Shown here piece by piece: positions 1 through 64,000 of a stretch of 64,000 bases of DNA; position 1 is the first letter of the stretch, and each line of letters starts with the position of its first letter. The position numbers and the translations under genes are program-made. The notes under the pieces are model-generated. The model did not search any database and was not told the origin of the DNA. It saw only the letters and a list, made by a program, of their open reading frames with translations. Origin of the DNA: Kordiimonadales bacterium IMCC3096 (GTDB lineage Bacteria > Pseudomonadota > Alphaproteobacteria > Minwuiales > Minwuiaceae); NCBI GenBank assembly GCA_016865035.1, contig CP018227.1, positions 3,129,501 through 3,193,500 on the forward strand. Direction: 5' to 3'.

Positions 1-1281
1 GTTGGTGCGCGCGTCGCCCAGGATGATGACCGTGCTGCGATAGTCCACGTCGGCCAGCGCGATGTCGCGGAAATCGAGCAGGGAGCGCCCGTAGTCCGTG
101 GACATGTAGGCGAAATCCTCCAGTACCGTCGTCACGGCCTCCTCGATGCCGCGTGTCTCGAACAGGCGGGTGACTTCCCGCAGCTCCCCCGCGAAGGCAT
201 AGGCACGGACCTTCGGCAGTACCTCCTGCAGCGAATAGAGGAACATCAGCAGGAAGCGGGAGACATTGGCGACCGAACCGGAAACGTCGCACAGCACATG
301 CACATCCGGCCGGTCGATCTTCGTCCGCCGCCACTTGGGTTCCATGATCAGGCCGTCATAGGCCTGGTTGTGGCGCAGGGTCCGGCGCACATCCAGCTGG
401 CCCCGGTTGGACTTCTTGCGTCGGCGGGAATGCTGCACCACCAGCTTCTTCGCCATCTTGCGCACCAGTTCCTGCATCTGCACGAAGTCGCGCCGTTCCA
501 CATTGGTCAGCCGCATCTTCTGCAGCATTTCCTCCCGGATGCGGCGGCTCTGGCCGGCGGCCTGCAGGGCAAGCTGCTTTTCCACATAGTCGCGCAGCCG
601 CTCCATCATCCGGCCCCGCGCCTGGTTCAGGCGCTGACCCAGACCCTCCGCAGCCTGATCGCCGGCCAGTCCGGCATCGCGCAGGTCGGCCAGATCGTCG
701 TCCAGTTCCTCCAGCCCCATCCCCTCGGCGATGCGGCGGGTGAACAGGCCGATCTGCGTGAACAGCACGATCTCGCGGACACCGGATTCCTCTGCCGCTT
801 CCGCCAGTCGGGTCTCCAGCCCGGCCCGGTCGTTCTCCAGCAGCATGCGTGAGAGTTCGGACAGGCTCGTCAGGTCACCGGATGGCTCCGCCGTGGTCGG
901 GGCACCGCCCGCGCCACCGCCGCCGCCTTCGCCCTGGCCGCCTTCCCCGCCTTCGCCACCCTGCATGCCGTCGCCTCCGGGGGAGTCGTCGGACGGGCTG
1001 GCCTCCTCCCGATCGGCAGCGTCGGGGTTGTCGTCGTTCGCGGGTCCTGTCTCCTCATCGAAATCCTGGATGGCGAAGAACCGTTCAAAGCAGTCGTCGA
1101 AGGATTCCTTCTCAAGCTCCGACTTGGCCAGGGTGATGGCCAGCGTGTCCTTGAGCAGTTCCCGGTCGCCAAAACCCACAAGGTCGATGGCCTTGTGTGC
1201 CTCCAGCGTTTCGGCAGGCGAGATCTTCAGGTCGGCTTCCCGCAGCGCTTTCAGGAAGTCGGCCAGCATGGGCGTGATCAT
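1..1281 (-). CDS. CoxE-like VWA-domain protein (3' part cut by window edge)
   Basis: The gene reads in from ATG at 1281 and runs off the window start, so only the first 427 residues are visible. A metal-ion-dependent adhesion site core (CDVSGSV, about residues 328-334) marks a von Willebrand factor A domain. The preceding region is a charged helical CoxE-type segment, and residues about 105-135 form a Gly/Glu-rich low-complexity linker. CoxE-family proteins usually work with a MoxR-type AAA ATPase as metallochaperone or enzyme-maturation modules. No ATPase is visible here, so the partner may lie beyond the edge. The gene starts 24 bases after the acyl-CoA ligase stop, so co-transcription is likely. 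The exact client is unknown. Confidence 0.8.
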   Translation of the reverse strand, partial: MITPMLADFLKALREADLKISPAETLEAHKAIDLVGFGDRELLKDTLAITLAKSELEKESFDDCFERFFAIQDFDEETGPANDDNPDAADREEASPSDDSPGGDGMQGGEGGEGGQGEGGGGGAGGAPTTAEPSGDLTSLSELSRMLLENDRAGLETRLAEAAEESGVREIVLFTQIGLFTRRIAEGMGLEELDDDLADLRDAGLAGDQAAEGLGQRLNQARGRMMERLRDYVEKQLALQAAGQSRRIREEMLQKMRLTNVERRDFVQMQELVRKMAKKLVVQHSRRRKKSNRGQLDVRRTLRHNQAYDGLIMEPKWRRTKIDRPDVHVLCDVSGSVANVSRFLLMFLYSLQEVLPKVRAYAFAGELREVTRLFETRGIEEAVTTVLEDFAYMSTDYGRSLLDFRDIALADVDYRSTVIILGDARTN

Positions 1282-1305
1282 TGTCGGACCTCGGCTTTCC
1301 GGAAA

Positions 1306-2820
1306 TCAGTCGCGCGGCAGTTCGTGCTTTGTCACCTTGCCGGTCGCATTGTGGGGCAGTTCGTCCATGAATCGTACGGACTTCGGCACCTTGAAGCGGG
1401 CCAGGTTGTCCTGGCAATGCGTCGTGATCGCTTCCTCGGTGAGGTTGGAGCCGGACTTCTTGACCACGAAGGCCCGTCCGACTTCCCCCCAGCGTTCGTC
1501 GGGGACACCGATGACGGCGGTCTCGGCAATGCCGTCGAGCTGGTAGAGCACGTTCTCCACCTCCGCCGGGTAGACGTTCTCCCCGCCCGAGATGAACATG
1601 TCCTTGTAGCGGTCGACGATGGTGACGAACCCCTCGTCATCCATGCATGCCGCGTCGCCGGTATGGAACCAGCCGTCGGTGAAGGAGTCGCGGTTGGCGT
1701 CGGGCCGGTTCCAGTATCCGGGCGTGATGGTCGGCCCCTTGATCCAGAGTTCGCCCGTTTCCCCGGTCGCGACATCCTGCCCGTCGGGGTCGACGATGCG
1801 GATGGATGTATGCATGGCCGCCTGTCCGGCGGAGCCGATCTTGTCGAGCGCGCGGTCCTTCGACAGCAGCGTGCCAAGGGTGCAGGTCTCGGTCATGCCC
1901 CAGCCGTTCTGCAGCATGATCCCGCGTTCGGCATAGGTCTCCAGCAGGGAGCGGGGGCAGGCGGCACCACCGACGCCAATGGTGACGAGGCGGGAGAGGT
2001 CCGCGGTCCTGAACTCCGGCAACTGGCTGGCAAACAGGAAGTTCGTCGGGACACCGAAACCATGGCTGATCGCCAGATCTGCGTCGGACAGCAGGTTCAG
2101 GAACTGCAGCGGGTCGAAGGTCCGCATGACGATGTTGGCGCCGCCGATGTGGAAGATGCCGTTGGCGAAGAGCTGCAGGCCGCCGATGTGGAAGATCGGC
2201 AGGAAGGCAAGATTGACGGAATGCCGGGTCAGTTCGCACTTCATGGCGGAATTCACCGCATTGTAGAACGCCTGTCCGTGGGTCACGCGCGCGCCCTTCG
2301 GCCGGCCCGTGGTGCCGGAGGTATAGACCAGCGCCCAGGTGTCATCGTGGGTCAGGTCGGCGATGGGGCATTTTCCGTTGGACCGGGCCAGTCCCTGTTC
2401 GTAGGCACTGTCCGCGCCGTCAGCGCAGCCGATCAGGTGAGGTGTGCCACAGGTCCGGGCAATTGCCTGACCGGCGTCCATGAATTCCTCGCCGACGATC
2501 AGCGCACGCGGGTCGGCGTCGCCTACGATGAATTCCAGCTCCGGCACGGCGAGCCGCCAGTTCAGCGGCAGGAAGATTGCGCCGATACGCCGACAGGCAA
2601 ACTCGACCTCATAGTGGTCGGAGGAATTGTGCGCCAGCATCGCCACCCGGTCGCCGCGTCCGACACCGCATTCATTGGCCAGGAACAGCGCACAGCGATC
2701 AACCCGCTGATCCATCTCGCGATAGCTGAACTGCCGCGACGAATGCAGGTCGATGATGGCGCGGGCATCGGGCTGATAGCCGGCGTGATGGGCAATCCAG
2801 TCATAGGCTGGCACCGTCAT
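1306..2820 (-). CDS. AMP-dependent acyl-CoA synthetase/ligase
   Basis: This 504-residue member of the ANL superfamily is predicted to activate a carboxylic acid via an acyl-adenylate and transfer it to CoA. The P-loop-like core YTSGTTGRPKG is at about residues 166-176. The hinge motif YKDMFISGGENVYPAEVE lies near residue 400, and a C-terminal NATGK motif holds the catalytic lysine. The length is normal for medium/long-chain or aryl acyl-CoA ligases. It starts at ATG 2820, 34 bases after a TetR gene on the same strand, so the regulator probably controls it. The substrate cannot be read from the sequence. Confidence 0.9.
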   Translation of the reverse strand: MTVPAYDWIAHHAGYQPDARAIIDLHSSRQFSYREMDQRVDRCALFLANECGVGRGDRVAMLAHNSSDHYEVEFACRRIGAIFLPLNWRLAVPELEFIVGDADPRALIVGEEFMDAGQAIARTCGTPHLIGCADGADSAYEQGLARSNGKCPIADLTHDDTWALVYTSGTTGRPKGARVTHGQAFYNAVNSAMKCELTRHSVNLAFLPIFHIGGLQLFANGIFHIGGANIVMRTFDPLQFLNLLSDADLAISHGFGVPTNFLFASQLPEFRTADLSRLVTIGVGGAACPRSLLETYAERGIMLQNGWGMTETCTLGTLLSKDRALDKIGSAGQAAMHTSIRIVDPDGQDVATGETGELWIKGPTITPGYWNRPDANRDSFTDGWFHTGDAACMDDEGFVTIVDRYKDMFISGGENVYPAEVENVLYQLDGIAETAVIGVPDERWGEVGRAFVVKKSGSNLTEEAITTHCQDNLARFKVPKSVRFMDELPHNATGKVTKHELPRD

Positions 2821-2854
2821 GTCGTTTCCTCCCCGGGGTGTGACGTCCGGCAGT

Positions 2855-3490
2855 CTAGACTGCCGCGTCTGTCAGCTGTCCTGCGTCCTTCGGTGAGTTG
2901 TAACCCACTGTCCGCATGACGAGTTCGATCATCTGGTCCGCGATGTGTTCATCGCTGAGCCGCCCGCCCGTGCGGTACCAGGTAAACATCCACGAGATCA
3001 TTCCCCCGACCGCGAGGGTGGCCAGGCGGACGTCGTCGACCTTGAAGATGCCCTGTTCCAGACCTTCCTGCAGCAGGGCTGCCAGCTTCTTGTCGAACTC
3101 GGCCCGCATCTCGTCGATCCGCCTGCTTGCCGCAGCCGGGATGTACTTGTCCTCCCGGAAGTAGACCGCGATGTTGGCCTGATGGGCCATGACCACGTGA
3201 CAGAACTCGCGAATGGCCTGGCCCAGCCGTTCGGCCGGATCGCCCTTGCGGTCGTGGGCATCGGCAATGGCCTTCAGCGAAAGCCGCGTGCCGCGCTCCG
3301 CAATGTCACCAAGCAGAGCCGCCTTGTTCTCGAAGTGCGAATAGATGAAGGGCTTTGTCACTTCAAGGCGACGGGCGACCTGATCCAGTGTGGTGCCCTG
3401 GTAACCCTGTTCGAAGAAGAGCTGTCTTGCCTCTTCCAGAATACGTTCCCGCTTAAGTCGTGCAATTTCGTCCCGCATGCCCGAACGCAT
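2855..3490 (-). CDS. TetR/AcrR-family transcriptional regulator
   Basis: This 211-residue protein has an N-terminal TetR helix-turn-helix (about residues 12-58; TTLDQVARRLEVTKPFIYSHF) and a helical ligand-binding C-terminal half. It leads the minus-strand group TetR, acyl-CoA ligase, VWA protein. A 16-bp palindrome at 3537-3552, 47 bases upstream of the start, is a plausible autoregulatory operator. TetR proteins next to acyl-CoA ligases often sense acyl-CoA, which is an inference here. ATG at 3490 is preferred because a G-rich stretch precedes it. An alternative ATG lies at 3478. Confidence 0.88.
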   Translation of the reverse strand: MRSGMRDEIARLKRERILEEARQLFFEQGYQGTTLDQVARRLEVTKPFIYSHFENKAALLGDIAERGTRLSLKAIADAHDRKGDPAERLGQAIREFCHVVMAHQANIAVYFREDKYIPAAASRRIDEMRAEFDKKLAALLQEGLEQGIFKVDDVRLATLAVGGMISWMFTWYRTGGRLSDEHIADQMIELVMRTVGYNSPKDAGQLTDAAV

Positions 3491-3536
3491 CGGAAATACC
3501 CCCTGTCGCGCAGGCCCCCATCGACGGCTGCCTGTG

Positions 3537-3552
3537 GGTGAGTTGGCTCACC
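3537..3552. promoter_or_regulatory. Palindrome upstream of tetR, possible operator
   Basis: GGTGAG TTGG CTCACC has perfect 6-bp arms around a 4-bp centre and lies 47 bases upstream of the TetR start at 3490. Its size and position suit a TetR-dimer operator. This is inferred from position and symmetry only. Confidence 0.4.
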
Positions 3553-3630
3553 ACGTTGTTACGTCGAGGTACAGTTGCATACTTTGTGGTAGATTTCAAA
3601 ACCGAGATGCGTAGCCCGGATGCTGCGGTG

Positions 3631-4494
3631 TCAGCGCTGACAGGCACCGTTACGGCGGCGATAAGGTTGATCACAGTTCCAGTCGTTGCCGGAATAGTCG
3701 AGATGCGCATTGTCGGGCAGGGCGATCCGGACACAACCGTCACCCTTGATACTGAAACCGTGCTCACATTTCCAGCCCTTGCCATAGGCCGAGTCGTCGA
3801 GATAGCCGTTGGCCGGTACGACGATGGCCTCGCAGGCAGTATCCGTGGCCCTGAAGCCCCTGTCGCAGAGCCATCCCGAGCCATAGCTGACGCCGGACAG
3901 ATACCCGTTCCGGGGCACCTGGATGGCTTTACATGCCGTGTCGCTCGGGCGGAAACCGCGCGCGCACTCCCATTCCGTGCCCTGAGCGCTGAGAAAGCCG
4001 TTGGCCGGAATGACGATGGGTTCGCACCGGTCTCCGTTCTGGAGGTAGCCGCGATCGCAGCGCCATGGGGTGCCGTAGGAGGAGCCCACAAGGTAGGCGT
4101 TGCGGGGCACGGTGATGGGCTCGCATCCGTTCCGGGTCTGCAGGAACCTGCGTCCGCAGGTCCAGCGATCGCCGGAGCTGTTCAGAATGGCACCGGTCGG
4201 CATGTCGATGGGTTCACACTGCCCGCTGACCTCCTTGAACCCGCGCATGCAGTCCCAGCCCCGCCCGTAGGTCTTGTCGGTCTCGAAGGCGTTGTCGGGC
4301 ACGTTCATCTTGACGCAGGCATCGCGCGACCGGCGGAACCCGGTATCGCAGTTCCAGCCGGAACGGGAGCCGACCGTGTGGGCATTGTCCGGAATCACGG
4401 TTTCTGCCGCGCTGGCGGACAGACCGGCCACACAAAGCAGCAGTGCGCCAAGCAGGGCCATGAAGTGAGTGTGTCTTGCCGCCAATGCGGACAT
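3631..4494 (-). CDS. Secreted protein of eight tandem two-cysteine repeats
   Basis: A 287-residue protein with a signal peptide (residues 1-31; hydrophobic core MALLGALLLCVAGL, cleavage near ASA-AE). The mature part is almost entirely eight repeats of 30-33 residues with an approximate pattern of P-x-N-x-x-L, a Tyr-Gly or Gly, W-x-C-x-x-G-F/Y, then 6-7 residues and a second Cys followed by x-I. That gives 16 cysteines, two per repeat, which suggests one disulfide per repeat in the periplasm or outside. No catalytic domain is visible. ATG 4494 is chosen over an upstream ATG at 4563 because a GAGAGGGA ribosome site sits 8 bases before it and the signal peptide starts there. Similar W-x-C / NAHLDYSGNDW repeats occur in uncharacterised proteobacterial proteins. 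The function is unknown. Confidence 0.85.
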   Translation of the reverse strand: MSALAARHTHFMALLGALLLCVAGLSASAAETVIPDNAHTVGSRSGWNCDTGFRRSRDACVKMNVPDNAFETDKTYGRGWDCMRGFKEVSGQCEPIDMPTGAILNSSGDRWTCGRRFLQTRNGCEPITVPRNAYLVGSSYGTPWRCDRGYLQNGDRCEPIVIPANGFLSAQGTEWECARGFRPSDTACKAIQVPRNGYLSGVSYGSGWLCDRGFRATDTACEAIVVPANGYLDDSAYGKGWKCEHGFSIKGDGCVRIALPDNAHLDYSGNDWNCDQPYRRRNGACQR

Positions 4495-4781
4495 GCGGGA
4501 ATCCCTCTCTGGTGAACCATGTGCCATCTTGCCGACGCACGGCAGGAACGGCAGGTCAGGCAACGGGCACGCATGAAGGCGTGCACCCGTGACCGTGCCG
4601 GTATCGAGGCGGAATATTCGAGGAAATGGTTGCCATCCGTGACCGGGTGTTGCTGCCGCAGTCAGGAGGCCATTCAGCAGTCTGGTCCACGTATTCCAGA
4701 CCGCAGCAGCAGCTTAGCAGATCGCACCGCGAATGATAGCGGGCTGTTGCAGACGGTGATCCTGCCCGGGCTGGATCAGGG
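4495..4781. other. Intergenic region, nothing recognised
   Basis: These 287 bases lie between the repeat-protein start and the stop of the upstream hydrolase, both on the minus strand. The region should hold the repeat-protein promoter, but I see no convincing operator, repeat, RNA or small gene. Short open frames here lack ribosome sites. Confidence 0.5.
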
Positions 4782-5630
4782 TCAGAGGCCCATCATGGAG
4801 AGCATTGTCCGGGTCAGCACGGACTTCGGGGCCGCGACAGCCTCCATCAGGGTGAAATGGTTGGTTCCCGGCACCAGCATCACCTCCCGCGCCACGCCAT
4901 GCAGTCTGGCATAGCTGTTGGACTGGTCGATCCATCCGTCCGGTTCGTCACCGCCTGCCGCCACGAGCAGATCGATGCCGGGCCGGGGGCTGAAAGCTTC
5001 GGTCAGGATGTTGTTGCGCGCCGCAACGTCCGCTGTCAGGCCGATCTCCGCATTGATGGAGGTACGCATGGCGGCACGGGGGTCGAAGATGCCGGAAAGC
5101 AGGACGGCGGAACGGATCAGATCCGCGGGCAGTCCATGTGTGGTCCAGTCGTGCGCAACGGCAACTGCACTGAGGTGCGCGCCGGCGGAATGGCCGCTCA
5201 GATGGATGCCGTCGGTCGATGCGCCGTAGTCGGCGGCATGCTGTGCGGCATGGGCAATGCCGCGCATGACCGAATCCACCAGGCCGTCCAGCGTGACCTC
5301 CGGACAGAGCGGGTAGTTGATCAGCACCACCGTCGCCCCGGCACCGGCGAAGGGTTCCGCCACGAAACTGTGCTCGTCCTTGGAAAGGGCACGCCAGTAT
5401 CCGCCATGGATGAAGACATGCATGGGGCTGCCGACGGGTCCGGGAAAGATGTCGTAGACTTCGCGCGGATGCGGGCCGTAGGAGATGTTGCGGCGCATGT
5501 CCTGGCGGTTGCGTGCGGCTGCGGACTCGGAAATGAAGTGCTCCAGATGCTTCGCGGCATCCGGCGAGGCCACACGTGGATTGAAGTGGCGCTCGACCTC
5601 TTCGTCGCTCATCTGTTGCCAGTCGCTCAT
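4782..5630 (-). CDS. Alpha/beta hydrolase, HSL/kynurenine-formamidase-like
   Basis: A 282-residue esterase/amidase-type alpha/beta hydrolase. The oxyanion motif HGGYW (about residue 75) and nucleophile elbow GHSAGAH (about residues 145-151) are both present, and the C-terminal catalytic His is probably in GTNHF. This arrangement fits the hormone-sensitive-lipase / arylformamidase group. ATG 5630 is preferred over TTG 5645 because GGGGGAG sits just before it. The gene starts 22 bases after the stop of the ketopantoate-reductase-like gene, so the two probably form one transcript. The absence of kynurenine-pathway genes nearby argues against naming it KynB. Confidence 0.82.
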   Translation of the reverse strand: MSDWQQMSDEEVERHFNPRVASPDAAKHLEHFISESAAARNRQDMRRNISYGPHPREVYDIFPGPVGSPMHVFIHGGYWRALSKDEHSFVAEPFAGAGATVVLINYPLCPEVTLDGLVDSVMRGIAHAAQHAADYGASTDGIHLSGHSAGAHLSAVAVAHDWTTHGLPADLIRSAVLLSGIFDPRAAMRTSINAEIGLTADVAARNNILTEAFSPRPGIDLLVAAGGDEPDGWIDQSNSYARLHGVAREVMLVPGTNHFTLMEAVAAPKSVLTRTMLSMMGL

Positions 5631-5652
5631 GTCGCTCTCCCCCAAACGTCCG

Positions 5653-6633
5653 TCAGGCCGTGTAGCAGCCTGCCTGCTTCGCCCGCAATACGGTCAGATG
5701 ATAGACCGTATCGATGATCGGTGTCGGAATGCCGGTGATGCGGCCCAGTTCCGACACGGTGCCGATGATCGGCTCGATCTCCATCGTGCGCCCGCCTTCC
5801 AGGTCCTGCAGCATCGATGTCTTGTGCGCGCCGACCTTCTCGGCTGAGGTGATACGCTTCTCCACCGTCATCGGGAAACGCACGTCCAGTGCTTCGCCGA
5901 CAGCTTTGGCCTCTGTCATCATCGTGTGGATCACCGATCCGACACCGGCATCCTGTGCCATGTCCACCAGGGTGGCGCCCGTCAGGGCCGAAACCGGGTT
6001 GAAACTGAGATTGCCCCACAGCTTGACCCAGATCTCGTTGCGGATGTTGGGGCGGATCGGGGCCTTCACGCCGGCATTGACCAGGGCGGATGACAGGGCC
6101 TGGATGCGGTCGGACTTCGATCCGTCCGGTTCCCCCAGGGACAGGCGCTCCCCGTAGCCGAGCTGGACAACGCCGGGCTCGGGAACCTCCGCCGCCTGCC
6201 AGACGACGGAGCCGATCACCCGCTCCGGCCCGATCTTGTCCCAGAGCTCATTGCCCGGATCGGCACTTACCAGCCGTTGCCCGGCATACTTGCCCTCCAG
6301 CCCGTGAAAGTACCACCAGGGCATGCCGTTCTGTGCCGTGACGACGGCCGTGTCAGGGCCGAGCAGCGGCTGCATGGCATCCGCGACGGCACGCACGCCA
6401 TGGGCCTTCAGCGTCAGGAGCACATAGTCCTGTGGCCCCAGCTCGGACGGATCATCGGTTGCCCGTGGGTGGACGGTGAAATCATCCTCCGCCGATTTCA
6501 GCCGCAGGCCGTTCTCGCGGATCGCCGCCAGATGCGGCCCCCGGGCGATCAGGCTTACATCCGCACCTGCACGCGACAGCATCGCCCCGACATAGCCCCC
6601 GATCGCGCCTGCGCCATAGATACAGATCTTCAT
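5653..6633 (-). CDS. Ketopantoate reductase (ApbA/PanE) family protein
   Basis: A 326-residue NAD(P)-dependent reductase. The N-terminal dinucleotide-binding glycine motif is YGAGAIGGYVGAMLSRAG (residues 5-22), and the C-terminal helical domain holds a lysine-rich KLWGNLSFNP region typical of the family. True PanE reduces 2-dehydropantoate in pantothenate and CoA synthesis. No panB, panC or panD is present and the gene pairs with a hydrolase, so it may act on another 2-keto acid. ATG 6633 matches the start of the Rossmann fold. Confidence 0.85.
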   Translation of the reverse strand: MKICIYGAGAIGGYVGAMLSRAGADVSLIARGPHLAAIRENGLRLKSAEDDFTVHPRATDDPSELGPQDYVLLTLKAHGVRAVADAMQPLLGPDTAVVTAQNGMPWWYFHGLEGKYAGQRLVSADPGNELWDKIGPERVIGSVVWQAAEVPEPGVVQLGYGERLSLGEPDGSKSDRIQALSSALVNAGVKAPIRPNIRNEIWVKLWGNLSFNPVSALTGATLVDMAQDAGVGSVIHTMMTEAKAVGEALDVRFPMTVEKRITSAEKVGAHKTSMLQDLEGGRTMEIEPIIGTVSELGRITGIPTPIIDTVYHLTVLRAKQAGCYTA

Positions 6634-6922
6634 GCGGTTTCGTCCCCCTCAAAGGCGTAGAGCGTTCCACTGTCCGGTCGCGGGCCAGTGCTGTTCCGTC
6701 AACGGACGGAATGACAAAGGTCTAACAGACAGGCAACAGATTGGACCAGAATTCCGCCTGCGATAAGAGGCTGAAGCGGGCGGGCGTGCACTCTGCAGGA
6801 ATGGTGGTTCCCGTTGGCAGGTTGTCTCATGTCCAGAAAACCATTCGGTAAAGTATCTGCGTGAGTAGAAAATTCGGTAATTTTAACTTGTTTTGGCCTT
6901 GGATGATGTGTATTCATCCGGT
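6634..6922. promoter_or_regulatory. Divergent intergenic region between panE-like gene and S24 repressor
   Basis: These 289 bases separate two divergent genes and should carry both promoters. The right-hand part is AT-richer than its surroundings and contains two identical 9-mers ATTCGGTAA at 6843-6851 and 6872-6880, 29 bases apart. They are the best operator candidates for the downstream repressor. Nothing else is recognisable. Confidence 0.45.
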
Positions 6923-7636
6923 ATGCAGAACAACGAACTTCTGGAACGTATCGACCGGAGACTGCGCGACAAGGGCCTGACGGACTACCGGGCCTCGATG
7001 CTGGCTGCCGGTCGGCCCGAGATCATCCGCAACATTCGTCGTGGCCGATCGCGCAATCCGCGTCGGGACACGATGGAGAAGCTGGCGCGGGTTCTGGATT
7101 GCTCCTTCGAATGGCTGGCAACCGGGCGTGGCCCTGTTCAGTCACCGCCGGACGTGCCTGGCGTGCCCGCCGCTGCCGCCCCGATCGTCAGTGGCGAGGA
7201 TGTGCCGATGCCTCCGGCGCGCAGCGAGATGCCGCTGGATGTTCCGGTCATGGGGACAGCAGCGGGAAGCCTGAAGGGCGCGTTCCAGCTTGATACCTCT
7301 TCCCCCATCGACCGGGTGCGCCGCCCGCCGGGCATCGCCACGGCGGTGGACATCTATGCGCTCTACATCGTCGGGGATTCCATGTCGCCGCGGTTCGAGG
7401 ACGGGGAACTGATCTATGTCTCCGGCCGTCGTCCGGTACGTACGGGCGACGATGTCGTCATCCAGGTCCATGGTGAGGACGACCAGGTGGAGGCCTATTG
7501 CAAGCGGCTGGTGAAACGGGACAGTTCGGGCACGACGGTGGAACAGTTCAATCCGTCGACCAGGTTCGACATCGCCGCTGACCGTACCATCGCGATCCAC
7601 AAGGTGCTGAACCTGAACGACCTGTTCGGCATCTGA
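6923..7636 (+). CDS. S24 (LexA/CI-like) transcriptional repressor with predicted self-cleavage
   Basis: A 237-residue regulator with an N-terminal helix-turn-helix region (about residues 5-70), a Pro/Ala-rich linker and a C-terminal S24 peptidase domain. The catalytic Ser153 lies in GDSMSP and the partner lysine is Lys194 in the CKRL segment. A candidate Ala114-Gly115 scissile bond (GTAAGS) precedes the domain. The layout matches phage CI-type and LexA-type repressors that autocleave, usually on RecA activation. It is not a canonical LexA, because the N-terminal domain is not the LexA winged helix. No prophage genes are nearby. ATG 6923 is used; TTG 6893 and GTG 6908 are possible but have no better ribosome site. 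Confidence 0.85.
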   Translation: MQNNELLERIDRRLRDKGLTDYRASMLAAGRPEIIRNIRRGRSRNPRRDTMEKLARVLDCSFEWLATGRGPVQSPPDVPGVPAAAAPIVSGEDVPMPPARSEMPLDVPVMGTAAGSLKGAFQLDTSSPIDRVRRPPGIATAVDIYALYIVGDSMSPRFEDGELIYVSGRRPVRTGDDVVIQVHGEDDQVEAYCKRLVKRDSSGTTVEQFNPSTRFDIAADRTIAIHKVLNLNDLFGI

Positions 7637-7658
7637 TCCGCGATCGGGGCGTGCGGCC

Positions 7659-8087
7659 TTACCAGTCCGGCATCTTCTCGTCGCTCGGCAGGTCCGGATC
7701 CATGACATCCCAGGCGTGGGCGCTGCCGACATAGATGTTCCTTGAAGGCGCATACACACCCGGATCGTCCAGACTGCCGGCATAGAGGGCGCGGGTCTTC
7801 GGCGATGCCCCGTTCTTCAGGAACAGGGGCGAGCCGCAGTCGGGGCAGAATGCGCGGTGCATGGCGTGGCCCTTGTCGGCGGTGACCTCATGCCATTTCG
7901 GCGCGCCCTGAAGCAGCACGAAGTCATCCTCCGCGATCACCAGCGCCGGAAAATAGGCACTTCCCGTGGCTCGCTGGCAGTCGCGGCAATGACAGTTGCC
8001 CATGTAGAAGACCTTGCCGCCCGACTGATAGCGGATGCTGCCGCAGGCGCATCCGCCTGCCAGTTCCTTGCCTGCTGGTGCCGTCAT
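7659..8087 (-). CDS. GFA-family (glutathione-dependent formaldehyde-activating-like) zinc protein
   Basis: A 142-residue protein with the family's zinc-binding cysteines: GGCACGSIRY near the N terminus, NCHCRDCQRATG at about residues 33-44 and FCPDCGSPLF in the middle. The fold is a beta-sandwich with two zinc sites. Most family members have no proven activity, and the formaldehyde role comes from one founding member. ATG 8087 has AGGGAGA just upstream. The gene lies 31 bases after the deacetylase stop, probably in one transcript, and converges on the S24 repressor gene 22 bases away. Confidence 0.88.
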   Translation of the reverse strand: MTAPAGKELAGGCACGSIRYQSGGKVFYMGNCHCRDCQRATGSAYFPALVIAEDDFVLLQGAPKWHEVTADKGHAMHRAFCPDCGSPLFLKNGASPKTRALYAGSLDDPGVYAPSRNIYVGSAHAWDVMDPDLPSDEKMPDW

Positions 8088-8118
8088 CGGTTTCTCCCTG
8101 GTTGCGATTGGTGAATGT

Positions 8119-9033
8119 TCAGCCTCTGGGCGGATGCGTTGTCCGCCAGTGCTCCGCGATCTGCTGCCCTGTGCAGACCCAGACATCGTCGAAGGACTGT
8201 ATGTGATCCAGGAAGCGTGTCAGGCCCCCGATCCGGCCAGGCCTGCCGATCAGCCGGTCATGCAGCCCGATGGACATCATGCGCGGTTGTCCGGCGCGCC
8301 CTTCCGCCCGGAGCACATCGAAGGCATCCCGCATGTAATGGAAGAAGTCGTCGGCCGTACTGAAGCCGCTGTTCTCGTTGAAGCGGTTGTCGTTGGTCTC
8401 GTAGGAATAGGGGACGACCAGATGATCGTGCCCGTGTTCGTGCAGCCAGTACGGCAGTTCGTCGTTCAGGCTGTCGCGGTCATAGAGAAAACCGCCATGC
8501 CCGATCAGCAACCGGCGGGTGTCCGGGGAGGGGCGACCTGTCATCCAGCCGACCGGGGGGGAGCCTGTCAGCCGGGTGATCTCGGCGACCGCGTCGGCGA
8601 TGTGCTGTCGCTCCGTCGCTGCATCGACATGCTGGTAGTCGATCCAGCGCCAGCCATGGCTGACCAGTTCGTGCCCGCCTTCGGCAATGGCCGCGACGAA
8701 CTCCGGATTGTGTTTCAGGCCGCTGACGACGGCCAGGATGCTGGCCTGCAGGCCCCGGCTCTCGAAGGCGTCCAGCAGGCGCCAGATGCCGCGCCGACTG
8801 CCATATTCGAAGGCCGCTTCCGCCAGCATCGATCGCGCACCGATGACCGCGGGGAAGCCGATATCGTTCAGCATCCCTTCCGACGTGTCGTCGCCGTGCA
8901 GCACCGACAGTTCTCCGCCCGCCTCGTAGTTCACGGCGAATGTCACTGCGATGCTTGCGCCGCCGGGCCATTGCGGGTCGGGCAGCCGCCTTCCGTAACC
9001 GGCGAGGTCTCTGGGATAGTGTCCTTCCGTCAC
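8119..9033 (-). CDS. puuE: PuuE-type allantoinase / polysaccharide-deacetylase-family hydrolase
   Basis: A 304-residue NodB-fold protein. The start YPRDLAGYG, the VNYEAGGE segment and SHGWRWIDYQ followed by GWMTGRPSPDTRRL match PuuE, the allantoinase that opens the allantoin ring without the metal site of classical allantoinases. GTG 9033 has AGGAG 7 bases upstream. No uricase, allantoicase or ureidoglycolate genes are in the window, so allantoin may not be the real substrate. It is divergent from a cupin gene 84 bases away and is followed by the GFA gene. Confidence 0.82.
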   Translation of the reverse strand: MTEGHYPRDLAGYGRRLPDPQWPGGASIAVTFAVNYEAGGELSVLHGDDTSEGMLNDIGFPAVIGARSMLAEAAFEYGSRRGIWRLLDAFESRGLQASILAVVSGLKHNPEFVAAIAEGGHELVSHGWRWIDYQHVDAATERQHIADAVAEITRLTGSPPVGWMTGRPSPDTRRLLIGHGGFLYDRDSLNDELPYWLHEHGHDHLVVPYSYETNDNRFNENSGFSTADDFFHYMRDAFDVLRAEGRAGQPRMMSIGLHDRLIGRPGRIGGLTRFLDHIQSFDDVWVCTGQQIAEHWRTTHPPRG

Positions 9034-9117
9034 GGCAATCTCCTGACTTCTGCATGCGACCGGTGTAGAATGCGGGCTGAAACAACAATCACCAAGTGTC
9101 CGGGGGAGGATACAGCC

Positions 9118-9525
9118 ATGAACGACCAGTCAAACGCACCGAAGCTCGGAAAGATGGTTCACGCGGTGCCGTCGGAACTGCCCGACGCGTCGGGCCGCCG
9201 CGCCTTCTTCACATACAAGGACATGGGCGTCACCGATGCGACAGGTGGCCTGATGCGCGCGCAGCTGACCACGGCGCGGGAGGGGATGAAGGAATCCACC
9301 GGCTGGCACTATCACGTCTGCGAGGCGCAGTACGTCTATTGCACCAGCGGCTGGGTCGATCTGGAATTCGAAACCGGCGAGACGATTCGCGTCAGCGCGG
9401 GCGAGTCGATCTTCATTCCCGGCGGCATGAAGCACAACGAGCTGGAGACCTCCGACGACTTCCAGATTCTCGAGGTGTCCGTGCCCGCGAAGATGGATAC
9501 GGTGCCCTGCGATCCGCCTGCGTGA
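9118..9525 (+). CDS. Single-domain cupin protein
   Basis: A 135-residue small beta-barrel protein. The cupin metal motif WHYHVCEAQYVY (about residues 62-73) and a second motif IPGGMKHNELE (about residues 100-110) give the usual His/His/Glu/His ligand set. A strong ribosome site (GGGGGAGGA) precedes ATG 9118. It is divergent from the PuuE-type gene, which suggests a shared regulon. Such cupins may be dioxygenases, isomerases or ligand sensors. The substrate cannot be assigned. Confidence 0.85.
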   Translation: MNDQSNAPKLGKMVHAVPSELPDASGRRAFFTYKDMGVTDATGGLMRAQLTTAREGMKESTGWHYHVCEAQYVYCTSGWVDLEFETGETIRVSAGESIFIPGGMKHNELETSDDFQILEVSVPAKMDTVPCDPPA

Positions 9526-9553
9526 AACGCGACGGACATGGCTGAAATGGGGG

Positions 9554-10135
9554 TCACGGGCGGTCGAGGTATCCGTTGACCGCCCGAAATACCCGTTCGC
9601 CGATATCTTCAACATCGGTTTCACCCGCCAGTGCGGCGGCATTGATCAGGCCCTTGCAGATGGCAACGGCATCCTGAGCCTCGCACGGTGTGGTCTGCGG
9701 CCTGCGTTTGCGCAGCACGGCCAGGGTGTCCGCTGACAGCCGGTCGGCGAGCGCTACCGCTTCCGCTTCAAGTCCCAGCGCCTGTTCGACATGTTCCAGT
9801 GCCAGGGCCAGCCGTGGTCGGGCGAACTGGTGCGCCAGCGCCGTGTCGATCAGGCGGGCAAATGCCCGGTCGGGATCGGCCTCCGACCGCACGGCGCTGA
9901 CGGCGTGGGCCAGCACTTCCCGTTCCCGCCGGATCAGGGCGGCAAGGATCGCGTCCCGGTTCGGGAAGTACTGGTACAGCGACCCAATGCTGACGCCCGC
10001 GCGCTGCGCAATGTGATTTGTGGTCAGGCCGGACTGCCCGTCCGATTCCAGAATGCGAGCCGCAGCCTCCACGATCGCGGCCTGGGTGACCTGCGCACGG
10101 GCCTGGGAGGGCTGCTTTCTCGGGCTGTGAACCAT
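9554..10135 (-). CDS. TetR/AcrR-family transcriptional regulator
   Basis: A 193-residue regulator with an N-terminal helix-turn-helix (about residues 15-60; TTNHIAQRAGVSIGSLYQYF) and a helical effector domain. It is divergent from the darcynin-like gene. A perfect 16-bp palindrome at 10172-10187 in the 87-base gap is well placed to repress both promoters. The family usually binds such sites as a dimer released by a small molecule. ATG 10135 is the only reasonable start. Confidence 0.9.
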   Translation of the reverse strand: MVHSPRKQPSQARAQVTQAAIVEAAARILESDGQSGLTTNHIAQRAGVSIGSLYQYFPNRDAILAALIRREREVLAHAVSAVRSEADPDRAFARLIDTALAHQFARPRLALALEHVEQALGLEAEAVALADRLSADTLAVLRKRRPQTTPCEAQDAVAICKGLINAAALAGETDVEDIGERVFRAVNGYLDRP

Positions 10136-10171
10136 CTCTCCGGCGACGACCTCCGAATGCGAGTTGCTGAA

Positions 10172-10187
10172 GTGAGCAATTGCTCAC
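10172..10187. promoter_or_regulatory. Perfect 16-bp palindrome, likely TetR operator
   Basis: GTGAGCAATTGCTCAC is fully self-complementary. It lies 37 bases upstream of the TetR start and 36 bases upstream of the darcynin-like start. Its length and symmetry are typical of TetR-family operators. Binding by the adjacent regulator is inferred. Confidence 0.65.
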
Positions 10188-10222
10188 AATTGTGTTGGCA
10201 CAGCAACCGAAGGATCTCACTG

Positions 10223-10573
10223 ATGACATTCACCGCATTCGTCCTGCTGATGACCACCCCGGCCTGGCTGGCGCTGCCACGCGCCGAAAGGTCCGGAATC
10301 GCGGAGGCAGCGTTCGCGACGGCCTTTCCAGACGACACGGTGCGGCTGCGCTATTTCGATGCGGAGGCCTTCAGCGGCCGGGTCAGCGACGTGGCAATGC
10401 TCCAGGCGGCCTCACCGGAAGCCTACTATTTAGCTGTCGAGCGGCTTCGGGACACGCCCCTCTTCACCGTCCCCTACTTCCGGATCGTCGAGATCATTCC
10501 GGCGTTCGAGGACGGGTTCCAGGCCTTCGAGGCCAGGCAGGACTCCGGAACGGTATCGGCTACGCGGGGCTGA
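10223..10573 (+). CDS. Darcynin-like small protein
   Basis: A 116-residue soluble protein that begins MTFTAFVLLMTTPAWLALPR and contains RLRYFDAEAFSGRVSDVAM, a pattern I recognise from the uncharacterised darcynin family. The size fits a ferredoxin-like or dimeric alpha-beta barrel fold. No catalytic residues are evident. AAGGA lies 9 bases before ATG 10223. It is divergent from a TetR regulator across a palindromic operator and is probably the main target. Its 3' end overlaps the convergent adenylate cyclase gene by 14 bases. Confidence 0.75.
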   Translation: MTFTAFVLLMTTPAWLALPRAERSGIAEAAFATAFPDDTVRLRYFDAEAFSGRVSDVAMLQAASPEAYYLAVERLRDTPLFTVPYFRIVEIIPAFEDGFQAFEARQDSGTVSATRG

Positions 10574-11786
10574 ATATTTCCGACGGCTGCGAGACACCGG
10601 GCAGCACGTGAAACCCGAGCGACTCCAGCTTCGTGCCCTGCGACGCCAGCTTCGCGAAGGCTTCCGTCATCAGGATCGGGCGGTTCAGGGGGCGGGTCAG
10701 GGTCTCCACGCGGCTGACTTCGTTGACCGCGCGACCGATCACCGTGAAGTCGAGGCGATCGGCTGACCCGATGTTGCCGAAGATCACGTCACCGACGTTC
10801 AGCCCGATACCGACCTTCAGTTCCGGTTTGCCCTCGAACTTCCGGTTCCTGTTCAGATCGGCGAGGTTGGCGACCCCCTCCACCGCGGCAGCAAGCGCGG
10901 AATGGCTGGCCAGCCAGGCCGTGCGGTCATCCATCGGGAAGATCGCCAGCATGCCGTCGCCCATGAACTTCAGCACCTCGCCGCCCATCGCCTTCACCGG
11001 TTCGATCATGCAGTCGAAGTAATCGTCCAGGATCTCGATGATCTCCGGCCCCTCCAGCCTGTCCGACAGGCGGGTGAAGCCCCGCAGGTCACACAGGTAG
11101 ATCGCGGCACGCAGGGCCTCGCCCTCGGCGCGATGGATGGTGCCGGCCAGCACACGCCGCGCCGCGGCCTCACCCAGATAGGTGCCCAGCAGGCTGCCGG
11201 TGGCGAAGTAGGCATTCATCAGCTCGAAACGCAGCGACATCAGCGGTGCCAGTTCCTTCAGACGTTCGATCTGAGCCGCGTCGTAGCCGCCGGGACGCCG
11301 GGTGGCGAAGGAGATGACATTGACCTCCCCGGTGGAGAACCGCATGGGCAGGGCGATGTAGTCGGTCGCGCCCTCTGCCTTCAGTTCCCGCCAGATGTCG
11401 AACTCCAGCAGGTCATCATCCAGGTCGAGCCGCTGGCGCACCTGCGGTGACCCCTGATGGATCAGATGGATCGGGCTCTTCAGGTAATACTCCGACTGCA
11501 TGGCATCATGACCGCGCAGCACCACCTCCGCCTCCCGATCCGGTCGCCAGATCAGGTTGCGGGAGACATAGAGCGGGTGCAGTGACAGCAGCCCGCAGAA
11601 CGCGCGCTGCAGGTCCATGCCTTCCGTGTTGAGCCGGGCGCAGAGGTCGGTGAGGAAATCGAGTTCCGCATTCGGGCGATGCAGATCATCCAGCAGCCAC
11701 CGGGCCGTCGCGTCTGCGCGCCAGCCTGTCGTGATGATATTCACGCTTGCCTCTTCGCGGCTTTGTGGCATGTTCGCCTCGCTCAT
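10560..11786 (-). CDS. Class III adenylate/guanylate cyclase
   Basis: A 408-residue cytoplasmic protein. Residues 1-220 form an N-terminal sensor-like region with no membrane segment, and residues about 225-380 are the cyclase domain. The metal-binding aspartates are in CDLRGFT (about 230) and FMGDGMLAIF (about 275). The lysine before FMGDG fits ATP selectivity. The transition-state Asn and Arg are in GRAVNEVSRVE (about 355). All catalytic positions look intact, so cAMP synthesis is likely. ATG 11786 is chosen because extending upstream would run through the divergent nfuA gene; ATG 11771 is an alternative. Confidence 0.88.
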   Translation of the reverse strand: MSEANMPQSREEASVNIITTGWRADATARWLLDDLHRPNAELDFLTDLCARLNTEGMDLQRAFCGLLSLHPLYVSRNLIWRPDREAEVVLRGHDAMQSEYYLKSPIHLIHQGSPQVRQRLDLDDDLLEFDIWRELKAEGATDYIALPMRFSTGEVNVISFATRRPGGYDAAQIERLKELAPLMSLRFELMNAYFATGSLLGTYLGEAAARRVLAGTIHRAEGEALRAAIYLCDLRGFTRLSDRLEGPEIIEILDDYFDCMIEPVKAMGGEVLKFMGDGMLAIFPMDDRTAWLASHSALAAAVEGVANLADLNRNRKFEGKPELKVGIGLNVGDVIFGNIGSADRLDFTVIGRAVNEVSRVETLTRPLNRPILMTEAFAKLASQGTKLESLGFHVLPGVSQPSEIFSPA

Positions 11787-11901
11787 GGGACGGCCTCTGA
11801 CTGAGTACTCATTGTCCCGGCTTGATTGCGGGGCGCTCTGCGCCACATAAGCGCTTGAACGGTTCAGGCAACCTGATCGCACTGACAACCCGGAGGAACC
11901 C

Positions 11902-12465
11902 ATGTTCATCCAGACCGAACCGACACCCAACCCGCAGACGCTGAAGTTCATTCCCGGCGTTGATGTGATGAAAGAGGGTGTTGCGGATTTCCGCAAGCCG
12001 GAAGATGCCAAGGTGTCGCCGCTGGCGGAGCGTCTGTTCGCGGTCCATGGCGTGACCGGCATCTACCTGGGACAGGACTTCGTTTCCGTCAGCAAGCGGG
12101 AGGATGTCGAGTGGCACCACATCAAGCCATCGATCCTCGGCACGATCATGGAGCACTTCACTGCCGGTCTGCCGGTGATGAGCGAAGGCGCGGTGATCGG
12201 CGATTCCGGCGGTCATGCTGAAGCCAACGGTGCCGACGGCGAGATCGTGAAACAGATTGTCGAACTGCTGGATACCCGCGTGCGGCCTGCTGTCGCTCAG
12301 GATGGTGGTGACATCGTATTCCATGGCTTTGACGAGGGAATCGTGTATTTGGCCATGCAAGGTGCTTGCGCTGGTTGTCCGAGTTCGGTGATGACGCTGA
12401 AGCATGGCATCGAAAATCTGTTGCGGCATTACGTGCCGGAAGTGAATGAGGTTCGCGCGGTCTGA
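11902..12465 (+). CDS. nfuA: NfuA-type iron-sulfur cluster carrier
   Basis: A 187-residue protein with an N-terminal Nfu_N domain (MFIQTEPTPNPQTLKFIPG, residues 1-90) and a C-terminal NifU-like domain with the cluster-binding CAGC motif near residue 155. It is expected to carry and deliver [4Fe-4S] clusters to apo-enzymes in the cytoplasm. Possible clients in this window include the photolyase and IorA. GGAGGA precedes ATG 11902. It is followed by the tandem glucosaminidase genes after a 106-base gap. Confidence 0.93.
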   Translation: MFIQTEPTPNPQTLKFIPGVDVMKEGVADFRKPEDAKVSPLAERLFAVHGVTGIYLGQDFVSVSKREDVEWHHIKPSILGTIMEHFTAGLPVMSEGAVIGDSGGHAEANGADGEIVKQIVELLDTRVRPAVAQDGGDIVFHGFDEGIVYLAMQGACAGCPSSVMTLKHGIENLLRHYVPEVNEVRAV

Positions 12466-12476
12466 AGGGGGGAACT

Positions 12477-12497
12477 GCCGGACATGGATTGTCCGGC
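12477..12497 (+). terminator. Hairpin 11 bases after nfuA stop, possible terminator
   Basis: GCCGGACA and TGTCCGGC form an 8-bp perfect stem with loop TGGAT. Position and stability suit transcript termination or 3'-end protection. No T-run follows, so intrinsic termination is uncertain. Confidence 0.4.
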
Positions 12498-12571
12498 GGC
12501 ACAGGGCCAGGCGATGAACGGGACCCGACCTGCGGTATGAGCGGTCGGAAGGTTGAGAGGAAGAGTGTGCA

Positions 12572-13513
12572 ATGAAACGTGTCGGACGCTTTCGGGCGGC
12601 CGCTGTCGTTGCTTGTGCTGGTTTTCTGTTGAGTATGGCCGGGCAGGAAGCGATGGCTTCGCCCCAGGATCTGAGTTCAACGGTTGATGGAGCGGCTGCA
12701 GCCCGTTTTGCTGCGGCCTCGAACTGGGAACTGCGGAAGCTGGACTATGACCTCGCGGCTGTGCGGCGCGGCGATGCGCCCGTGCCTGCGGTGTTCGTGT
12801 CCGAACTGCCGGAAACCCTGCGGCAGATCAATGACGTCGCCACGATGAAACAGACCTTCATCCGTCTGGTGCTGCCACTGGTGCTGGAGTCCAATACCCG
12901 CCTGCTGGCCAAGCGGGAGCGGGTGCTGGAGCTGGAGCATCGGCTGATCGAACAGCGGTTGCCGCTGACGCGGGAACACCGCGCCTGGCTGGCGGAACTG
13001 GTTGCGGACTACCGTGTCGAGGCTGGGGAACCGGCGGCGCAGATCGCCGCCCTGCGCATGCGTGTCGATATCGTGCCGCCCTCCCTGGCACTGGCCCAGG
13101 CCGTCACCGAGTCCGGCTGGGGACGGTCGCGCTTCGCTGTGCGCGGCAATGCCCTCTATGGCCAGCGCACCTGGTCGGAGGGAGCCGGAATCGTGCCGCA
13201 TGCACGCGCCGAGGGCGAGAACTTCGAGGTCAGGGCGTTCCGCAGTCTGCTTCAGTCGGTTCAGATGTACATGCGCAACATCAACAGGCATCCTGCCTAT
13301 GAGGAGCTGCGGGCAAGGCGCGCGGCATTGCGTGCGGCGGGTGAGCCTGTGGATGGCTGGACCCTGGCCGGGGGCCTGACCCGCTACGCCGAGACGGGTG
13401 AGGAGTATGTGGAGATGCTGCGCGATATCATTGTCGCCAACCGGTTTCGGGATTTCGACGACGCCTGGATCGAAGGCGTATCGACCGCACGACTGACCCA
13501 GCCCGCATCATGA
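12572..13513 (+). CDS. Bax-like glucosaminidase-domain protein (copy 1)
   Basis: A 313-residue exported protein with a signal peptide (residues 1-29, ending AMA). The C-terminal half is a GH73-like glucosaminidase domain resembling E. coli Bax, with VPPSLALAQAVTESGWG containing the likely catalytic Glu180, then GNALYGQRTW. It probably cleaves peptidoglycan glycan strands in the periplasm. GAGAGGAAG precedes ATG 12572. The next gene overlaps it by four bases (ATGA) and is a paralogue, so the pair arose by tandem duplication and is translationally coupled. Confidence 0.87.
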   Translation: MKRVGRFRAAAVVACAGFLLSMAGQEAMASPQDLSSTVDGAAAARFAAASNWELRKLDYDLAAVRRGDAPVPAVFVSELPETLRQINDVATMKQTFIRLVLPLVLESNTRLLAKRERVLELEHRLIEQRLPLTREHRAWLAELVADYRVEAGEPAAQIAALRMRVDIVPPSLALAQAVTESGWGRSRFAVRGNALYGQRTWSEGAGIVPHARAEGENFEVRAFRSLLQSVQMYMRNINRHPAYEELRARRAALRAAGEPVDGWTLAGGLTRYAETGEEYVEMLRDIIVANRFRDFDDAWIEGVSTARLTQPAS

Positions 13514-14457
13514 CGGAGAAGACGCGGACCACCCCGCCGGTTCTGCTGCATCTGCTGGTCATTCTGGCGGTTGTGCTGCCGGTACTCGGCATGGCGGCGC
13601 TGGTCATGAACATGCAGCCGTCAGCGCAGTTGCGGGCGCCGCTCAAGGCAACGTCGCGCCCCCTGATCCTGTCCCAGCCCAAGCTGATCCGGCCGCGAAC
13701 TGTATCCGGTCTCTCGTCACGTTATGAATCGGTCGGCTACACGCTGGAGAGCGTGCGGGCAGGCGATCCGCCACCCGCGTTCGTGCTGGTCACCCTGCCG
13801 GGCGACTGGACGAGAGAGATGCCGAGCGAAGCGCGCAAGAGCCTGTTCTTCCGTGCCCTGCTGCCCCTGGTGATGCAGGTGAACGGCGAGATCGCCGCGG
13901 CCCGTGACCGGCTGATCGCCCTGCGGGATCATCCGGACATGTCGCGGCGCGACCGGGTCTGGCTGAACGGCATGGCCGAACGCTACAACGCCATCGACAG
14001 CAAGACCGGGACGGTTGACTGGGACGAGCTGATGCGGCGCGTCGATCTGGTGCCGCCGTCGCTGGCACTGGCGCAGGGGGCGCTGGAAAGCGGCTGGGGC
14101 CGTTCGCGTTTCGCGCTCCAGGGCAACGCCCTGTTCGGCCAGTGGACCTGGAAGGAAGGCGCCGGGATCGTTCCGAAGGACCGGGAGGAGGGCAAGACCC
14201 ATTCGGTCAGGAGCTATCGCAGCCTGCTTGCCTCTGTCCGTGGGTACATGACGAACCTCAATTCCGCCGGTCCCTACGCGCGCCTGCGCAAGGCGCGCGA
14301 GAAAGCCACCGCCGCCGGCAAGCCGGTCACGGGGCGTGATCTCGCTGCCTACCTGGACAAGTATTCCGAGGAAGGCGAGGTCTACGTCCAGAAGGTGCGC
14401 AACATGATTTCGGTCAACAAGCTCGGCCCCATGGACCAGTTGATCAACGGTCGCTGA
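13510..14457 (+). CDS. Bax-like glucosaminidase-domain protein (copy 2)
   Basis: A 315-residue paralogue of the preceding protein. Here the N terminus is an uncleaved-looking membrane anchor (residues about 10-35, LLHLLVILAVVLPVLGMAAL) instead of a classic signal peptide. The catalytic segment GALESGWG holds Glu193, followed by GNALFGQWTWKEGAG. The two copies share the domain plan but differ in anchoring, so one may be soluble and one membrane-bound. It starts inside the stop of copy 1. Confidence 0.87.
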   Translation: MTEKTRTTPPVLLHLLVILAVVLPVLGMAALVMNMQPSAQLRAPLKATSRPLILSQPKLIRPRTVSGLSSRYESVGYTLESVRAGDPPPAFVLVTLPGDWTREMPSEARKSLFFRALLPLVMQVNGEIAAARDRLIALRDHPDMSRRDRVWLNGMAERYNAIDSKTGTVDWDELMRRVDLVPPSLALAQGALESGWGRSRFALQGNALFGQWTWKEGAGIVPKDREEGKTHSVRSYRSLLASVRGYMTNLNSAGPYARLRKAREKATAAGKPVTGRDLAAYLDKYSEEGEVYVQKVRNMISVNKLGPMDQLINGR

Positions 14458-14509
14458 ACCGGGGCGCGACGCGCTATAGTTCGGCCCTGAACCGGTTCCG
14501 GGGGGCGAC

Positions 14510-16681
14510 ATGGCTGAACGCAGTTTCAAGAAGGAAGTCGAGCTTCTGCGGCTTGGCGACGGTGATACCTTCGAGGGCGAGGGTATTCTGGCCGTCACCA
14601 AGGCGCTGCTGCAGTCCGGCGTTTCCTATGTCGGCGGCTATCAGGGCGCGCCTGTCAGCCATCTGATGGATGTGCTGAACGATGCCCGCCCGATCATGCA
14701 TGAGCTTGGCGTTCACGTGGAGACCTGCGCCTCCGAGGCCGGTGCCGCGGCGATGCTGGGGGCCTCCGTCAATTACCCGGTGCGCGGGGCGGCCACATGG
14801 AAGTCCACGGTCGGCACCAATGTCGCCTCCGACGCGCTCTCCAACCTTGCCTCTGCCGGGGTGACCGGCGGTGCGATGATCGTGATCGGGGAGGACTATG
14901 GTGAAGGCTCCTCCATCATTCAGGAGCGCAGCCATGCCTTTGCCATGAAATCGCAGATCTGGCTGCTCGACCCGCGCCCCAACCTGCCGTCGATCGTGAA
15001 GATGGTGGAGCAGGGTTTCGAACTCTCCGAGGCGTCGAGTACCCCGGTGATGCTGGAACTGCGCATCCGCGCCTGCCATGTGCACGGTCGGTTCGCCACG
15101 AAGGACAACCGGCGTGGCACCTTCTCCGGCCAGAACCGGATTGCCGACCCCAGCTTCGATTACGGACGCATCTGTCTGCCACCCGCCACCTATGTGCAGG
15201 AGAAGGACAAGATCGAGCGCCGATGGCCCGCCGCGGTGAACTTCATTCGCGACCATGACATGAACGAGGTGTTTCACGGTTCGGCGGATGACGTCGGCAT
15301 CGTCTGTCAGGGCGGCATGTACAACGCCGTCATCCGTGCGCTGCAGCAGGTCGGACTGGCCGACGCCTTCGGGGAAAGCGCCATCCCGATCTACTGCCTG
15401 AATGTCACCTATCCGCTGGTGCCCAGCGAGGTCACGGCCTTCTGCGCCTCGAAGCGCGCGGTGCTGATGGTGGAGGAGGGGCAGCCAGCCTACCTGGAAG
15501 AGGCGGTGAACGCGATCCTGCGAAAGTCGGACGTCCAGACCCGTGTGATGGGCAAGGGCCTGTTGCCGACGGCCGGGGAATATACGGGGGAGGCGGTGCT
15601 GCACGGCGTGGCCCGCTTCGTCGAGGGGGCGGTACCGAAGGGTGTCGATCTCGCCCCGGTGCTTCAGCGCTACCAGCAGATCGTCGATGCGAAGGCAAAG
15701 GCCGTGCGCCTGCTGGGGGAACCGATCCCGACCCGCCCGCCGGGGTTCTGCACCGGGTGTCCCGAACGGCCCGTCTTCTCCGCCATGAAGCTGGCGGAGC
15801 AGAAGGTGGGCAAGTTTCATGTTTCGGCGGATATCGGCTGCCACACCTTCTCCACGCTGCCGCCGTTCAACATCGGCAATACGGTGCTGGGCTACGGGCT
15901 TGGTCTGGCGAGTTCCACCGGCATCGGGCCGAACATGGACCGGCGGGTCGTCTCCGTCATGGGCGACGGCGGCTTCTGGCACAATGGCCTGACCAGCGGT
16001 GTCGCCAATGCCGTCTTCAATGATGATGACGGCGTGCTGGTGATCATGAACAACGGCTATACCTCCGCCACCGGCCACCAGGCGATCCCGTCGTCGGTGA
16101 AGGGGGGCGGTATCCGCAGTGGTGCGTTCCAGCCCGACGGCCAGGACATCGAACGTGCACTGCGCGGGGTAGGGGTCAAATGGATCCGGCACGTGCGTAC
16201 CTATTCGGTCTCGAAGGTCATCGGCACCCTGCGCGACGCCATGACGACGAAACGCGGCGGGCTGAAGGTGATCATCGCCGATGGTGAATGCCAGCTTGCC
16301 CGCCAGCGCCGGATCAGGCCGGAGGTCAGCGCGAAGGTGAAGGCCGGGAACCGTGTCGTCCGCACCCGCTTCGGCGTCGATGAGGATGTCTGCACGGGCG
16401 ACCACAGCTGCATCCGTCTCTCCGGCTGTCCCTCCCTTTCCGTGAAGCCGACCAGTGATCCGCTGCGGGATGATCCGGTGGCGCATGTGAACAATGACTG
16501 CGTTGGCTGCGGTCTCTGTGGTGAGGTCAGTCATGCTGCCGTGCTCTGCCCGTCGTTCTTCAAGGCTGACATCGTGCGCAATCCGGGGCGCCTCGACCGC
16601 TGGCGGCAGGGACTGAGGGATCGGGTGATCAGTCGTCTTTCCCGCAGTTCCGACGCGACCCGGCAGGAGAATGCCGCGTGA
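14510..16681 (+). CDS. iorA: Indolepyruvate ferredoxin oxidoreductase, alpha subunit
   Basis: A 723-residue thiamine-diphosphate 2-oxoacid oxidoreductase subunit. N-terminal pyrimidine-binding and transferase domains are followed by FCTGCPERP (about residues 413-421), the TPP signature GDGGFWHN (about 484) ending in MNNGYT, and a C-terminal [4Fe-4S] region with CTGDHSC, GCP and CVGCGLC motifs. The enzyme decarboxylates aryl pyruvates to aryl-acetyl-CoA and reduces an electron acceptor. It is read with iorB through a GTGA overlap. The start at ATG 14510 has GGGGGCG upstream. Confidence 0.9.
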   Translation: MAERSFKKEVELLRLGDGDTFEGEGILAVTKALLQSGVSYVGGYQGAPVSHLMDVLNDARPIMHELGVHVETCASEAGAAAMLGASVNYPVRGAATWKSTVGTNVASDALSNLASAGVTGGAMIVIGEDYGEGSSIIQERSHAFAMKSQIWLLDPRPNLPSIVKMVEQGFELSEASSTPVMLELRIRACHVHGRFATKDNRRGTFSGQNRIADPSFDYGRICLPPATYVQEKDKIERRWPAAVNFIRDHDMNEVFHGSADDVGIVCQGGMYNAVIRALQQVGLADAFGESAIPIYCLNVTYPLVPSEVTAFCASKRAVLMVEEGQPAYLEEAVNAILRKSDVQTRVMGKGLLPTAGEYTGEAVLHGVARFVEGAVPKGVDLAPVLQRYQQIVDAKAKAVRLLGEPIPTRPPGFCTGCPERPVFSAMKLAEQKVGKFHVSADIGCHTFSTLPPFNIGNTVLGYGLGLASSTGIGPNMDRRVVSVMGDGGFWHNGLTSGVANAVFNDDDGVLVIMNNGYTSATGHQAIPSSVKGGGIRSGAFQPDGQDIERALRGVGVKWIRHVRTYSVSKVIGTLRDAMTTKRGGLKVIIADGECQLARQRRIRPEVSAKVKAGNRVVRTRFGVDEDVCTGDHSCIRLSGCPSLSVKPTSDPLRDDPVAHVNNDCVGCGLCGEVSHAAVLCPSFFKADIVRNPGRLDRWRQGLRDRVISRLSRSSDATRQENAA

Positions 16682-18192
16682 GCGAGAGCCGGACGACGAC
16701 GGTCCTGATCGCGGCACTGGGGGGAGAAGGCGGCGGCGTGCTCGCGGGCTGGCTGGTGGATGCCGCCGGTGGCGCGGGGCATTGGGTGCAGCAGACCTCC
16801 ATTCCCGGTGTCGCCCAGCGCACCGGCGCCACGACCTATTACATCGAGATCATGGAGCGCCCCGAAGGTGACGACCGGCAGCCGGTGATGGGACTGACCG
16901 CCAGTCCCGGCAATGTCGATGTCATGGTTGCCTCCGAATTGCTGGAGGCCGGGCGGGCGCTGGAGAATGGCTTTGTCACGCCCGACCGCACTACGCTGAT
17001 CGCCTCGACCCACCGCATCTATGCCATCGCAGAGAAGTCCGCCATGGCGGACGGGCGCTACGATGCGGAACGCGTCCGCCGCGCGGCGGAGCAGATGGCG
17101 GCGCGGCAGGTGCTGTTCGACATGCAGGCAGAGGCGGAGCGCGCGAACACCGTGATCAATGCCGTGCTGTTCGGTGCCATGGCCGGTGCCAACGTGCTGC
17201 CGTTGCCGCGGGAGGCGTTCGAGGATGCGATCCGCTCCGGCGGCATTGCGGTGGAAGCCAATCTCGCGGGCTTCGATCTCGGGTTCCGGATGGCGCAGGG
17301 GGAGCGCCCTGCCGGGAAGAAGGACACGACGGCGGTCTCGGACGATGACGGGCTGGGCGACCGGACCCTGACAGACCGCATCAACCGCAACCTGCCAGGG
17401 ATGCTGCAGGAACTGGCGCGGGAGGGGGCGCGGCGGCTGATCGACTATCAGGGTGTCGGCTACGCGCGTTTCTATCTCGACCGGCTGGAGCCGATGGTGA
17501 AGGCGGATGCTGTGCGCGGCGGCACGTCGCGGTCCTTTGCCGTCAGCCGGGAAGTCACGCGGCGGCTGGCGGTCTGGATGGCGTTCGAGGATCTGATCCG
17601 TGTCGCCGACCTGAAGATCCGCCCCGAACGGGTGGCGCGGGTCCGGGCGGAGGTGAAGGCCGCCGCCGATGAGCCCGTGATGATCACGGAGTTCCTGAAG
17701 CCGGGCGTGGACGAGGTGGCGTCGCTGCTGCCCCCCGCCCTCGGGCGCTGGGCCATCGGGCTGGCGGATCGGGCCGGGGTACGATACCGGCTGAACGTCG
17801 GCATGCACGTCTCCACGACCCGCATCAGGGGCTTTCTGCCCATGTGGCTGCTGTCGCGGCTGAAGGGCTGGCGGCCCAGGACATTGCGCTTCGCGGAGGA
17901 ACAGGAACGCATCGACCGCTGGCTCGCCGTGATCAGCGATGCGCTGGAGGCCGACTATGATCTGGCGCGGGAGATCGCGGTCGCGGGCAAGGTCGTGCGC
18001 GGCTACTCCGACACCCATCGGCGCGGCATTCGCAACTTTCACCTGCTGATGGATGCGGTGCCTGCCTGCAAGGCTGCCCGCCCGCCCGCCAGGGCCTTCC
18101 GCACCCTGCTCGACGCGGCCCTCAGTGACCCTGAAGGCGATGCTCTCGACCGGGCGCTCGCGGCACTGCACGGGGAGAACGCGGCGGCCTGA
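16678..18192 (+). CDS. iorB: Indolepyruvate oxidoreductase, beta subunit with C-terminal extension
   Basis: A 504-residue protein. Residues 1-200 are the oxidoreductase gamma/beta-type domain (ALGGEGGGVLAGWLVDAA; QTSIPGVAQRTGATTYYIE). The remaining 300 residues match the long C-terminal extension (DUF6537-like) seen in proteobacterial IorB, whereas archaeal IorB is about 200 residues. The GTG start at 16678 overlaps the iorA stop by four bases, which supports stoichiometric translation of the complex. Confidence 0.88.
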   Translation: MSESRTTTVLIAALGGEGGGVLAGWLVDAAGGAGHWVQQTSIPGVAQRTGATTYYIEIMERPEGDDRQPVMGLTASPGNVDVMVASELLEAGRALENGFVTPDRTTLIASTHRIYAIAEKSAMADGRYDAERVRRAAEQMAARQVLFDMQAEAERANTVINAVLFGAMAGANVLPLPREAFEDAIRSGGIAVEANLAGFDLGFRMAQGERPAGKKDTTAVSDDDGLGDRTLTDRINRNLPGMLQELAREGARRLIDYQGVGYARFYLDRLEPMVKADAVRGGTSRSFAVSREVTRRLAVWMAFEDLIRVADLKIRPERVARVRAEVKAAADEPVMITEFLKPGVDEVASLLPPALGRWAIGLADRAGVRYRLNVGMHVSTTRIRGFLPMWLLSRLKGWRPRTLRFAEEQERIDRWLAVISDALEADYDLAREIAVAGKVVRGYSDTHRRGIRNFHLLMDAVPACKAARPPARAFRTLLDAALSDPEGDALDRALAALHGENAAA

Positions 18193-18229
18193 AAGGGGCG
18201 TCCGGTCTCCTCCACCCCACTTCACGCCT

Positions 18230-18612
18230 CACCCGGGCCTGACCCGGGTGTCCAGTCTCCGCCGTTCGCGCGGCACCGCTGGGTACCCGGATCAAGTCCC
18301 GGTACGGCGTGAGTTATGGGGGAGATGGCGGAGATGTTTCGGCAGTTCCTAACCACCACGTCGCTCTCGGGCTTGACCCGAGAGCCCAGTCTCCGCCGTT
18401 CGTGCGGCACTGCTGGGCCACCGGATCAAGTCCGGTGGCGACGTCCGTGTTGGTGGTGGCGCGGGTGTCTTGTTCGTCTCCGCCCAGCACCACGTCGCTC
18501 TCGGGCTTGACCCGAGAGCCCAGTCTCCGCAGTCCGTGCGGCACTGCGGGGTACCCGGATCTAGTCCGGGTACGGCGTGAGTTATGGGGAGACGGCGGAG
18601 ATGTTTCGGCAC
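18230..18612. repeat. Three tandem copies of a 134-bp double-palindrome unit
   Basis: The 454-base gap between convergent iorB and the EthD gene holds three units with an exact 134-bp period. Each unit has two hairpins whose centres are 54 bp apart. First hairpins: 18230-18250, 18363-18385, 18497-18519, with 8-9 bp stems around five-base loops. Second hairpins: 18283-18305, 18417-18439, 18551-18573; the last two have perfect 9-bp stems. A tail from the second hairpin to GATGTTTCGGCA is shared by units 1 and 3 (to 18345 and 18612). Stem sequences differ between units but the pairing is kept, as detailed in the findings. No convincing protein is encoded. Confidence 0.9.
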
Positions 18613-18646
18613 CTCCCCGCCCCCACGCCCGAGAGGCCAATCCAGG

Positions 18647-19315
18647 CTAGAGGATCACATGTTCCTTGGTGATCACGAAGTCGAGCCGGTCACCATCGAT
18701 GAAGTTCGGCTCGTCGGCGATGGTCTCCTTGTAGGCGGCGCTTTCAGGTGATGTGCGCATGTCGGCCATGGAATTGAACCAGACCATGGCGAAGCCGTCG
18801 CAATCCGGTTCGCGTCCGCCCATGTAGGCGCTCAGCCTGGCGTGGTTCTGGATGTAGCGGCGCACGTTGGGAATGCTCGCGCCCAGCGGTCCGTGAGTAT
18901 TCCGCCAGTGATCCTGAAACCGATCGACCGACAGACGCTTCAGCCGGTGCAGGATCTCGATGATCTTGAAGCCGTCGCTGGCCACCGGTTCGTCCTTCAT
19001 CACGTGTTCCTCCACCAGCAGCAGGCTCATGGTGGAACGGTCGACGAATTTCTCCTCATCCGCGATCAGCTCCGGCCAGACGGCGCTGGTGATGTTGCGC
19101 TTCATGGTCTCGGTATCCGGCCACCAGGTCTCCGCGATGCCGTCCACGGGCAGATCACGTTTCGCATAGCCCTGCGGCAACGGATGATTCTGGGTATAGC
19201 GTTGCAGGCCATCCAGCTTCAGCACCGCCTTCGGGTGCTCATTCAGCCAGTAGTCCTGGAATTCATCGACCGGCATGCCCTTGCGGCGCCGGAATGTCAG
19301 TACGGATTTGATCAT
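18647..19315 (-). CDS. Protein with two EthD domains
   Basis: A 222-residue protein built from two ferredoxin-like EthD/dimeric alpha-beta-barrel units (about residues 1-105 and 112-222). Each has the family pattern, with a long strand (IKSVLTFRRRKGMPVDEFQDYW; FKIIEILHRLKRLSVDRFQDHW, each abbreviated by its first and last residues in the fold) and an RYxQNH segment. The fusion could mimic the usual homodimer in one chain. EthD proteins assist or act in degradation of ethers, polyketide-like and aromatic compounds. ATG 19315 has GGGGAGGGAG just upstream; upstream in-frame codons lack a ribosome site. Confidence 0.8.
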   Translation of the reverse strand: MIKSVLTFRRRKGMPVDEFQDYWLNEHPKAVLKLDGLQRYTQNHPLPQGYAKRDLPVDGIAETWWPDTETMKRNITSAVWPELIADEEKFVDRSTMSLLLVEEHVMKDEPVASDGFKIIEILHRLKRLSVDRFQDHWRNTHGPLGASIPNVRRYIQNHARLSAYMGGREPDCDGFAMVWFNSMADMRTSPESAAYKETIADEPNFIDGDRLDFVITKEHVIL

Positions 19316-19391
19316 CGCTCCCTCCCCGGAGTTGATGGCATCTTCGTGACAGACGCCGTCCGCCGCAAGTGAGAAGCTGCCGTTGCGGCAA

Positions 19392-19835
19392 TCAGGCAGG
19401 CAGGGACACCCAGCACGAGGTGACCAGTCCGGTCGCGCACAGGCTCTCTCGCTTGCCATCGACAGCGTGAATATCCACCCGGCTCAGGGCCTGGTTGCGT
19501 CCCGGCTTGATGACCGTTCCCCGGGCCACAAGCCTTTCACCACCTGCGGGACCGAGGTGATGGGTCTCGAATCCAAGTGTCCGGATCGTTTGCTCTTCCG
19601 GGGTCAGGGTCAGGGCGGCGGCACCTCCGGCGATATCCAGCAAGGCACCGACCAGACCGCCCTGCACATGTGCCCCGTCAAAGGTGAGTGCCGCCGCGAC
19701 CGGCATCTCGATCTCGCTGGTACCGGGACCGAAGGCCCTCAGTACGAGACCGAGTGTGGCGGATGCGGGCATGCGGGAGAGAAAGTCACGCGCCACGGCC
19801 TCGAAATCGTCGCGGCGGGGTTCAAGCAACAACAT
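19392..19835 (-). CDS. PaaI-like hotdog-fold thioesterase
   Basis: A 147-residue single hotdog-fold protein. The HVQGGLVGALLDIAGGAA segment corresponds to the family's HGG...ADxAxG active-site helix. Such enzymes hydrolyse acyl- or aryl-CoA thioesters. GAGGT lies 7 bases before ATG 19835. It is divergent from the enolase-superfamily gene at 19900 with only 64 bases between, so the two probably share regulation. The substrate is unknown. Confidence 0.82.
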   Translation of the reverse strand: MLLLEPRRDDFEAVARDFLSRMPASATLGLVLRAFGPGTSEIEMPVAAALTFDGAHVQGGLVGALLDIAGGAAALTLTPEEQTIRTLGFETHHLGPAGGERLVARGTVIKPGRNQALSRVDIHAVDGKRESLCATGLVTSCWVSLPA

Positions 19836-19899
19836 CGGTGTACCTCGTATTGCGGGGGAAAGGGGCGTAGTCTGATCGTCTGGTGGAGGAGTGAAAACC

Positions 19900-20976
19900 A
19901 TGCGCATCGAAAGCATCCGCGCCCGCGCGGTCAATGTCCCCATGAATCGCCCGCTCGTGACAGGCGGCGGATCGGTCACGACAGCGCCACTGGTGCTCAT
20001 CGACCTGGAAACGGACAAGGGCGTTGTCGGGCGAAGCTACATCTTCGCCGTCTCCCCCATGCTGTCGGCGGGACTTGTTTCCATGGTGCAGCAGCTTGGC
20101 AATGACCTGACCGGTGTCGATCTGCGTCCGCGCACGGTGCACCAGACCATGTGCCGTCGCCTTCGCCTCGCCGGTGTCGATGGCCTGCTCGGATGGGTGG
20201 TCGCGGGGATCGACATGGCCGTCTGGGATGCCCACGCCCGCTGGCTGGAGGAACCGCTCTATCGGGTGCTGGGCGGCGCGTCGCAGCCCGTTGCGGCCTA
20301 CAATTCCAACGGGCTCGGCCTGATCGGGCCGGAGAAGGCCGGACCGGAAGCAGCAGAGCTGGCGGAGGGCTTCGGCGCGGTGAAGGTGCGTCTGGGCTAT
20401 GAGGACATCGAAACGGATGTCATGACGGTGGCGGCGGTGATGGAGGCGGTGCCGGAGGGCATGCCGGTCATGTGCGACTACAACCAGTCGCTCAACCGTG
20501 CGCAGGCGAAGATGCGTTTCGCGGCCATCGACGACATGGGGCTGGAATGGATCGAGGAACCGCTGACGGCGGAGGATGTGGGCGGCTACGCCGACCTGCG
20601 CCAGTGGTCGAGCACCCCGATCCAGCTCGGCGAGAACGCGCGCAGCCCGATGGATATTGCGCGCCTGATCCGGGATGGCGCCGGCGATCTGCTGATGCCG
20701 GACGTGGCCAAGATCGGTGGGGTCACCAACTGGCTGCGGGCCGCGGAACTCTGTGCCGCTGCCGAGGTGCCGATCTCCAGCCATCTGTTCCCGGAGTTCA
20801 GTGTCCACATGCTGGCCACCACCCCGACCGCGCACTGGCTGGAATTCGTCGACTGGGCCGCCCCCGTCATCCGGGAACCGCTGGAGGTCGTGGACGGCTA
20901 TGCGCTGCCGCCGGACCGGCCTGGTGCCGGTATCGACTGGAACGAGGAAGCGGTTTCGCGCTATCTCGCACGGTAG
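19900..20976 (+). CDS. Enolase-superfamily (mandelate racemase/muconate lactonizing-like) enzyme
   Basis: A 358-residue enzyme with an N-terminal capping domain and a C-terminal barrel. The likely catalytic bases are Lys162 (in KVR at 162-164) and His295 (SSHLFPEF). The metal ligands are Asp193, Glu219 and Glu245 (CDYNQ, WIEEP, LGENA). This set is the mandelate-racemase-type arrangement, used for racemisation or dehydration of hydroxy acids. GTG 19891 directly abuts the GGAGGA site, so ATG 19900 is the better start. It leads a plus-strand group with a flavoprotein and an acyl-CoA dehydrogenase. Confidence 0.88.
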   Translation: MRIESIRARAVNVPMNRPLVTGGGSVTTAPLVLIDLETDKGVVGRSYIFAVSPMLSAGLVSMVQQLGNDLTGVDLRPRTVHQTMCRRLRLAGVDGLLGWVVAGIDMAVWDAHARWLEEPLYRVLGGASQPVAAYNSNGLGLIGPEKAGPEAAELAEGFGAVKVRLGYEDIETDVMTVAAVMEAVPEGMPVMCDYNQSLNRAQAKMRFAAIDDMGLEWIEEPLTAEDVGGYADLRQWSSTPIQLGENARSPMDIARLIRDGAGDLLMPDVAKIGGVTNWLRAAELCAAAEVPISSHLFPEFSVHMLATTPTAHWLEFVDWAAPVIREPLEVVDGYALPPDRPGAGIDWNEEAVSRYLAR

Positions 20977-21012
20977 AGGCGAAATATTCCGACCGATCTG
21001 GAGACTGAATTG

Positions 21013-22497
21013 ATGCATGACGTGATTGTCGTGGGCGCGGGCAATGCCGCGTTCTGCGCGGCTCTGGCCGCGGCGGAGAACGGGGCGAAGCGCATTGCGG
21101 TGCTGGAACGCGCGCCGCGCGAGGAGTCGGGGGGCAACAGCCGCTTCACCGCCGGTGCGATCCGCTTCGCCTACGACGGGCTGAACGATCTGCAGGCCGT
21201 CATGCCCGACCTGTCGGAGGAGGAGATCGCCACGACGGACTTCGGCACCTATACCGAGGACCAGTTCTTCGACGACATGTTCCGTGTCACCCAGTACCGC
21301 ACAGATCCGCAGCTCTGCGAGATGCTGGTGCGCCGTTCGCGGGACACGATGGTCTGGATGCGGGAGAAGGGCGTCCGCTTCGTGCCGATCTATGGCCGTC
21401 AGGCGTTCAAGGTCGATGGCCTGTTCAAGTTCTGGGGTGGTCTGACGGTCGAAGCCTGGGGCGGCGGCCCCGGTCTGGTCGATTCCCTGACCGCCATCGC
21501 CGAGGCGCAGGGTATCGAGGTCCACTACGAGACCCGGGCGACCGAACTGATGTTCGACGGTGTCGCGGTCACCGGCGTCCGTGTACGCCGCCAGGGGGGG
21601 GCGCCGGAAGACATGCCGGCCCGCGCCGTGGTGGTCGCGGCGGGTGGCTTCGAGGCCAATCCCGAATGGCGCACACGCTACCTCGGTCCCGGCTGGGAAC
21701 TGGCCAAGGTGCGCGGCAGCCGCTTCAACACCGGCGACGGCATCCGCATGGCGCTGGATATCGGTGCCGCCCCCTATGGCAACTGGTCCGGCTGTCATGC
21801 CGTGGGCTGGGAGCGCAACGCGCCGGAGTTCGGCGACCTCGACGTGGGCGACCAGTTCCAGAAGCATTCCTATCCCTTCGGCATCATGGTCAATGCCCAT
21901 GGCCGCCGGTTCGTCGATGAGGGCGCGGATTTCCGCAACTACACCTATGCCCGCTATGGCCGGGAAGTGCTGGCGCAGCCGGGGCAGTTTGCCTGGCAGG
22001 TCTTCGATGCCAAGGTCGCGCACCTGCTGCGCGGCGAATACCACATCCGCCAGGTGACGAAGGCGAAGGCCGATACGCTGGAAGCTCTGGTGGCGCAGAT
22101 GGAAGGCGTTGATCCGGAGGGGTTCCTGGCGGAGGTCGCGGCCTACAATGCCGCCGTGCAGACCGACGTGGCCTTCAATCCGAACGTGAAGGACGGACGC
22201 GGCACCAACGGCCTGTCACTGCCCAAGAGCAACTGGGCCAACACCCTGGATGAAGGCCCCTTCGAGGCCTATGCGGTGACCTGCGGCATCACCTTCACCT
22301 TCGGCGGACTGCGGGTCACGGACGAGGCGCAGGTGGTCGATACCGACCAGCGGCCCATTCCCGGGCTCTATGCGGCGGGGGAACTGGTCGGCGGCATCTT
22401 CTATCACAACTATCCGGGCGGGACCGGCCTGATGTCCGGTGCGGTCTTCGGACGTGCGGCAGGCAGTGCCGCAGCGCAGGCATTGCGGGAGGCATGA
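21013..22497 (+). CDS. tcuA: FAD-dependent tricarballylate-dehydrogenase-like flavoprotein
   Basis: A 494-residue flavoprotein of the fumarate reductase / succinate dehydrogenase flavoprotein family. The FAD dinucleotide motif [18 protein letters not shown] (residues 7-24), [13 protein letters not shown] and the C-terminal [11 protein letters not shown]...[16 protein letters not shown] are all present. The closest named relative by motif is TcuA, which oxidises tricarballylate to cis-aconitate. Without tcuB or tcuC, the substrate may differ. ATG 21013 follows TTG 21010 and has GGAG 9 bases before it. The next gene starts 4 bases after its stop. Confidence 0.8.
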
Positions 22498-22501
22498 TCC
22501 C

Positions 22502-23638
22502 ATGCAGTTGACCGAAGACCAGACCATGATCCGCGACGCGGCCCGCGCCTTCGCGCAAGGGGAGCTTGCCCCTGGCGCCATGGAACGGGACCGCACGGGT
22601 GAACCGCCGCTGGACCTGCTGCGCCAGATGGGGGGACTTGGGCTGATGGGCATGACGGTGCCGGAGCAATGGGGCGGTGCCGGGGCCGACATGACGTCCT
22701 ATGTGCTGGCGCTGATGGAGGTGGCGGCGGCGGACGGCGCGGTCTCCACGGTCATGAGCGTCAACAATTCGCCCTGCTGCGCCGCGCTGATGCGCTACGG
22801 CAACGACAGCCAGCGGGAGCGCTGGTTGCGCCCCCAGGCCACCGGGGAGATCATCGGTGCCTTCTGCCTGACGGAGCCGCAGGCCGGTTCCGACGCCTCC
22901 AACCTGCGCACGCGTGCGGTACGGAAGGGGGATCGCTGGGTACTGAATGGCGTGAAGCAGTTCATTACCTCCGGCGCCATCGGCGGCGTGGCACTGGTCT
23001 TCGCGGTGACTGATCCGGAGAAGGGGTCGAGAGGCATCTCGGCCTTTCTGGTGCCGACCGACACGCCCGGCTACCGGGTGGCATCGAAGGAACAGAAGCT
23101 TGGCCAGAGGTGCTCCGACACCTGTCAGATCGCCTTCGAGGATTGCGAGATCCCGCTGGAGAATCTGGTGGGGGAAGAAGGCCAAGGCTATCGCATCGCC
23201 CTGGCGAACCTGGAAACGGGCCGGATCGGCATTGCCGGTCAGTCCATCGGCATGGCCCGCGCCGCCTACGAGAAGGCGGTGGCCTACGCGCGCGAACGCA
23301 CCGCTTTCGGCAAGAGCATCGTCGAACATCAGGCCGTCGGTTTCCGGCTGGCGGACATGAAGACCCGGATCGAGGTCGCGACCCAGATGCTGTTCCACGC
23401 CGCCGACCTGAAGCAGCGCGGCGAGCCCTGCCTGTCGGAGGCTTCGATGGTGAAGCTCTTCGCCTCCGAGATGGCGGAGCAGGTCTGCACCGACGCGATC
23501 CAGATCCACGGCGGCTATGGCTATGTCGCCGACTACGAGGTGGAGCGCATCTACCGCGATGTCCGCGTCTGCCAGATCTACGAAGGCACCTCCGACGTGC
23601 AGCGCCTCGTCATCGCGCGCCAGATCGCGGCGGGGTGA
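22502..23638 (+). CDS. Acyl-CoA dehydrogenase
   Basis: A 378-residue FAD enzyme with the normal three-domain plan. The FAD/substrate motif [13 protein letters not shown] lies near residue 123 and the second signature [12 protein letters not shown] near residue 336. The catalytic base is the Glu of YEGTSD (about residue 361), as in short- and branched-chain enzymes. It oxidises an acyl-CoA to the trans-2-enoyl-CoA and passes electrons to ETF. It lies four bases after the flavoprotein stop and is probably part of the same catabolic transcript. Confidence 0.92.
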
Positions 23639-23746
23639 AATTCTTCTCGCGGACCTGTCGAGAAACGGTCTCCCTGGACGTCTCATGGGGTGAAGCGGGC
23701 GATGATCGCCCGTACCATCCTGAAACGAGATCAAGGGAGATCGGCA

Positions 23747-24100
23747 ATGGGCCAGTTCATGTTGCTTCTGCACGATGATGCCAGCGAGGATGCGGAGCTC
23801 TCCGCAGCCGAAATGCAGGACATCATTGCGCGCTACCGTGCCTGGAGCCAAAAATGGCGCGAGTCCGGGCATCTGACAGGCGGGGAGAAGCTGACCGACG
23901 ATCCGGGACGGATCATCCGCAGCGGCGCGCAGGGGATGATCGTATCCGACGGTCCCTACAGCGAGACCAAGGACGTGATCGGAGGCTACTTCCTGATCGT
24001 CGCCGAAGATTACGCTGCGGCGGAGACCATCGCCCGGGACTGCCCCCACGCGCAGCGCGGAAAACCGGTCGAGATCCGCCAGATCCACACGTTCGACTGA
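23747..24100 (+). CDS. YCII/DGPF-domain protein (partner of ECF42 sigma factor)
   Basis: A 117-residue protein of the YCII-related family. It starts MGQFMLLLHDD and carries SDGPYSETKDVIGGYFLI, the DGPF-type core in this lineage. AAGGGAGA precedes ATG 23747. It lies two bases before a sigma factor gene with the ECF42 plan, and DGPF genes next to ECF42 genes are a known association in place of an anti-sigma factor. It may be the regulon output or a sensor. Confidence 0.88.
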   Translation: MGQFMLLLHDDASEDAELSAAEMQDIIARYRAWSQKWRESGHLTGGEKLTDDPGRIIRSGAQGMIVSDGPYSETKDVIGGYFLIVAEDYAAAETIARDCPHAQRGKPVEIRQIHTFD

Positions 24101-24102
24101 TC

Positions 24103-25341
24103 ATGGTACAGGCCCACGACTCTCCGGCGGTGGAACTGGCTGACCGGCTCTTCCGCCGCGAGTCGGGGCGCATGACCGCGATCCTGCTCCGGCGGTTCGG
24201 TCCCTCCGCAGTCGATGATGTGGAGGATATCGTGCAGGAGGCGCTGCTGCGCGCCTGCCAGACGTGGCCCTGGAAGGGCATTCCGGACAACCCTGCAGGT
24301 TGGCTCTGGCGGGTGGCGGCACGGCTGGCGCTGGACCGTCTGCGCCGCGCGGACCGCCTGGACATGACCGGCACCCTGCCGGATGTCGCCGATGGCCGGG
24401 CCCCGGACGACCTGTTGGTCGCAGACGATGAACTGCGGCTGCTTTTCCTGTGCTGCGATCCCGTGAACGGGCCGGAGACAGCGATTCCGCTGACATTGCG
24501 CCTGGCCTGCGGTTTCAGCACCCGTGAGATCGCCGCGGCGCTCTTGCTGGACGAAGCCACGGCGGCGCAGCGGATCAGTCGGGGCAAGGCCAGGTTGCGC
24601 GGGTTGCAGGCCGGGGACCTGACTGCATTGGCTGGCAACGACCTGGCACTTCGCCTGCATCCGGTGCTCAACACGCTCTACCTGCTGTTCGATGGCGGCT
24701 ATGGTGCCAATGATCCGACCCGCTGGATCCGAGAGGAACTGTGTGTCGAGGCCACACGGCTCTGCGTCCTGCTGGCAGGACACCCGAAGACCACGTCACC
24801 CGAGGTGCATGCGCTTGCCGCCCTGTTCCATCTGCTGACCGCACGCCTGCCTGCACGGCAGGTGCGGGAGGAACTGGTCGATCTGGAGCGGCAGGATCGT
24901 GCGCTCTGGGACCGTCGGCTGATCGGCACCGGCCTGCGCCATCTCGAAAGGTCGCTCGGGACCGCGCCGCCGACCGTCTGGCACCTTCTTGCGGGAATTG
25001 CTGCCGAACATGCGCGGTCAGCGCACTGGCGGGACACCGACTGGCAGGTGATCCTGGACCACTATGACCAGCTCGTGCTGATCTCGGACGATCCGATCGT
25101 TGCGCTCAACCGGGCTGTCGCCGTCGCACAGGTCGCGGGGCCGGTCGCCGGACTTGCGGCAGTGCCCGACGAGGCGTCACTGCTGGATTATCACCTGTAT
25201 CACGCCACACGTGCACGGTTCCTGCGGGACATGGGCCGTCGCGAAGAGGCTGGCTCCGCGCTGCGGCGAGCCATCGATCTCGCACCGAATGCGGCGGTCC
25301 GGGACCACCTGTACAAGCAGGACGAAGTGTCCCCTGGCTGA
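24103..25341 (+). CDS. ECF42-type RNA polymerase sigma factor with long C-terminal domain
   Basis: A 412-residue sigma factor. Region 2 (about residues 10-85, with DDVEDIVQEALLRA and NPAGWLWRVAARLALDRLR) and region 4 (about 110-165, with GFSTREIAAALLLDEATAAQRISRGK) are followed by a 240-residue helical TPR-like domain containing DPIVALNRAVAVAQ. This long C-terminal domain marks ECF42, which is controlled without a classical anti-sigma factor. Its target promoter is likely upstream of the DGPF gene at 23747. The stop is 3 bases from the convergent hydrolase gene. Confidence 0.92.
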   Translation: MVQAHDSPAVELADRLFRRESGRMTAILLRRFGPSAVDDVEDIVQEALLRACQTWPWKGIPDNPAGWLWRVAARLALDRLRRADRLDMTGTLPDVADGRAPDDLLVADDELRLLFLCCDPVNGPETAIPLTLRLACGFSTREIAAALLLDEATAAQRISRGKARLRGLQAGDLTALAGNDLALRLHPVLNTLYLLFDGGYGANDPTRWIREELCVEATRLCVLLAGHPKTTSPEVHALAALFHLLTARLPARQVREELVDLERQDRALWDRRLIGTGLRHLERSLGTAPPTVWHLLAGIAAEHARSAHWRDTDWQVILDHYDQLVLISDDPIVALNRAVAVAQVAGPVAGLAAVPDEASLLDYHLYHATRARFLRDMGRREEAGSALRRAIDLAPNAAVRDHLYKQDEVSPG

Positions 25342-25344
25342 GCC

Positions 25345-26136
25345 CTACCAGCTGTTGCGCAGTTCGCGCAGCTTCAGGAAGACCTCGCGCGGGGTCGGGT
25401 CGTCGGGCAGGTCGGGGAAGCTCTTGCGCAGTTCCTCGATCACGGAGCGGCTGCGCAGGCGGAAGAAGGTATTCACCTCCTTCTCCTGCCCCATGGTGGT
25501 GACCAGCGCCTGGTCCGGGTCCTGATTCTCGACCTCTGCCAGCAGTTCCCTGGCGCGTTCGTTGTCGGGTTCCCGGTCCAGTGTGAATTTCAGGTTGCCG
25601 ATCAGATACTCGTGGCCCGGGTAGAGCAGGGTGTCGTCGGGCAGGACGTCGAGCTGTTTCGCGAAGGTCTCGTACATCTGTTCCGGATGGCCGCCGTTGT
25701 GGCAGTTGCCTGCCCCGGCGTTGAACAGCGTGTCGCCGCTGAACAGGGACGGCTGGTCCGTGTGGGTCTTCAGGCAGATGTGGCACATGGTGTGACCGGG
25801 GGTGTCCATCGCCTCGATCTCCACGGTCTTGCCGACCTTGATGACGTCGCCGGCCACCAGCCCACGGTCGATGCCGCGAATGCTGTCCTTCGCATTGGCG
25901 TGGGCCAGCAGCTTCGCGCCGGTGGCGGCAATGACCTGGCGGTTGCCGCCTGTGTGGTCGCCATGTTCGTGCGTGTTCAGGACCTGGGTGATCTGCCAGC
26001 CCTTCTCCTTCGCCTTGGCCAGGCACTTCTCGTGATCCAGCGGATCGATGGCCATGGCCTCGCCGGTCTCCGGGCAGACGATCAGGTAGTTGAAGTTCCG
26101 ATAGTTGTTTCCGGTCCAGATCTGTTCGACGATCAT
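25345..26136 (-). CDS. gloB: Hydroxyacylglutathione hydrolase-like metallo-beta-lactamase-fold enzyme
   Basis: A 263-residue binuclear metallohydrolase. The THEHGDHTGG motif (about residues 55-64), TPGHTMCH, FSGDTLF and YPGHEYL supply the metal ligands of the glyoxalase II family. The C-terminal helical segment fits GloB, which hydrolyses S-lactoylglutathione to lactate and glutathione. ATG 26136 is well placed. It follows serA on the same strand after a 110-base gap holding a strong hairpin, so it probably has its own promoter. Confidence 0.85.
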   Translation of the reverse strand: MIVEQIWTGNNYRNFNYLIVCPETGEAMAIDPLDHEKCLAKAKEKGWQITQVLNTHEHGDHTGGNRQVIAATGAKLLAHANAKDSIRGIDRGLVAGDVIKVGKTVEIEAMDTPGHTMCHICLKTHTDQPSLFSGDTLFNAGAGNCHNGGHPEQMYETFAKQLDVLPDDTLLYPGHEYLIGNLKFTLDREPDNERARELLAEVENQDPDQALVTTMGQEKEVNTFFRLRSRSVIEELRKSFPDLPDDPTPREVFLKLRELRNSW

Positions 26137-26184
26137 CTTGCTGCGGCTCCGCGTGTTTTGGTTACTGTCGGCAGTCCAACACGC

Positions 26185-26217
26185 AGCGCCCGCCGGGGCA
26201 ATCCCCCGACGGGCGCT
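26185..26217 (-). terminator. Strong hairpin after serA, likely serC-serA terminator
   Basis: AGCGCCCG at 26185-26192 pairs with CGGGCGCT at 26210-26217, and a further 5-bp inner stem follows one mismatch. It lies 30 bases beyond the serA stop on the minus strand. The U-tract is poor, so efficiency is uncertain. Confidence 0.5.
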
Positions 26218-26246
26218 TTGGTGGATGCGGTGCCGTAGCGACCGTC

Positions 26247-27827
26247 TCAGAAGCTCAGCGAGTCGGCCCGCTGCACGTAGTCCTTCAGTTGCCGGATCTG
26301 GCCCAGCACGTTCTCCGGCACCGGCCCGTCGACCTCGATGAAGGCCAGGGCGTCGCCGCCGGCACTGGAACGGCCAAGGTGGAACGTTCCGATATTGACA
26401 CCTGCCGCGCCCAGCAGGGTGCCCAGCTGGCCGATGAAGCCCGGCTTGTCGTGGTTGCGCAGGTACAGCATGTTGGCGCCGATCTCCGCCTCCATGGCGA
26501 TATTGTCGATCTCGACAACGCGGGGCTTCTCGCCGGCGAACAGGGTGCCGCCGATGCAGCGTGTGCCGCTGCCCGTCTCCACATAGACCCGGATGGCGGT
26601 CTGGTAGTCGCCGGGGTTCTCGTCACGCTCCTCGACGATGCGGATGTTGCGGTCCTTGGCCAGCACCGGCGCATTGACCATGTTGACGGAGTCCAGCAGC
26701 GGCGCCAGCAGGCCCTGGATGACGATGGCCGAGAGCGGCTTAACGTTCAGGGTCGCGACATGGCCCTGATAGGCGATGCGGATCGACTTGATGCCGGTGC
26801 GCACTGTCTGGCCCATGAAGGCGCCCAGCTGCTCCGCCAGCTGCATGTAGGGGCGCAGCTTCGGTGCTTCCTCCGCCGTGACGGAGGCCATGTTCAGCGC
26901 ATTGGTGACCGCGCCGTGGACCAGGAAGTCGGCCATCTGTTCCGCCACCTGCAGGGCCACATTGACCTGCGCCTCCGTCGTGCTGGCGCCCAGATGCGGG
27001 GTCGTCACCACGTTCGGGTGGTTGAACAGGACGTTCTCCTTCGCCGGCTCGTTCTGGAATACGTCCAGTGCCGCGCCTGCGACCTTGCCAGAGTCCAGTG
27101 CATCCTTCAGGTCCTGCTCCACGATCAGGGCGCCACGGGCGCAGTTGATGATGCGCACGCCGTCCTTCATCTTCGCCAGGCTTTCGGCATTGATCATGTT
27201 GCGGGTCTGGTCGGTCATCGGTGTGTGCAGGGAGATGAAGTCGGCGCGGGCATAGAGCTCGTCCAGTTCCACCTTCTCGACCCCGATCTCCGCCGCGCGT
27301 TCCGGGCTGAGGAACGGATCCGCCGCCACCACCTTCATGCGCAGGCCCAGCGCGCGGCTGGCGGCGATGGCGCCGATGTTGCCGCAGCCGATGATGCCCA
27401 GCGTCTTGCCGGTCAGCTCGACACCCATGAACTTCGACTTCTCCCACTTGCCCTCGTGCGTGGAGGCATTGGCCTGCGGGATCTGGCGGGCCAGCGCGAA
27501 CATCATCGCGATGGCATGTTCGGCGGTGGTGATGGAATTGCCGAACGGCGTGTTCATGACACAGACACCGGCGGCCGTGGCGGCGGGAATGTCCACATTG
27601 TCGACGCCGATACCGGCACGGCCGATGACCTTCAGGTTGGTCGCGGCCGACAGGATATCCGCCGTCACCTTGGTGGCGGACCGGATGGCGAGGCCGTCAT
27701 AGTCTCCGATGATCGCCTTCAGCTCGTCGGGGCTGAGGCCGGTCTTCTCGTCGTAGTCGACGCCCATGCGCTTGAACGTTTCCGCGGCGAGGGGGCTCAT
27801 CTTGTCTGAAATCAGGACCTTGGGCAT
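26247..27827 (-). CDS. serA: D-3-phosphoglycerate dehydrogenase
   Basis: A 526-residue enzyme catalysing the first step of serine synthesis, 3-phosphoglycerate to 3-phosphohydroxypyruvate with NAD. The nucleotide-binding motif GIIGCGNIGAIAA (about residue 145), catalytic Arg in NCARGAL, and catalytic His in TPHLGASTTEA are present. The long form is complete, with an intervening domain and a C-terminal ACT domain (about 455-526) that normally mediates serine feedback. It starts 78 bases after serC on the same strand. Confidence 0.96.
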   Translation of the reverse strand: MPKVLISDKMSPLAAETFKRMGVDYDEKTGLSPDELKAIIGDYDGLAIRSATKVTADILSAATNLKVIGRAGIGVDNVDIPAATAAGVCVMNTPFGNSITTAEHAIAMMFALARQIPQANASTHEGKWEKSKFMGVELTGKTLGIIGCGNIGAIAASRALGLRMKVVAADPFLSPERAAEIGVEKVELDELYARADFISLHTPMTDQTRNMINAESLAKMKDGVRIINCARGALIVEQDLKDALDSGKVAGAALDVFQNEPAKENVLFNHPNVVTTPHLGASTTEAQVNVALQVAEQMADFLVHGAVTNALNMASVTAEEAPKLRPYMQLAEQLGAFMGQTVRTGIKSIRIAYQGHVATLNVKPLSAIVIQGLLAPLLDSVNMVNAPVLAKDRNIRIVEERDENPGDYQTAIRVYVETGSGTRCIGGTLFAGEKPRVVEIDNIAMEAEIGANMLYLRNHDKPGFIGQLGTLLGAAGVNIGTFHLGRSSAGGDALAFIEVDGPVPENVLGQIRQLKDYVQRADSLSF

Positions 27828-27905
27828 TGAACTGTCTCCGTCTTCCCCGCGCGCTGGCGGGGAATGCTGTACACGTGAACTCGATGGGAAGCGGGCTGGG
27901 CCGCG

Positions 27906-29063
27906 TCAGGACGCCTCGGCGCGGACCTGCTGCCAGGCCCAGTCGAGCCAGGGCACCAGGGCCTGCACGTCGGCAGCCTCGATGGTGGCACCGCACCAGA
28001 TCCGAAGGCCTGCCGGGGCATCGCGATAGCCGTTGATGTCCAGCGCCACGCCTTCGTCTTCCAGCAGGGTCGCGATGCGCTTGGCACTCGCGGCCTGTGC
28101 CTTCTCGTCCTGTCCGGTGAACCATTCATCGGTGATGGACAGGCAGACGGAGGTGGTCGACCGCGTCGCCGGATCCCTGGCCAGGAAGGCGGCCCAGTCG
28201 GATGCCGCAACCCAGTCGGCGATGACCTGCGTGTTGGCTTCCGCCCGCGCGATCAGCCCGGACAGGCCACCAACGGATTCGGCCCAGCGCAGGGCGTCGA
28301 TCTGGTCTTCCACGGCGATCATCGACGGGGTGTTGATGGTCTCGCCCTTGAAGATGCCTTCATTGATCTTGCCGCCCTTGGTCAGGCGGAAGATCTTCGG
28401 CATCGGCCAGGCAGGCGTGTGGCTCTCCAGCCGCTCCACGGCGCGCGGGCTCAGCACCAGCATGCCATGCGCAGCCTCGCCGCCCAGCACCTTCTGCCAG
28501 GACCAGGTGACCACATCCAGCTTGTCCCACGGCAGGTCCATGGCGAAGGCGGCTGAGGTGGCGTCGCAGATGGTCAGCCCCTGGCGATCGGCGGGAATGC
28601 CGCTGCCGTCGGGCACACGCACGCCGGAGGTGGTGCCGTTCCAGGTGAAGACGACATCGTGGTCGAAATCGACTTCCGCGAAGTCAACGATCTCCCCGTA
28701 AGGCGCTTCGATGACCCGTGCGTCGTCGAGGCGAAGCTGCTTCACCACGTCGGTGACCCAGCCGGCCCCGAAGCTTTCCCAGGTCAGCATGTCAACCGGG
28801 CGCGGGCCCAGCAGCGACCACATGGCCATCTCGACCGCGCCGGTATCGGAACCGGGAACGATGGCGATGCGATAGTCGTCGGGCAGGCCCAGGATCGCGC
28901 GGCTGCGGTCCAGCACTTCCTTCAGGCGTGCCTTGCCGATGGCGGCGCGGTGGGACCGGCCCACCGGAGCATCGGCGTAGATTTCAGGGGACCATCCGGG
29001 GCGCTTGGCGCAGGGACCGGACGAGAAATGAGGCGCGGCAGGGCGCACTTCTGGCTTCTTCAT
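27906..29063 (-). CDS. serC: Phosphoserine aminotransferase
   Basis: A 385-residue PLP enzyme converting 3-phosphohydroxypyruvate to phosphoserine. [11 protein letters not shown] near the N terminus and [15 protein letters not shown] with the PLP lysine mark the alphaproteobacterial/archaeal-type SerC. ATG 29063 has AAGGAA 8 bases upstream. It is the first gene of the serC-serA operon, and two hairpins in its leader may regulate it. Confidence 0.95.
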
Positions 29064-29131
29064 GATGGCGTTCCTTCCAGAACGAAGCGCCCCGTTGGGG
29101 GGGCGTGACCCGCCGCGGATATTAGGCGGCG
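29064..29131 (-). promoter_or_regulatory. serC leader with two adjacent hairpins
   Basis: In the transcript the first hairpin is GCCGC-type (29111-29131, 6-bp stem, nine-base loop). The second is CGCCCC/GGGGCG (29088-29105, 6-bp stem), ending 24 bases before the serC ATG. A conserved serC RNA motif is known upstream of serC in alphaproteobacteria, and the serC-serA order here fits. Assignment to that motif is an inference from position and shape. Confidence 0.35.
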
Positions 29132-29207
29132 ACATTCGCTGGTCAACACGCGACACAGGCCTGCGACAATTGTGCGGCGCAGCATGCTGAATGGAAGGTA
29201 AAGGCGG

Positions 29208-29654
29208 TCAGTCGAACGCGTTGCCCATCCGCTTGCGGAAGTCCCAGCTGTTCAGCCGGTCAGGGGTGATGCGCAGGGTGGCCTCCGCAATGTCGCGACC
29301 CAGCAGCCATCTGGCGAAGTCGCTTTCCGGGTCGCCGCCATGGCGGATCAGCAGGTCGCGCAGCCGGTCCTTGCCGTCGGGCAGGATCTCTGCCCGGCCC
29401 TGTCCGCGCACGCCGTAGTAGGGCGGTGCCTCCACCGAAACCTCGAAGGCGCAGGCATCGTTGTGGCGCAGCGCCCGGACGATGTCGGCCTGCATGGGGG
29501 AGGCGCACCAGATCGCCCCGTCCTCCCACGCGAACCAGACGGATACCAGCATCGGGCGACCGGATTCGGTGATGGCTGCCAGGCGCAGCGGAACGGTCGT
29601 CGAGGTCAGGAAGGCATCCGTCTCCGCGCGGCTCCAGGGGCCCTTGAGCTTCAT
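29208..29654 (-). CDS. Pyridoxamine-5'-phosphate-oxidase-like flavin/heme-binding protein
   Basis: A 148-residue split-barrel protein of the PNPOx-like superfamily. TVPLRLAAITESGRPMLVSVWF and DDACAFEVSV-like strands (residues about 18-75) form the flavin-binding half-barrel. Members are often FMN or F420 enzymes or general stress proteins, and the substrate is unknown. The start ATG 29654 overlaps the stop of the epoxide-hydrolase-like gene by four bases, so the two are co-translated. Confidence 0.78.
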   Translation of the reverse strand: MKLKGPWSRAETDAFLTSTTVPLRLAAITESGRPMLVSVWFAWEDGAIWCASPMQADIVRALRHNDACAFEVSVEAPPYYGVRGQGRAEILPDGKDRLRDLLIRHGGDPESDFARWLLGRDIAEATLRITPDRLNSWDFRKRMGNAFD

Positions 29655-30754
29655 GGCGTGAGCCCTTTCAGAAAGCCCGTCAGCGCGGCAACCACCGCCT
29701 CCGGCTGTTCCTGCTGCACCCAGTGCCCGGCGCCGTCGATCAGGTGCAGGCCCCGGAAGTCGCTGGTCACGCGCGGACCCTGCATGCTGTCGAGCGCCCC
29801 GGGAGACTGCTGGATGCCCCAGTCGGCGGCCCCGGCGATGAAGGTGCTGGGCACATCGATGGTGCGCCCGTGGAACAGCTCCATCTCGCCACCGATGGCC
29901 GGGTCGATGGCACAGCGATACCAGTTCAGCCCGCCCTGGAACCCGGTGCGGGCGTAGGTCTGCGCATAGACCGCGAGTTCGTCGTCGGGCAGCCAGTCGC
30001 ATGCCGCGACCTGCTCCGGTGTCGGCATTTCCGGCGCAACGGTCTCCGGCATGGTCGTGCCCCGGTCCATGACGTAGTAGGTCGGCAGCTTGGCCAGTTC
30101 ATCCGCTGTCCAGCCGGTCAGCGGAAAGGGGTGGTTGCCCGGCCAGTCGGCGCTCTTCGCGTGATAATAGGCGCGCAGGAAATCATGCAGGCCCTGCGGC
30201 GCATCCAGCATGTCGCGGTCAGCCTGCGGTTCCGAATAATACCATTGATAGTGCTTCCGGGGCCGGGCGAGAGCGGCCAGCGCCGCATCGAGATCGGGCT
30301 TCGCCGAACCCCGGTCCGGTGCGGGCGGTCCGGCATAGGGGGCGCTCATCAGGGCGACCGAGCGGAAGATGTCCGGTCGCAGCAGGGCGCAGTGCGCGGC
30401 GACGGGGGAGCCGAAGTCGTGGCCGACCAGCGCCGCGACCTGATCCCGGTCCAGCGCGGCCACCAGACAGACAATATCCCGCGCCAGGTTCATCATGCGG
30501 AAGCTGCGCACGTCGCCGTCGTAGCGCCCATCCCAGCCGGTGGTGCCGCCATAGCCGCGCTGGTCCGGCGCAATGACATGATAGCCTAGGGCCGCGAGCG
30601 GCAGCATGACCTTGCGCCAGCTCCAGGCCAGTTCGGGGAAGCCGTGCAGCAACAGGATCAGCGGGTCGGCCGGGTCCCCCGCCTCCAGCACCCGCATGTC
30701 CAGGCCGTTGATGCCCGGCAGGTCGCGGGTCCGGATTCCGTCGGGCAGTTTCAT
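29651..30754 (-). CDS. Epoxide-hydrolase-like alpha/beta hydrolase
   Basis: A 367-residue alpha/beta hydrolase. The oxyanion motif HGFPE (about residue 42), nucleophile Asp in GHDFGSPVA (about residue 109) and base His in GAGHWVQQE fit soluble epoxide hydrolases. The cap region WYYSEPQADRD carries candidate tyrosines that would activate the epoxide. ATG 30754 is divergent from the photolyase gene with 136 bases between. The natural epoxide is unknown. Confidence 0.85.
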   Translation of the reverse strand: MKLPDGIRTRDLPGINGLDMRVLEAGDPADPLILLLHGFPELAWSWRKVMLPLAALGYHVIAPDQRGYGGTTGWDGRYDGDVRSFRMMNLARDIVCLVAALDRDQVAALVGHDFGSPVAAHCALLRPDIFRSVALMSAPYAGPPAPDRGSAKPDLDAALAALARPRKHYQWYYSEPQADRDMLDAPQGLHDFLRAYYHAKSADWPGNHPFPLTGWTADELAKLPTYYVMDRGTTMPETVAPEMPTPEQVAACDWLPDDELAVYAQTYARTGFQGGLNWYRCAIDPAIGGEMELFHGRTIDVPSTFIAGAADWGIQQSPGALDSMQGPRVTSDFRGLHLIDGAGHWVQQEQPEAVVAALTGFLKGLTP

Positions 30755-30890
30755 CGCGCAGGTTCCTGTACCGGTCGGTGTCGCGGCATTCTTGTACCGC
30801 GATGCCCGGCTTGCCAACCCGTCACGGTGTCCGGGTGACCCATGCGACGGGGATGGCCGTATCAGGGGTTCATCCGGTGCAGGGCTTTGC

Positions 30891-32426
30891 ATGACCACGA
30901 AGAATCTGATCCTGATCATGGGTGACCAGCTCAGCCCGGGTCTGCCTGCACTGGCGGAAGCGGACCGGTCCCGGGATGTGGTGCTGATGGTGGAGGTTGC
31001 GGAGGAAACGACCTACGTCCCGCATCACCGCAAGAAGATCGCCTTCATCCTCTCGGCCATGCGCCACTTCGCGGCGGAGCTTTCCGGCGATGGCTGGCAG
31101 GTCGACTATGTGAAGCTTGATGATGCCGACAACACCGGCAGCTTCACGGGCGAGCTCGCGCGGGCGGCAGAGCGCCATGCGCCGGACAGGATACGACTGA
31201 CGGAACCGGGGGAATGGCGCGTCGCGGAGATGGTCGCGGGCTGGCCGGATGCCCTCGGTCTGCCTGTGGATGTCCTGCCGGACAATCGCTTCCTCTGCTC
31301 CCGCGCGGAGTTCGCCGAATGGGCTTCCGGCCGCAAGCAACTGCGCATGGAGTATTTCTATCGCGCGATGCGCCGGAAGACCGGACTGCTGATGGACGGT
31401 GACACGCCAGCGGGCGGGCAGTGGAATTTCGACAGGGACAACCGGAAGCCTGCGGAGACCGATCTGTTCATGCCCCGCCCCCCGCAGGCCCGCCCGGACG
31501 ATGTGACGAAGGCAGTGCTGGAGCTTGTGGCGGAGCAATTTCCCGACGGGTTCGGTGATCTGGAGCCGTTCTGGTTCGCCGTGACGCGGGAGCAGGCGGA
31601 GCAGGCCCGCGACCGCTTCCTGGCGGAGGCCCTGCCGCATTTCGGCGACTATCAGGACGCGATGCTGCAGGGAGAGGACTTCCTGTATCACTCCGTGCTC
31701 TCGCCCTGCATCAATGTCGGCCTGATCGATCCGCTCGACCTCTGTCGGCGCGTGGAGCGGGCCTGGCGGAATGGCGATGTGCCGCTGAATGCTGCAGAGG
31801 GGTTCATCCGCCAGATCATCGGCTGGCGGGAATATGTGCGTGGCATCTACTGGCTGAAGATGCCGGACTATGCGGAGGTGAACCATCTGGCGGCGGAGCG
31901 GGACCTGCCTGCCTTCTACTGGACCGGGGAGACCGGCATGGCGTGTGTCCGTGCCGTGGTCGACCAGACGAAGCGTCAGGCCTACGCGCATCATATCCAG
32001 CGCCTGATGGTCACGGGCACGTTTGCCTTGCTGGTGGGAATCCGTCCGCAGCAGGTGCATGAGTGGTACCTGTCGGTCTATGCCGATGCCTTCGAATGGG
32101 TCGAACTGCCGAACACGCTGGGCATGAGCCAGTTCGCGGACGGGGGGCTGCTGGGCTCGAAACCCTATGCCGCCAGCGGCAGTTACATCAATCGCATGTC
32201 GGACTATTGCGGCGACTGCACCTACAGCGTGAAACTACGAACGGGGGAAGGCGCCTGCCCCTTCAACGCGCTGTACTGGGATTTCCTTGCCCGCAATGCG
32301 GACAGGCTGCGCGGCAATCCGCGCCTGGGGCCGGTCTACAGCACCTGGGACCGGATGAAGGCGGAAACGCGTGAAGACCTGCGTGCCCATGCGGAACGCA
32401 TTCTCGACCGTCTGGACACACTCTGA
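30891..32426 (+). CDS. phrB: Fe-S bacterial cryptochrome/photolyase, PhrB type
   Basis: A 511-residue flavoprotein starting MTTKNLILIMGDQLS. Cys352, Cys440, Cys443 and Cys456 (the latter three in YCGDC and GACPF) correspond in spacing to the four cluster cysteines of PhrB, which repairs (6-4) photoproducts using FAD, a [4Fe-4S] cluster and a lumazine antenna. The C-terminal FAD pocket QRLMVTGTFALLVG is intact. ATG 30891 starts the conserved Rossmann domain. The stop is 4 bases from the convergent antiporter operon. Confidence 0.92.
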   Translation: MTTKNLILIMGDQLSPGLPALAEADRSRDVVLMVEVAEETTYVPHHRKKIAFILSAMRHFAAELSGDGWQVDYVKLDDADNTGSFTGELARAAERHAPDRIRLTEPGEWRVAEMVAGWPDALGLPVDVLPDNRFLCSRAEFAEWASGRKQLRMEYFYRAMRRKTGLLMDGDTPAGGQWNFDRDNRKPAETDLFMPRPPQARPDDVTKAVLELVAEQFPDGFGDLEPFWFAVTREQAEQARDRFLAEALPHFGDYQDAMLQGEDFLYHSVLSPCINVGLIDPLDLCRRVERAWRNGDVPLNAAEGFIRQIIGWREYVRGIYWLKMPDYAEVNHLAAERDLPAFYWTGETGMACVRAVVDQTKRQAYAHHIQRLMVTGTFALLVGIRPQQVHEWYLSVYADAFEWVELPNTLGMSQFADGGLLGSKPYAASGSYINRMSDYCGDCTYSVKLRTGEGACPFNALYWDFLARNADRLRGNPRLGPVYSTWDRMKAETREDLRAHAERILDRLDTL

Positions 32427-32429
32427 GCC

Positions 32430-34145
32430 TCAGAGGCCGAAGACCAGCAGGTACAGACCCAGCATCGCGGTGAGCCAGAATACGCCGGTGCCCGGTTTTG
32501 ATGTCTGACTGACCAGCCCGCCGGGACCTCCCAACTGTCCGGCGACCCCGATCACGCTATTGACCCAGCCGCGCATGCCACCCGTCAGTGCACCGGAAGT
32601 CTCCGTGCCCCATTCCACTGTCGCGCGCCAGACCCGGTGCAGGGCGCGGCGGAAGATCCAGTCGGCGTCCAGCAGGGTCGAACGCATCTCGGCCGGGTAG
32701 AGGCCAGTTCGCATCAGCCAGGCAACACCCAGCCCCGAGAACAGCACCAACTGCATCTGCGTCACGATGTGGGAGCCGGTATAGGGCTCGTAGTCCGTCT
32801 GATAGGGCAGGATGTCATAGAGGTAGCCCGGGAAGAGGCCGATGCCGATGCAGAGGGCCGCGGAGACCCCCATTGCCAGCAACATGTTGAAAGGTGCCTC
32901 GTTGCAGGTCTTCTGCGTCTGCTTCGGCCAGGCGAAGAACGCGAAGTAGGGAATCTTGATGCCCGTGGTGACGAATACGCCGACAGAGGCGAACAGCAGC
33001 ATCGCCCAGACGAACCACATGCCTTCCCCGGCAGCCGCCGAGATGATGAGCGACTTGGAAACGAAGCCGGAGAACAGCGGGAACGCCATCGACGCCGCAC
33101 CGACGATGCAGAATCCGGCCGTCATCGGCATGGATTTGTAGAGCCCGCCGAGTTCTGTCGCCTTGACGGTGCCGACCCGGTACAGGACCGCGCCCATCGT
33201 CATGAACAGAAGCCCCTTGTAGAGGATGTGGGAGAAGGCCTGGGCAGCGGCACCGTTCAACGCCAGTTCCGTGCCGATGCCGATGCCGATGACCATGAAG
33301 CCGAGCTGGTTGTTCAGGCTGTAGGCCAGCACCTTGCGCAGGTCGTTCTCCACCAGCGCGTAGAAGATCGGGAACGCGGTCATGACGACGCCGATCCAGA
33401 TCAGTTCCTCCTGCCCCGGGAAGCCGCGCGCCAGGGTATAGATCGCCATCTTGGTGGTGAAGGCCGACAGGATGACCGTGCCCGTCACCGTCGCCTGCGG
33501 GTAGGAATCCTGCAGCCAGTTATGAAGCAGCGGGAAGGCAGCCTTGATGCCGAAGCCGAGGAAGATCAGCAATCCGCCCGGTGCGTCGAGACCGATGTTG
33601 CCGAACTCGACCGACCCCGTGCCGCGCCAGTGGATGATCAGCCCGCCCAGCAGCAGCACGCCGGAGGCAATCTGGACGATCAGATAGCGGATACCGGCAC
33701 GGAAGCTGGCATCGGTGCGATTGGCGAAGATCAGGAAGACGGAGGTGACAGCCGTCAGCTCCCAGTAGATGAACAGGCTGATCAGGTCGCCGGCGAAGAT
33801 GGCACCAACGGCCGAGCCCATGTAGGTCAGCGCGGCGACATCCTGCATCCGGTCGCGCACATGCAGGTGGAAGATTCCCGCGATCAGGGCCGCGATGTAG
33901 AAGATGTAGCCCCAGACCAGGGACAGGCTGTCGATACGGCTGCCGACCAGTTCGGCGCCGAACAGGGTCATGACCGCATGATCGCCGTTCGGCACGTCGA
34001 TCAGCTGCCAGAAGCCGACAAACGGCAGCACCAGCATCAGGACCTTGCGGCCATGGTGCGGCAGCACGGCGGCGAGGACACCGCCGAGCAGCAGGATCAG
34101 TCCTGGCGGCAGATCAGTCCACATCATCGTCGTAATAGTCCTCAT
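32430..34145 (-). CDS. mrpD: MrpD/NuoL-N-like proton-conducting antiporter subunit (third D copy)
   Basis: A 571-residue polytopic membrane protein of the proton-conducting transporter family. The conserved ion-path residues are in YWELTAV, GFGIKAAFPLLHNWL and the ENDLRKVLAYS loop. It has about 14 membrane helices and a long amphipathic C terminus. It overlaps the 97-residue protein's 3' end by up to 32 bases. ATG 34145 is the longest start; ATG 34127 or 34124 are also possible. It is the last gene of the ten-gene operon. Confidence 0.88.
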   Translation of the reverse strand: MRTITTMMWTDLPPGLILLLGGVLAAVLPHHGRKVLMLVLPFVGFWQLIDVPNGDHAVMTLFGAELVGSRIDSLSLVWGYIFYIAALIAGIFHLHVRDRMQDVAALTYMGSAVGAIFAGDLISLFIYWELTAVTSVFLIFANRTDASFRAGIRYLIVQIASGVLLLGGLIIHWRGTGSVEFGNIGLDAPGGLLIFLGFGIKAAFPLLHNWLQDSYPQATVTGTVILSAFTTKMAIYTLARGFPGQEELIWIGVVMTAFPIFYALVENDLRKVLAYSLNNQLGFMVIGIGIGTELALNGAAAQAFSHILYKGLLFMTMGAVLYRVGTVKATELGGLYKSMPMTAGFCIVGAASMAFPLFSGFVSKSLIISAAAGEGMWFVWAMLLFASVGVFVTTGIKIPYFAFFAWPKQTQKTCNEAPFNMLLAMGVSAALCIGIGLFPGYLYDILPYQTDYEPYTGSHIVTQMQLVLFSGLGVAWLMRTGLYPAEMRSTLLDADWIFRRALHRVWRATVEWGTETSGALTGGMRGWVNSVIGVAGQLGGPGGLVSQTSKPGTGVFWLTAMLGLYLLVFGL

Positions 34146-34407
34146 CCCGCATCACGGCCTTGCGCAGCAGTTTCGACAGCTGCACCAGAACGATGCATCC
34201 CAGCAGGCCGAAGAAGCCGTAGAAGTTCGGCAGGTACTCGACATCGAAATAGCCGTGCTTGTGATAGACATGCCAGAGCATGTCCGCGATGTCCGCCAGC
34301 CCCAGCAGCACGCAGAGACCGATCAGCACATGATAGAGCCGCTGCACCACCGCCGGACGGTCCAGGGCGTATTTCTCCGGCTCCCTGAAATCGGGTGACG
34401 CGCTCAT
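34114..34407 (-). CDS. Unassigned 97-residue two-helix membrane protein in the Mrp operon
   Basis: A 97-residue protein with two predicted membrane helices (about residues 22-44, LYHVLIGLCVLLGLADIADML, and 60-80, FYGFFGLLGCIVLVQLSKLL) joined by a Tyr/His-rich loop. The acidic tail EDYYDDDVD ends the chain. It matches no Mrp subunit that I recognise. The start ATG 34407 overlaps the stop of the upstream MrpD by four bases, so translation is coupled. It may be an accessory or assembly subunit specific to this Mrp variant. Confidence 0.75.
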   Translation of the reverse strand: MSASPDFREPEKYALDRPAVVQRLYHVLIGLCVLLGLADIADMLWHVYHKHGYFDVEYLPNFYGFFGLLGCIVLVQLSKLLRKAVMRDEDYYDDDVD

Positions 34408-35882
34408 TGGCCGCCTCCGGTCATGGTGATGGGCAGCAGGAAGTCGAAGATCTCCTGCGCCATGAAGAACAGCACGACGGTCAATGCCGCAGTGATGCAG
34501 ATGGCGATCAGGCAGGCCAGCGGCGCCTCCTGCACCTTCACGGGGCCGTCACCGGCACCCGGTGGCCGCAGCATGAAACCGCGCAGCGGAATCGGCATCA
34601 GATAGGCGACGTTCAGCAGCGAACTCAGGATCAGCACCCCAATGATGAACTGGAACCCGGCATCCGCGGCACCCACCATCAGCAGGAACTTCGACCAGGA
34701 TCCGCCCAGTGGCGGAATGCCGATCACCGACAGCGCACCGATCATGAAGCAGAACATCGTCACCGGCATGATCCGCCCGATGCCCTTCATGTCGGAGATC
34801 TCCGTCTTGTGCAGCGCGACGTAGATTGCACCGGCGCAGAAGAACAGCGTGATCTTGCCTGCGGCGTGCATGGCGATGTGCATGCCGCCGCCGACGACAC
34901 CCATTGCCGTGCCCAGCGCTGCGCCCAGGATGACATAGGAAAGCTGGCTGACTGTCGAATAGGCCAGCCTGCGTTTCAGGTTGTCCTGGTTCATGGCGAT
35001 CAGGCTGGCGAGGGTGAGGGTGATCGCAGCGGCATAGATCAGCCAGTTGGTGGCGCTTTCCGTCGTGATCAGTTCCAGACCGAAGACATAGACAATGATC
35101 TTGATGACCGTGAAGACGCCGGCCTTCACCACCGCCACCGCATGCAGCAGGGCGGAAACGGGGGTCGGCGCGACCATGGCCGCGGGCAGCCACTTGTGGA
35201 TCGGCATCAGCGCTGCCTTGCCGACGCCGTACATGTAGAGCGCCAGCAGCAGACCTGCCGACAGCCCCTGCACCTTGCCGGTCAAGGTTCCGCCCGGCAC
35301 GAAGTCCAGGGTTCCGGTCAGGTTCCAGGTCCAGATGATCGCCGGCAGTTGCAGGCCGATGGAGGTGGCGATCAGGATGCCGAGATAGGTGCGGCCGCCA
35401 CGCTTCGCGTCCTCCGTCCCCTTGTGCGTCACCAGTGGATAGGTCGACAGCGTCAGGATCTCGTAGAAGATGAACAGGGTCAGCAGGTTGCCTGCGAAGG
35501 CGATGCCGATGGCGGCACTGATCGACAGGGCGAAACAGGCATAGAACCGGGTCTGGCTGGTCTCCTTGTTGCCGCGCATGTAGCCGATGGAATAGATCGA
35601 ATTGACGATCCACAGCGTCGACGCGATGGCGGCAAACATCATCCCCAGCGGTTCCACCGTGAAGTTGATGGTCAGGCCGGGCAGCAGTTCGAACAGGGTG
35701 ACGGACGGGCGCGCGCCGGCCTGGATCGCGGGAAAGATCGACCAGACATTGATCGCGTTCGCCGTGGCGGTGACCAGCGTCACCGCCTCCCGCAGGTTCG
35801 GAATGCGTCCGGTCAGCACGATGCCGACCAGGCCGATGATCGGGATCAGCAGCGCAAGCTGGATATGGGTCTCGATGCTCAT
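34404..35882 (-). CDS. mrpD: MrpD-like antiporter subunit (second D copy)
   Basis: A 492-residue polytopic proton-conducting transporter-family protein. The helix with FIFYEILTLSTYPLV holds the conserved Glu. GVGKAALMPIHKWLPAAMVAPTP carries the proton-path lysine and LPAAM motif. DNLKRRLAYSTVSQLSY is the broken-helix region. About 14 membrane segments are expected. It starts inside the stop of the preceding MrpD gene (ATGA). Confidence 0.9.
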   Translation of the reverse strand: MSIETHIQLALLIPIIGLVGIVLTGRIPNLREAVTLVTATANAINVWSIFPAIQAGARPSVTLFELLPGLTINFTVEPLGMMFAAIASTLWIVNSIYSIGYMRGNKETSQTRFYACFALSISAAIGIAFAGNLLTLFIFYEILTLSTYPLVTHKGTEDAKRGGRTYLGILIATSIGLQLPAIIWTWNLTGTLDFVPGGTLTGKVQGLSAGLLLALYMYGVGKAALMPIHKWLPAAMVAPTPVSALLHAVAVVKAGVFTVIKIIVYVFGLELITTESATNWLIYAAAITLTLASLIAMNQDNLKRRLAYSTVSQLSYVILGAALGTAMGVVGGGMHIAMHAAGKITLFFCAGAIYVALHKTEISDMKGIGRIMPVTMFCFMIGALSVIGIPPLGGSWSKFLLMVGAADAGFQFIIGVLILSSLLNVAYLMPIPLRGFMLRPPGAGDGPVKVQEAPLACLIAICITAALTVVLFFMAQEIFDFLLPITMTGGGQ

Positions 35883-37390
35883 GGCGTGACCCCCAGCAGC
35901 GACTGCGCGGCGGCACGGGCAATATCAACGGAGTATCCGGTCTCCAGCCCGAAATAGAAGCAGCCGATAGTCAGCGCCCACAGCGGCAGCAGCATCGACA
36001 GCGGTGCCTCCGTGATCTCCTGATTGGCAGCGGGGTCGCGGAAATAGGCCACCTCCACGATGCGCCAGACATACATCACGGCGAGCAGGGAACTGGCGAG
36101 CACCATGGCGGCAATCGCGTAGCCCGCCGTACCGTGCTGCAGGGCCGCCAGGATCAGGTACCACTTGGAGATGAAGCCGACGGTTGTCGGCACGCCGATC
36201 AGGCTGAGGCCCGACAGGACGAAGGCCAGCGTGGTGAAGGGCATGGTCTTGCCGATCCCGGCCAGCCTGTCGATATGCATCGATCCGACACGCAGGAAGA
36301 ATGCACCCGCGGCCATGAACAGGGCTGCCTTGGTGATCGCATGGTTGAACAGATGCACGATACCGGCGGTCAGGCCGTCGACGCCGCCCAGGCCGATACC
36401 GGCGACCATGTAGCCGATCTGCGCGATGGACGACCAGGCGAGCAGCCGTTTCAGGTCTGTCTGGAAGATCGCGACGGTCGAGCCGACAAGGAAGGCCACG
36501 ACCGCGAAAGGCAGAAGCAGGGTGGCGAAATCGAGATCGGCGAAGGCCGGAATCTCGCCGAAGACAGTGAACTGGAACCGCAGCAGAACGTAGATCGAGA
36601 CCTTGGTGGCCGTCGCCGACAGGAACACACCGACCGCACTGGGACTGTAGGCATAGCCGTTCGGCAGCCAGAAATGCGCCGGGAACAGGGCGAACTTCAG
36701 CGCGATGCCCACTGTCAGGAAGGCGGCGGCGGCCCTGACGGATGTGGTGTCGGATACGGGCCCGAGACGCTCGGCCAGGTCGGCGATATTGAGGGTGCCG
36801 GTCATGATGTACAGCAGGCCCACACCGATCAGGATGAAGGTCGCGCCCAGTGTGCCCAGCACAAGATACTGGAACGCCGCCGTCAGCGCCCGTGGATCAC
36901 GGCCTGAGGCGAGCAGCATGTAGGTGGAGAGCGAGGATATCTCCAGGAAGACGAAGATGTTGAAGGCATCGCCGGTGATCGTGATGCCGAGCATCCCGCA
37001 AAGGCACAGCAGCCATCCGGCATAGAACAGGTGATGCTTGTCGCGTGGCACCTCCCGCTCCACCGACCGCAGGGCATAGGGCAGGGCGATCAGCGAGATA
37101 CCGCTGACGATCAGCAGCACGAAGGCATTGATCGTGTCGACCCGGTACTCGATTCCGAAGGGCGGCGCCCAGCCACCCATCTCGTAGGAGATCACGTCAC
37201 CGCCAAGTACCTGCATCAGCAGGTTCGCCGAAATCCAGAACGTCGCGGCGCTGACCAGCAGGGCAAAGGCCCAGGGACCATTGCGGAACCTCAGGAAGGT
37301 ACAGATCGGGGCCGCGACCATGGGCACCACGACCTGCAGCGCGGGCAGGTTGGCCATCAGGCTGAAACCGGCGCTGGCGGCGGTGCTCAT
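35879..37390 (-). CDS. mrpD: MrpD-like antiporter subunit (first D copy)
   Basis: A 503-residue polytopic subunit. FIFVFLEISSLSTYMLLASG holds the conserved Glu helix. LKFALFPAHFWLPNGYAYSP carries the proton-path lysine, and TDLKRLLAWSSIAQIGYM is the second half-channel. Of the three D copies this looks most like classical MrpD, and it sits directly after MrpC as in standard operons. It overlaps MrpC by four bases. Confidence 0.92.
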   Translation of the reverse strand: MSTAASAGFSLMANLPALQVVVPMVAAPICTFLRFRNGPWAFALLVSAATFWISANLLMQVLGGDVISYEMGGWAPPFGIEYRVDTINAFVLLIVSGISLIALPYALRSVEREVPRDKHHLFYAGWLLCLCGMLGITITGDAFNIFVFLEISSLSTYMLLASGRDPRALTAAFQYLVLGTLGATFILIGVGLLYIMTGTLNIADLAERLGPVSDTTSVRAAAAFLTVGIALKFALFPAHFWLPNGYAYSPSAVGVFLSATATKVSIYVLLRFQFTVFGEIPAFADLDFATLLLPFAVVAFLVGSTVAIFQTDLKRLLAWSSIAQIGYMVAGIGLGGVDGLTAGIVHLFNHAITKAALFMAAGAFFLRVGSMHIDRLAGIGKTMPFTTLAFVLSGLSLIGVPTTVGFISKWYLILAALQHGTAGYAIAAMVLASSLLAVMYVWRIVEVAYFRDPAANQEITEAPLSMLLPLWALTIGCFYFGLETGYSVDIARAAAQSLLGVTP

Positions 37391-37776
37391 GCCTCTTCAG
37401 CCCGCATCAGCTCTTCCTCGTAGAGCGCTTCGGCCTCGGCAATCTCGTCTTCCTCGACGGTGCCATAGGCTTCCTTGATCCGCACGATCAGGGCGAGTCC
37501 GATGGAGGTCGTGGCGATGCCCACGACAATGGCGGTCAGGATCAGCACGTGCGGCAGGGGGTTGGAGATCGGCTGCGTCAGACCATCCCCCAGGATCGGC
37601 GCGGTGCCGCCCCAGATCTTGCCGGAGCTGATGTAGAGCAGGAAGACACTGGCCTGGAAGATGTTCAGGCCAACGACCTTCTTCACCAGGTTGCCACGGC
37701 TCATCGCGATGTAGACCCCGGCCGTCATCAGGATCGCGAAGACGTAATAGTTGAACTGACCGAGCCACTCCATCAT
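37387..37776 (-). CDS. mrpC: Mrp antiporter subunit C (NuoK-like)
   Basis: A 129-residue protein with three membrane helices homologous to NuoK. The start is YYVFAILMTAGVYIAMSRGNLVKKVVGLNI, shown here by its terminal segments YYVFAIL and KKVVGLN. The third helix continues ILTAIVVGIATTSIGLALI. MrpC helps form the ion path at the interface with MrpD and MrpG. The ATG at 37776 overlaps the upstream stop. Confidence 0.92.
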   Translation of the reverse strand: MMEWLGQFNYYVFAILMTAGVYIAMSRGNLVKKVVGLNIFQASVFLLYISSGKIWGGTAPILGDGLTQPISNPLPHVLILTAIVVGIATTSIGLALIVRIKEAYGTVEEDEIAEAEALYEEELMRAEEA

Positions 37777-38261
37777 TGCGGCGACCCCGTCATTTCTTCC
37801 TCATCCTCGTCATCTGCCTCGTCGCTTTCCAGTTCGCGCGTGACCTGCAGGCGTCCCGCGAACTGATAGAAGATCGTGATCATGACGGCGGCGACGGTCA
37901 CGCCGACCCCGAACTCGATGATCAGGATGCCCAGGTGCTGGCCATGCACCGGATCGTGGCTGTCCAGCGCGCTGTAGTTCAGGAACTCGGCCCCCAGCAG
38001 CAGTGTCGCGACCCCCACCCCGGCGTAGATCAGCAGGCCGAATGCGACCAGGAAGGACACCAGACCCGGCGTGACCACCCGGCGGGCCCGGTCGAGGCCG
38101 TAGATCAGCGCATAGAGGATGATGCCAGCCGCGAAGATCACCCCAGCCTGGAAACCGCCGCCGGGGCCGAAATCACCATGGAACTGGACATAGAGACCAA
38201 ACAGGAGAATGAAAGGAATCAGCAGCTTGGCGAGGATGCGCGGGACCAGATGCTCGATCAT
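37773..38261 (-). CDS. mrpB: Mrp antiporter subunit B (MnhB domain)
   Basis: A 162-residue membrane protein with four helices. FHGDFGPGGGFQAGVIFA near residues 27-44 is the MnhB family hallmark. The C terminus is acidic (ESDEADDEDEEE). It shares one base with the stop of the preceding DUF4040 gene (TGATG overlap), so they are translationally coupled. Confidence 0.93.
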   Translation of the reverse strand: MIEHLVPRILAKLLIPFILLFGLYVQFHGDFGPGGGFQAGVIFAAGIILYALIYGLDRARRVVTPGLVSFLVAFGLLIYAGVGVATLLLGAEFLNYSALDSHDPVHGQHLGILIIEFGVGVTVAAVMITIFYQFAGRLQVTRELESDEADDEDEEEMTGSPQ

Positions 38262-38857
38262 CAGGTGTCATTCCCCTGATCATCACCGTTCCGCCGACGG
38301 CGCCGTCGTGCGCCGATGACCGGCATGGAGGAGAGCAGCATCATCACGCCGATTCCAGCCGTGAAGATCACCGTGACCTCCCCGAGCGTATCGAAACCGC
38401 GATAGCTGGCGAGGACGGCGGTAACGATATTGGGGACATCGATCTCCACTGGAGTCCGTTCGATGTAGTAGGGCGCGACATGCACCTGAGTGGGCGTGCC
38501 TGCCGCGCCGACGTCCGGCATGTCCTGCATGCCCCAGAGCAGCACGGCACCCGTGACCAGTGCCACGAGCATTGGCGTGAACTGGAACCGGAAGGGAATC
38601 TTCTCGCGACGGCTGTCGATCAGGGCCAGTGTTCCCAGTGACAGGATGGTGGAGACGCCTGCACCCACAGCCGCCTCCGTGAAGGCGACATCGACCGCAT
38701 CCAGCAGGGTGAAGACCATGGCCATCAGCAGGCTGTAGATGCCGGCCAGCATCACGACGCCGAACAGGTTGCGCAGCCGGATGATGCCGAAGGTCACCAC
38801 CAGCAGCAGACCCAGCAGGACGACGTTGATCAGGGCTTCCCACTCGCCGACACTCAT
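38261..38857 (-). CDS. MrpA C-terminal-like subunit (DUF4040/MbhE domains) encoded alone
   Basis: A 198-residue membrane protein. Residues about 10-75 are the DUF4040 region (MLAGIYSLLMAMVFTLLDAVDVAFTEAAVG contains the conserved Asp/Glu of the ion path). Residues 90-180 resemble MbhE with a GFDTLGEVTVIF segment. In full-size MrpA these parts follow a NuoL-like half of some 500 residues, which is absent here. The tail is Arg-rich (RRRRRR). It plays the part of the MrpA C-terminal domain in the split-type operon. Confidence 0.88.
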   Translation of the reverse strand: MSVGEWEALINVVLLGLLLVVTFGIIRLRNLFGVVMLAGIYSLLMAMVFTLLDAVDVAFTEAAVGAGVSTILSLGTLALIDSRREKIPFRFQFTPMLVALVTGAVLLWGMQDMPDVGAAGTPTQVHVAPYYIERTPVEIDVPNIVTAVLASYRGFDTLGEVTVIFTAGIGVMMLLSSMPVIGARRRRRRNGDDQGNDT

Positions 38858-39198
38858 GCCTTGTCCCCTTCACCATCGGTCAGGTCATGATCCAGCTTCG
38901 GCTTCTGCGCGGCGAAGAAGGCCGCGTGTCCGATGGAGTAGGACGCGATGGGGCTGGTGAACCAGAGGAAGATCAGGACGAGCAGCAGCTTGACCGCAAT
39001 CAGCCATTCACCGGCAACCAGCGACGGTATCGCCAGTCCGGCCAGAACCAGGAAGGTGGCGAGCGTGTCTGTGATGCTGGCGGCATGCAGACGGGTGTAG
39101 ACGTCCGGCAGGCGCAGTGTGCCGTAGGCACCGACGACCGTCAGGAACGCGCCGGAGATCACCAGCACGCCGGAGGCAATGACGTGCCAGTCCATCAT
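38854..39198 (-). CDS. mrpG: Mrp antiporter subunit G
   Basis: A 114-residue protein with three membrane helices. GTLRLPDVYTRLHAASITDTLA is the MnhG signature around residues 26-47. It overlaps both neighbours by four bases, as most genes in this operon do. The tail is hydrophilic and charged. Confidence 0.93.
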   Translation of the reverse strand: MMDWHVIASGVLVISGAFLTVVGAYGTLRLPDVYTRLHAASITDTLATFLVLAGLAIPSLVAGEWLIAVKLLLVLIFLWFTSPIASYSIGHAAFFAAQKPKLDHDLTDGEGDKA

Positions 39199-39470
39199 GA
39201 CCTCACCCGGGACTGGCCGAGGTCGCGGTACCGGAAGTACTTCAGCACGGCGATGATGCTGATGAAGTTCATCAGGGCATAGACAAGGGCCAGGTCCAGA
39301 AATTCGGGCCTGCCCGCCAGATAGCCCATGACGGCGAGCAGCAGCACGGTCTTGGTGCCGAACATGTTCGCGGCCATGACGCGGTCCATCAGTGTGGGGC
39401 CGAGCAGCGCGCGGATGATGGCAAACAGCATCGCGACGAGCAGTCCCAGTGCGGCAACACCGTAGATCAT
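39195..39470 (-). CDS. mrpF: Mrp antiporter subunit F
   Basis: A 91-residue three-helix subunit. The loop RALLGPTLMDRVMAANMFGTK (residues 20-40 region, key residues Gly-Pro and Asp-Arg) is typical of MnhF. The conserved Asp of the second helix region is present. ATG 39470 overlaps the mrpE stop. Confidence 0.93.
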   Translation of the reverse strand: MIYGVAALGLLVAMLFAIIRALLGPTLMDRVMAANMFGTKTVLLLAVMGYLAGRPEFLDLALVYALMNFISIIAVLKYFRYRDLGQSRVRS

Positions 39471-39982
39471 GGTGTCTGGTCCTCCTGCGCCCGCCGATGC
39501 AGCCGGTCGCTTTCCAGCGCGGCGCAGCGGCGATTCATGTCATCGCTCAACACGCCTTCCGCTCCCTCCCGCGACAGGGAGTGGACCAGGATGCCCTTGC
39601 CGTCGTCGATGTCGATGGACAGGGTCCCCGGCGTCAGGGTGATCGAGTTGGCGTAGATGACCCGGCCGAGGTCGGTGCGCTGCATCGTCCGGGAGCGCAC
39701 GAGCGTGGGGGAAATATCGGGATTCGCACGCAGCAGGCGGCGGATGACGTCGATATTCGCCTTCACGATCTCGATGAAGAGCCAGGGCCAGTAGACGATG
39801 ATGCGCCAACCCAGTTCCAGCGGCGTGCCTTCATGATCCACCACGTCCATGCGCCAGGCGATCAGGACGCAGAGCAGGCAGGAAGCCGCACCGAGCCAGA
39901 ACAGCAATGCGTGGTCGTAGATGCCTGACAACAGGAGCCATGTCGCGGCCAGAACGACCAGCAATCCCAGAGCTCGACCCAC
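39467..39982 (-). CDS. mrpE: Mrp antiporter subunit E
   Basis: A 171-residue subunit with two N-terminal membrane helices and a cytoplasmic domain. YANSITLTPGTLSIDID is the MnhE hallmark (about residues 110-126). It is the first gene of the operon. The start is GTG 39982, with AGGAGGGGG just upstream. The operon promoter must lie in 39983-40161, between this gene and the cold-shock gene. Confidence 0.92.
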   Translation of the reverse strand: MGRALGLLVVLAATWLLLSGIYDHALLFWLGAASCLLCVLIAWRMDVVDHEGTPLELGWRIIVYWPWLFIEIVKANIDVIRRLLRANPDISPTLVRSRTMQRTDLGRVIYANSITLTPGTLSIDIDDGKGILVHSLSREGAEGVLSDDMNRRCAALESDRLHRRAQEDQTP

Positions 39983-40161
39983 GAATGCCCCCTCCTGACG
40001 CCTTGTTTCCGGCCCGACGTTTCGATGGCCGCAACCTAGCTTGACGATAGCCAGTGACGCAACAACGGAGCAGGGGCGTGATGGTGATCACGGTATTGTT
40101 TGTCCCCACGGCACCGGACTGTTAGCCTGAAAGAAAAGCGTAACAGGCAGATGGTAGCGCG

Positions 40162-40776
40162 ATGTGGGGGAATGAGGCAGGGGAACGCACGATAGATGCG
40201 GCTGCGATGGAAGTGCGCGGTCACCTCAAGTGGTTCAATTACGTAAAGGGTTACGGCTTTGTCACGGCATCGGACGGGCGGGACGTGTTCCTGCATCTGT
40301 CATGCCTGCGCAAGGCGGGACTTTCATTCATCGATGAGGGCGCGGAGATCTGGTGCGAGGCCACGGAAGGCCCGCGCGGCCTGCAGGCGCATACGGTGCT
40401 GCAGGTCCGTCCGGCCAATCGGGAGGCCGTCGACCAGACCCCCCAGCAGATGCAGGCAGGCAGCCCCGCGGTTGCATCCGCAAACCCGTCCGGTTCCGAT
40501 TCGGTCGCTCCGGGTCGTGGTCGCGGGTCCGGTGCGAATGATGATTCACCGCTGGAGGAACATGTCGCCACGGTGAAATGGTTCAACCGCATTCGGGGCT
40601 ATGGCTTTCTGAGCATCAGCGACGATGACCCGGATGTCTTCATTCACATCGAAACACTGCGGCGCGTCGGCCTGACCGTCGTGCAACCGGGGGAAACCCT
40701 GCGTGTGATGGTCCAGCGCAGCCAGAAGGGCTTGCTGGCGCGGGAGATCAGGCTGAACGCACAGGGCGCGGACTGA
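40162..40776 (+). CDS. Tandem cold-shock-domain protein
   Basis: A 204-residue protein with two cold-shock domains (about residues 17-82 and 132-200) joined by a Pro/Ser/Gly-rich linker. Each has RNP1 and RNP2 RNA-binding motifs: KGYGFVT with VFLHLS, and RGYGFLS with VFIHIE. Such double-domain proteins are typical of alphaproteobacteria and bind single-stranded nucleic acid. ATG 40162 is used; ATG 40207 is an alternative that still keeps both domains. It is divergent from the Mrp operon. Confidence 0.9.
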   Translation: MWGNEAGERTIDAAAMEVRGHLKWFNYVKGYGFVTASDGRDVFLHLSCLRKAGLSFIDEGAEIWCEATEGPRGLQAHTVLQVRPANREAVDQTPQQMQAGSPAVASANPSGSDSVAPGRGRGSGANDDSPLEEHVATVKWFNRIRGYGFLSISDDDPDVFIHIETLRRVGLTVVQPGETLRVMVQRSQKGLLAREIRLNAQGAD

Positions 40777-40816
40777 AGACGCGGACCTGAGATGCGGGTT
40801 CGAGGCGCGGCGGGGT

Positions 40817-41170
40817 TCAGTCGGCGTGTGACAGGATGTTGAGCAGCCTGCCGAAGGGGTCGCGGACATGGAACCGCCTGACACCCCAGGGTTCCCTCAC
40901 GGGGCCGTATTCGATCTTCACGCCTGCTTCGACCATGCGCTGGTACAGCCCGTCCAGATCATCCACCTCGATCGACAGATCCGGAACCCCGGTGCCTGAC
41001 CCGCCACCGGATGCGAAGCTGACCTGCTGCGGCGAACCGGGGGCGGTGGCGAAGGTGCTGATCCAGCCCTGATCCATGACCTTCACCAGACCCAGAATGT
41101 CGCCGTAGAAGGAATCCGCATCTCCGGGACAGTCGGTCGCGATGTTCGCGACGATCCGTTTCACGCTCAA
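40817..41170 (-). CDS. VOC/glyoxalase-family protein
   Basis: A 117-residue beta-alpha-beta-fold protein with the VOC pattern (FYGDILGL, then PDLSIEVDD, then RRFHVRDPFGRLLNIL). The DPFGR segment is typical of glyoxalase/bleomycin-resistance-type proteins. The likely start is TTG 41170 with AAGGAG 7 bases upstream. It overlaps the upstream methyltransferase's TGA stop as TTGA. An alternative start is GTG 41164. The substrate is unknown. Confidence 0.8.
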   Translation of the reverse strand: MSVKRIVANIATDCPGDADSFYGDILGLVKVMDQGWISTFATAPGSPQQVSFASGGGSGTGVPDLSIEVDDLDGLYQRMVEAGVKIEYGPVREPWGVRRFHVRDPFGRLLNILSHAD

Positions 41171-42057
41171 ATCTTGGTCTCCTTGTCGCCCAGCGCCTCG
41201 GCCAGACGCGCAACGGCACTGCCCGGTCGCAGGGGTTGCTGCTGCGACGCGTCAGGGGTCCAGCCGGTAATCTGGATGACCTGAAACGTTGCCGGGACGC
41301 GACCATCGGGGCCGGCGAACTTCTCCCCGTAGAGTGCCATGGCACGCATCAGGGTCTCCCGGCGCAGGAAGGTGTGGCGTCGCTGGTGAACCACATTCTG
41401 CTCCCCCATGCCGCGCAGGTCCTGCAGCAGACGGAACGGGGTGCCATAGCTGACCGTGATCGTGTCGCTGTCGGTGACCGGCAGGGCGAACCCGGCGCGC
41501 TGCAGCAGTGCCCCGGCATCGCGGATGTCGGCAAATGGCGAGACCCGCGGGCTGACGCCGTTCTCGATCTCCAGTTCCGCGTCCATCAGGGACTGGCGCA
41601 GTTCGAAAAGGGTATCGCCGCCAAGGATCGCGACCAGCAGCAGCCCGTCCGGTTTCAGGGCCCGGCGCAACTGGACCAGCGCGCCCGGCAGGTCATTCAC
41701 CCAGTGCAGCGACAGCACGCTGAAGACCAGATCGACGGACGCTTCGGCAATCGGCAGGAACTCCTCGTCCCCCACCAGTCCCGGTCCGGGGGCCGCGAAG
41801 GCAGGTGCAAGATCCATCGTGATCCTGCTCTCGACCTTGCGCCCCGGGCCGACCAGTTCCGGCGGCAGACCGCCGCGTCCGCCGACAACCAGCGCCCGCG
41901 CGAAGGTCCGGTCCACATCCATCAGACGGTCAGCCAGCCTTTCGGCAACTTCCCGAAACAGGAAGCCGTGCGCGTCAAAGCCCGACGCCGCCCGCGCCCG
42001 GTGTCGCCGGTGCAGCGCGCGATCAAAGACGTCCATGCCTTCGGGAACCGTGTTCAT
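41167..42057 (-). CDS. SAM-dependent methyltransferase, NDUFAF5/BioC-like
   Basis: A 296-residue class I methyltransferase-fold protein. MDVFDRALHRRHRARAA near the start, LSLHWVNDLPGALVQLRRALKPDGLLL (post-motif region with SLHWVNDLP) and LQDLRGMGEQNV resemble NDUFAF5, which in mitochondria modifies a complex I subunit. An NDUFA12-like complex I protein is also encoded in this window. ATG 42057 has a weak ribosome site and is divergent from comF. BioC is an alternative name, but no bio genes are nearby. Confidence 0.82.
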   Translation of the reverse strand: MNTVPEGMDVFDRALHRRHRARAASGFDAHGFLFREVAERLADRLMDVDRTFARALVVGGRGGLPPELVGPGRKVESRITMDLAPAFAAPGPGLVGDEEFLPIAEASVDLVFSVLSLHWVNDLPGALVQLRRALKPDGLLLVAILGGDTLFELRQSLMDAELEIENGVSPRVSPFADIRDAGALLQRAGFALPVTDSDTITVSYGTPFRLLQDLRGMGEQNVVHQRRHTFLRRETLMRAMALYGEKFAGPDGRVPATFQVIQITGWTPDASQQQPLRPGSAVARLAEALGDKETKI

Positions 42058-42124
42058 GGCGTGCAGCATATGCCGCCCGGCGTCATGCGTTGCAACCATC
42101 CTGCCCCTGTCGGACAATCGCCGG

Positions 42125-42901
42125 ATGGAGCAGGCCGCGATCAGGGCAGGGGCGAGGCAGTGGGCGCGCAGGGCGCTTGACCTGCTGTTGCCACCGCAAT
42201 GCCTTGCCTGCGACCGGCAGGTGGCGGAACCGGGTCGGCTGTGCCCGCGCTGCTTCAGCCAGATCGACCTGATCACGGATCCGCTCTGTGCCCTCTGCGG
42301 TCTGCCGTTCGAGTTTGCGGGCGCGCCGGAGCGAATCTGTGGCGCCTGCGCCGCAGACCCGCCGCCCTTTACCCGCGCCCGTGCTGCCGCCCGCTACGAC
42401 GACCGAATCCGCGACGCGCTGCTGGGCTTCAAGCATGGTGACCGGACAGATCGGGCGGTGGGGCTGGCCCGGCTGGTGGCGCGTGCCGGTCAGCCCTGGC
42501 TGGCACAGGCGGATATCGTCACCGGGGTGCCGCTGCATCCGCGCCGCCTGCTGCACCGACGCTACAACCAGGCGACACTGGTCGCGGACCTGCTGGCCCG
42601 GGATGCCGGTGTGCCGGGCGTGCCGGACCTGATGCTGCGCACCCGCCCCACGCGCACCCAGGGCGGGTTGAGCGGCGCGGGACGGCGCCGCAACCTGCGC
42701 GGCGCCTTTGCCGTCAATCCGGCGCACAAGGCGCGCGTTTCCGGGGCGCATGTGGTTCTGGTCGATGATGTGATCACCACCGGCGCGACCGTTTCGGAAT
42801 GTGCCCGGGTCCTGAAGCGCGCGGGCGCGGCGGAGATCACGGTGCTGGGGATTGCCCGCGTTGTCCGGACTGGACATGCGACCTATATCCAGTCGAAATG
42901 A
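42125..42901 (+). CDS. comF: ComF-family amidophosphoribosyltransferase-like protein
   Basis: A 258-residue protein with two N-terminal zinc-finger pairs (CLAC...CPRC and CALC...CGAC, residues about 24-80) and a C-terminal phosphoribosyltransferase fold with VVLVDDVITTGAT (about residues 212-224). ComF proteins are linked to DNA uptake or ssDNA handling, though alphaproteobacterial copies are largely untested. It overlaps no neighbour and lies 67 bases from the divergent methyltransferase. Confidence 0.9.
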   Translation: MEQAAIRAGARQWARRALDLLLPPQCLACDRQVAEPGRLCPRCFSQIDLITDPLCALCGLPFEFAGAPERICGACAADPPPFTRARAAARYDDRIRDALLGFKHGDRTDRAVGLARLVARAGQPWLAQADIVTGVPLHPRRLLHRRYNQATLVADLLARDAGVPGVPDLMLRTRPTRTQGGLSGAGRRRNLRGAFAVNPAHKARVSGAHVVLVDDVITTGATVSECARVLKRAGAAEITVLGIARVVRTGHATYIQSK

Positions 42902-42958
42902 TCTGAACGGGTCGCGGCGGAGAACTGACCGCCGACCTTCACGAAGGAGAGCCGCACC

Positions 42959-43219
42959 ATGAGCAACGTTGTCCTCTACACCACCGGTCTCTGCCCCTAT
43001 TGCTACCGCGCCAAGAAGCTGCTGGACCGCAAGGGCGTGAGCTATGAGGAGATCGACGTGATGTTCACCGCGGGCAAGCGCGACGAGATGATCCAGCGCT
43101 CCGGCCGCCGCACCGTGCCGCAGATCTTCATCGGCGAGACCCATGTCGGGGGCTTCGATGACATGGAGGCGCTGGATCAGGCCGGACGTCTCGATCCGTT
43201 GCTGCAGGGCGCGGCGTGA
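42959..43219 (+). CDS. grxC: Glutaredoxin 3
   Basis: An 86-residue dithiol glutaredoxin with active site Cys12-Pro-Tyr-Cys15 and the cis-Pro segment RTVPQIFI followed by HVGGFDD. It reduces disulfides and mixed disulfides with glutathione. AAGGAGA precedes ATG 42959. It is coupled to the nitrilase-family gene through a GTGA overlap. Confidence 0.96.
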   Translation: MSNVVLYTTGLCPYCYRAKKLLDRKGVSYEEIDVMFTAGKRDEMIQRSGRRTVPQIFIGETHVGGFDDMEALDQAGRLDPLLQGAA

Positions 43220-44058
43220 GCGATACCTTCCTCGCCGCCTGCATCCAGCCGAACACCGGCACCGACTGGGAAGCCAACCTGAGCGCCTGCACGGGCTGGA
43301 TCGAGCAGGCTGCCGCTGACGGTGCCCGCTACATCCAGACGCCGGAGGTGAGCAACTTCATCTACCGCCGCCGTCAGGACACGATGGCCAATACCCATGC
43401 GGAGGCGGATGACCCCTCGCTGAAGGCCTATCGCGATCTGGCCGCCCGACTGGGGGTCTGGATCAACATCGGTTCCCTGGCGCTGAAGGGGGAGGGGGAG
43501 CGGCTCGCCAACCGGTCCTTCCTGATCGCGCCGGACGGGGCCATCGCCAACCGCTACGACAAGATCCACATGTTCGACGTGGAACTGCCCTCCGGTCAGA
43601 AGTTCATGGAATCGCGGGCCTATCAGCCGGGGGAGCGGGTGAACGTCATTGATGTCCCCGTTGCCGGCGATGTGGCCATGAAGCTGGGCATGACCATCTG
43701 CTACGACATGCGCTTTCCCCACCTCTACCGTGACCTCGCCAAGGCAGGGGCGGAGGTGCTGACCATGCCGTCCGCCTTCACGGCGGAGACCGGCAAGGCG
43801 CACTGGCACGTGCTGCTGCGCGCCCGCGCCATCGAGAACGGCTGCTTCGTCATCGCCGCCGCCCAGACAGGCGCTCATGACGGTGGCCGGGAGACCTATG
43901 GCCATTCCCTGATCGTCGATCCCTGGGGCGTGGTGCTGGCCGATGCCGGAACCGATACCGGCTATGTCACCGCCGAGATCGACCTGGCGAAGGTCACCGC
44001 GTCGCGCCAGTCCGTGCCGTCACTCGGCAACGACCGGGCCTACACCCTGACGGATTGA
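43216..44058 (+). CDS. Carbon-nitrogen hydrolase (Nit2/omega-amidase-like)
   Basis: A 280-residue nitrilase-superfamily enzyme with the Glu-Lys-Cys triad: Glu in TPEVSNF, Lys in [10 protein letters not shown] and Cys in TICYDMRFP. The close set resembles Nit-type amidases acting on deaminated glutathione or omega-amides, which would suit its overlap with glutaredoxin. The start is GTG 43216, overlapping the grxC stop. It converges on the MFS gene 9 bases away. Confidence 0.9.
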
Positions 44059-44067
44059 CGACCGCTT

Positions 44068-45282
44068 CTATCGGCGTCCACCGGCGATCTTCACCGCATC
44101 CGGGTGCGCGCGCAGGCGGGCCATGGCGAGGAAGCCCAGCAGTGGTCCGACGGCGATGGTCCAGAAGGCCCATTCCCAACCGATCAGTGCGACCACTTCC
44201 GGCAGCATGTGGATCGGGATCAGGGTCAGCAGGAAACCGATGCAGGTCTGGGCCGTGACCATGGTGCCCACCCGCTCCGGGTCCGCCAGTTCCATGACGC
44301 TGGAGGAAAACTGTGCCGAATCGGCGATCACCACCACGCCCCAGAACAGGCAGAACAGGGCCAGGATCCACGGCGGGCCGCCGAACAGGAACCCGGCGAC
44401 CAGACAGCATCCGGCACTGAGACCCATGGCGGACATGGTGACGGCCGTGCGCCCGATCCGGTCCGCCAGCCAGCCGCCCAGCAGTGCGCCGATGGCACCC
44501 GCCCCCAGCACGCCGAAGGTCAGCAGGGATGCGTTCAGCCCGACACGCGGGTCGCCCGCCCCGTACCAGCGGCTGAAGGAGGCATTCAGGAACACCACCA
44601 TCCAGCCCCAGACGGCATAGAGCTCCCACATGTGGCCGAAATAGCCGAGGTTGGCGAGACGCAGGGCGCGGTTGCGCCAGGCTTCCAGTACCGCGGATGG
44701 CTTGAAGGCGGCGCGGCGCATCGCGTTGGGGCCGAGTGACATGAACTGCACCAGCACACCGCCGGTCAGGGCCGCGGCGCTGGTCACCCCGAGGGTCAGC
44801 CGCCAGTCGATCCCGGCGAGAAAAGCCTGAGCCAGATGCGGTGCACCGGACCCCAGCGTCAGGGCACCCACCAGCAGACCGGTCAGCAGCCCCATGTCCG
44901 CCTTGGCCCAGGTCGCGATCATCTTCATGCCGACGGGATAACAGCCCGCCATGCTGATCCCGATGCAGAACCTCAGCACCGGCACGAGGGGCGAGGCCGG
45001 ATCGATCCAGATCAGGGAGGCATTGGCGGTGCAGGCGATGAGGGCTGATGCGCCGAAGAACAACTGCGGCCGCCAGCGGTCTGCGAGGCCGAGGATGGCG
45101 CTGATCAGCGTGCCAATGACGAAGCCGATGCTGAGCATCGACGTATAGAGCGATGCCTGCAGGGAGGTGATTTCCGTCTCCGCCCGGATCGCGGGCAGGG
45201 TTGCCGCGCCCGAGAACCAGACACTCAGCACCAGAACCTCCGCCAGTGCCAGCAGCAGCACTGATCCCCATTTTCCGCTCAT
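44068..45282 (-). CDS. MFS transporter
   Basis: A 404-residue major facilitator protein with 12 predicted helices. The loop 2-3 motif is partly visible (LGLADRWRPQ) and a second copy reads LGGWLADRIGRTAV in the second half. ATG 45282 has GGGGGGAA upstream; an in-frame GTG at 45303 is less likely. The substrate cannot be assigned. It lies downstream of the thioesterase gene on the same strand (81-base gap). Confidence 0.87.
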   Translation of the reverse strand: MSGKWGSVLLLALAEVLVLSVWFSGAATLPAIRAETEITSLQASLYTSMLSIGFVIGTLISAILGLADRWRPQLFFGASALIACTANASLIWIDPASPLVPVLRFCIGISMAGCYPVGMKMIATWAKADMGLLTGLLVGALTLGSGAPHLAQAFLAGIDWRLTLGVTSAAALTGGVLVQFMSLGPNAMRRAAFKPSAVLEAWRNRALRLANLGYFGHMWELYAVWGWMVVFLNASFSRWYGAGDPRVGLNASLLTFGVLGAGAIGALLGGWLADRIGRTAVTMSAMGLSAGCCLVAGFLFGGPPWILALFCLFWGVVVIADSAQFSSSVMELADPERVGTMVTAQTCIGFLLTLIPIHMLPEVVALIGWEWAFWTIAVGPLLGFLAMARLRAHPDAVKIAGGRR

Positions 45283-45363
45283 CCGATTCCCCCCCGTGCG
45301 CACGCTGGCACCATGTCACGATAGGGGTTTGCCGCAGTTTTGGAAATCCTGCCCGGTCGCGGG

Positions 45364-45798
45364 TCAGGCGGCCTTCCGGGCCTGCAGCACGCGGAAGGTG
45401 GCGGAGACCAGTGCGCAGGGTTCACCATCCGCCGTGACCTGACCCTGGGCAATGTCCACCTTGCCGCCGGACTTGATGTAGATCGGGCGGAATTCGAGCC
45501 ACTGGCCGATCTGGGCGCTCTGCACGAACTCGAGATTCAGCGTGATCGTCACCAGGCTGCTGCCGTCGTTGCGCCGCTGGCGGCACGAATGACCCAGCGC
45601 ATTGTCGGCGAGGGCGGAGATCAGGCCGCCATGGACGAAGCCGCGACCATTGCAGTGCTGTTCCCCCGCGCGCAGTCCGATGACAACCGCCTCATCGGTG
45701 ACGCGGGACCAGAGCGGTTCCCATGGATCGGTCAGCGGACTCTTGCGGAAGTGCGGCAGGAAGCCTTCCGGCACGTTGCTTGTTGTTGCCTGTGTCAT
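45364..45798 (-). CDS. PaaI-like hotdog-fold thioesterase
   Basis: A 144-residue hotdog-fold protein. NGRGFVHGGLISALADNALG (active-site helix HGG...AD) fits the acyl-CoA thioesterase PaaI group. It follows the TetR gene after a one-base gap, so the pair is co-transcribed and probably controlled by the palindromes at 46442-46475. Confidence 0.87.
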   Translation of the reverse strand: MTQATTSNVPEGFLPHFRKSPLTDPWEPLWSRVTDEAVVIGLRAGEQHCNGRGFVHGGLISALADNALGHSCRQRRNDGSSLVTITLNLEFVQSAQIGQWLEFRPIYIKSGGKVDIAQGQVTADGEPCALVSATFRVLQARKAA

Positions 45799-45799
45799 C

Positions 45800-46429
45800 T
45801 CAGGTTCCTCTGCTGGCTGGATCGGCTAGTCGGGTGGCCAGGAAGTCGCCCGCTTCCAGAAGGGCATCCGTCGAGCGTGAGGCGCGCGACAGGGTCATCG
45901 CACCGTCCAGCAGCGACTGCGCCATGCGGGCGTTGCGCCGGGCATGTCCCGGGGCGAAACCGCGGGCAATGAACAGGTCCGTGAAGGCGCTGCTGATTGC
46001 CCCGCTGCCTGTCTTCAGGGCTTCGGCGATGTCGGCTTCGTGCGGCACGACCTCATTGGAAAGCACCGTCAGCAGCGGCCCCTCCGACCAGCCCGTGCGT
46101 TTCAGCCAGGAGGCGCGGGCGCTGGCCATGCCGCGCAGCAGACCGGGCAGGGTCCGCCTGCTCGTGGCGGCGCGATGCAGGGCATCCGTGACTGCCTCGA
46201 CCATGTCTTCCACCGCAGCGACAGCCAGCCCGGACTTGCCGGTCGGGAAATGGTGATAGAGCGACCCGCGCGGCGCGGACGCCACCTTCAGTACCTCCGC
46301 CGTCCCCACCGCCGCATAGCCGCGTTGCTGGACAAGGTGGGTGAACGCCCGAATCAGACGGTCCCGCGTCGGGGCTGTCCGGGTTCCGACAGTTCCGGCG
46401 TCGGCGTGAATGCCATCGACAATGCTCAA
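45800..46429 (-). CDS. TetR/AcrR-family transcriptional regulator
   Basis: A 209-residue regulator. The helix-turn-helix (about residues 20-68) contains YAAVGTAEVLKVASAPRGSLYHHFP. The start appears to be TTG 46429, with AGGA about 8 bases upstream and no ATG near the domain. Two palindromes just upstream point to autoregulation. The regulated partner is probably the thioesterase gene that follows it. Confidence 0.85.
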   Translation of the reverse strand: MSIVDGIHADAGTVGTRTAPTRDRLIRAFTHLVQQRGYAAVGTAEVLKVASAPRGSLYHHFPTGKSGLAVAAVEDMVEAVTDALHRAATSRRTLPGLLRGMASARASWLKRTGWSEGPLLTVLSNEVVPHEADIAEALKTGSGAISSAFTDLFIARGFAPGHARRNARMAQSLLDGAMTLSRASRSTDALLEAGDFLATRLADPASRGT

Positions 46430-46441
46430 GATGCGTTCCTC

Positions 46442-46475
46442 TGGACTGATTAGTCCATTATTAGACTGATCAGTC
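46442..46475. promoter_or_regulatory. Paired operator-like palindromes upstream of tetR
   Basis: TGGACT GATT AGTCCA (46442-46457) and the perfect 12-mer GACTGATCAGTC (46464-46475) share the core GACTGATnAGTC, with centres 20 bp apart. They lie 13-46 bases upstream of the TetR start. Two close sites suit cooperative binding of two dimers, as in QacR-type systems. Binding is inferred. Confidence 0.65.
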
Positions 46476-46494
46476 CAGATGCGTCAACGGTCCG

Positions 46495-47355
46495 TCACTC
46501 CGGCAGCTGCCGTCTGCTGCGGGGCGGGGTATAGCGCTCCACCTCGAAGTTCACGGCCACCATCCAGTCGGCATAGTCAGGCTGGATGCGCTTCGCCACC
46601 TGGATCAGCTCCTGACGGAATGGTCCTTCCAGCGGCGCCCCGCGTCCCGGCCAGATACGGAACTTCAGGCGCAGGAAGCTACGGCCTGCCCGGGTGCTGA
46701 GCCGGTCCATCACCTCCGGCGCCGCGCGGAAGATGCCGGGATACTGCTCGATTGCAGCCTCCGCCATCAGGCGTACCTCGGCCTCCATCCGCTTCGCGAG
46801 TTCGGCATCCTCGGGCAGGGAAAAATCCACGAAGCAACGGACGTAGCCACGCGGATAGCAGACCACGTTGACGATGGAGCGGTTGGGCACGAAGACCTCC
46901 GCCCCCAATGGATTGCGCAGCACGGTGAAGCGCATGCCGAAACGTTCCACGACACCGACCTGGCCACTGACCTCGATCACGTCGCCGATGTCGAACAGGT
47001 CCGTGAAGATGATGGTCACGCCGCTGACCACGTCCTGAACGATGCCCTGCGAACCGAAGGCGACGGCCAGGCCGATGATCGACGCGCTGGCGACGTAGGT
47101 GGAGAGCGGCACACCGGCTTCGGTCAGCACGAAACCGAAGGCGGCGAAATAGAGCGCGAAGACAATGCTGCTGGAAACCAGGCTGATCAGCGTCACCGCC
47201 TTGGTGGACCGCCGGGCAACCCGGCTGCGCATGGCGCTGGTGCTGACATGGCGCAGCAGCCGCACGAACAGATGCACGCAGACGACACCGACCAGTGCCA
47301 CCAAAACCCGTTCGGTGGATGACAGATCCTGCAGTGCCTCGCTGAGTAGGCTCAT
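46495..47355 (-). CDS. Small mechanosensitive channel (MscS family)
   Basis: A 286-residue membrane protein with three N-terminal helices and the MscS beta domain. GLAVAFGSQGIVQDVVSG (pore helix) and IFTDLFDIGDVIEVSGQVG are visible. It releases solutes under hypo-osmotic stress. It starts four bases after the MaoC-type gene stop, so it is probably the last gene of the CoA-transferase operon, which is an unusual setting for a channel. Confidence 0.92.
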   Translation of the reverse strand: MSLLSEALQDLSSTERVLVALVGVVCVHLFVRLLRHVSTSAMRSRVARRSTKAVTLISLVSSSIVFALYFAAFGFVLTEAGVPLSTYVASASIIGLAVAFGSQGIVQDVVSGVTIIFTDLFDIGDVIEVSGQVGVVERFGMRFTVLRNPLGAEVFVPNRSIVNVVCYPRGYVRCFVDFSLPEDAELAKRMEAEVRLMAEAAIEQYPGIFRAAPEVMDRLSTRAGRSFLRLKFRIWPGRGAPLEGPFRQELIQVAKRIQPDYADWMVAVNFEVERYTPPRSRRQLPE

Positions 47356-47359
47356 CGGC

Positions 47360-47824
47360 TCAGTCGAATTCGGGATCGCCCTTCATCATCCGCAGCGGGT
47401 CATAGGTCATGACCACATCGCCGTTCTGGTTGATTACCTTGTTGTCGGTACGCACCAGCGCCCGGTTGCCCTTGCTGGCCTGCTTGATCTCCGTCACCAC
47501 ACCCTCGACGTGGATCGTGTCACCCGCATAGGTCGGGCCGGTGACATTGACCTGACAGCCGAGGAAGGCGAGGCCGGTGCGCGCGATGGTCGCCGGAATG
47601 ACCAGCCCCTCCGCCATCGACATGACCAGGGCGCCGGGTACGAGGCGTCCGGTGAAGTTCGTGTGCTCCTGCAGGTACCAGTCGCTGGTGAACAGTTCCT
47701 CCGTCATGCCGACCATGCCGGTGAAACCGGTCACGTCCTCGCCGCGGATGGTGCGGGTCTGTGTCTTGAAGGCCCAGCCGACCGACCAGTCCTGCCAGTA
47801 GAAGCCATGTCCCAGTAGTTTCAT
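47360..47824 (-). CDS. MaoC-like (R)-specific dehydratase-family protein
   Basis: A 154-residue hotdog protein. HTNFTGRLVPGALVMSMAEGL (residues about 53-73) is the MaoC-type active-site region, and DTIHVEGVVTEIKQA follows. Such proteins hydrate or dehydrate enoyl/hydroxyacyl-CoA. It lies four bases after the CoA-transferase stop in the same operon. Confidence 0.86.
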   Translation of the reverse strand: MKLLGHGFYWQDWSVGWAFKTQTRTIRGEDVTGFTGMVGMTEELFTSDWYLQEHTNFTGRLVPGALVMSMAEGLVIPATIARTGLAFLGCQVNVTGPTYAGDTIHVEGVVTEIKQASKGNRALVRTDNKVINQNGDVVMTYDPLRMMKGDPEFD

Positions 47825-47828
47825 CGTC

Positions 47829-49055
47829 TCAGACCTTCACTTCCTTTTTCTCCCGCGCGGCGCCGGCGGTCAGCATCGTCTCGATGGTGGCGGTGTCATA
47901 GCCGAGCTCGGCCAGCACTTCCCGCGTCTGCTCCCCCAGGTGCGGCGTGTGCCGCCTGACGGACACCGGGCTCTTCTCGAAGTTCACCGGGAACTTCATG
48001 GTGCGCAGTTCACCCTCCGTCGGGTGGTCATAGTGCTGCCAGAAACCGACCTGTTCCAGATGCGGATCGACCAGCAGGTCCTCTGGCGTGTTCACGCGGG
48101 TGCAGGGGATGCCATGCGGCTCCAGCTTCTGCAGCCATTCATCGGTGGTCAGCGCCCCGGCCAGTTCCGACAGGGTGGAATAGACTTCCTCGATATGGGT
48201 CTGCCGCGCGGCGAAGCTGTTGAAGTGCGGATGATCGACCAGGTCCTTGCGGCCCGCGGCCTCCAGCACCACGGCCCATTGCCGGTTGTCGTAGGGCAGG
48301 ATCGCGACCCAGCCATCCTTCGACGGATAGGGTTTGCGCCAGGGGGTCATCAGCCGCACGTACTTGGTGGGGCCATCCGCATCGGCATAGGTCGCGCCGT
48401 CCAGATGCTCCACCATGTTCATCCCGACCATGGTCTCGAACATCGGCACCTCGACGAACTGGCCCTCGCCGGTGCGTTCCCGGTGCAGCAATGCCGCGAC
48501 GACCGCGTTGCAGGCCATCAGGCCGCAGGTCTTGTCGGCCTGGATGAAGCTGACATAACGCGGCTGGTCCAGCAGCGTGCCCTGGATCGAGGCCCCGCCC
48601 GAGGCAGCCTGGATGATGTCGTCGAACGCGGTCTTGTGGCCGTAGGGACCGCTTTCGGAGAAACCATAGGCGCCGACATAGACCAGGTTCGGATTGACCG
48701 CCTTCAGGTCCTCATAGGCGATGCCGAGCTTGCGCACCGCCTGCGGGCGCAGGGCGTGGATGAAGACATCCGCTGTCTTCACCAGGTCCTTCATCGCCGC
48801 CAGCCCCTCCGGCTGCTTCAGGTCCAGGCAGATGGAGCGCTTGTTGCGGTTGCAGTTCAGGAAACAGCTGGCCATGCCTGCGTTGCGTGTCGTGCCGATG
48901 GCCCGGGCCAGGTCGCCCGCCGGTTCCTCCACCTTGATCACGTCCGCGCCCAGATCGCCCAGCATCTGCGATGCCAGCGGACCCAGCACGATGCGCGTCA
49001 GATCGACGACCCTGTAGCCCGCCAGCGGTCCCCTGTTCTCCGTTTCCAGAGCCAT
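47829..49055 (-). CDS. Family III CoA-transferase (CaiB/BaiF)
   Basis: A 408-residue enzyme. GPLAGYRVVDLTRIVLGP and LGDLGADVIKVEEP near the N terminus, and the catalytic Asp in AFDDIIQAASG (about residue 145-155), are characteristic. It moves CoA between carboxylic acids through an anhydride intermediate. ATG 49055 is preferred for its GGGGAGA site; upstream in-frame residues look like leader translation. Its partner substrates are unknown. Confidence 0.9.
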   Translation of the reverse strand: MALETENRGPLAGYRVVDLTRIVLGPLASQMLGDLGADVIKVEEPAGDLARAIGTTRNAGMASCFLNCNRNKRSICLDLKQPEGLAAMKDLVKTADVFIHALRPQAVRKLGIAYEDLKAVNPNLVYVGAYGFSESGPYGHKTAFDDIIQAASGGASIQGTLLDQPRYVSFIQADKTCGLMACNAVVAALLHRERTGEGQFVEVPMFETMVGMNMVEHLDGATYADADGPTKYVRLMTPWRKPYPSKDGWVAILPYDNRQWAVVLEAAGRKDLVDHPHFNSFAARQTHIEEVYSTLSELAGALTTDEWLQKLEPHGIPCTRVNTPEDLLVDPHLEQVGFWQHYDHPTEGELRTMKFPVNFEKSPVSVRRHTPHLGEQTREVLAELGYDTATIETMLTAGAAREKKEVKV

Positions 49056-49112
49056 TTCATTCTCCCCATGGTCCGTTGTCGCGTAGCGGCATCGCCGGCC
49101 ACGCCCGTCCAT

Positions 49113-49142
49113 CCGGTTCCTGCCCGCATGGGCAGGAACCGG
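49113..49142 (-). terminator. 13-bp perfect hairpin between SDR and CoA-transferase genes
   Basis: CCGGTTCCTGCCC and GGGCAGGAACCGG form a 13-bp perfect stem with loop GCAT, starting 17 bases after the SDR stop on the minus strand. No T-run follows. It may be a terminator, a transcript-stabilising hairpin or a copy of a dispersed palindrome. Confidence 0.45.
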
Positions 49143-49159
49143 ACAGGTTTCCGGCCTGA

Positions 49160-49936
49160 TCAGCCTGCGGAAGCGCCGGCCATGACGCCGCCATCGACCA
49201 CGAAGACCTGGCCCGTGGTCCAGGACCCGGCCGGGGCGGCGAGGTAGACGGCGATGCCGGCCAGATCCTCCGGTTCACCCAGGCGGGCCATGGGCGTTCC
49301 CGCCAGCCGTTTCGAAGACCGCTCCGGATCGGTCCAGAGGGCCTTGGCAAAGTCGGTCTTCACCAGGCCCGGCGCGATACAGTTGACGCGGATATTGTCC
49401 TTGCCGAACTCCACCGCCAGGTTGCGCGCCAACTGGAAGTCCGCCGCCTTCGAGATGGCATAGGCCCCCAGTGCCCGGTCGCCCTTCAGCCCGCCGATGG
49501 ACGAGACGATGATGAACGCCCCGTCCTTGCGGGCCTGCATGCCGGGGATCACCATCTGCGCCAGCCAGAGGTTCGACTGCACGTTGCAGGTCATGATCTT
49601 CTGGAAGGCATCATCGGGGATATCGAGGTTGGACCCCATGAAGGGGTTCACCGCCGCATTGGCCACCATGATGTCGATCTGGCCGTAGGCGGCTTCCGAT
49701 TCCCGGACCAGCTTCTCCAGATCCTCCCGGTTGGTGATGTTGCAGGAGATCGCGGTGGCGTCGCCGCCGTCGGCCCTGATCCCGTCAACCACCGCCTGGC
49801 AGGCATCCAGCTTGCGGCTCGCCACGACGACCTTCGCCCCATGGGCGGCCAGCGCCTGCGCGATGGCCTTGCCGATGCCCTTCGAGCCGCCGGTGACGAC
49901 CGCGACCTTTCCCGTGATGTCGAACAGATGCTTCAT
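49160..49936 (-). CDS. Short-chain dehydrogenase/reductase
   Basis: A 258-residue classical SDR with cofactor motif TGGSKGIG (residues 15-22), NAAV, catalytic Ser in VSSIGG and the Tyr-Lys pair in YAISK (about residues 153-157). It probably oxidises or reduces a hydroxyacyl-CoA or alcohol in the surrounding catabolic operon. It starts 3 bases before the GST stop region on the same strand. Confidence 0.92.
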   Translation of the reverse strand: MKHLFDITGKVAVVTGGSKGIGKAIAQALAAHGAKVVVASRKLDACQAVVDGIRADGGDATAISCNITNREDLEKLVRESEAAYGQIDIMVANAAVNPFMGSNLDIPDDAFQKIMTCNVQSNLWLAQMVIPGMQARKDGAFIIVSSIGGLKGDRALGAYAISKAADFQLARNLAVEFGKDNIRVNCIAPGLVKTDFAKALWTDPERSSKRLAGTPMARLGEPEDLAGIAVYLAAPAGSWTTGQVFVVDGGVMAGASAG

Positions 49937-49939
49937 CGT

Positions 49940-50542
49940 TCAGCGTACCTTTGCCGCCGGACGGCTGAGGCAGCGGCCAGCGAATTCGGCGACGTTCGGC
50001 ACTGCGGAGAAATCGAACTTGGCCATCTTGCCCCAGGCGAGCACCGCCGCGACGTTCAGGTCAGCCACGGAGAAATCGTCGCCCACCAGCCACTTGTGGT
50101 CAGCCAGGTAGGTGTTCAGCACCTCCAGCGGCCAGGCCAGGTCCTTCAGCGCCTGTTCGACGACCTTCGGATCCCTCTGGTCTTCGGGCAGCATGGCGGC
50201 GTGGAACAGGTAATTCAGCATGGGCTTCTCGACCTCGGTCATCACCCAGAACGACCATTCCAGAACCTTGGCCTCGCCCACCAGATCGGTCGGGATCAGC
50301 TTGCCGTGCTTCTTGGCCAGATAGATGTTGATGGCGCAGGATTCACCCATGCCGATGTCGCTGTCCTTGATCGCAGGCACGCGACCGGCCCGGTTGATGG
50401 CCAGATACTCGGGCTTGCGGCAGTCGCCGCCACGGAAGTTGATGTCAGCCTCGTGGTCGAAGTCGATGCCCAGTTCGCCCGCCATCCAGAGCGTGCGCAT
50501 GGCGCGCGAAGCGGCCGGACCCAGAATTGTCAGTTTGCTCAT
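49940..50542 (-). CDS. Glutathione S-transferase
   Basis: A 200-residue GST with an N-terminal thioredoxin-fold domain (residues 1-80, GPAASRAMRTLWMAGELG, then AGRVPAIKD and GESCAINIYLA) and a C-terminal helical domain (LVGDDFSVADLNVAAVLAW). A Ser or Tyr near residue 11 would activate glutathione. It overlaps the DMT transporter gene by four bases. Confidence 0.9.
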   Translation of the reverse strand: MSKLTILGPAASRAMRTLWMAGELGIDFDHEADINFRGGDCRKPEYLAINRAGRVPAIKDSDIGMGESCAINIYLAKKHGKLIPTDLVGEAKVLEWSFWVMTEVEKPMLNYLFHAAMLPEDQRDPKVVEQALKDLAWPLEVLNTYLADHKWLVGDDFSVADLNVAAVLAWGKMAKFDFSAVPNVAEFAGRCLSRPAAKVR

Positions 50543-51495
50543 TTCTCTCCCTCCCCTTTGAGGACCCTATCGGTCGGCGGCATTTGATCCGGCGCGGGGG
50601 CCGAGGTCAACGACCGCCGACGCAGGCGCATGTCCGCCCACTGCATGAGCAGGATGCTGCCCAGTACCAGAACACCGCCCAGCGCCTGCAATGCGCCGAG
50701 CACTTCGTCGAACAGCACCCAGGCCTCTCCGATGGAGGTCAGGGGCTGGATATTGGTCGCCATGCCGGACTTGAGTGCACCGATATGCGATATGGACCAG
50801 AGGTACATGGGCATGGCCGAAGCCTGCAGTACCGCCACACCGAAGACTCCACCCCAGCCACCGGCCGTCTCCGGGAACCGTACATCCGCGACGAAGATGC
50901 CGATGAGCACCAGAACCAGAAGCGCGGTCCAGCTGAAGTGAAACGTCATCAGAAACACGTTCACTTCACGGAAATGCCGGGCCACCAGGACCGCGTTCGT
51001 GGCGGTCGCGAAGGCGGCGACGAGGGAGAAGACGACACCCCGCCAGTCGCTGTCGCCGACCGAACTGCCCAGCATCAGCGCCAGGCCGACAAAGGCGAAG
51101 ACGATGGAGAACAGTTTCAGCGGGCTGGTGGGCTCGATCCGCAACACGGTGACGATGACGGCGATGATGACGGGAAAGGTGAAGAACAGCAGGGCGGCAA
51201 GCCCGACAGAGATGAACTCCACCGCACCGATATTGCCGTAGGTCATGGCCGACATCAGCACGCCATTGAACATGGCCAGCGGCACCAGCTTTCGCGGCAG
51301 GCCGAAGCCGCTGCCGCGATAGAGGATGAAGGCGGCCATCAGCGTGGTCATCAGGATACTGCGGACACTGGCGACGACGACGCCGCTGGCGCCGCCCTCG
51401 TAGGCGAAGCGCGCGACGGCGACCGCGCTGCCCAGGAAAATTCCGGCCAGCAGCGCCAGCGCCAGGCCGGTGATTTCGGTTCGGTCCTTGCCCAC
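50539..51495 (-). CDS. DMT-family (EamA) transporter
   Basis: A 318-residue protein with ten predicted helices in two EamA repeats (about residues 10-145 and 160-295). The second contains YLWSISHIGALKSGMA and IQPLTSIGEAWVLFDE, typical of the family. The start is GTG 51495 with GGGGGGAGA about 9 bases upstream. It leads the operon that continues through GST, SDR, CoA-transferase, MaoC and MscS genes. Confidence 0.88.
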   Translation of the reverse strand: MGKDRTEITGLALALLAGIFLGSAVAVARFAYEGGASGVVVASVRSILMTTLMAAFILYRGSGFGLPRKLVPLAMFNGVLMSAMTYGNIGAVEFISVGLAALLFFTFPVIIAVIVTVLRIEPTSPLKLFSIVFAFVGLALMLGSSVGDSDWRGVVFSLVAAFATATNAVLVARHFREVNVFLMTFHFSWTALLVLVLIGIFVADVRFPETAGGWGGVFGVAVLQASAMPMYLWSISHIGALKSGMATNIQPLTSIGEAWVLFDEVLGALQALGGVLVLGSILLMQWADMRLRRRSLTSAPAPDQMPPTDRVLKGEGEK

Positions 51496-51593
51496 GTGAT
51501 GTGTCTCCCCCCGACGCAGGTTCGCGCGTCAGGCAGGGGGAAGGCAATCACCTATTCAGTCAGGGCTGACCTGATCCGTGGATGTCCTCGTGG

Positions 51594-51902
51594 TCAGTCG
51601 GAGCGGACGACCGGTCCGCCGGGGCGGCGGATCGTGATGTCGCCGGGGTCGCGGGTGGCCGGTGTGCTTGATGCCGCCCGTGAAGCGGCGCGTCGCGGCC
51701 CACCATTTCGGCCCTGTCCGGGCTGGCGGTCGCGCGGCCATTCCTTCTGCGAAGCCAGAACCCAGAGTGCGATCAGGCCGATCGGCGGAATGATGGCCGT
51801 CAGGCCCCAGAAACCGCTGTATCCGGCCTTTGACGCTATGCGCCAGCCGAACCAGGCAAGGATGAAGACCACGGGCGAGCCGGGCAGCAGCAGATGTTCC
51901 AT
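51594..51902 (-). CDS. Small two-helix membrane protein (pair member 2)
   Basis: A 102-residue protein with two hydrophobic segments (about residues 5-24 and 29-50) and a basic Arg/Pro/Gly-rich tail. The WFGWRIASKAG...LIALWVLASQKEWP region resembles the neighbouring 78-residue protein, so they look like diverged tandem duplicates. It starts inside the neighbour's stop (TGATG). The function is unknown. Confidence 0.65.
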   Translation of the reverse strand: MEHLLLPGSPVVFILAWFGWRIASKAGYSGFWGLTAIIPPIGLIALWVLASQKEWPRDRQPGQGRNGGPRRAASRAASSTPATRDPGDITIRRPGGPVVRSD

Positions 51903-52138
51903 CAGAGGCGATCCCTCACCCGGTCGAACTCATCGAAAGGCCCGGTGATCCGGCCTTCACCGGACGGCCATGTCCTGAAGGCGATGAAGCCCAGAGCCAG
52001 CGGCAGCCCCGCGAAGGGGATCAGTGCATAGAGCGAGATCGTCGGGCTGAGACCCGCACGATCACAGATTCGCCAGAGCGGCAGGACGAACAGGATACCC
52101 ACGACGACCATCCAGCCCAAGAAGCCAATTTCAAACAC
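51902..52138 (-). CDS. Small two-helix membrane protein (pair member 1)
   Basis: A 78-residue protein with two hydrophobic segments (about residues 4-21 and 34-53). Its motif WRICDRAGLSP...IPFAGLPLALG and AFRTWP aligns by eye with the next gene. The start is probably GTG 52138 with GGGGAAA about 7 bases upstream; ATG 52111 would give 69 residues. The function is unknown. Confidence 0.65.
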   Translation of the reverse strand: MFEIGFLGWMVVVGILFVLPLWRICDRAGLSPTISLYALIPFAGLPLALGFIAFRTWPSGEGRITGPFDEFDRVRDRL

Positions 52139-52290
52139 CTGATTTCCCCGGTTGTTCCGTTTCAGGTGAGATAGGGACGCAAAGCGGCGATTTCATCCCC
52201 CCGCCCGCGACAACGCGATGCTTGAGGGGGGCTGGGCACCCTGCTAGATGGCATCTCCACCCCCGCCGCTGCCCCGCCACGGAGAGCCTC

Positions 52291-53592
<1,302 letters not shown>

Positions 53593-53636
53593 GCAGCCGT
53601 TTCACCCGCGCCGGGCCGGAGCGCGATCCAGATGTT

Positions 53637-54929
53637 TCACGTCTCGAACGGCTCACCCCAAAGGTCCGCCAGATAGGGGTTCAGGAAACGGCCCGCCGGG
53701 TCGAGTTCGCGGCGCAGTTTCGTGAAACGCTCGAAGTCCGGGTAGAGCTGTCGCAGGTCGTCGGCCTGCAGGGAGTGCATCTTGCCCCAGTGCGGGCGGC
53801 CGCCGCGACGGCGGAAAATCGGTTCGATGTGTTCGAAGAACCAGTCGAAGCGATCAAGATGCCAGGCATGGACAGCGACGGAGATGCGCGGACCGCCCTG
53901 AAACGGGCTCAGCCAGGCGTCATCGCCTCTGGTCATGCGGCATTCGACGGGAAAGAACACGTCGCGCCGTTCGCGTTCGATCACGGAAAGCACTTCCTCC
54001 AGCGCCTCCAGCCCCTGATCGACCGGCAGGTGATATTCCATCTCGTTGAAGGGATTGTTGCGTTCGTTGGCCAGCATCGCCCAGCTCGGGCCGATGATGT
54101 CCTCCGGTTTCTGGCTCCTGGCGACCTTGTTGAGGACCGCGCGCCGGAGCGGGGATGCCCAGCCCAGCAGGTCGCGCAGCAGTTTCAGCTGCTTCACCGC
54201 ATTGCTGTCACTGTTGTCCTTCGCGCCCGAATCCGGCTCATCGGTGGTGTCGTGGACAATGTTGAAGGCGTGATCGCAGAACGGCAGGCAGAAGAATTCG
54301 AAGTTCCGGTGCTGCGCCCAACTGTCCATCGCGGTGGCCAGCGTGTCCTTCAGCGGGCGGGCGAAGGTGCGCCGATGCAGCCGGTAGGCCGGTTGCAGGG
54401 AGACCTCCGCCTCGACAATGATTCCCAGGCTGCCCAGCGCGATGCGTGCCGCATGCAGCAGATCGGCGCCATTCTCCTCGCTCGCCGTCACCGTTTCGCC
54501 GGTCGCCGTGACCAGCGTGATCTGCTGCATCTCCGCTGACAGGCAGGGGAAGTCCGAGCCGGTGCCATGGGTGCCGGTGGACGTGGCCCCGGCCAGCGAC
54601 TGCGCGTCGATGTCGCCGAGATTGCGGAAAGCCAGACCAAGTTCCTGCAGATCCCGTGAAAGGGCATTCAGGCTGGCCCCGGCCTGCAGCCGTGCGGTGG
54701 CGGCGGACGGGTCGCAGGAAAGGACCGTCCCTTCGATCCCGCTGAGGCTGACCAGGGTATGGTCCGTGGCGGCGAGGGGGGTGAAGGAGTGGCCCGATCC
54801 GACGATACGTACCCGTCCCCGGCTTTCGCCGAGTCTGGCCGAGAGCGCCGCATGGTCGGAGGGGCGGAAAATCGCTGCCGGCGTCGCGCGGACATGCCCG
54901 GACCAGTTCTGCCAGTTGCTGCTTGCCAT
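53637..54929 (-). CDS. FAD-linked sugar-lactone oxidase (arabinono-1,4-lactone / gulonolactone oxidase-like)
   Basis: A 430-residue VAO-fold flavoprotein. The FAD-binding domain (residues 1-180) has RIVGSGHSFTPLAATD and GATSTGTHGTGS, and the C-terminal ALO domain includes GGRPHWGKMHS. HWGK is a hallmark of aldonolactone oxidases. The GSGHSF histidine could attach FAD covalently. ATG 54929 marks the conserved start; longer in-frame sequence would run through the divergent 98-residue gene. Confidence 0.85.
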   Translation of the reverse strand: MASSNWQNWSGHVRATPAAIFRPSDHAALSARLGESRGRVRIVGSGHSFTPLAATDHTLVSLSGIEGTVLSCDPSAATARLQAGASLNALSRDLQELGLAFRNLGDIDAQSLAGATSTGTHGTGSDFPCLSAEMQQITLVTATGETVTASEENGADLLHAARIALGSLGIIVEAEVSLQPAYRLHRRTFARPLKDTLATAMDSWAQHRNFEFFCLPFCDHAFNIVHDTTDEPDSGAKDNSDSNAVKQLKLLRDLLGWASPLRRAVLNKVARSQKPEDIIGPSWAMLANERNNPFNEMEYHLPVDQGLEALEEVLSVIERERRDVFFPVECRMTRGDDAWLSPFQGGPRISVAVHAWHLDRFDWFFEHIEPIFRRRGGRPHWGKMHSLQADDLRQLYPDFERFTKLRRELDPAGRFLNPYLADLWGEPFET

Positions 54930-55002
54930 GCCGATCCACCGTCCGCACTGTTGGTTGCTGACCGGATCATAGGAGGCTGATCGCCTCGGTGGCAGGGGGA
55001 GA

Positions 55003-55299
55003 ATGCCCGTGACTGACGATGCGCACCAGGAAATGGCCGAGAAGCGCCTGGAAACCATCAGGAGTCTGCTGGGCACGGCCTGGCGCTCCGACCCTGCGGA
55101 GGTGCAGGCGCTGATCGACCGGCTGTCGGTCGAGACCTTTGTCGACAAGATCTCCAGGCCCCGCCGGCAGGTCTATCGCGCCCTGATCGACTATCTGGAG
55201 GATGCGCTGGGGGAGCGGGAGGACGCGGACCCGGAGGAAATCCGTGCACGTGCCGGTCGCCAGAGCTACCTCCAGCGGCTGATCAAGGGACTCGACTGA
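55003..55299 (+). CDS. Hypothetical 98-residue helical protein
   Basis: I do not recognise this protein. It has 98 residues, is rich in Glu, Arg and Leu, and appears entirely helical (MAEKRLETIRSLLGTAW; QVYRALIDYLEDALG). A strong ribosome site (GGGGGAGA) precedes ATG 55003, which supports real translation. It is divergent from the lactone oxidase (73 bases) and 110 bases upstream of glpD. No cysteines or membrane segments are present. Confidence 0.65.
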   Translation: MPVTDDAHQEMAEKRLETIRSLLGTAWRSDPAEVQALIDRLSVETFVDKISRPRRQVYRALIDYLEDALGEREDADPEEIRARAGRQSYLQRLIKGLD

Positions 55300-55409
55300 G
55301 GGCACCTGACGTAATTGCTTGCATATTCCCGCCCGGACATTCCAGAACACGGGCAGGGTCCGGATGACAGCGGCGCCCCGCACGCTGGTCCAGACCGGAT
55401 GAGAGGCCA

Positions 55410-56933
55410 ATGACGGAACATTTCGACATCTTCGTCATCGGTGGAGGCATCAATGGCTGTGGCATTGCGCGTGACGCGGTGGGCCGTGGCCGGACGGTCA
55501 TGCTGGCCGAGATGAATGACCTTGCCCAGGGCACGTCCTCCGGATCGACGAAGCTGATCCATGGGGGACTGCGCTATCTGGAACATTATGAGTTCCGTCT
55601 GGTGCGCGAATCCCTGATGGAGCGGGAGACGCTCTGGTCCATGGCGCCGCAGATCATCTGGCCGCTGCGGTTCGTGCTGCCGCATCATCGTGGCCTGCGC
55701 CCGGCCTGGATGCTGCGGCTCGGCCTGTTTCTCTATGACAACCTCGGGGGGCGGAAGCTGCTGCCATCGACGCGGACGCTGGACCTGCGGACCGACCCGC
55801 TGGGCGCGCCGTTGCACGAGGCGTTCGTGAAGGGCTTCGAATATTCCGACTGCTGGGTCGATGATGCCCGGCTGGTCCTGCTGAACGCCCGCGACGCGGC
55901 GGACAGGGGGGCCGTGGTCCGCACCCGCACGCGCGTGACCTCCGCCCGCGCCAGCGACGGCAAGTGGCTGGTGGAGATGGCGGACCAGCGCAACGGGACG
56001 GTGCACACGGTTACGGCCAATGTCTTGGTGAACGCGGCAGGCCCCTGGGTGGATCACGTGATCGGCGGTGTTGTCGGGCGCAACAACAGCCACAACGTCC
56101 GGCTGGTCCAGGGCAGCCACATCGTGGTGCCACGGCTGTTCGATCATGACCGCTGCTACATCTTCCAGAATGCGGATGGCCGGATCGTCTTCGCGATTCC
56201 CTACGAGGGGGACTACACCCTGATCGGCACGACGGATCGTGACTATGGCGGCGATCCCGCAGACATCCGGATCTCGGACGAGGAGAAGACCTACCTGACG
56301 GAGGCGGTCAGCGCCTACTTCAGGAAGCCGGTCTCCGTCGATGACATTGTCTGGACCTACTCCGCGGTCCGCCCGCTCTATGACGATGGCGCCTCGAAGG
56401 CGCAGGAGGCGACGCGGGACTACGTGCTGACCACGGACAGGGACACCGGCGCGCCGCTGGTCAATGTCTTCGGCGGCAAGATCACCACCTTCCGCCGCCT
56501 TTCCGAGGAGGTGAACGGGAAGATCGACACCCTGCTGGGATCGACGTCGAAACCCTGGACGGCGGGTACGACCCTGCCCGGCGGCGACATCCCGGTCACG
56601 GGGTTCGATACCTATGTTGCGGAACTGCAGGCCGCCTTCGATTACCTGGACCCGGCAATCGTTCACAGGCTGGCGCGCCTCTATGGCACTCTTGCGCGCG
56701 ACATACTGGACCGGCCGGGCGGCGAGGAAGGACTGGGGCTGCACTTCGGCGCCGGACTCTACGAGGCGGAGATCCGCCACCTGATCGACCGGCAATGGGT
56801 CACCTGCGCGGATGATGTGCTCTATCGCCGGACCAAGCTGGCGCTGCATCTGGATGAGGCGCAGAGGTCGCGGCTGGCGGACTGGATCGCGGCCGTCGTG
56901 CCGCCGCACGCGACATCCGCCGACGACACCTGA
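55410..56933 (+). CDS. glpD: FAD-dependent glycerol-3-phosphate dehydrogenase
   Basis: A 507-residue respiratory enzyme that oxidises glycerol-3-phosphate to dihydroxyacetone phosphate and reduces quinone. The FAD motif VIGGGINGCGIARDA (residues 9-23), GTSSGSTKLIHGGLRYLE and the C-terminal domain of the GlpD/GlpA family are present. GAGAGG precedes ATG 55410. No other glp genes are in view. Confidence 0.95.
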   Translation: MTEHFDIFVIGGGINGCGIARDAVGRGRTVMLAEMNDLAQGTSSGSTKLIHGGLRYLEHYEFRLVRESLMERETLWSMAPQIIWPLRFVLPHHRGLRPAWMLRLGLFLYDNLGGRKLLPSTRTLDLRTDPLGAPLHEAFVKGFEYSDCWVDDARLVLLNARDAADRGAVVRTRTRVTSARASDGKWLVEMADQRNGTVHTVTANVLVNAAGPWVDHVIGGVVGRNNSHNVRLVQGSHIVVPRLFDHDRCYIFQNADGRIVFAIPYEGDYTLIGTTDRDYGGDPADIRISDEEKTYLTEAVSAYFRKPVSVDDIVWTYSAVRPLYDDGASKAQEATRDYVLTTDRDTGAPLVNVFGGKITTFRRLSEEVNGKIDTLLGSTSKPWTAGTTLPGGDIPVTGFDTYVAELQAAFDYLDPAIVHRLARLYGTLARDILDRPGGEEGLGLHFGAGLYEAEIRHLIDRQWVTCADDVLYRRTKLALHLDEAQRSRLADWIAAVVPPHATSADDT

Positions 56934-57039
56934 CACGGCAGCCCTCGGGCCGGTGGTTGGGCACTGGACGGACAAGACCCGTTTCGGCATAGTCCGGCGC
57001 AGAATTCCTCGTCCTGTCCTGCATGGAGCGGTCGCGAAC

Positions 57040-57387
57040 ATGGCACACATCGGTACACGGTTCTTCACCTGGCGAAACGGCAAGCAGGTCGGTGAGGACC
57101 AGTTCGGCAATCGCTATTATGAGGACCGTCGCGGAACCGGGCGCCGCTGGGTCGTCTACAAGGGCATTGTCGAAGGCTCGAAAGTACCGTCGCAGTGGAA
57201 CGCCTGGCTGCATCGCACCACGGATGCAATACCGCAGTCGGCGCCGGATCTGCGGGAATGGGAAAAGCTGCACCAGCCCAATCTGACCGGCACGCCGCAC
57301 GCCTATCGTCCCGCGGGTCATGTCACCAAGGGGGCCAAGCGCGCCGCCGCAACCGGTGACTACGAAGCCTGGTCGCCCGAGGGCTGA
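57040..57387 (+). CDS. NDUFA12-like complex I accessory subunit (17.2 kDa type)
   Basis: A 115-residue soluble protein starting MAHIGTRFFTWRNGKQVGEDQFGNRYYE, here shown by the motif FGNRYYED. RRWVVYKG and VPSQWNAWLHRTTD are the family hallmarks. It is one of few accessory subunits shared by alphaproteobacterial and mitochondrial complex I. It is placed upstream of mlaD, as in many alphaproteobacteria. ATG 57040 is preceded by a GGAG site. Confidence 0.93.
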   Translation: MAHIGTRFFTWRNGKQVGEDQFGNRYYEDRRGTGRRWVVYKGIVEGSKVPSQWNAWLHRTTDAIPQSAPDLREWEKLHQPNLTGTPHAYRPAGHVTKGAKRAAATGDYEAWSPEG

Positions 57388-57428
57388 TCAGCAGGGCATT
57401 TCATCCGAACACGGGGGCAGTCACACGC

Positions 57429-57881
57429 ATGTCCAACAATATCGTCGAAACCGTGATCGGGGCCGTGGTGATCGCCATCGCGGCCATGTTCCTGATCTTC
57501 GCCTACCGCACCGCCGATATCGCGCCTGGCACCGGCTATGAGCTTGTCGCCAAGTTCGACAAGGTGAACGGCGTGACCACCGGTGCCGATGTGCGGCTGA
57601 GCGGAATCAAGATCGGGTCCGTCAAATCGACCGAACTGGAATCGCCGACCTATCTGGCGCTGGTCCGGCTCAACATCGCCTCCGACGTGAAGATACCCGC
57701 TGATTCCTCCATCCGCGTGCTGGCCGACGGCCTGCTGGGTGACACGTTCCTGTCGGTCGAACCGGGCGGTGACGAGGCCAACCTGAATGCGGGGGATTCC
57801 TTCCGTTTCGCGCAGGGCTCGGTCAACATCATGGATCTGGTGGGACAGGCGATCTATTCCGGTGGAAGCAGCAACCAGTGA
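57429..57881 (+). CDS. mlaD: MlaD, MCE-domain lipid-transport protein
   Basis: A 150-residue inner-membrane-anchored protein with one N-terminal helix (residues about 8-27) and a periplasmic MCE domain (about residues 38-115; FDKVNGVTTGADVRLSGIKIG within it). MlaD carries phospholipid between the outer membrane and the Mla ABC transporter. mlaE and mlaF are not adjacent, as expected for this alphaproteobacterial layout. Its stop overlaps the methyltransferase GTG start by four bases. Confidence 0.92.
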   Translation: MSNNIVETVIGAVVIAIAAMFLIFAYRTADIAPGTGYELVAKFDKVNGVTTGADVRLSGIKIGSVKSTELESPTYLALVRLNIASDVKIPADSSIRVLADGLLGDTFLSVEPGGDEANLNAGDSFRFAQGSVNIMDLVGQAIYSGGSSNQ

Positions 57882-58636
57882 CCCAGCAGAGCCAGGACTG
57901 GCAGCCGGATCGCTATCAGCAGCATGCGGGATTTGTCGCGGTACTTGGCACCCCTGTACTGGAACTGCTGAACCCGCAACCCGGTGAGCACATTCTGGAC
58001 CTCGGCTGCGGCGACGGTGTCCTGACGGAGAAGCTGGTCGCGGCGGGCTGTCAGGTCGTCGGCGTCGATGCCGGTGCCGACATGATCGCTGCCGCACAGG
58101 CACGCGGGCTGGACGCGCATGTGGTGGACGGACACGCGCTTGCCTTCAGCAACGCCTTCGATGCCGTCTTCTCCAACGCCGCCCTGCACTGGATGACCCG
58201 TCCGGCAGAAGTCGTTGCGGGGGTTCACCGCGCCCTGAAACCGGGTGGTCGTTTTGTTGCCGAATTTGGCGGGCATGGAAATGTCGCGGCGATCAGGACG
58301 GCGCTGATTGCTGTGCTGGGCCGGTACGGCATTGATGGTGCCGCACTCAGCCCCTGGTACTTTCCGACGCCGGATGAATACAGCGCCCTGCTGCGCGCGG
58401 CGGGTTTCGAGGTGCATTCAGCCGAGCTGATCCCGCGTCCCACACCGTTGCCGACGGATGTCGGTGGCTGGATGGACACGTTCGCCGACAGCTTCTTCGC
58501 GACGCTGTCACCGCAGGACCGGGCTTCGGCCAGGGCGGAGGCCGTGGAACTGCTGCGGTCGGTGCTTTGTGACAGTGAGGGACGATGGACAGCAGACTAC
58601 GTCAGATTGCGCTTCTCGGCCTCGCGCTCGGACTAG
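57878..58636 (+). CDS. Class I SAM-dependent methyltransferase
   Basis: A 252-residue methyltransferase. Motif I is ILDLGCGDGVLTEKLVAAG (about residues 38-56), with the acidic end of strand 2 in GVDAGADM and motif with SNAALHWM at about residues 92-99. It resembles Tam/trans-aconitate-type and ubiquinone-type methyltransferases. The start is GTG 57878 and the 3' end overlaps the DUF2155 gene by 52 bases in another frame. The substrate is unknown. Confidence 0.87.
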   Translation: MTQQSQDWQPDRYQQHAGFVAVLGTPVLELLNPQPGEHILDLGCGDGVLTEKLVAAGCQVVGVDAGADMIAAAQARGLDAHVVDGHALAFSNAFDAVFSNAALHWMTRPAEVVAGVHRALKPGGRFVAEFGGHGNVAAIRTALIAVLGRYGIDGAALSPWYFPTPDEYSALLRAAGFEVHSAELIPRPTPLPTDVGGWMDTFADSFFATLSPQDRASARAEAVELLRSVLCDSEGRWTADYVRLRFSASRSD

Positions 58637-59094
58637 CGGTCCTGCCGGCCGCGCCAACCCGTGCGCAGATCATCACGGAAGGGCAGGGCGAGACCTTTGA
58701 CGCCGCCCGCGCCGAAGATGCGACGGGCCGCATCGCGATCCTGCGCGCCCTCGACAAGGTCACGGCGCGGACGGTCGATCTGGAAGTGCCCGTCGATGAA
58801 CCGATCCGCTTCGGCACGCTGAATGTCACGGTCCGCTATTGCCGGACCCGCCCGCCGGAGGAGCCGCCGGAGACCTTCGCGTTCCTGGAGATCGAGGAGG
58901 TACCGGATTCCCGCGCGGCGGTGCGCCTGTTCACCGGCTGGATGATCGCGTCCAGCCCTGCGCTGAACCCGCTCGAGCATCCGGTCTATGACGTCTGGGT
59001 CGTCGGCTGCCGTCATCCGGAACCGCCAGAGCCCGAACCGGAGGCCGGCGAAGGCGACGAAGCGTCATCGGAGACCGAGACGGAAGCGGACTGA
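58585..59094 (+). CDS. DUF2155-domain periplasmic protein
   Basis: A 169-residue exported protein with a signal peptide (residues 1-27, ending TRA-Q). The mature domain has ALDKVTARTVDLEVPVDEP, then FGTLNVTVRYC and a Cys in VVGC that may pair, and then FTGWMIASSPALNPLEHPVYDVWV. These are marks of DUF2155. The C terminus is a Glu/Pro/Ser-rich tail. Alphaproteobacteria often encode it beside mlaD and NDUFA12. The ribosome site lies inside the upstream methyltransferase gene. Confidence 0.9.
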   Translation: MDSRLRQIALLGLALGLAVLPAAPTRAQIITEGQGETFDAARAEDATGRIAILRALDKVTARTVDLEVPVDEPIRFGTLNVTVRYCRTRPPEEPPETFAFLEIEEVPDSRAAVRLFTGWMIASSPALNPLEHPVYDVWVVGCRHPEPPEPEPEAGEGDEASSETETEAD

Positions 59095-59100
59095 CCCGCG

Positions 59101-60249
59101 TCAGCGCGACTTCTGCAGGCCGCGCGCGATGACCACGTTCTGGATCTCGGTCGTGCCATCCATGTACTGGGCCATCTTGGCGCAGGCGAAGTGGCGGGCC
59201 GCGACCTCGTTCACCATGAAACCGTTGGCGCCCATGACCTGCATGCAGTCGGCCAGCCGGGTCAGGGCCGCGCGGGTGGCGAACTTCTTGGCGTGCGCCG
59301 CCTCCATGCTCGCGTTCACGCCTGCGTCCCAGCGGGCTGCGGCGCTGTAGGTCAGCAGCCGCGTTGCCTCCAGGTCCGTGGCCACATCGGCCAGCATCCA
59401 CTGGATGCCCTGAAAGTCGCCCACCGTCTTGCCGAAGGCAGGACGCTCCGCGACATAGTCCAGGCTTCGTGCCAGTGCCGCACGCAGCATCCCTGTGCAC
59501 ATGGCAGCCACGAAGAAGCGGGCGGAATCGATGCCCCCCATGGCGGCCTTGAACGCCGCTTCCTGCGGGATCAGCACGTCATCCTGCGTCAGGCGCACAC
59601 CCTCGAACCGGAAGCCGCCGGTTCCGAGCGCGTGCCCGCCCGCCATGGCATAGGGACCGACGCGATGCACGCCCGCGCGCTCCGCCTCGATCATGAAGCA
59701 CATGATGCCGCGCCAGCCCTTTGCGGGATCGGTCTGTGCGTAGATCGACAGGACACCGGCTTGGCTGGCGCTTGAGATCCAGGCCTTCTCGCCATCCAGT
59801 ACCCAGCCGTCACCGTCGGGGCGGGCCATGCAGGCGACAGCCTGGGCGTCGGAGCCCATGCCCGGCTCCGTCAGCAGGAAGGCACCGATCTTCCGGCAGG
59901 CAATCAGATCCGGCAGGAACTTCTGCTTCAGCGCGTCGGAGCCATTGCTGGCCAGGCTGAGTGCGAAATTGTTGTGCACGACCATGCTGAAGGTGAAGGC
60001 CATGCAGCCGGAGGCCAGTTCCTCGAAGACACGGCAGGCCGCGCTGAAGCTTGCGCCCTTGCCGCCGTCAGCCTGTGGCACCAGCACACCGCCAAGGCCG
60101 CGGGCGGCGGCTTCCAGTTGGGCATCGCGCGGATAGATACGGTCGCGTTCCCAGTCCCCCGCGTTCGGTGTCACATGTTCCGCAGTGAACTTCTGCGCCA
60201 CATCAACCAGTTCACGTTCCGACTTCGACAGTTCGACCTCGAATGCCAC
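59101..60249 (-). CDS. Acyl-CoA dehydrogenase with Asp in place of the usual catalytic Glu
   Basis: A 382-residue acyl-CoA dehydrogenase with the normal domain plan (FLLTEPGMGSDAQ near residue 125; CMQVMGANGFMVNE near 340). The segment that normally reads YEGT reads MDGT, so the classical catalytic Glu is Asp. GAT is clear in the sequence. No obvious alternative Glu appears in the helix that carries the base in IVD/LCAD-type enzymes. The start is GTG 60249, with GGGGAGG 6 bases upstream. It lies 6 bases after the convergent DUF2155 stop. Confidence 0.85.
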   Translation of the reverse strand: MAFEVELSKSERELVDVAQKFTAEHVTPNAGDWERDRIYPRDAQLEAAARGLGGVLVPQADGGKGASFSAACRVFEELASGCMAFTFSMVVHNNFALSLASNGSDALKQKFLPDLIACRKIGAFLLTEPGMGSDAQAVACMARPDGDGWVLDGEKAWISSASQAGVLSIYAQTDPAKGWRGIMCFMIEAERAGVHRVGPYAMAGGHALGTGGFRFEGVRLTQDDVLIPQEAAFKAAMGGIDSARFFVAAMCTGMLRAALARSLDYVAERPAFGKTVGDFQGIQWMLADVATDLEATRLLTYSAAARWDAGVNASMEAAHAKKFATRAALTRLADCMQVMGANGFMVNEVAARHFACAKMAQYMDGTTEIQNVVIARGLQKSR

Positions 60250-60410
60250 GAGCAGCCTCCCCTGAGCGACAATGTTTTTTCGCACCCTACGATCCCGTTG
60301 CCGCGATGGGAATGAAACACGACAGATGGCGGGCATGTCCGAATACCATTGTCCTGCGTCGGGACGAGGGCATAAGGTTCGGCACTGCGGATGTGAGGAG
60401 CGCGAGAGCA

Positions 60411-61244
60411 ATGACGCGGTTTCTGAGCGAACAGCAGGTCGCGGACTACCAGCGTGACGGGTTCGTCTTTCCCCTGCGCGCCTTCGCGCCGGAAACCGCT
60501 GACGCCTACCGCCATCGCCTTGAAAGCTACGAGGCGGAGACGGGCGGGCCGATCCAGTCCAACATGCGCCACAAGGTGCATCTGCTGTTCACCTGGGCCA
60601 GCGAACTGATCCGGCATCCGCGCATCCTCGATGCGGTGGAGGATGTGCTGGGTCCGGACATCCTCTGCTGGAGCACCAATTTCTTCATCAAGGAACCGGG
60701 CGACGAGAGCTTCGTCTCCTGGCATCAGGATTCGACCTACTGGGGGCTCGAGCCGCCGGACGTGGTCACCGCCTGGGTCGCCCTGTCCGACGCGCCCGTC
60801 GAGTCCGGTGCGATGAAGTTCAAGCCCGGCAGCCATCTGGGTGGGCAGATCGCCCACAGCGACACGTTTCACCCGAAGAACCTGCTGACCCGGGGGCAGG
60901 TGATCGACGGGGATCTGGACCTGTCGGATGCGGTTTCCGTGCCGCTCCAGGCCGGTGAGTTCTCACTGCACCACATCCGGCTGGCGCATGGGTCAGAGCC
61001 GAACAGGACCGCCAACCGGCGCATCGGCTTCGCCATCCGCTATATCGGCGCCCATGTGAAACCGGTGAAGGCGGCCCGCAGCGCCACCCTGGTGCGGGGC
61101 ATCGACCAGTTCGGCCACTTCGACCTGGAACAGGCGCCGGTGCTGGACCTGGACAGGAACGCCCTGGCCGCCCATGAGCATGCGATGAAGGGTCAGCTCG
61201 AGGCGCTCTACTCCGGCACGGACGTCGAAACCGCACGCGACTGA
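60411..61244 (+). CDS. Phytanoyl-CoA dioxygenase (PhyH) family protein
   Basis: A 277-residue Fe(II)/2-oxoglutarate oxygenase-like protein. The iron motif HxD is in WHQDSTYW (about residues 106-113). The distal His is in LAHGSEPN and an Arg that would bind 2-oxoglutarate lies a few residues on (NRRIGFAIRY). Members hydroxylate lipids or small metabolites. ATG 60411 is divergent from the acyl-CoA dehydrogenase with 161 bases between. The substrate is unknown. Confidence 0.87.
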   Translation: MTRFLSEQQVADYQRDGFVFPLRAFAPETADAYRHRLESYEAETGGPIQSNMRHKVHLLFTWASELIRHPRILDAVEDVLGPDILCWSTNFFIKEPGDESFVSWHQDSTYWGLEPPDVVTAWVALSDAPVESGAMKFKPGSHLGGQIAHSDTFHPKNLLTRGQVIDGDLDLSDAVSVPLQAGEFSLHHIRLAHGSEPNRTANRRIGFAIRYIGAHVKPVKAARSATLVRGIDQFGHFDLEQAPVLDLDRNALAAHEHAMKGQLEALYSGTDVETARD

Positions 61245-61263
61245 GCGCCGAGACGCGGGCTGT

Positions 61264-62070
61264 TCAGCCAGCCAGCAGGAAATCCATCATCGCTGGCCAT
61301 GCCGCGCGGTCTTCCATCATGAACAGGTGACCGCCCTCGAATTCCTTCATCTCCGCGTCGGGCAGCCGGTTCAGCATCGCCTCCGCCCGTGCGGTCGGCG
61401 CGATGTCATCGTACCTGCCGCCGCAGATCAGCGTCGGGGCGGTGATCGTGGGCAGGATGTCCCAGGCGTCGTGGCCGGCGCGGGCAGCGAGCTGACGGTT
61501 CTGCGCCGCGCGTCTCACCGGGTCCTCCCGGTTCGCACGGGCGCTGGTCTGGTAGAACTCGACCATCTGGCGGGCCTTTTCGGGGTTCGCGGCGCGGCAG
61601 GCGGCGTCCCGGCGATTGTCGGCCAGCGTCAGCATCCGTTCGGCGAATGCGTCCGCGTCCAGCTCACCGAGTTCGTGCAGCGGAAAGGACGCGCCGCCTG
61701 CGCCGCCCGGACTGGTGCAGCACAGCACCAGCCGGTTCAGCCGTGAACCCAGCCGCGCCGCCAGATGCTGCGCGACCATGCCGCCAAAGGAGACACCAGC
61801 CACCGCGCAGTCGTCCCAGCCCAGGTGATCCAGCAGGGCGAGAGCATCGTCCGCGAAGTCATCCATCGTCGGGTCTTGTTCGGTAATCGTCGACCGCCCC
61901 ATCAGGCAATGGTCGTAGGCACAGACGGTCAGGCGGTCGATACCCGGAACAGCAAAGACATTCGGTTGACGGCGCAGGTCGCTGCCGGTTCCGCTGATGT
62001 ACAGGACACGCGGGCCATTGCCATGGACCTCGTGATAGATCTCGATCCCCCGGACATTCGCGAAAGGCAT
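61264..62070 (-). CDS. Alpha/beta hydrolase
   Basis: A 268-residue alpha/beta hydrolase with nucleophile Ser in GVSFGGMVAQ (about residues 93-102), acid in CGGRYDDIAP and base His in FEGGHLFMMED. The plan fits enol-lactone, ester or C-C bond hydrolases. ATG 62070 starts 4 bases after the stop of the 119-residue acidic protein, so the two are co-transcribed. Confidence 0.85.
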   Translation of the reverse strand: MPFANVRGIEIYHEVHGNGPRVLYISGTGSDLRRQPNVFAVPGIDRLTVCAYDHCLMGRSTITEQDPTMDDFADDALALLDHLGWDDCAVAGVSFGGMVAQHLAARLGSRLNRLVLCCTSPGGAGGASFPLHELGELDADAFAERMLTLADNRRDAACRAANPEKARQMVEFYQTSARANREDPVRRAAQNRQLAARAGHDAWDILPTITAPTLICGGRYDDIAPTARAEAMLNRLPDAEMKEFEGGHLFMMEDRAAWPAMMDFLLAG

Positions 62071-62074
62071 CCGG

Positions 62075-62434
62075 TCAGTCCTGCAAGCGCTGGTACAGTG
62101 CGGCGATATAGGTGCGGTCTTCCTGAGCCAGCTCACCGGCCTCCAGTTCACGCAGGAAGTCCTCCAGATCCTCCCGCGTGCCGTCATGCAGGGACGGTCG
62201 GGCCAGCATGGCCTCGATCGCGCTGCGGATGGAGTCGTCGTCCTCTCCGACCTCGATGGCCGGGGCGCTGCTGACGGCGGTGCCGGGCAGGCGTTCCACC
62301 AGCACTTCCTCCCACTCCAGCGCAGCCTGATCCAGCATGGCAGCGGCGGCGCGGGCCGCGCTCAGTACGGTCTGGTCGTCCACTCCACCCAGCGCGTCCA
62401 GTGCGGCAAGCAGGGCGTCACGATCAATGCTCAT
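62075..62434 (-). CDS. Hypothetical 119-residue acidic protein
   Basis: I do not recognise this protein. It has 119 residues, is acidic and largely helical (SIDRDALLAALDALGGVDDQ; REDLEDFLRELEAGELAQEDR within longer helices), and has no membrane segment or cysteine. It is co-transcribed with the downstream hydrolase. ATG 62434 is preferred over TTG 62440. Confidence 0.6.
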   Translation of the reverse strand: MSIDRDALLAALDALGGVDDQTVLSAARAAAAMLDQAALEWEEVLVERLPGTAVSSAPAIEVGEDDDSIRSAIEAMLARPSLHDGTREDLEDFLRELEAGELAQEDRTYIAALYQRLQD

Positions 62435-62572
62435 TCTCAACAGTCTCCATCCGGGGTGCGCGCGGCGCCAGAAATGGTCTCTGACAGGGCGCTGGAATCT
62501 CGTCTACCCTGCGCCATATCACGAATGCGAGGCCGGACCCAAGCGGCCCGCAATGGCGGCGACGGGGAAGAG

Positions 62573-63748
62573 ATGAAAAAGCAGCAGTCACCGGAAACCG
62601 TGGTCGCCCAGGCCGCGGGCCATGTGGAAGCCGCCTCCCGTGGCCTGGCCCCCGGAATCTTTCCAGCCACCACCTATGAACGCGACCCGGACATGTCCCT
62701 GCCCGGCGGCGCGGTCTACAGCCGCGACGACAATCCGGGCTTCGACGTGGCGGAGGAAATGCTCTGCACGCTGGAGCGGGGGGCGGAGGCCATGCTGTTC
62801 GCCTCCGGCATGGCGGCGGCGGCATCCCTGTTCAAGGCCCTGCGCCACGGGGACCGGGTGATCCTGCCCCGGGTGATGTATTTCGCGCTGCAGGTCTGGG
62901 TGCAGGGCTTCGCGGAACGCTTCGGCCTGCGGGTGGAACTGGTCGGCAATGACGCGGCTGACTATGTCGCCGCCCTGTCGAGAGAACCCGCCCGGCTGGT
63001 CTGGGTCGAGACGCCTTCGAACCCGCTCTGGACCGTGACCGACATCGCTGCCGTGGCACAGGCCTGCAGGGCCTGCGGGGCGACCCTGGCGGTGGACAAC
63101 ACGGTGCCGACCCCGGTGCTGACCCGTCCGCTGGAACTGGGGGCGGACATTGTCATGCATTCGGCCACGAAGGCGCTGAACGGCCATTCGGACGTGCTGG
63201 CCGGGGCGCTGGTGACGGGCAATGTGGATGATCCCCTGTGGCAGGGCGCGAAGGAGGAACGGCGGCTGGCCGGGGCGGTCATCGGGCCGTTCGAGGCCTG
63301 GCTGCTGGCCCGTGGCATGCGGACCCTGTTCGTGCGCATGGAGCGGGCGATGCAGAACGCCGCTGCCCTTGCCGAATGGCTGGATGCCCGTGAAGACGTG
63401 GCCGCTGTCCTCTATCCGGGGCTGCCGGGCCATCCGGGACATGCCGTCGCCGCGCGGCAGATGGTCGGTGGCTTCGGCACCATGCTCTCGGTCCGGACAG
63501 GCGGCGGGGAGGCGCGGGCGCGGGCGGTGAAGGGACAGTTGACGCTGTTCCGCCGCGCCACGTCGCTGGGCGGCGTGGAGAGCCTGGTGGAGCACCGCCG
63601 CACGGTCGAGGGACCCACCAGTCAGGCACCGGACGACCTGCTGCGGCTGTCCGTCGGGATCGAGGCTCTGGAAGACCTGAGAGCGGACCTGGCGCAGGCC
63701 CTGTCCGCAACGGCCTGGAATGAAACAACGGAAAAGGACGGGGAGTGA
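62573..63748 (+). CDS. Trans-sulfuration-family PLP enzyme (cystathionine lyase/synthase-like)
   Basis: A 391-residue Cys/Met-metabolism PLP enzyme. The PLP lysine is in MHSATKALNGHSDVLAG (about residue 197). VWVETPSNPLW and LAVDNTVPTPVL are family motifs, and TTYERDP near the N terminus fits gamma- or beta-lyases. The reaction may be cystathionine or methionine gamma-elimination. The sequence does not settle which. ATG 62573 has GGGGAAGAG upstream. Confidence 0.87.
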   Translation: MKKQQSPETVVAQAAGHVEAASRGLAPGIFPATTYERDPDMSLPGGAVYSRDDNPGFDVAEEMLCTLERGAEAMLFASGMAAAASLFKALRHGDRVILPRVMYFALQVWVQGFAERFGLRVELVGNDAADYVAALSREPARLVWVETPSNPLWTVTDIAAVAQACRACGATLAVDNTVPTPVLTRPLELGADIVMHSATKALNGHSDVLAGALVTGNVDDPLWQGAKEERRLAGAVIGPFEAWLLARGMRTLFVRMERAMQNAAALAEWLDAREDVAAVLYPGLPGHPGHAVAARQMVGGFGTMLSVRTGGGEARARAVKGQLTLFRRATSLGGVESLVEHRRTVEGPTSQAPDDLLRLSVGIEALEDLRADLAQALSATAWNETTEKDGE

Positions 63749-63751
63749 GTG

Positions 63752-64000
63752 ATGATCGATCTCTACACATGGGGCACGCCGAACGGACGCAAGGTCTCGG
63801 TAATGCTGGAGGAATGCGGACTGCCCTATCAGGCGTTCGCCGTGAACATCTCCAAGGACGAGCAGTTCGCGCCTGATTTCCTGAAGATCTCGCCGAACAA
63901 CAAGATCCCGGCGATTGTCGATTCAGATGGCCCGGACGGCAAACCGATCAGCGTCTTCGAGACCGGGGCGATCCTGATCTACCTGGCGCAGAAGACGGGA
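63752..64000 (+). CDS. Glutathione S-transferase, 5' part (cut by window edge)
   Basis: The first 83 residues of a GST are visible. [21 protein letters not shown] starts the thioredoxin-like domain (LYTWGTPNG), then NKIPAIVD and [12 protein letters not shown]. The TPNG pattern is typical of the YfcG/Nu-class, whose members reduce disulfides. It starts 3 bases after the PLP enzyme stop, so the pair is probably co-transcribed. The reading frame continues beyond the window. Confidence 0.9.

Follow-up and report, generated by a model that had tools for sequence, protein, structure and literature searches.

A probable CGTC-type REP family at gene 3′ ends in the genus Minwuia

The gap between iorB and its convergent neighbour in the window, as we call the whole 64,000-nt stretch of DNA that was analysed, holds three tandem units of a repeat that is dispersed in the genome and lies at gene 3′ ends. 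Its copies keep their pairing, units are most alike within arrays, some units are mosaics, and arrays are present in one species and absent from the same site in another. We consider it likely that these units belong to a non-autonomous family of CGTC-type REPs, tolerated at gene 3′ ends, reshuffled by recombination and moved by something other than a Y1 transposase. The class itself is already known.

The three units lie head to tail in the gap 18193-18646, with starts at 18216, 18350 and 18484. Each is composed of two hairpins, H1 and H2, both with 9 bp and a 5-nt loop, a 31-nt spacer between them and a short closing stem; the hairpin centres are 54 bp apart in all three units. The features of the region are given below in window coordinates; G001 and G002 are the two nearest congeners.

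16678-18192, + strand: left neighbour, an IorB-like protein whose plasmid matches carry the annotation indolepyruvate oxidoreductase subunit beta family
18199-18211, + strand: likely spacer remnant of a further unit at the left end, judged by eye; the G001 ortholog has a partial unit there
18216-18319, + strand: unit 1, CGTC-type REP head-head dimer (covariance model, 107.5 bits)
18229-18251, + strand: H1 of unit 1, TCACCCGGG CCTGA CCCGGGTGT, with T.T at its base (sequence, alignment)
18252-18282, + strand: spacer of unit 1, with paired ends as in unit 2 (pair counts, folds)
18283-18305, + strand: H2 of unit 1, with one C.C mismatch (18288/18300; sequence, alignment)
18350-18453, + strand: unit 2 (covariance model, 115.2 bits)
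18363-18385, + strand: H1 of unit 2, GCTCTCGGG CTTGA CCCGAGAGC (sequence, alignment)
18386-18416, + strand: spacer of unit 2, with complementary ends CCAG/CTGG forming the middle stem (pair counts, folds)
18417-18439, + strand: H2 of unit 2, GCCACCGGA TCAAG TCCGGTGGC (sequence, alignment)
18484-18587, + strand: unit 3, a mosaic that resembles unit 2 in its left half and unit 1 in its right half and switches just before H2 (covariance model, 109 bits; breakpoint test)
18497-18519, + strand: H1 of unit 3, identical to H1 of unit 2 (sequence, alignment)
18520-18550, + strand: spacer of unit 3, with poorer pairing of its ends (pair counts, folds)
18551-18573, + strand: H2 of unit 3, GTACCCGGA TCTAG TCCGGGTAC (sequence, alignment)
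18624-18635, − strand: likely hairpin-arm remnant at the right end, suggested by inverted repeats; G001 has a weak fourth unit there
18647-19459, − strand: right neighbour, convergent ORF, putative EthD; the codon-usage gene caller starts it at 19315

A repeat search found 112 nt repeated three times at spacings of 134 and 134, copies 2 and 3 being 70% and 82% identical to the first. Tandem Repeats Finder (minimum score 40) missed the array, probably owing to the divergence of its units. The covariance model recognized all three units, each of which also matched on the opposite strand at a lower score, and detected no further unit anywhere in the 64 kb window (E up to 0.01). The three units at an exact 134-bp period and the paired hairpins with centres 54 bp apart, both described in the first-pass annotation, were thus recovered, and the stem changes cited there were found letter for letter. 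Its statement that the stems differ yet stay paired holds in large part, but unit 1 carries a T.T in H1 and a C.C in H2. The CCAG/CTGG middle stem, the closing stem and the likely remnants at both array ends are features beyond that description.

The host genome (4.29 Mb) belongs to the genus Minwuia, and the nearest named relatives, whose IorB is 96, 93 and 86% identical, are all Minwuia assemblies. BLAST with unit 2 gave 43 matches in this genome, and the covariance model, built from an alignment of 27 complete copies with three incomplete copies left out, detected at least 75 copies at no fewer than 41 sites. Scoring of 150 of 5541 candidates yielded 138 genome matches, of which 75 remained (a single one per place, E up to about 0.003) after manual removal of weaker matches and of twins on the opposite strand; the orientation of a copy is that of its better-scoring strand. 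Two to four copies were present at 25 of the 41 sites and a single unit at the other 16, and within each array all units shared one orientation. Tandem spacings were 125-126 in 10 of 34 cases and 133-134 in 4 of 34. In a sample of 40 copies (at least 73 bits, at most 110 nt), units of one array resembled each other more closely (0.841, 16 pairs) than did units of different sites (0.736, 764 pairs), and none of 2000 permutations gave a within-array value as high. Longer variants were observed in the same genome at L124, L126 and L132 (near 1761841, 1762507, 1854733 and 2124829), with a spacer about 48 nt longer, a total length of 151-153 nt and both hairpins unchanged.

Of 60 genomes surveyed, the host included, 18 gave matches, among them the host and every one of the six congeners searched; match numbers per genome in this survey are minimum values from the best 66 candidates each and include opposite-strand twins. 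In the distant congeners G003 and G006, the best copies represent a related variety that differs in its stems and has less spacer. A search of plasmids with one unit gave no match. The suggestion of a mobile REP/BIME-like element of this lineage, made in the first-pass annotation, therefore stands as regards a dispersed REP/BIME-like element (75 copies at 41 sites, and all six congeners). The annotation had also considered that the unit might be absent elsewhere and its pairing unconserved; this is clearly not the case, copies being dispersed and pairing kept.

CGTC-type REPs were described in 2013 as predominant in Alphaproteobacteria and without a dedicated transposase, and their mover was left open (Di Nocera, De Gregorio and Rocco, PMC3733652). 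In the class description of that paper, the elements carry an unpaired CGTC-like tag on one side of each hairpin, an 8-9 bp stem, a 4-5 nt loop and a CCA tail, and form head-head dimers, commonly heterodimers, with complementary spacer ends; their main location is near gene 3′ ends, in gaps between convergent or co-directional genes (PMC3733652). The same description allows the tag variants TGTC and CCTC, places A-T pairs 'almost invariably' at the first and second stem positions, and calls grouped elements rare (PMC3733652).

By its sequence features, each Minwuia unit is a putative head-to-head heterodimer of CGTC-type REPs, with the tags outside and a structured spacer. The outer tag begins with CG in 94 of 98 copies (H1) and 91 of 98 (H2). 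The exact CGTC tag occurs in 12 and 16 of the 98 copies, respectively; CGCC is commonest, and CGAT, CGAC and CGTT are common. A CCA tail is present in 76/98 and 84/98 copies, and in Minwuia this tail also joins the middle stem. The 9 bp stems and 5-nt loops (CTTGA/TCAAG and close variants) fit the range of CGTC REPs. Over the 98 copies the first stem pair is mostly G-C, and the second is C-G in H1 and U-A or C-G in H2; the A-T pairs usual at the stem base of the published CGTC families are missing. Since the A-T rule is given as 'almost invariably' and not as absolute, this lack would mark a diverged subfamily. The aligned copies have the order of head-head dimers, with tags outside; the model was built from dimers and leaves single hairpins elsewhere uncounted. 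Outside the genus, inspection by eye of the best matches in 11 genomes showed dimers tagged CGTC or TGTC in 9, the exceptions being G011 and G033.

Judged by the class description rather than by published family consensus sequences, the Minwuia units resemble CGTC REPs in the place and the first two bases of the outer tag, in stem, loop, CCA tail, head-head dimers and paired spacer ends, as well as in their location at gene 3′ ends, the lack of a dedicated transposase in a scan for the Y1 type and the alphaproteobacterial host. They differ in a looser tag that is partly paired in the closing stem, in a stem base that is usually G-C rather than A-T, and in being tandem at 25 of 41 sites, whereas the published class is rarely grouped; Minwuia sites are also mostly convergent. 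The looser tag and the missing A-T pairs weigh against the preferred reading. The BIMEs of E. coli, with GTAG REPs and a RAYT, are paired inverted REPs in extragenic space that avoid divergent gaps and are amplified in tandem. Minwuia units share with them the paired inverted REPs, the avoidance of divergent gaps and the tandem units, but GTAG was absent from the listed tags and no Y1 transposase (PF01797) was detected, and membership in the GTAG REP/RAYT class was rejected. RIME1 of Sinorhizobium, an intergenic element of roughly 100 bp in Alphaproteobacteria that contains two large palindromes, is similar to the Minwuia unit in these respects. In Rfam, positions 17000-20000 gave only mir-3130, at 21.1 bits where 95 are needed (E 0.88). 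No earlier description of the Minwuia family was found in the open-access literature, as covered by titles and abstract openings of top results.

Comparison between species revealed turnover of arrays. The arrays at 1462398 and 1518112 of the host genome, 56 kb apart, are 93% identical over 319 nt, spacers included, and their homology starts at the outer C-rich flank of the unit. At 1462398, identity to the orthologous G001 array is only about 78%, against 89-92% in the flanks, and in G002 this site is cut down to half a unit. The site at 1518112 is an empty gap in both G001 (24 nt) and G002 (23 nt). This state was read from these two relatives; the loci of G003, G004 and G006 gave no BLAST match to the right-hand flank, and near this place G003 carries a unit belonging to that species' own variety, on the far side of another small gene. 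Because IorB of the host is closer to that of G001 (96%) than to that of G002 (93%) and the site is empty in both, the array at 1518112 would most simply be read as gained in the host lineage by copying from, or together with, the array 56 kb away; loss in both G001 and G002 is the alternative.

At the iorB site, two complete units and two weaker, partial ones were found in G001, and G002 has at least four, running to the contig end, where the last is cut off. A third relative at this site (L091) has a different neighbour and no unit match. The four-unit array of G002 (L157) has no counterpart in the host or in G001, where another palindrome, CCTTCCCCC-N5-GGGGGAAGG, sits at that place. An orthologous host site with a unit was found for all 9 of the G001 sites and 6 of the 10 G002 sites examined, often with different unit numbers; these sites were taken from the best-scoring matches and not at random, and form a biased sample. 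Of the ten from G002, L157 and L158 were traced by search, L166 was not, and L165, with a host match of just 74%, was not counted; L149, L160 and L164 had one matching flank only. The shared sites show long persistence as well as movement, which counts against the preferred reading. Occupied and empty gaps had no alignable non-coding flank and aligned poorly around the insertions, and target-site duplications, which would mark a MITE, and clean junctions are unreadable for that reason.

Recombination is visible within the array itself. Through the end of H1, unit 3 matches unit 2 at 33 of 36 positions and unit 1 at 24 of 36; after H2, it matches unit 1 at 40 of 45 and unit 2 at 21 of 45. A single breakpoint between alignment columns 62 and 69 fits 40 of 45 informative positions, and none of 100,000 permutations was as good, in a test that treats adjacent positions as exchangeable. 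Any one of units 1, 2 and 3 may be the recombinant; all three are mosaics. As unit 3 is first unit-2-like and then unit-1-like, the difference in H2 between units 2 and 3 belongs to a block exchange. The first-pass annotation had counted it as three compensatory changes; they are not separate mutations there, the H2 stem having been swapped within the block. Whole stem types also differ between other orthologous arrays. Stem 'covariation' among tandem units can thus be block exchange, and such units are therefore not countable as independent compensatory mutations.

Pairing was assessed in an alignment of 98 distinct copies fitted to the covariance model (105 matches at 60 loci of the host, G001 and G002; three locus pairs overlap, and one opposite-strand twin, L159, is included). 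Standard pairs were found in 90.3% of pair cells. Two-sided changes occurred in 251 cells, whereas shuffles gave 89 (sd 14) and slid controls no more than 32; the relatedness of copies inflates counts of this kind. The spacer ends were paired in 90.5% of cells, and the outer tags of one unit paired with each other in 76.5%, forming the closing stem. The best locus-specific paired change was at the iorB site, where TCACCCGGG/CCCGGGTGT of unit 1 corresponds to TCACTCGGG/CCCGAGTGT in both complete units of G001 and also in G002. One step of a compensatory path was represented by GCCACCGGA/TCCGGCGGC in G001, which stands between the common GCCGCCGGA/TCCGGCGGC and GCCACCGGA/TCCGGTGGC of the window. 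Since covariation exceeds the controls, recognition or function of the hairpins may be under selection, which also counts against the preferred reading.

Over all pairs, A.C mismatches (53) outnumbered G.T mismatches (28), and a single H2 pair (columns 129-147) was A.C in 32 of 98 copies. Without this common pair, G.T (28) and A.C (21) did not differ significantly (p 0.39), and strand bias of mismatches was rejected as a sign of RNA. The earlier proposal that the folded structure is selected is favoured by pairing above both shuffled and slid controls, but the mismatches give no sign that it is selected as RNA. Instead of selection, templated correction at replication, acting on imperfect palindromes, could be the main cause of the kept pairing, two processes that are inseparable with these data. 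We regard this as rather unlikely: both hairpins are represented by a small pool of whole-stem types and intermediates such as the G001 stem above do occur, which is consistent with correction, but efficient correction should have removed the A.C pair carried by a third of the copies (32/98).

Folding of the + strand with DNA parameters gave z values of -3.8, -5.3 and -5.1 for units 1, 2 and 3, and RNA parameters gave -5.4, -5.6 and -5.6; for each unit and either parameter set, 0 of 200 shuffled controls were as good as the real fold. A single strand of a unit is predicted to be able to adopt a cloverleaf-like shape. The CCAG/CTGG middle stem is absent from the predicted fold of unit 3, and in the RNA fold of unit 1, H1 and H2 preferentially pair with each other to give one long hairpin, as their inverted relationship allows.

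The 41 host sites comprised 34 convergent, 7 co-directional and no divergent gene pairs, compared with 29 convergent, 191 co-directional and 51 divergent pairs in a background of 271. The convergent excess (34/41 versus 29/271) was highly significant (Fisher p 2.4e-21); gene context came from a simple codon-usage gene caller, and overlapping loci count some background pairs twice. The distance from stop codon to element had a median of 40 nt and was at most 50 nt in 39 of 68 cases. In the preferred reading, selection would purge the repeat where promoters or operons would suffer, and convergent gaps would be its refuge.

The same location, close to stops at convergent genes, would suit bidirectional terminators or 3′-end mRNA stabilisers selected as RNA hairpins, and strong RNA folds (all three units on the + strand, unit 2 on the − strand) and pairing maintained across copies agree with such a role. 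We nevertheless judge it unlikely. Of the 12 convergent junctions called in the window, the 11 besides that of the array are gene overlaps or leave no more than 44 nt between the genes, and the 64 kb gave no further unit; orthologous sites in close relatives are empty, hold half a unit or hold another palindrome. An intrinsic terminator (GC hairpin followed by a T-run) was rejected, as no T-run follows H1 or H2, and 1 kb contains a single terminator-like match (0.5 expected), which begins just after H2 of unit 2. G.T was also not significantly above A.C, although this comparison would lose power where both sides are transcribed. Evolution has evidently been able to dispense with single arrays, and array turnover together with short convergent gaps lacking a unit makes a required terminator or RNA function unlikely. 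The hairpins may still have a weak effect on transcripts that read through from the two sides.

It is more doubtful still that the units are DNA sites for a binding protein at the ends of convergent genes, kept in tandem at about 125-134 bp. E. coli BIMEs have been reported to bind gyrase or a nucleoid protein, and positive supercoils from two polymerases would meet between convergent genes, where the units are found; the clustering of tandem periods at 125-126 (10/34) and 133-134 (4/34) and the lack of a significant strand bias of hairpin mismatches are in line with such a site. On the other hand, only 41 sites were found in the genome, 16 of them with a single unit, and sites come and go between species.

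The first-pass annotation had suggested looking for a RAYT-like transposase elsewhere in the genome. No match to Y1_Tnp (PF01797) was detected in the host or the six congeners, two of these seven genomes being single contigs, whereas 5 of 14 well-known genomes, including E. coli and Caulobacter, were positive as controls. The scan covered the Y1 type only. In another set of 10 genomes, PF01797 was present in 5 (G008, G009, G020, G045 and G051), all outside the genus; G011 and G017, likewise outside it, have unit matches and no PF01797. A RAYT is thus an unlikely mover in Minwuia, and a RAYT-mobilised REP/BIME system, to which the general anatomy of REP dimers would correspond, is highly improbable given these results.

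Under the preferred reading of a non-autonomous CGTC-type REP family, the repeat would be copied by a non-Y1 activity, such as another enzyme acting in trans; alternatively, copying could occur by replication-coupled template switching and recombination at the hairpins. We tentatively raise the possibility that CGTC REPs are still spreading in Minwuia, both as single dimers and as whole arrays with their spacers, in genomes without a detected Y1. Such spread would imply a mechanism new for REPs, for example an unrelated enzyme in trans or replication-coupled copying between hairpin arrays. Minwuia offers several sequenced species, orthologous presence and absence, near-identical array pairs at different sites and no detected Y1.

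Several additional observations were made in the course of these comparisons. Half units, consisting of one hairpin and half a spacer, are present in the host at L185 (about G000:C1:2439722) and in G001 at L184; G002 has three full units there. The palindrome CCTTCCCCC-N5-GGGGGAAGG forms a family of its own, with 16 exact copies in the host, 31 in G001, 12 in G002 and none in the other four congeners; the host copies are at L176 (about G000:C1:2547688) and 15 more places, and a backwards control pattern gave 0 matches. A different palindrome, with CCCGGG-type stems and GGATGAC ends, occurs in the convergent gaps L178 and L187 of G004, at the site of a G002 array in the former and beside one unit of the present family in the latter.
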